Shown here piece after piece: positions 1-11,697 of a stretch of 11,697 nucleotides of DNA. Under the pieces are notes generated by a model. That model did no database searches and had not been told where the DNA came from. It saw only the letters and a list, made by a program, of their open reading frames with translations. Source of the stretch: Trueperaceae bacterium (GTDB taxonomy: Bacteria; Deinococcota; Deinococci; Deinococcales; Trueperaceae); assembly GCA_024636105.1 (NCBI GenBank), contig JAGXHO010000025.1:1-11697 (forward strand). The letters run 5' to 3'. Within the stretch, counting starts at the first letter, position 1. Each line of letters starts with the position of its first letter. Position numbers and translations under genes: made by a program.

Positions 1-1
1 C

Positions 2-103
2 CTCGCGACCGTCTCAAGCCGCATCGTCAACGCCGTGCCCGAGGTGAACCGCGTCGTCTACGACGTGACGTCCAAGCCGCCGGGGACCATCGAATGGGAG
101 TGA
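2..103 (+). CDS. guaA: GMP synthase (glutamine-hydrolysing), C-terminal end only
   Basis: The gene enters from the left edge and only its last 33 codons are visible, ending at TGA 101-103. The reading frame gives [19 protein letters not shown] followed by PPGTIEWE and stop. This is the very conserved C-terminal tail of GuaA, which contributes to the dimerisation domain and the XMP-binding site. GuaA converts XMP to GMP using glutamine and ATP in the cytoplasm, the last step of guanine nucleotide synthesis. The last eight codons and the stop lie inside a 40-bp direct repeat whose second copy is 72 bp downstream. The EVE-domain reading frame could begin at ATG 94, inside the last codons of guaA. 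The identification is firm despite the short stretch, because this tail is nearly invariant across bacteria. Confidence 0.95.
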
Positions 104-115
104 AGAAGGGCGCCG
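76..115 (+). repeat. 40-bp perfect direct repeat, copy 1 (guaA 3' end)
   Basis: This copy runs from the last base of the guaA codon before PPGTIEWE, through the stop codon, to 12 bp beyond it. It is identical over 40 bp to 148-187, at an offset of exactly 72 bp, with a 32-bp spacer (116-147). The flanks differ (base 75 A versus C at 147; base 116 C versus A at 188), so the boundaries are sharp. The 3' end of guaA is a known target of integrative elements, and a duplicated guaA tail is what an attachment-site pair would look like. A simple local duplication is the alternative. Confidence 0.95.
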
Positions 116-165
116 CACGACCGAAGGGCAAAGGGGCACCGGTGGCCGCCGCCGGGGACCATCGA

Positions 166-675
<510 letters not shown>

Positions 676-702
676 GCGAAGCGGCGCTCAAGCCGCGAAT
701 GG

Positions 703-708
703 TAGCCT
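703..708 (+). promoter_or_regulatory. Possible TAnnnT -10 box of a leaderless hrcA transcript
   Basis: TAGCCT lies seven bases before the hrcA ATG at 716, and no Shine-Dalgarno-like purine run is seen between them. A TAnnnT box at this distance is the pattern described for leaderless mRNAs in Deinococcus. AT-rich hexamers are rare in this GC-rich window, which favours a real signal. However, I see no -35 element, and the match is only three informative bases. Confidence 0.3.
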
Positions 709-715
709 TCGGCGC

Positions 716-1660
716 ATGCGCGAGCGTGCCGCACGGATCCTGAACTTGGTCGCCGACCGCTACGTGCGCACGGCCCGTCCGGTGCCGTCCGCGACGGTCG
801 CGGCCGCGCTCGACGTGTCGAGCGCGACGGTGCGCAGCGCGTTCGGCGTCCTCGAGGACGAGGGGCTGCTGCACCAGCCGCACACCTCCGCCGGGCGCAT
901 CCCCACCGCCCTGGGGTTCCGGCGCTACGCCGATGCGTTCCTTCCCCCCGAGCCGCTTCCGCCCATCGCGCTCGCCGTGCTGCAGCGCCGATTGGCCGGT
1001 GCCCACGGCGACGCGCTCCTGCAGCAGCTCGCGCAGGTGGCGGCCGAGCTCTCCGGCTACGCGGTGGTCGTCCGCGTGCCGACCGACCCCCACGTGCACG
1101 CCCTCGAGATCCACCTGTCGCTGCTGCACGCCCGGGCGCTGCTCGCGGTCGTCGTGCTCGCCAACGGCCTCGTTCGCCAAGTGCGGGTCGACGTCGACCC
1201 GTCGCCCGACGACGAGGTGCTGGGCAGCGCCGAACGCCACCTTCGGCAGTTGACGCTCCCGGTCGCGGACGTACCCCACGCCCTCGCGGCGCTCGCGGCG
1301 CAGGCGGAACCGGAGTTGGCGCGCACGCTGCGCGCGATCCACGACGCCTGGCCCGAAGTCGCGCCGCCTCGGGTCGTCTCGGCCGGATTGTCGAACGTGC
1401 TCAACGAACCCGAAGCGCGCGACCCGGCGTTCGTCCGCCTGGTGGTGGAACGCGTCGAGCGACCGGCGACGACCGGACCGCTCGACGACGGGCTGCGGTT
1501 GGACTGGGACCAGGGGCTCGCGGCCGTCGCGACGCGGTGGAGCGATGGGCTGGACGGCACCTTGACGCTGGTGGGGCCGGCGCGGTTGCGGTACGGGCGC
1601 GCGCTCCAAGTGGTGGGCGGGGTCGCCCGAGCGCTGCGCGACGGGCCGACGCCCGCATGA
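716..1660 (+). CDS. hrcA: Heat-inducible transcription repressor HrcA
   Basis: The 314-aa product matches HrcA from end to end. Residues 1-75 form the winged helix-turn-helix, with RILNLVADRYVRTARPVPS (7-25), SSATVRSAFGVLEDEGLL (35-52) and the HTSAGRIPTALGFRRYAD signature (56-73). The central GAF-like part spans about residues 85-280. The C-terminal motifs GLSNVLNEPE (224-233) and GTLTLVGPARLRYGRAL (281-297) are present. HrcA represses groESL, dnaK or similar chaperone operons by binding the CIRCE inverted repeat, and depends on GroEL for activity. The product is slightly shorter than the usual 330-350 aa. ATG 716 is chosen because HrcA homology starts there; upstream codons in this frame lie within the EVE gene and show none. 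No CIRCE element is seen in front of the gene, and grpE, dnaK and dnaJ are not in the window, so its targets lie elsewhere. Confidence 0.93.
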   Translation: MRERAARILNLVADRYVRTARPVPSATVAAALDVSSATVRSAFGVLEDEGLLHQPHTSAGRIPTALGFRRYADAFLPPEPLPPIALAVLQRRLAGAHGDALLQQLAQVAAELSGYAVVVRVPTDPHVHALEIHLSLLHARALLAVVVLANGLVRQVRVDVDPSPDDEVLGSAERHLRQLTLPVADVPHALAALAAQAEPELARTLRAIHDAWPEVAPPRVVSAGLSNVLNEPEARDPAFVRLVVERVERPATTGPLDDGLRLDWDQGLAAVATRWSDGLDGTLTLVGPARLRYGRALQVVGGVARALRDGPTPA

Positions 1661-1731
1661 CGGCTGCCCCGTTCGATGCCGCGGTCGCGGGTCGATCGGC
1701 ATACGGGCCGAACGTACCGGCGGGCGAGGAT

Positions 1732-1764
1732 TTCACAGCCATCGCGAGGGCCAAGACCTATCGT
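1732..1764 (+). promoter_or_regulatory. Weak promoter-like pair upstream of the roadblock gene
   Basis: The 233-bp gap between hrcA and the next gene holds TTCACA (1732-1737, five of six bases of TTGACA) and TATCGT (1759-1764, which fits TAnnnT). The spacing of 21 bp is too long for a good promoter. A start near 1771 would leave a leader of about 120 bases before ATG 1894. I see no stem-loop with a T-run and no other gene in the gap. This is only a suggestion. Confidence 0.2.
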
Positions 1765-1893
1765 GAGCAGCGGTCTGGACGGAACCGGGCGGGCGCGCCC
1801 GCGGTCGGGGCGAACCCCGGTCGCATTTCGAAACGCACGACGCAGCCGACCCGTGCGCGTTCGCGCCCGGGCGGTCGGATGGGGGACGTGGAG

Positions 1894-2610
1894 ATGCCGA
1901 ACGCGGTGTACGAGCGCACGCGGGTCGCTTTGACGGGCTTGCTGCCCGGTCGTGCGGCGACGACGGTGCTCGACCGCGCGCTCGCGCGCCACCACCGTTC
2001 GAGCGAGGACGTCGGGCCGAAGGAGATGGCGAGGGTTCTGATGAAGGGCGTCTACGGCGAGCTCAAGGGCGTGCTCCCCGACCCCGGCCTGCGCCGCGCG
2101 CTGCGGCGCGTGGCGCGCGACGTCGCGGCCATGGTGCCGCGCGGCGCCACGACGAGCCAAGTACGCGCCGCACGCGAGCGCCTCGCCGGGTCTGCCGCGA
2201 CGGTCGCCGAGCCGGCTCCAGCGCTCGTCGCCGTCGCCGCAGCGCCGACCATCCCCGCCGTGGCGCGGCCCGCGGAGGGCGTGCGCGCGCCCGCCCTCGA
2301 TGCGGAGCGGTTGCTCGCCCGCCTGGTCGAGATCGACGGCGTCCACGGCGTCGGGCGCTTCGACGGCGCCGGCCGCCCGCTACAGGTGCTGGGCCGACTC
2401 CCGGAACCCGATCGCCTGGGGGGCTTCCTCGCCGCTGCAGCGAGCCTGCTGGAGCGACGCGACGCCCTGCGCACCGTGACCGTCGAGGTGCCCAACGGGC
2501 GACTCGTCGCCGTCCCCACCCACCCGCATTGGCTTGCCCTCACGGGCGCCGCCGACCTCAACCTCGGCGCGGTCTACGCAGCGCTCTCGGCGCTGGAGGA
2601 GGAACGATGA
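1894..2610 (+). CDS. Roadblock/LC7-like domain protein with a conserved N-terminal helical domain
   Basis: The 238-aa product has no signal peptide or membrane segment and is probably cytoplasmic. Residues 1-80 form a helical domain starting MPNAVYER and including VLMKGVYGELKGVLPD (48-63). Residues 81-135 are an Ala/Pro-rich linker. Residues 138-238 fit a roadblock/LC7 fold: VEIDGVHGVGRFDGAGRPL (145-163), a helix (172-190), and paired strands TVTVEVPNGRLVAVP (194-208) and HWLALTG (212-218) before a final helix. The N-terminal domain is a paralogue of residues 1-82 of the coiled-coil protein at 4513-7545, which also ends in a roadblock-like domain. Roadblock proteins such as MglB usually dimerise and regulate small GTPases, but no GTPase gene is here. 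ATG 1894 is preferred because GGGGGA (1881-1886) sits seven bases before it and the paralogue begins TPNPLY. ATG 1879 would add five residues. The stop overlaps the next start (ATGA). I do not recognise a named family. Confidence 0.82.
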   Translation: MPNAVYERTRVALTGLLPGRAATTVLDRALARHHRSSEDVGPKEMARVLMKGVYGELKGVLPDPGLRRALRRVARDVAAMVPRGATTSQVRAARERLAGSAATVAEPAPALVAVAAAPTIPAVARPAEGVRAPALDAERLLARLVEIDGVHGVGRFDGAGRPLQVLGRLPEPDRLGGFLAAAASLLERRDALRTVTVEVPNGRLVAVPTHPHWLALTGAADLNLGAVYAALSALEEER

Positions 2611-4484
2611 ACGCTCGCACCCTTCGTCTCGCACTGGCCGCGATCGCCGCGATCGCCCTGGCCACGGCGGCCTGGGCGCAGGACCAGGACGCATACCTCC
2701 AGCGCTACGGCATCGCCGTGGACGGCCTTCGGAACGCGGTCGCCACGGTCGGAGACGATCCGATCACCGCGCGCGAGGGGATCGACCGCGCGTTCAACGC
2801 GCTCCTGACGCTGTCGCGCGACGCGACGGGCTCGACCTTGGTCAGCGCCATGGAGCGCGTCTTCGAGCGTGCCCGGACGGCGATCGCCAACGGAAGCGCC
2901 GACGACCTGGCCGTGCAAGCAGCCGTTCTCGAGGGTGGCTTCCAGCGGCTGGCGTACGAGTCCGCGCTGTCCGCCGCCCTGGCCGGCGATCTGCCGCTCG
3001 CCCGCGCGCGCTTGGGACGGGTCGCCAGCGACATCGGTTTCGCGGAGTCCGATCGCGCCGCCATCGCCGACCCGGCCCAGCCGGCGAGCGTGCTGCGCTT
3101 CCAGGTGGAAACCGGGATCGCCGCCGTGATGAGCACCCGCCTGGCGGTCGCGCGCGAGCTCGCGGCGACCAACCCTGGGGGCGCGTACCGATCGCTCGCC
3201 CGCGCCTACGGCCACTTCCTCCTGGTGCAGGATTCGCCGCGGGCCGCCGGCACCATCAACCAAGGGTTCGTCGACGCCGCCTCGGCGCTGGTCGGCGACG
3301 ACCCCGCCGGCGTCGTCGCCGCCCTCGAGCGGGTCGAGGCGGAGGTCACCGCGCTCGGCGTAGCCGCGCGCGAGCGCCGCGCCTCGGTGCCCGGCGCCGG
3401 CGTCGTCGGCGAAGCGCAGCCGAGCCTGCTGCCGAGCGTCGTGACGGAAGCCGACGAAGCCGCCGTCGATGCGCCGGACGACGCGGTCGCAGCCGACGAC
3501 GCGAACGATGCCGTCGACGCCACGCTCCTGGTCGAGGCCACCGAGCCGGCCGCGATCACCGAAGCCGAACTGACCGCGCTCCTGCTCGCGCGTGAGGAGG
3601 CCGCTCGGCGCGAACGGCTCGATCGGCTCGAGGCGGACCTGGCCAGCACGGGCATGGCGGTCCAGGCCCATGCCGCGCACGCGGAGCGGCTGCTCGACGC
3701 AGGCTACGAGACGTTCGACGCTGCCCTGGGCGCGCTCGACGGCGCCTCGGCGCGCGTCGTGGCCGCCAGCCATCGGGGCGCCGACGCCGACGCCCACGCG
3801 GCGTTGGCCGAAGTGGCCACGGCGTACGCGGCGTACGTCGCACCGGTTCTCCGACCCCGCGACAGCGCGCTCGACACCGACACCATCGGACTCCTCGATC
3901 GCCTTGCCGACGCGCGCCCCCTGCGCGTCCAGGACGCCGTCGTGCTCTCGGGCCAGATCGAAGCAGTGCGTCAGGCCAGCTCGGGTGCGGCGCCGAGTGC
4001 GATCCAGCGCGGCGCACGCACCACGACGACCCTGTGGTCCGGGCTGCCACGCGCCGTGCTCACGCTGGCGATCGGGCTCTTGGCCCTGGTGCCGCTGTTC
4101 CTGCTGAACGTCGCGTTCGGTGGTGGCAACCGGCATTGGCAAGCGATCGGCGTGGCGCTCCTGCTGCTGCTCATCCCCGCGCTCTACGAGGGCCTCGTCG
4201 GGCTCGGCGGCGTGCTTGCCGCGCTCGCCGGCGTCGATGCCCTGCTGCCGCTCGCCGCCTTCTCGATCTTCTCGAGCGCGGCAGCTCAGACGGTGTGGGC
4301 CACGACGACGCTCCTCGCGGTCGTCTTCGCGACGGTCGGCCTCATCGGCATCTCGCGCCAGTTCGGCCTCCTCGGTGGCCGCCGCGGTCGCGGCGGCACA
4401 GCGAAGGCATCGGCCGGCTCGGCGAGGGCGACGTCCGGCACCGCCGGTACGGCCGCCACGGTGGATTGGGACGACGAGCTCTGA
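2607..4484 (+). CDS. Exported membrane protein with a large helical extracytoplasmic domain, unknown family
   Basis: The 625-aa product starts with a clear Sec signal peptide (residues 1-25; hydrophobic core about 8-22, AWAQ cleavage-like site). Residues 26-265 are mostly helical and Ala-rich, perhaps repeat-like. Residues 275-320 are a low-complexity acidic Asp/Ala/Val linker. Residues 320-410 are helical and possibly coiled coil. Hydrophobic spans follow at about 483-504, 512-530 and 562-582, with a further weakly hydrophobic stretch between the last two. The basic GGRRGRGG after the last span argues that the tail ends in the cytoplasm, closing with the acidic WDDEL. The product would therefore expose about 450 residues outside and a tail of about 40 residues inside. 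The start overlaps the preceding stop (ATGA), and GGAGGAGG lies at 2595-2602, so it is translationally coupled to the roadblock gene. I recognise no catalytic motif and no named family. Its position between two roadblock-domain genes suggests it is their membrane partner. Confidence 0.85.
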   Translation: MNARTLRLALAAIAAIALATAAWAQDQDAYLQRYGIAVDGLRNAVATVGDDPITAREGIDRAFNALLTLSRDATGSTLVSAMERVFERARTAIANGSADDLAVQAAVLEGGFQRLAYESALSAALAGDLPLARARLGRVASDIGFAESDRAAIADPAQPASVLRFQVETGIAAVMSTRLAVARELAATNPGGAYRSLARAYGHFLLVQDSPRAAGTINQGFVDAASALVGDDPAGVVAALERVEAEVTALGVAARERRASVPGAGVVGEAQPSLLPSVVTEADEAAVDAPDDAVAADDANDAVDATLLVEATEPAAITEAELTALLLAREEAARRERLDRLEADLASTGMAVQAHAAHAERLLDAGYETFDAALGALDGASARVVAASHRGADADAHAALAEVATAYAAYVAPVLRPRDSALDTDTIGLLDRLADARPLRVQDAVVLSGQIEAVRQASSGAAPSAIQRGARTTTTLWSGLPRAVLTLAIGLLALVPLFLLNVAFGGGNRHWQAIGVALLLLLIPALYEGLVGLGGVLAALAGVDALLPLAAFSIFSSAAAQTVWATTTLLAVVFATVGLIGISRQFGLLGGRRGRGGTAKASAGSARATSGTAGTAATVDWDDEL

Positions 4485-4512
4485 ACGACGACCGCCCCGC
4501 GCGGGTGCGCCC

Positions 4513-7500
4513 GTGACGCCGAACCCGCTGTACCAGGGGCTCGTGCGCGAGCTCGAGGCGGTCATGGCGCCGCGGATCGCGTCGCGGGTCCTCCGTGAGG
4601 GCCTCGCGGCGGTCGGCGCCGACCCGGAGACGCTGACGACGGAGGGCGCCGAAACGCTCCTGAAGGGAAGCGTCTTTCGGCAACTGCAGACCGGACGCCC
4701 CCCCGATCAGGCCCGCGCCGCGATCGGCGAGATCGTGGAGCGCCTCAAGAAGTCCGTCGCCGAGCCGCCTGCGAAACCCGTCGTCGCGCCGTCGCGACCG
4801 CATACCGGGCCGGCGGGCCCGACCACGCCGGGCGCGGGCGCGCCGCCTCCCGGCTCGGACGCCCCGACCGCGACCGCACCGCCCGACGCGCGCGACGCTG
4901 CGACCGTCGCAGCGGAGAAGGACCGCATCGACGCGCTCCGGGCCGAGCTGAGGCCGCTCAACATGTACTTCGGATGGGCGGAGGTCCGCAAGCTCCGGGC
5001 CCAGCTGCAGCTCGTCGACGAAGAGCTCGGTGCCGGCCGCGACCCCACCGGCCTGGTGGACGACGCCGAAGCGCAGCTCGAAGTGGTCCAGCGGAAGCTC
5101 GAGGACCACCTGGTGCTCCAGGCACGCGACCTCGCCGACCTGGAGGAGTCGCTGGAGGTCGTCGCCGGCCTGGGCGGCAACCGGGTTCGGCGCCTCGAGT
5201 CGCTCGTCGCCACCGTGCGCGACGCCCAGGCGCAGCGCACGATCGCCGAGGGCGAGGTGGAACGCGCCCAGAAGCTCGCGCGCGACCTGCGCAAGCTCGT
5301 CGAGTCCTCGGTCTTGGACGAGGGCGAGGCGCCACCCGACCTCGGCCGCGGCGACGGTCGCCGCACGCTTCGGCGCGACGGCGACTTGCGTCCGCGCGAG
5401 CGTCCCGGGCCGCCACGAGCAGACGCGCCCCCGTCCGCGGACGCTCCGTCCGCCGCCGGGCTCGAGGAGCTGGACGAGGTCGCCGCGGAGGTCGCCGGGA
5501 TCGACCCGAGCACCCTCGCGCCCGAAGTCAGCGAACGCCTGCGCGCGCTCGACGTCGATGGCGAGCGACGCGCGCTCGAGACCCTCGCCGTGCGGTACGC
5601 GGAGGTCGTCCGCTACGCGCCCGACCATGAGGCGACGTTCGCCGCCGTGCGCGCGGCGCACGCCGACGGCCGCCCGGCCACCGACGACTTGGCCGCCTTC
5701 GAAGCGGCGTTGAAGGTCGAGGAGGCCGCGCGGCGCGACGCGCTGCGGCGCGAGTTCGCGGCGCTGCGCGACGAGCTCGAAGGCCTCTCCGAAGCGACCG
5801 ACGTCACCGACGTGCGGCGCGCGATCCACGTGGTGCTGGACGTGGTCAACGAGGCGCTTCCGGCGCTCGACGACGTCACCGCCGCGCGCGACCTGCACGC
5901 CGAGATCGCGGAGCGCGCGGCGACGGCGCAGCGAACCGCTGCCGACGCGCAGCGCCGTCGCCTCGACCTGTTGGGCCAACGCGACGTCCTGCGCGGCCGG
6001 CTCGACGCGGCGCTCGCCCGCGCTCCCGAGGGCATCGGCGACGCGTCCGACGACCCCCTCGGGAGCGCTTGGCGCGCGCTGAGCGAAGCGCGCGAGGCCC
6101 TGGACGACGACGAGGCGGTCGACCCGGGTTCCCTCGAACGGGGGCGCGACGCCGAGGCCGCATGGGAGCGGGCCCTGGCCGAGTCGAGCGACGACCGGTA
6201 CGAGCGCCTGCGGGCGCGCGCGCGCGAGCTCGCGGCCCGGCTCGGTCAGCTGCCCGACCTGCCGTCGCTGCACGCGCGCCGGGCGTCCCTGGAGCCCGAG
6301 CTCGCTGCGCTGGAAGGCCTGCCCGACCTCACCCCAGCGCACGTGCGCACGCTGGGATCGATCGTGGACCAGCTGTTCGACGACGCGCGCGCCGCCTGCG
6401 CCCGGCGGCTCGACGAGCTCGGGCGCTCGGTCGGCGACGCGGCGCCCGAGACGCTGCTGCGCACCCTGCAGGCCGCTGCGCGCGCGCTCGAGAACGGCGC
6501 CTTCCCGGACCTTCCCGCGCTCGAAGCCGAGGTCCAAGCGGCCGGCGACGAGCGCCGATCCGACGCCCGTCGGCGCTACCTGCGGGCGCGGCAGGAGGCG
6601 CGGCGCCTGGTGCCCGCCGGCACGCCGCGCACGGCGGACCTGGAAGCCGCCGTCACGGACGCACGAGCCGCCGTCGATGGGGACGCCGATCCGGAGCCGG
6701 CCGTCGCCCGGCTGGAGGCGTTGATCGGCGCCGTCGAGGGCGAGGTCACCGAGCGACTCGAGGCGTTCGGCGCGCGCCTGGACGACGCCCTCGCGCGCTT
6801 CCGGCGCGTGGCGCTGCTGAACAACGACGACGTCGCCGCGGCGCGGCGGGTGCTCACCCACCTCGATGGCCAGCGTGCCGCAGTGGGGCGCGTCTCGCTC
6901 GGCCTGCAGGCGCGCCTGTTCACGGCGCTCGGCGAGGCCGAGACGCGCATCGAAGGGCTGCAAGAGGCGTACGAGGCCACCCGCGCGATCGCCGATCAGC
7001 TGGTAGCGGGGAACCTGCTCGACGAGGTCCTCGGTGGCTTCGACGCCCTGTTCGGCGGCTCCACGGCCACCTCGGACGACGCCCCGGCGACGGCGGCGCG
7101 CCCACCCGAGGCGTCCGTGCCGCTCGCCGATCCGGCGAGCGACACGGCGCCGGCCGGACGGCTCTCGTCGGCGTGGGCGCCGTACCTCGACCTCGACGGT
7201 ACGGCGGGTGCCGTGATCCTCGATGCCGACGGCACGATCCGAGCGGGCCGACCCGCGCCGGGCAGCGACGTCCCGGCGATCGCTCGCTCGCTCGCGGAGG
7301 CGCGCGCCACGTGGACGCGCCTCGGCGACCAGCTGGGCGACGGCACGCCGGAAGTGGCCGTGCTCGACGCCGGCGGCCCACCGACGGTCGTCGCGCCGCT
7401 CGAAGACGTCGGCCACGCCATCGTCTGGACGACGAGCCCGGGGATGGGGGCGAGCATCGGTCGCAAGCTGCGCGACGACCACAGCGTGCTCGTCGCCTTG

Positions 7501-7545
7501 CTGCGCGAGGCCGCCGTAGATACCCGCGAGCATGGACCTACCTGA
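4513..7545 (+). CDS. Giant coiled-coil protein capped by a paralogous N-terminal domain and a roadblock-like C-terminus
   Basis: The 1010-aa product begins at GTG 4513, chosen because the N-terminus TPNPLYQGL then aligns with the MPNAVYER start of the protein at 1894. Residues 1-82 repeat that helical domain (LLKGSVFRQLQTGRPPD at 49-65 against LMKGVYGELKGVLPD). Residues 83-130 are a Pro/Ala linker. Residues 133-270 are charged helix with NMYFGWAEVRKLRAQL (150-165) and a coiled-coil pattern; 270-315 are an Arg/Asp/Pro linker. Residues 315-845 are Ala/Glu/Arg/Leu-rich and strongly helical, and 850-885 are disordered. Residues 888-1000 look like a roadblock fold: LDGTAGAVILDADGTIRAG (894-912), EVAVLDAGGPPTVVAPL (947-963), HAIVWTT (968-974). 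There is no Walker A or B motif, so it is not an SMC ATPase. There is no signal peptide or membrane span. The gap to the upstream gene is 28 bp, and the 3' end overlaps tsaE by 14 bp. I infer a structural or scaffolding role; the family is not known to me. Confidence 0.82.
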   Translation: MTPNPLYQGLVRELEAVMAPRIASRVLREGLAAVGADPETLTTEGAETLLKGSVFRQLQTGRPPDQARAAIGEIVERLKKSVAEPPAKPVVAPSRPHTGPAGPTTPGAGAPPPGSDAPTATAPPDARDAATVAAEKDRIDALRAELRPLNMYFGWAEVRKLRAQLQLVDEELGAGRDPTGLVDDAEAQLEVVQRKLEDHLVLQARDLADLEESLEVVAGLGGNRVRRLESLVATVRDAQAQRTIAEGEVERAQKLARDLRKLVESSVLDEGEAPPDLGRGDGRRTLRRDGDLRPRERPGPPRADAPPSADAPSAAGLEELDEVAAEVAGIDPSTLAPEVSERLRALDVDGERRALETLAVRYAEVVRYAPDHEATFAAVRAAHADGRPATDDLAAFEAALKVEEAARRDALRREFAALRDELEGLSEATDVTDVRRAIHVVLDVVNEALPALDDVTAARDLHAEIAERAATAQRTAADAQRRRLDLLGQRDVLRGRLDAALARAPEGIGDASDDPLGSAWRALSEAREALDDDEAVDPGSLERGRDAEAAWERALAESSDDRYERLRARARELAARLGQLPDLPSLHARRASLEPELAALEGLPDLTPAHVRTLGSIVDQLFDDARAACARRLDELGRSVGDAAPETLLRTLQAAARALENGAFPDLPALEAEVQAAGDERRSDARRRYLRARQEARRLVPAGTPRTADLEAAVTDARAAVDGDADPEPAVARLEALIGAVEGEVTERLEAFGARLDDALARFRRVALLNNDDVAAARRVLTHLDGQRAAVGRVSLGLQARLFTALGEAETRIEGLQEAYEATRAIADQLVAGNLLDEVLGGFDALFGGSTATSDDAPATAARPPEASVPLADPASDTAPAGRLSSAWAPYLDLDGTAGAVILDADGTIRAGRPAPGSDVPAIARSLAEARATWTRLGDQLGDGTPEVAVLDAGGPPTVVAPLEDVGHAIVWTTSPGMGASIGRKLRDDHSVLVALLREAAVDTREHGPT

Positions 7546-7954
7546 CCTCGCCGCCACCCGTGCCCACGCCGCCTCGACCGCGGCGCGCCTTCCGACCGGG
7601 GCGCTGCTGATCTTGACCGGACCGCTCGGTGCCGGCAAGACGACGTACGTCGCCGCCATGGCCGCCGCCCTCGGAAGCGTCGCCGACGTGACCAGCCCGA
7701 CCTACACGCTCGTCCACGAGTACCCCACGCCAGACGGACCGCTCGTCCACGTCGACGCCTATCGGCTCGATCCGGCGCTCGACGTCGACGCCGCGCTCGA
7801 CCTCGGCGACGCCCGCGACCGCGCTCGCGCGGTGGTGGTCGAGTGGGGGCGCGCGCTGCTCGACCACCATCCGGAAGCCTGGCATCTGGAGCTCAGCCGC
7901 GTGGGCGAACGGCGACGCGCCGTCTGGCATCGCCCGGCTGGCGGTCCAACTTGA
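7532..7954 (+). CDS. tsaE: tRNA t6A biosynthesis ATPase TsaE
   Basis: The 140-aa product is a typical, slightly short TsaE (YjeE) P-loop protein. It has the Walker A motif GPLGAGKTT (30-38), the family signature TSPTYTLVHEY (54-64), HVDAYRL (73-79) and VVEWG (102-106). TsaE binds and hydrolyses ATP to reset the TsaB-TsaD complex, which puts threonylcarbamoyl on A37 of ANN-decoding tRNAs. The protein is cytoplasmic and generally essential. The start ATG 7532 lies inside the end of the coiled-coil gene (14-bp overlap). The stop shares one base with the tsaB start, so the gene is probably read as part of a multigene transcript from upstream. No strong Shine-Dalgarno sequence is visible, which suggests translational coupling. 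Confidence 0.95.
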   Translation: MDLPDLAATRAHAASTAARLPTGALLILTGPLGAGKTTYVAAMAAALGSVADVTSPTYTLVHEYPTPDGPLVHVDAYRLDPALDVDAALDLGDARDRARAVVVEWGRALLDHHPEAWHLELSRVGERRRAVWHRPAGGPT

Positions 7955-8505
7955 TGCAGCCGCGCTTGGGCATCGACACGGCGACGCCGTATTTGTCGCT
8001 GGCGCTCTGGTGGCCCGCCGACCGGCGGACGGAGCGAGCCTCGGAGCGCGTCGGCCGCGACCTTGGCGCGCGCTTCGTCCCGGCCGTGGCGGCGTTCCTC
8101 GAGGAGCACGGCGTGGCCGTCGAGGACCTGGCGGGCATCGGGGTGGGCGTGGGCCCGGGCTCCTACACCGGCGCCCGGCTCGGGGTCGCGTTCGCGCTCG
8201 GGGTGGCGCGCGCCCGCACGCTGCTCGTCGTCGGCGGCGACAGCGCCGCAGCGCGCGCCGTGGCCACCGTCCCGGACGGCAGCACGGGTTGGGTGGCCAT
8301 GGAGACGCGCCGCGCCACCGCCTTGGCGAGCCGCTGGTCCCGAGCGGGCGACGCGGTCGTGCGGCTCGAGGACCTCGGCGCGCACCCGTTCGCGGAGCTC
8401 CCGGTGGGCGCGATCGCCAGCCTCGACGTCGCTCCCGACGCCGCTCGGCACGCTCGGGCGGTCGACGAGGACGGCGCGGAGCCGCCCCGCGTGCGGTACG
8501 GATGA
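7954..8505 (+). CDS. tsaB: tRNA t6A biosynthesis protein TsaB (short form)
   Basis: The 183-aa product has the ASKHA-fold TsaB signature. LGIDTATPYLSLAL lies at residues 5-18, RDLGARFVPAVAAFLEEHGV at about 35-54, and the key motif GIGVGVGPGSYTGARLGVAFA at 61-81, followed by ALGVARA. TsaB pairs with TsaD and TsaE to make t6A37 on tRNA; it is the non-catalytic partner. The start ATG 7954 overlaps the TsaE stop by one base (TGATG); TTG 7951 is a weaker alternative. The second half is short and divergent: TsaB proteins are more often about 210-230 aa, so part of the C-terminal lobe is reduced here. tsaD and rimI, frequent neighbours in other genomes, are absent from the window. A GC-rich hairpin follows the stop. 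Confidence 0.92.
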   Translation: MQPRLGIDTATPYLSLALWWPADRRTERASERVGRDLGARFVPAVAAFLEEHGVAVEDLAGIGVGVGPGSYTGARLGVAFALGVARARTLLVVGGDSAAARAVATVPDGSTGWVAMETRRATALASRWSRAGDAVVRLEDLGAHPFAELPVGAIASLDVAPDAARHARAVDEDGAEPPRVRYG

Positions 8506-8513
8506 CGGCGCGA

Positions 8514-8533
8514 CCCGCCGCCGGCCGGGCGGG
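8514..8533 (+). terminator. GC-rich hairpin after tsaB
   Basis: CCCGCC (8514-8519) can pair with GGCGGG (8528-8533) across an 8-base loop, starting nine bases after the tsaB stop. There is no T-run after it, so it is not a canonical intrinsic terminator. Such stems also arise easily by chance in sequence this rich in G+C. Its place between tsaB and a promoter-like box is the main reason to list it. Confidence 0.25.
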
Positions 8534-8548
8534 GCGATCGACCACGGG

Positions 8549-8554
8549 TATACT
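8549..8554 (+). promoter_or_regulatory. Probable -10 box of an mreB promoter
   Basis: TATACT at 8549-8554 matches the TATAAT consensus at five of six positions, in a gap of 115 bp that is otherwise almost pure G and C. No good -35 hexamer is found 16-18 bp upstream, and there is no TGn extension. A transcript from here would start near 8561 and leave a leader of about 60 bases before the mreB ATG. This would separate mreB from the tsaE-tsaB transcript. Confidence 0.45.
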
Positions 8555-8620
8555 GCCGCGCGTACCGCGATGGTGGCCGCGAGCGCCGCAGCGCGTGGCG
8601 ACGTCTGGAGCTGATGAGCG

Positions 8621-9652
8621 ATGAGATTCTGGCAGGAGATCGGCGTCGATCTCGGGACCGCGACGGTCCTGATCTACGTCAAGGGGAAGGGCATCATGCT
8701 CCGCGAGCCGTCGGTGATCGCGATGGTGCGCGACACCGGCGAGGTCAAAGCGGTCGGCGACGAGGCCTACCGCATGCTCGGCCGCACGCCCGGCAACATC
8801 GTCGCAGTGCGACCGATGCGCGACGGCGTGATCGCCGATTACGACCTCACCGAGAAGATGCTCAAGGCGTTCGTGCGCAAGGTCGTCACCGGCACGGGGC
8901 GCTTCTTCAAACCCAACATCATGGTGTGCGTCCCCTCGGGCGTCACCGAGGTCGAGCGCCGCGCCGTGCTGCAGGCCACCCGCGAGGTGGGCGCGCGCAA
9001 GGCGTTCCTGATCGAGGAGCCGCTCGCGGCCGCCATCGGCGCCGGCGTCCGCATCGCCGAGCCGACCGGCTCGATGATCGTGGACATCGGCGGCGGCACC
9101 ACCGACATCGCGATCATCTCGCTCGGCGGCATCGTCGTGTCCGAGTCCCTGCGGATCGCCGGCAACGAGTTCGACGAGGCGCTGATCCGGTACATCCGGC
9201 ACAAGGAGAACCTGCTCATCGGCGACCGCACCGCCGAAGAGGTGAAGATGAAGGTCGGTGCCGCCATCGTGGCGCATGCCGACGACGTGCGGGAGATCGA
9301 GGTGCGCGGTCGGGACCTGATCAACGGCCTCCCCAAGACCATCCGCGTGACGACCGAAGACACGGTCGAGGCGCTCAAGGAGCCCGTCCAGAAGATCGCC
9401 GACGGCGTGCGGCGGGTGCTCGAGATGGCGCCGCCGGAGCTGGTGTCCGACGTGATCGACCGCGGGATCATCATGACCGGCGGCGGCGCGCTGCTGCGCA
9501 ACTTCGACGAGTTGCTGCGCCAGACCACCGGCATCCCGGTCTCGGTCGCCGAGAGCCCCACCGATTGCGTGGCGCTCGGCACCGGCCAGGCGCTCGACAT
9601 GATCCCGGTCCTGCAGGACGCGCTGATCTCGGACACCTTCCTGCGCCGGTGA
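8621..9652 (+). CDS. mreB: Rod-shape actin homologue MreB
   Basis: The 343-aa product is full length for MreB. It shows the actin-fold nucleotide motifs: phosphate-1 loop GVDLGTATVLIYVKGKGI (8-25), the conserved CVPSGVTEVERRAV (103-116), IEEPLAAAIGAG (131-142), phosphate-2 loop VDIGGGTTDIAIISLGG (154-170) and the adenosine motif IIMTGGGALLRN (283-294). The N-terminus MRFWQEI could act as a short amphipathic membrane anchor. MreB forms membrane-bound antiparallel filaments that steer the elongasome and lateral wall synthesis. The sequence resembles the Thermus form in my memory (LREPSVIA, YRMLGRTPGNIVAVRP). ATG 8621 has TGGAG ten bases upstream. The usual partners mreC, mreD and mrdA (PBP2) do not follow; instead an exported peptidase-like gene begins 32 bp later, probably in the same transcript. 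Confidence 0.97.
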   Translation: MRFWQEIGVDLGTATVLIYVKGKGIMLREPSVIAMVRDTGEVKAVGDEAYRMLGRTPGNIVAVRPMRDGVIADYDLTEKMLKAFVRKVVTGTGRFFKPNIMVCVPSGVTEVERRAVLQATREVGARKAFLIEEPLAAAIGAGVRIAEPTGSMIVDIGGGTTDIAIISLGGIVVSESLRIAGNEFDEALIRYIRHKENLLIGDRTAEEVKMKVGAAIVAHADDVREIEVRGRDLINGLPKTIRVTTEDTVEALKEPVQKIADGVRRVLEMAPPELVSDVIDRGIIMTGGGALLRNFDELLRQTTGIPVSVAESPTDCVALGTGQALDMIPVLQDALISDTFLRR

Positions 9653-9684
9653 GGGGCGCGCGGTGAGGCGACCCGGGTGAGGAC

Positions 9685-11364
9685 GTGAGCGGGATGCGCG
9701 GCACCCTGCGCGACGCCGCCTTCGCGCTGGCGCTCCTCGCTCTGGCGCTGGTCGCGGGCGCCTTCGCCCAGGAGCGCGCGAACGACCCCACGACCTGGCC
9801 GGCGTTCCCGCTCGACGCGCTCGAACCCGGCCTCCGCGGGTACGGCCTCACCGAAGGTCCCGCGGGCATCGAGCGCTTCGACGTGGAGGTGCTCGCGGTG
9901 CAGAATGGGTTCGGCCTCGGGTTCCCGCTCGTGCTGGTGCGCGCCTCGGGTGGCCTGGTCGACGTGGGCGGCGGCGTGTCCGCCGGCATGAGCGGTAGCC
10001 CGGTGGTCCTCGGCGCGGGCCCCGACGAGCGACTGCTCGGCGCGATCGGCTACGTCTTCCCCGACTCGACCGGCGGCCTCGCCCTGGTCACGCCGATCGA
10101 CGCCATGCGCTCCGGCGACGGCAGCGGCGCGACGGCCGCGGCGCTCGCCGAGCACGGGGCCGTGCCGGTGGCGACCCCGCTGCTCGTGTCGGGGCTCGGG
10201 GTGCGCGCGCTGGCGCTGCTGCAGAGCAGCGTCCTGGCGCGCGGTGCGACCCCGATCCAAGCCGTGCAGGGTGGCGGAGGGCGCGCCGTCGCGACCGAGC
10301 CTCCGAGGCCCGGCTCGGCGGTCGCCGTCCAGTGGGTGCGCGGGGACGTCGATATCGGTGCGGTCGGGACCGCCACCGAGGTCGACGGCGACCGCGTGCT
10401 CGCCTTCGGGCACCCCGTGCTCGGCATCGGGCCCGTCGATTGGCCGCTCGCGCGCGCAGCCATCACGGCCGTCGTGGCGAACCGGACGATGCCGTTCAAG
10501 CTCGCGAACACCACCGCCGAGAGCATCGGAGCGATCGACCAAGACCGTCCGGCCGCGATCGGCGGTCGTCTGGGCGGGGTGGCCGATCTGTTGCCGGTCA
10601 CCCTCACCGTGGCGTACGGCGACGCTACCGAGGCGCTCCGATTCGACGTCGTGCGCGACGAGGCCCTGTGGCCGACGCTCGTGGCCGTCGCAACGCTCGA
10701 GGCGCTCGACCGGGTGCGCTCCCGCGTCGGCGAGGGAACCGCGACGCTGCACTGGGACGTCACCTTCCCCGCGGGTCCGGGACTCCGCCTCACCGAGGCC
10801 GTCGTCGACGCCGACGACGTCGCGACCGCCGCCGCCCGCCTCGCCGGCGCACCGCTGGCGCTCCTCGCCACGAACCCCTTCGAAGCGACCCAACCGACGC
10901 GCCTGGCGCTGCTGGTGCGGCTCGAGGACCGGCGCCGCGACGTCGAGGTCCGACGCGCGACCGTGAACCCGGGAACCGTCGAGGCGGGCGCCGTGCTTCC
11001 GCTCTTGCTGCGGCTGCAGCCGTGGCGCCGACCCGGCGAGGTCCGCGCCCTGGACGTGCGGCTCCCCGACGACCTGCACGGACGGGTCGAGGTCGTGGTG
11101 CGAGGCGGCACCTTCCCGCGCGAGGCGGACGGCGACGGCCCTCCCGATCCGGACGACGCACCGCTGACGTTCGACGAACTGCTGGCCTTCCTGCGCGACC
11201 GCCCTGGTGGCGGCGACCTGGTCGTCGAGGCGCGCGCCGACGACGGCGAGTGGGTGCGCCTGGAGCGCCTGGCGCTCTCCGGCTACGTGACCGGCCGCGT
11301 CGAGCTGACGCTCGAGGTCGTCCCCCCCGGCGACGAGCCGATGGCCGCCGAGGAGACCCCATGA
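9685..11364 (+). CDS. Exported SpoIVB-type (S55) serine peptidase-like protein
   Basis: The 559-aa product has a signal peptide (residues 1-29, hydrophobic core 11-28, AFAQ before the likely cut), so it works outside the cytoplasmic membrane. Residues 41-145 match the S55 core: PGLRGYGLT (48-56), IERFDVEVLAV (62-72), GGGVSAGMSGSPVVLG (95-110; the nucleophile would be a serine of GMSGSP, 101-106) and LLGAIGYVFP with LVTPIDAM. A second block at about 225-325 reads GTATEVDGDRVLAFGHPVLG (228-247), FKLANTTAESIGAI and GGRLGGVADLLPVTLTV. It carries the candidate histidine, His243. Residues 330-555 look like beta-rich domains. In Bacillus SpoIVB the histidine comes before the serine; here the order is reversed. 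The start may be GTG 9685 or ATG 9694: the purine run near 9678-9683 is too close to the GTG and suits the ATG better. Its role in a non-spore-former is unknown to me. Its stop overlaps the next gene (ATGA). Confidence 0.85.
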   Translation: MSGMRGTLRDAAFALALLALALVAGAFAQERANDPTTWPAFPLDALEPGLRGYGLTEGPAGIERFDVEVLAVQNGFGLGFPLVLVRASGGLVDVGGGVSAGMSGSPVVLGAGPDERLLGAIGYVFPDSTGGLALVTPIDAMRSGDGSGATAAALAEHGAVPVATPLLVSGLGVRALALLQSSVLARGATPIQAVQGGGGRAVATEPPRPGSAVAVQWVRGDVDIGAVGTATEVDGDRVLAFGHPVLGIGPVDWPLARAAITAVVANRTMPFKLANTTAESIGAIDQDRPAAIGGRLGGVADLLPVTLTVAYGDATEALRFDVVRDEALWPTLVAVATLEALDRVRSRVGEGTATLHWDVTFPAGPGLRLTEAVVDADDVATAAARLAGAPLALLATNPFEATQPTRLALLVRLEDRRRDVEVRRATVNPGTVEAGAVLPLLLRLQPWRRPGEVRALDVRLPDDLHGRVEVVVRGGTFPREADGDGPPDPDDAPLTFDELLAFLRDRPGGGDLVVEARADDGEWVRLERLALSGYVTGRVELTLEVVPPGDEPMAAEETP

Positions 11365-11697
11365 ACGACGTCGCACCGCTGCTGCAGGTCGAAGCCGTCC
11401 GCCTGCTCGAAGCCACCTGCACCGGAGCCGATCGACCGATCGTGCGTCTGCTCGAACCGGAAGCCGCCGCGTCGGTCGCCGCCCCAGCAGCGTCCGGCAC
11501 CGGTGCCGTCGTCGTGCTGGCCGGGGCTGCACCCGAGGAGGCGTGGGCGCGCTGGGCGATGGCCGGCGTAGCCGCGGTGGTGGTCGCGGACCGCGACCAC
11601 GAAGGCGCCGCGGGCGCTCGCGACGCGGACGGGCCGGCCCTATGGCGGGTGCGCGATGCGCGGCTCGCGCTGGCGCGCCTGTCGCGGCGCCTCGACC
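11361..11697 (+). CDS. Gene start cut by window end, possibly a Mur-ligase-like N-terminal domain
   Basis: Only the first 112 codons are visible; the frame runs open off the right edge. ATG 11361 overlaps the preceding stop (ATGA), and GAGGAG (11350-11355) lies five bases upstream, so coupled translation is very likely. The stretch GAVVVLAGAAPEEAWARWAM, then AGVAAVVVADRD, then VRDARLALARLSRRLD is loosely like the end of a MurE N-terminal domain, where a beta-strand/helix unit leads into a PDARxALA motif. The typical MurE DSR motif and the ATP-binding GTNGKT motif are not seen; the latter would lie beyond the window. A transcription regulator N-terminal domain is another possibility. There is no signal peptide. 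The reading frame is firm, the family is not. Confidence 0.7.
   Translation, partial: MNDVAPLLQVEAVRLLEATCTGADRPIVRLLEPEAAASVAAPAASGTGAVVVLAGAAPEEAWARWAMAGVAAVVVADRDHEGAAGARDADGPALWRVRDARLALARLSRRLD

Follow-up and report, generated by a model that had tools for sequence, protein, structure and literature searches.

A short and a long roadblock protein flank a membrane protein in Deinococcota and may form a membrane-docked scaffold with it

Two proteins that resemble each other at both ends, one short and one very long, are encoded by genes that flank that of a membrane protein in a stretch of Trueperaceae DNA of 11,697 nucleotides (hereafter the window). This arrangement, first noticed in a sequence-only reading, is confirmed here and comprises the following genes:

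1894..2610, plus strand: gene of protein A, 238 amino acids; four-helix domain at the N-terminus and roadblock domain at the C-terminus, joined by a linker of about 50 residues
2607..4484, plus strand: gene of protein B, 625 amino acids; N-terminus resembling a signal peptide, large and probably external part, membrane spans and tail
4513..7545, plus strand: gene of protein C, 1010 amino acids, GTG start; A-like N-domain, about 790 mostly helical residues, C-terminal roadblock domain

The start ATG of B overlaps the stop of A, and all three frames are open, with a third-position GC content of 0.89–0.91. Scans of positions 1500–8700 found neither promoters nor terminators, and Rfam and tRNA scans gave no match. 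The grouping had been presented as a candidate undescribed module, and in a literature search by title, covering few subscription papers, none of the titles listed describes it or deals with A, B or C.

The likeness of A and C begins at their N-termini:

1894..2145, plus strand: N-terminal helical domain of A, residues 1–84, homologous to the N-terminus of C
4513..4770, plus strand: N-terminal helical domain of C, residues 1–86, homologous to the N-terminus of A

The proposal that these domains are paralogous was upheld by profile comparison, in which A residues 1–84 (24 sequences) matched C residues 1–86 (28 sequences) over 80 columns with a probability of 99.3 (E 1.8e-20), against 1.1 for the reversed C profile and at most 3.1 for 22 control windows (13 from the middle of C and nine from B). 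Profiles were needed to see this likeness because plain BLASTP of window A against window C gave no significant match (E 0.23). A profile built from C only matched the A N-terminus in three of four whole genomes (E 1.9e-10, 6.7e-7 and 6.7e-7), and the A-like N-domain is kept by C in all five groups tested (probability 94.1–97.8). The AlphaFold2 models of A and C (mean pLDDT 80 each; pTM 0.44 and 0.55, respectively) place four helices at similar positions, namely 4–13, 19–32, 42–58 and 64–78 in A and 5–17, 20–34, 43–58 and 64–83 in C. Sporadic matches of the N-domain to TetR_C_31 (two of 24 members only, best 1.7e-4), TilS (two of 24, 0.0026), arcadin-3 (one of 24, 0.0021) and a designed bundle (0.029) were taken as chance. 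The structure matches of A that were listed cover residues 132–238 only, so the N-domain may still have a known fold.

The second pair of matched domains lies at the C-termini:

2290..2607, plus strand: C-terminal roadblock domain of A, residues 133–238, from structure model and profile comparison
7138..7524, plus strand: C-terminal roadblock domain of C, residues 876–1004, from structure model and profile comparison

Both are predicted to adopt the fold of the Roadblock/LC7 superfamily, as had been suggested: their AlphaFold2 models display its order of strands and helices, and the two domains match each other in profile comparison with a probability of 96.5 (E 9.6e-10; reversed control 0.1), while the crossed pairs of N-domain and C-domain profiles reach 0.1 and 0.4. 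The best Foldseek match of the A domain is the p14-MP1 pair of Ragulator/LAMTOR (1.7e-6). The Pfam family Robl_LC7 gave no match to window A or window C at E 1; it matched four of 28 A proteins (window A, 13 of 44 relatives and 14 from loci; best 4.6e-4), five of 24 in a wider A set (best 0.0018) and three of 13 C proteins (best 0.0046), these being 13 of 17 after four cut by contig ends were omitted. Among solved structures, a sequence search found a weak match of the A profile to the roadblock protein 7f8m (0.0012) and nothing convincing beyond such weak roadblock matches of A. The roadblock end of C is absent in two Trueperaceae genomes (L002 and L007), and with profiles of three sequences its likeness to that of A is unrecognisable in the Thermus, Meiothermus and Marinithermus groups (0.4, 7.9 and 6.3, respectively).

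Between these ends, A and C differ in linker length as the sequence-only reading had stated, the linkers measuring about 50 residues in A and about 790 in C by the present analysis, but its description of the long linker as mostly coiled coil is not borne out by the model: the middle of C is modelled as 24 helices of 6–51 residues each, which suggests helical bundles and not one long coiled coil. The pair presents a two-domain protein whose same two ends are set either a short or a very long distance apart.

The protein encoded between A and C displays two features near its C-terminus:

4032..4376, plus strand: hydrophobic region of B with membrane spans, residues 476–590, from hydropathy
4461..4484, plus strand: conserved C-terminal tip of B and stop; VDWDDEL here, VEWDEEF in Thermales-type B

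In keeping with the claim of a membrane protein, B looks exported by hydropathy, with a hydrophobic start resembling a signal peptide, about three membrane spans and a tail. By this measure alone, 25 of the 27 B proteins aligned (12 of a set of 114 and 15 from loci) have three hydrophobic stretches near the C-terminus, and window B is one of the two that score four. If the signal peptide is cleaved, three spans and the K/R residues that follow the last of them would leave the tail on the inner side, whereas four true spans in window B would put it outside; we infer a cytosolic tail. A second subset comprised 22 of the 114 B proteins, and P0147, frame-shifted judging by its alignment, was omitted. 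Matches of B to GltG (2.3e-6), BimA (6.9e-4) and GltJ (0.004), each in one of 27 members, were set aside.

In its strict form, the tip is almost unique to B within each genome. The strict pattern [DE]W[DE][DE][DE]F followed by a stop is present in 84 of 111 genomes, at a single place in 83 of them and twice in G007, and its backwards control in none of the 111. Among these 85 places, 81 end a B match, three lie just past a partial B match and one lies elsewhere; the B frames of the three partial matches end in the tip, and hence 84 of the 85 places are the end of B. The strict pattern is absent from 27 genomes, and the final F is missing from many B proteins of Trueperaceae (DWDDEA, DWDDD). 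A wider motif is carried by B in 112 of 114 cases in one set and, among the matches listed, in 118 of 120 in a second; of the four exceptions one is frame-shifted, two are truncated and one reads QWDEEF. By its appearance, the tip looks like a docking handle to which a partner would bind.

The expectation that the triad is conserved across a clade held for the presence of its members and for the pairing of A with B, but only in part for the linkage of B to C. Counted by places listed, A is found in 99, B in 107 and C in 101 of the 111 Deinococcota genomes, and all three in 96. Raw tallies were 105 genomes for C and 101 for A, with no place given in four and two of them, respectively; the lower counts were used because place-less matches may include cross-hits to the common N-domain. 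In 89 of the 99 genomes with both, A and B are adjacent on the same strand, with −50 to 300 bases between them. Eight of the other ten are adjacent as well when second partial places or frames are counted (G006, G007, G065, G067, G077, G081, G082 and G095), and in the last two (G020 and G104) A and B lie at contig ends. Of the 100 genomes with both B and C, only 47 have them side by side, some of the 53 separations being perhaps contig breaks. The complete trio is clustered in the Trueperaceae loci and in several further lineages. The genomes identified as Thermus or Meiothermus keep A beside B and carry C elsewhere. Labels of Thermus, Meiothermus or Marinithermus apply to G013, G042, G043, G045, G051 and G068, other genomes of these groups (G015, G017, G032, G056 and G060 among them) being assigned by likeness only. 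G109 and G110 carry B and a short C, and no A was found in either. DdrB, which is typical of the genus Deinococcus, was found in nine of the 111 genomes, so this genus seems hardly sampled. Plasmid records matched neither B of L070 nor C of L058.

The near-universal adjacency of A and B, set against the loose linkage of C, could mean that A and B are the working unit and that C is a separate long helical duplicate, kept nearby only by inherited gene order. The N-domain is indeed used in other proteins too, as a third N-domain protein, with no detected roadblock, is present in G005. We nevertheless consider this reading unlikely: of the 108 genomes that have any of the three, 100 contain both B and C, and C has kept the A-like N-domain in every group tested.

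Downstream of C, the window carries three further genes that bear on the process served:

7532..7954, plus strand: TsaE (tRNA t6A), overlapping the end of C; a frequent C neighbour whose membership of the trio is only conjectural
7954..8505, plus strand: TsaB, neighbour
8621..9652, plus strand: MreB, neighbour in the Trueperaceae loci and also in G109 and G110

In the window and in all 11 loci (of 21) that reach past TsaB, the order C-TsaE-TsaB is followed by MreB, which also occurs in three (L063, L064 and L065) of a set of 20 loci. The trio might on this basis serve MreB-guided envelope growth, B sensing or tethering the wall or outer layer while A and C relay to the MreB machinery. This is improbable, as MreB has no match in the other 17 of those 20 loci nor in 12 A-B loci (L072–L083), and the tRNA enzyme TsaE lies beside C just as often, so the neighbourhood alone says little.

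Taking as its computed basis (i) the two domains common to A and C, (ii) the roadblock folds of their models, (iii) the overlap and adjacency of A and B, (iv) the wide co-occurrence of the three proteins and (v) a conserved tip whose strict form is found almost only on B, we tentatively propose, with a little less than even confidence, that the three proteins build a roadblock scaffold docked to the membrane, in which the B tip acts as a docking peptide. The contacts between the parts, the scaffold role and the process served are what we infer from this basis. The inner membrane would hold B, whose large helical portion would face outwards and whose acidic-aromatic tip would terminate a flexible linker in the cytosol. 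A would be a short adaptor, encoded by the gene overlapping B, and C a long arm. Because the N-domain is common to both, the most likely arrangement is that A and C apply it to one common partner, either the B tip or each other. Roadblock folds in known cases are dimerising scaffold modules, and the roadblock ends of A and C would most likely form pairs or bring in another cytosolic factor. The outcome would be a link from the envelope to cytosolic machinery in which C reaches further than A. MreB-guided envelope growth could be a process that the proposed scaffold serves.

Present in most of the Deinococcota genomes sampled and with no described function, the trio looks like a core tie between envelope and cytosol. 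A broader version of the scaffold proposal, which we regard as doubtful, is that of an envelope-to-cytosol module, known from Deinococcota as the sole phylum profile-searched, in which the B tip is the hub for a new helical domain (A, C and at least one more protein, that of G005), while the two roadblock arms, one short and one long, would hold cytosolic machinery at different distances from one membrane anchor. Thermus genomes carry all three proteins (G068 is one), and B is also listed for a laboratory strain of Thermus thermophilus, so experiments on the scaffold idea are feasible in a genus with which laboratories work, and the near-uniqueness of the strict tip to B in each genome offers a clean handle for finding its partner.

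Among known systems, MglB of Thermus and Myxococcus has the roadblock fold in common with A and C, and it is the small GAP partner of MglA (PMC4316618). That A and C are MglB-type GTPase regulators that partner an MglA-like GTPase on the membrane is quite unlikely. Both have an additional N-domain, and neither mglA nor another small GTPase is found among the window genes. The actinobacterial conservon (Cvn) likewise encodes a roadblock protein in a conserved locus with signalling partners (PMC4316618). In conservons these include a histidine kinase as well as a small GTPase; the window genes, in contrast, include neither of these two, which sets the locus apart from a conservon. The tip of B recalls a different protein. 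SSB, a soluble DNA-binding protein, carries a flexible linker with a conserved acidic tip and an aromatic last residue; B, which is a membrane protein, also has a linker ending in a conserved acidic-aromatic tip and might use it in much the same way as a docking peptide. There is a likeness in layout to the eukaryotic, lipid-anchored Ragulator, whose roadblock modules are tied to a membrane. Its p14-MP1 modules lack an N-terminal four-helix domain and a long helical arm, and sequence identity to the A domain is 14–20% among the matches listed; in the trio, two roadblock proteins are co-encoded with a membrane protein to which they may bind.

The plus strand of the window carries, in order, an EVE-domain gene, an HrcA-like regulator, the genes of the short protein A, the membrane protein B and the long protein C, then TsaE, TsaB, MreB, an S55-like gene and the start of one more. 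None of A, B and C reached a Pfam or NCBIfam family above cut-off.

76–193: 46-nt direct repeat, two copies, 96% alike and 72 bases apart, at the start of the EVE-domain reading frame
596–1660, plus strand: HrcA-like regulator (128.7 bits, NCBIfam cut-off 197.2)
1894–2610, plus strand: A, 238 aa, N-domain, linker and C-terminal roadblock domain
2607–4484, plus strand: B, 625 aa, signal-peptide-like start, spans and tail
4513–7545, plus strand: C, 1010 aa, N-domain, long helical middle and C-terminal roadblock domain
9685–11364, plus strand: protein after MreB, SpoIVB peptidase S55 match below cut-off (8.7e-4)

The stop codon of A is overlapped by the ATG of B and the end of C by TsaE, which suggests a single transcription unit from A onward; a simple scan of positions 1500–8700 found no promoter-like site.

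The sequence-only reading held that A and C are matched at both termini, and profile comparison bears this out. Plain BLASTP of the window's A against its C gave no match. With whole-alignment profiles the first 83 columns of the two align (probability 97, E 1.2e-10), and excised domains give 99.3 (E 1.8e-20) for the N-domain in a wider set and 96.5 (E 9.6e-10) for the C-domain. The controls gave 1.1 (N-domain) and 0.1 (C-domain) with reversed profiles, 0.1 and 0.4 with crossed pairs (N-domain against C-domain), and at most 3.1 with the N-domain against 13 windows of the middle of C and nine of B. Moreover, the C profile picks up the N-terminus of A in three of four whole genomes, at the places of A in the wider A-profile scan, and the N-domains of C and A match at 94.1 to 97.8 in every one of five groups tested. 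On these matches, both ends are common to A and C; the linker between them spans about 50 residues in A and about 790 in C.

A named-genome scan yielded 21 loci, titled Trueperaceae, Deinococcales, Deinococci or Deinococcota, in which the order EVE, HrcA, A, B, C, TsaE, TsaB, MreB, S55 is retained wherever the DNA extends far enough; the exceptions are L010, where the EVE match was not seen, and L020, where A was missed by BLAST and recovered by the wider A profile (genome G096). The HrcA-like regulator is retained upstream of A in the Trueperaceae-titled loci, and the S55-like protein comes after MreB in all 11 of the 21 loci with enough DNA to show it. Across 111 Deinococcota genomes, among which the genus Deinococcus seems hardly present, the listed places of the profile scan put A in 99, B in 107 and C in 101. 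The three occur together in 96, and none of them was found in G101, G106 and G111. Close linkage is the rule for A and B, with A immediately before B in 89 of 99 genomes. Of the other ten, eight show the same arrangement when reading frames or a second partial place are taken into account, and in two the genes lie at contig ends. B and C are neighbours in only 47 of 100; the remaining 53 include Thermus (G051, G068) and Meiothermus (G042, G043, G045). Named relatives of A and B found with the window queries are Trueperaceae bacteria, and the best 120 of 193 matches in a wider B search belong to Meiothermus, Thermus, Marinithermus and their relatives, almost all of them annotated as hypothetical protein. 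No named relative from outside the phylum appeared in the A search, the B search or among those 120 of 193 matches listed.

The last residues of B, here called the tip, are nearly fixed across lineages and are preceded by a variable linker. They read VEWDEEF in Thermales-type B and DWDEEF, DWDDEL, DWDDEA, DWDDD or a similar ending in Trueperaceae-type B, and are present in 112 of 114 B relatives from the first search and 118 of the 120 listed from the wider one; the four records lacking them are one frame-shifted, two truncated and one with QWDEEF. As a DNA pattern, [DE]W[DE][DE][DE]F plus stop codon occurs in 84 of the 111 genomes (once in 83, twice in G007), and 84 of these 85 places are the end of B; a backwards control pattern occurs in none of the 111. 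Because the strict tip is almost confined to B, a docking peptide fits better than a general sorting tag. The sole copy away from a B end lies at G007:C49:1831-1851, where no reading frame of at least 90 aa ends in any of the four tip forms tried. Hydropathy of 27 B proteins places three spans before the tail in 25 and four in two, the window's B included, and the last span is followed by K/R residues. If the signal peptide is cleaved and the spans number three, the tail would be cytosolic.

A roadblock domain at both C-termini, also proposed earlier, is supported by predicted models of the window's A and C, but for C it does not extend to every lineage. The ends of A and C match in the excised-domain comparison, but C lacks its roadblock end in L002 and L007, where the gene stops short with TsaE directly after, and in three-sequence profiles the C end is unrecognisable against the A end in Thermus (0.4), Meiothermus (7.9) and Marinithermus (6.3). 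The G009–G012 group gives a fair match (88.9; reversed 5.8), and G109 and G110 give a weak one (60.5); these two genomes have B and a short C, but the wider A profile did not find A in them. G005 has a third N-domain protein (L084, 4150–6522), whose N-domain precedes a long low-complexity and helical stretch; roadblock was not detected in this protein. Taken together, these cases mark the roadblock end of C as variable, whereas the N-domain and the tip of B are more stable. The shortened C genes (L002, 5021–7480; L007, 11348–13840; the near relative L003 retains the roadblock end) are natural deletions, useful for learning the role of that end. In one Trueperaceae subgroup (L006, L008, L009), A has lost its P-N-x-x-Y start and the final residues of B are DWDDD or DWDED, with the closing aromatic residue missing. 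This joint change is at most a hint, as it concerns one clade only and the Meiothermus and Thermus groups have A without P-N-x-x-Y, yet B retains WDEEF.

The trio is best read as a scaffold docked at the membrane, with one short and one long arm. The shared N-domain would dock on the tip of B; such docking would be the most economical use of the two most stable features. Gene order by itself makes MreB-linked envelope growth a candidate for the process served: MreB follows in each of the 11 loci, among the 21 found, whose DNA extends to its position, and in 3 of 20 loci of a second set, but not at L072–L083. Robl_LC7 matches occur in 102 of the 111 genomes, although some may be A or C themselves. 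In G001, a near relative of the window, there is no Robl_LC7 match, and an Arf-type match only within a 631-aa frame; provided that this genome is complete enough to judge, the trio there thus seems not to depend on MglA/MglB.

No description of an A-B-C module was found in the literature listings searched. The module is like MglB in fold and differs from it in having no small-GTPase gene among its neighbours in the window, a defining feature of that system. It resembles Ragulator in logic, and Ragulator-type binding is a candidate here.
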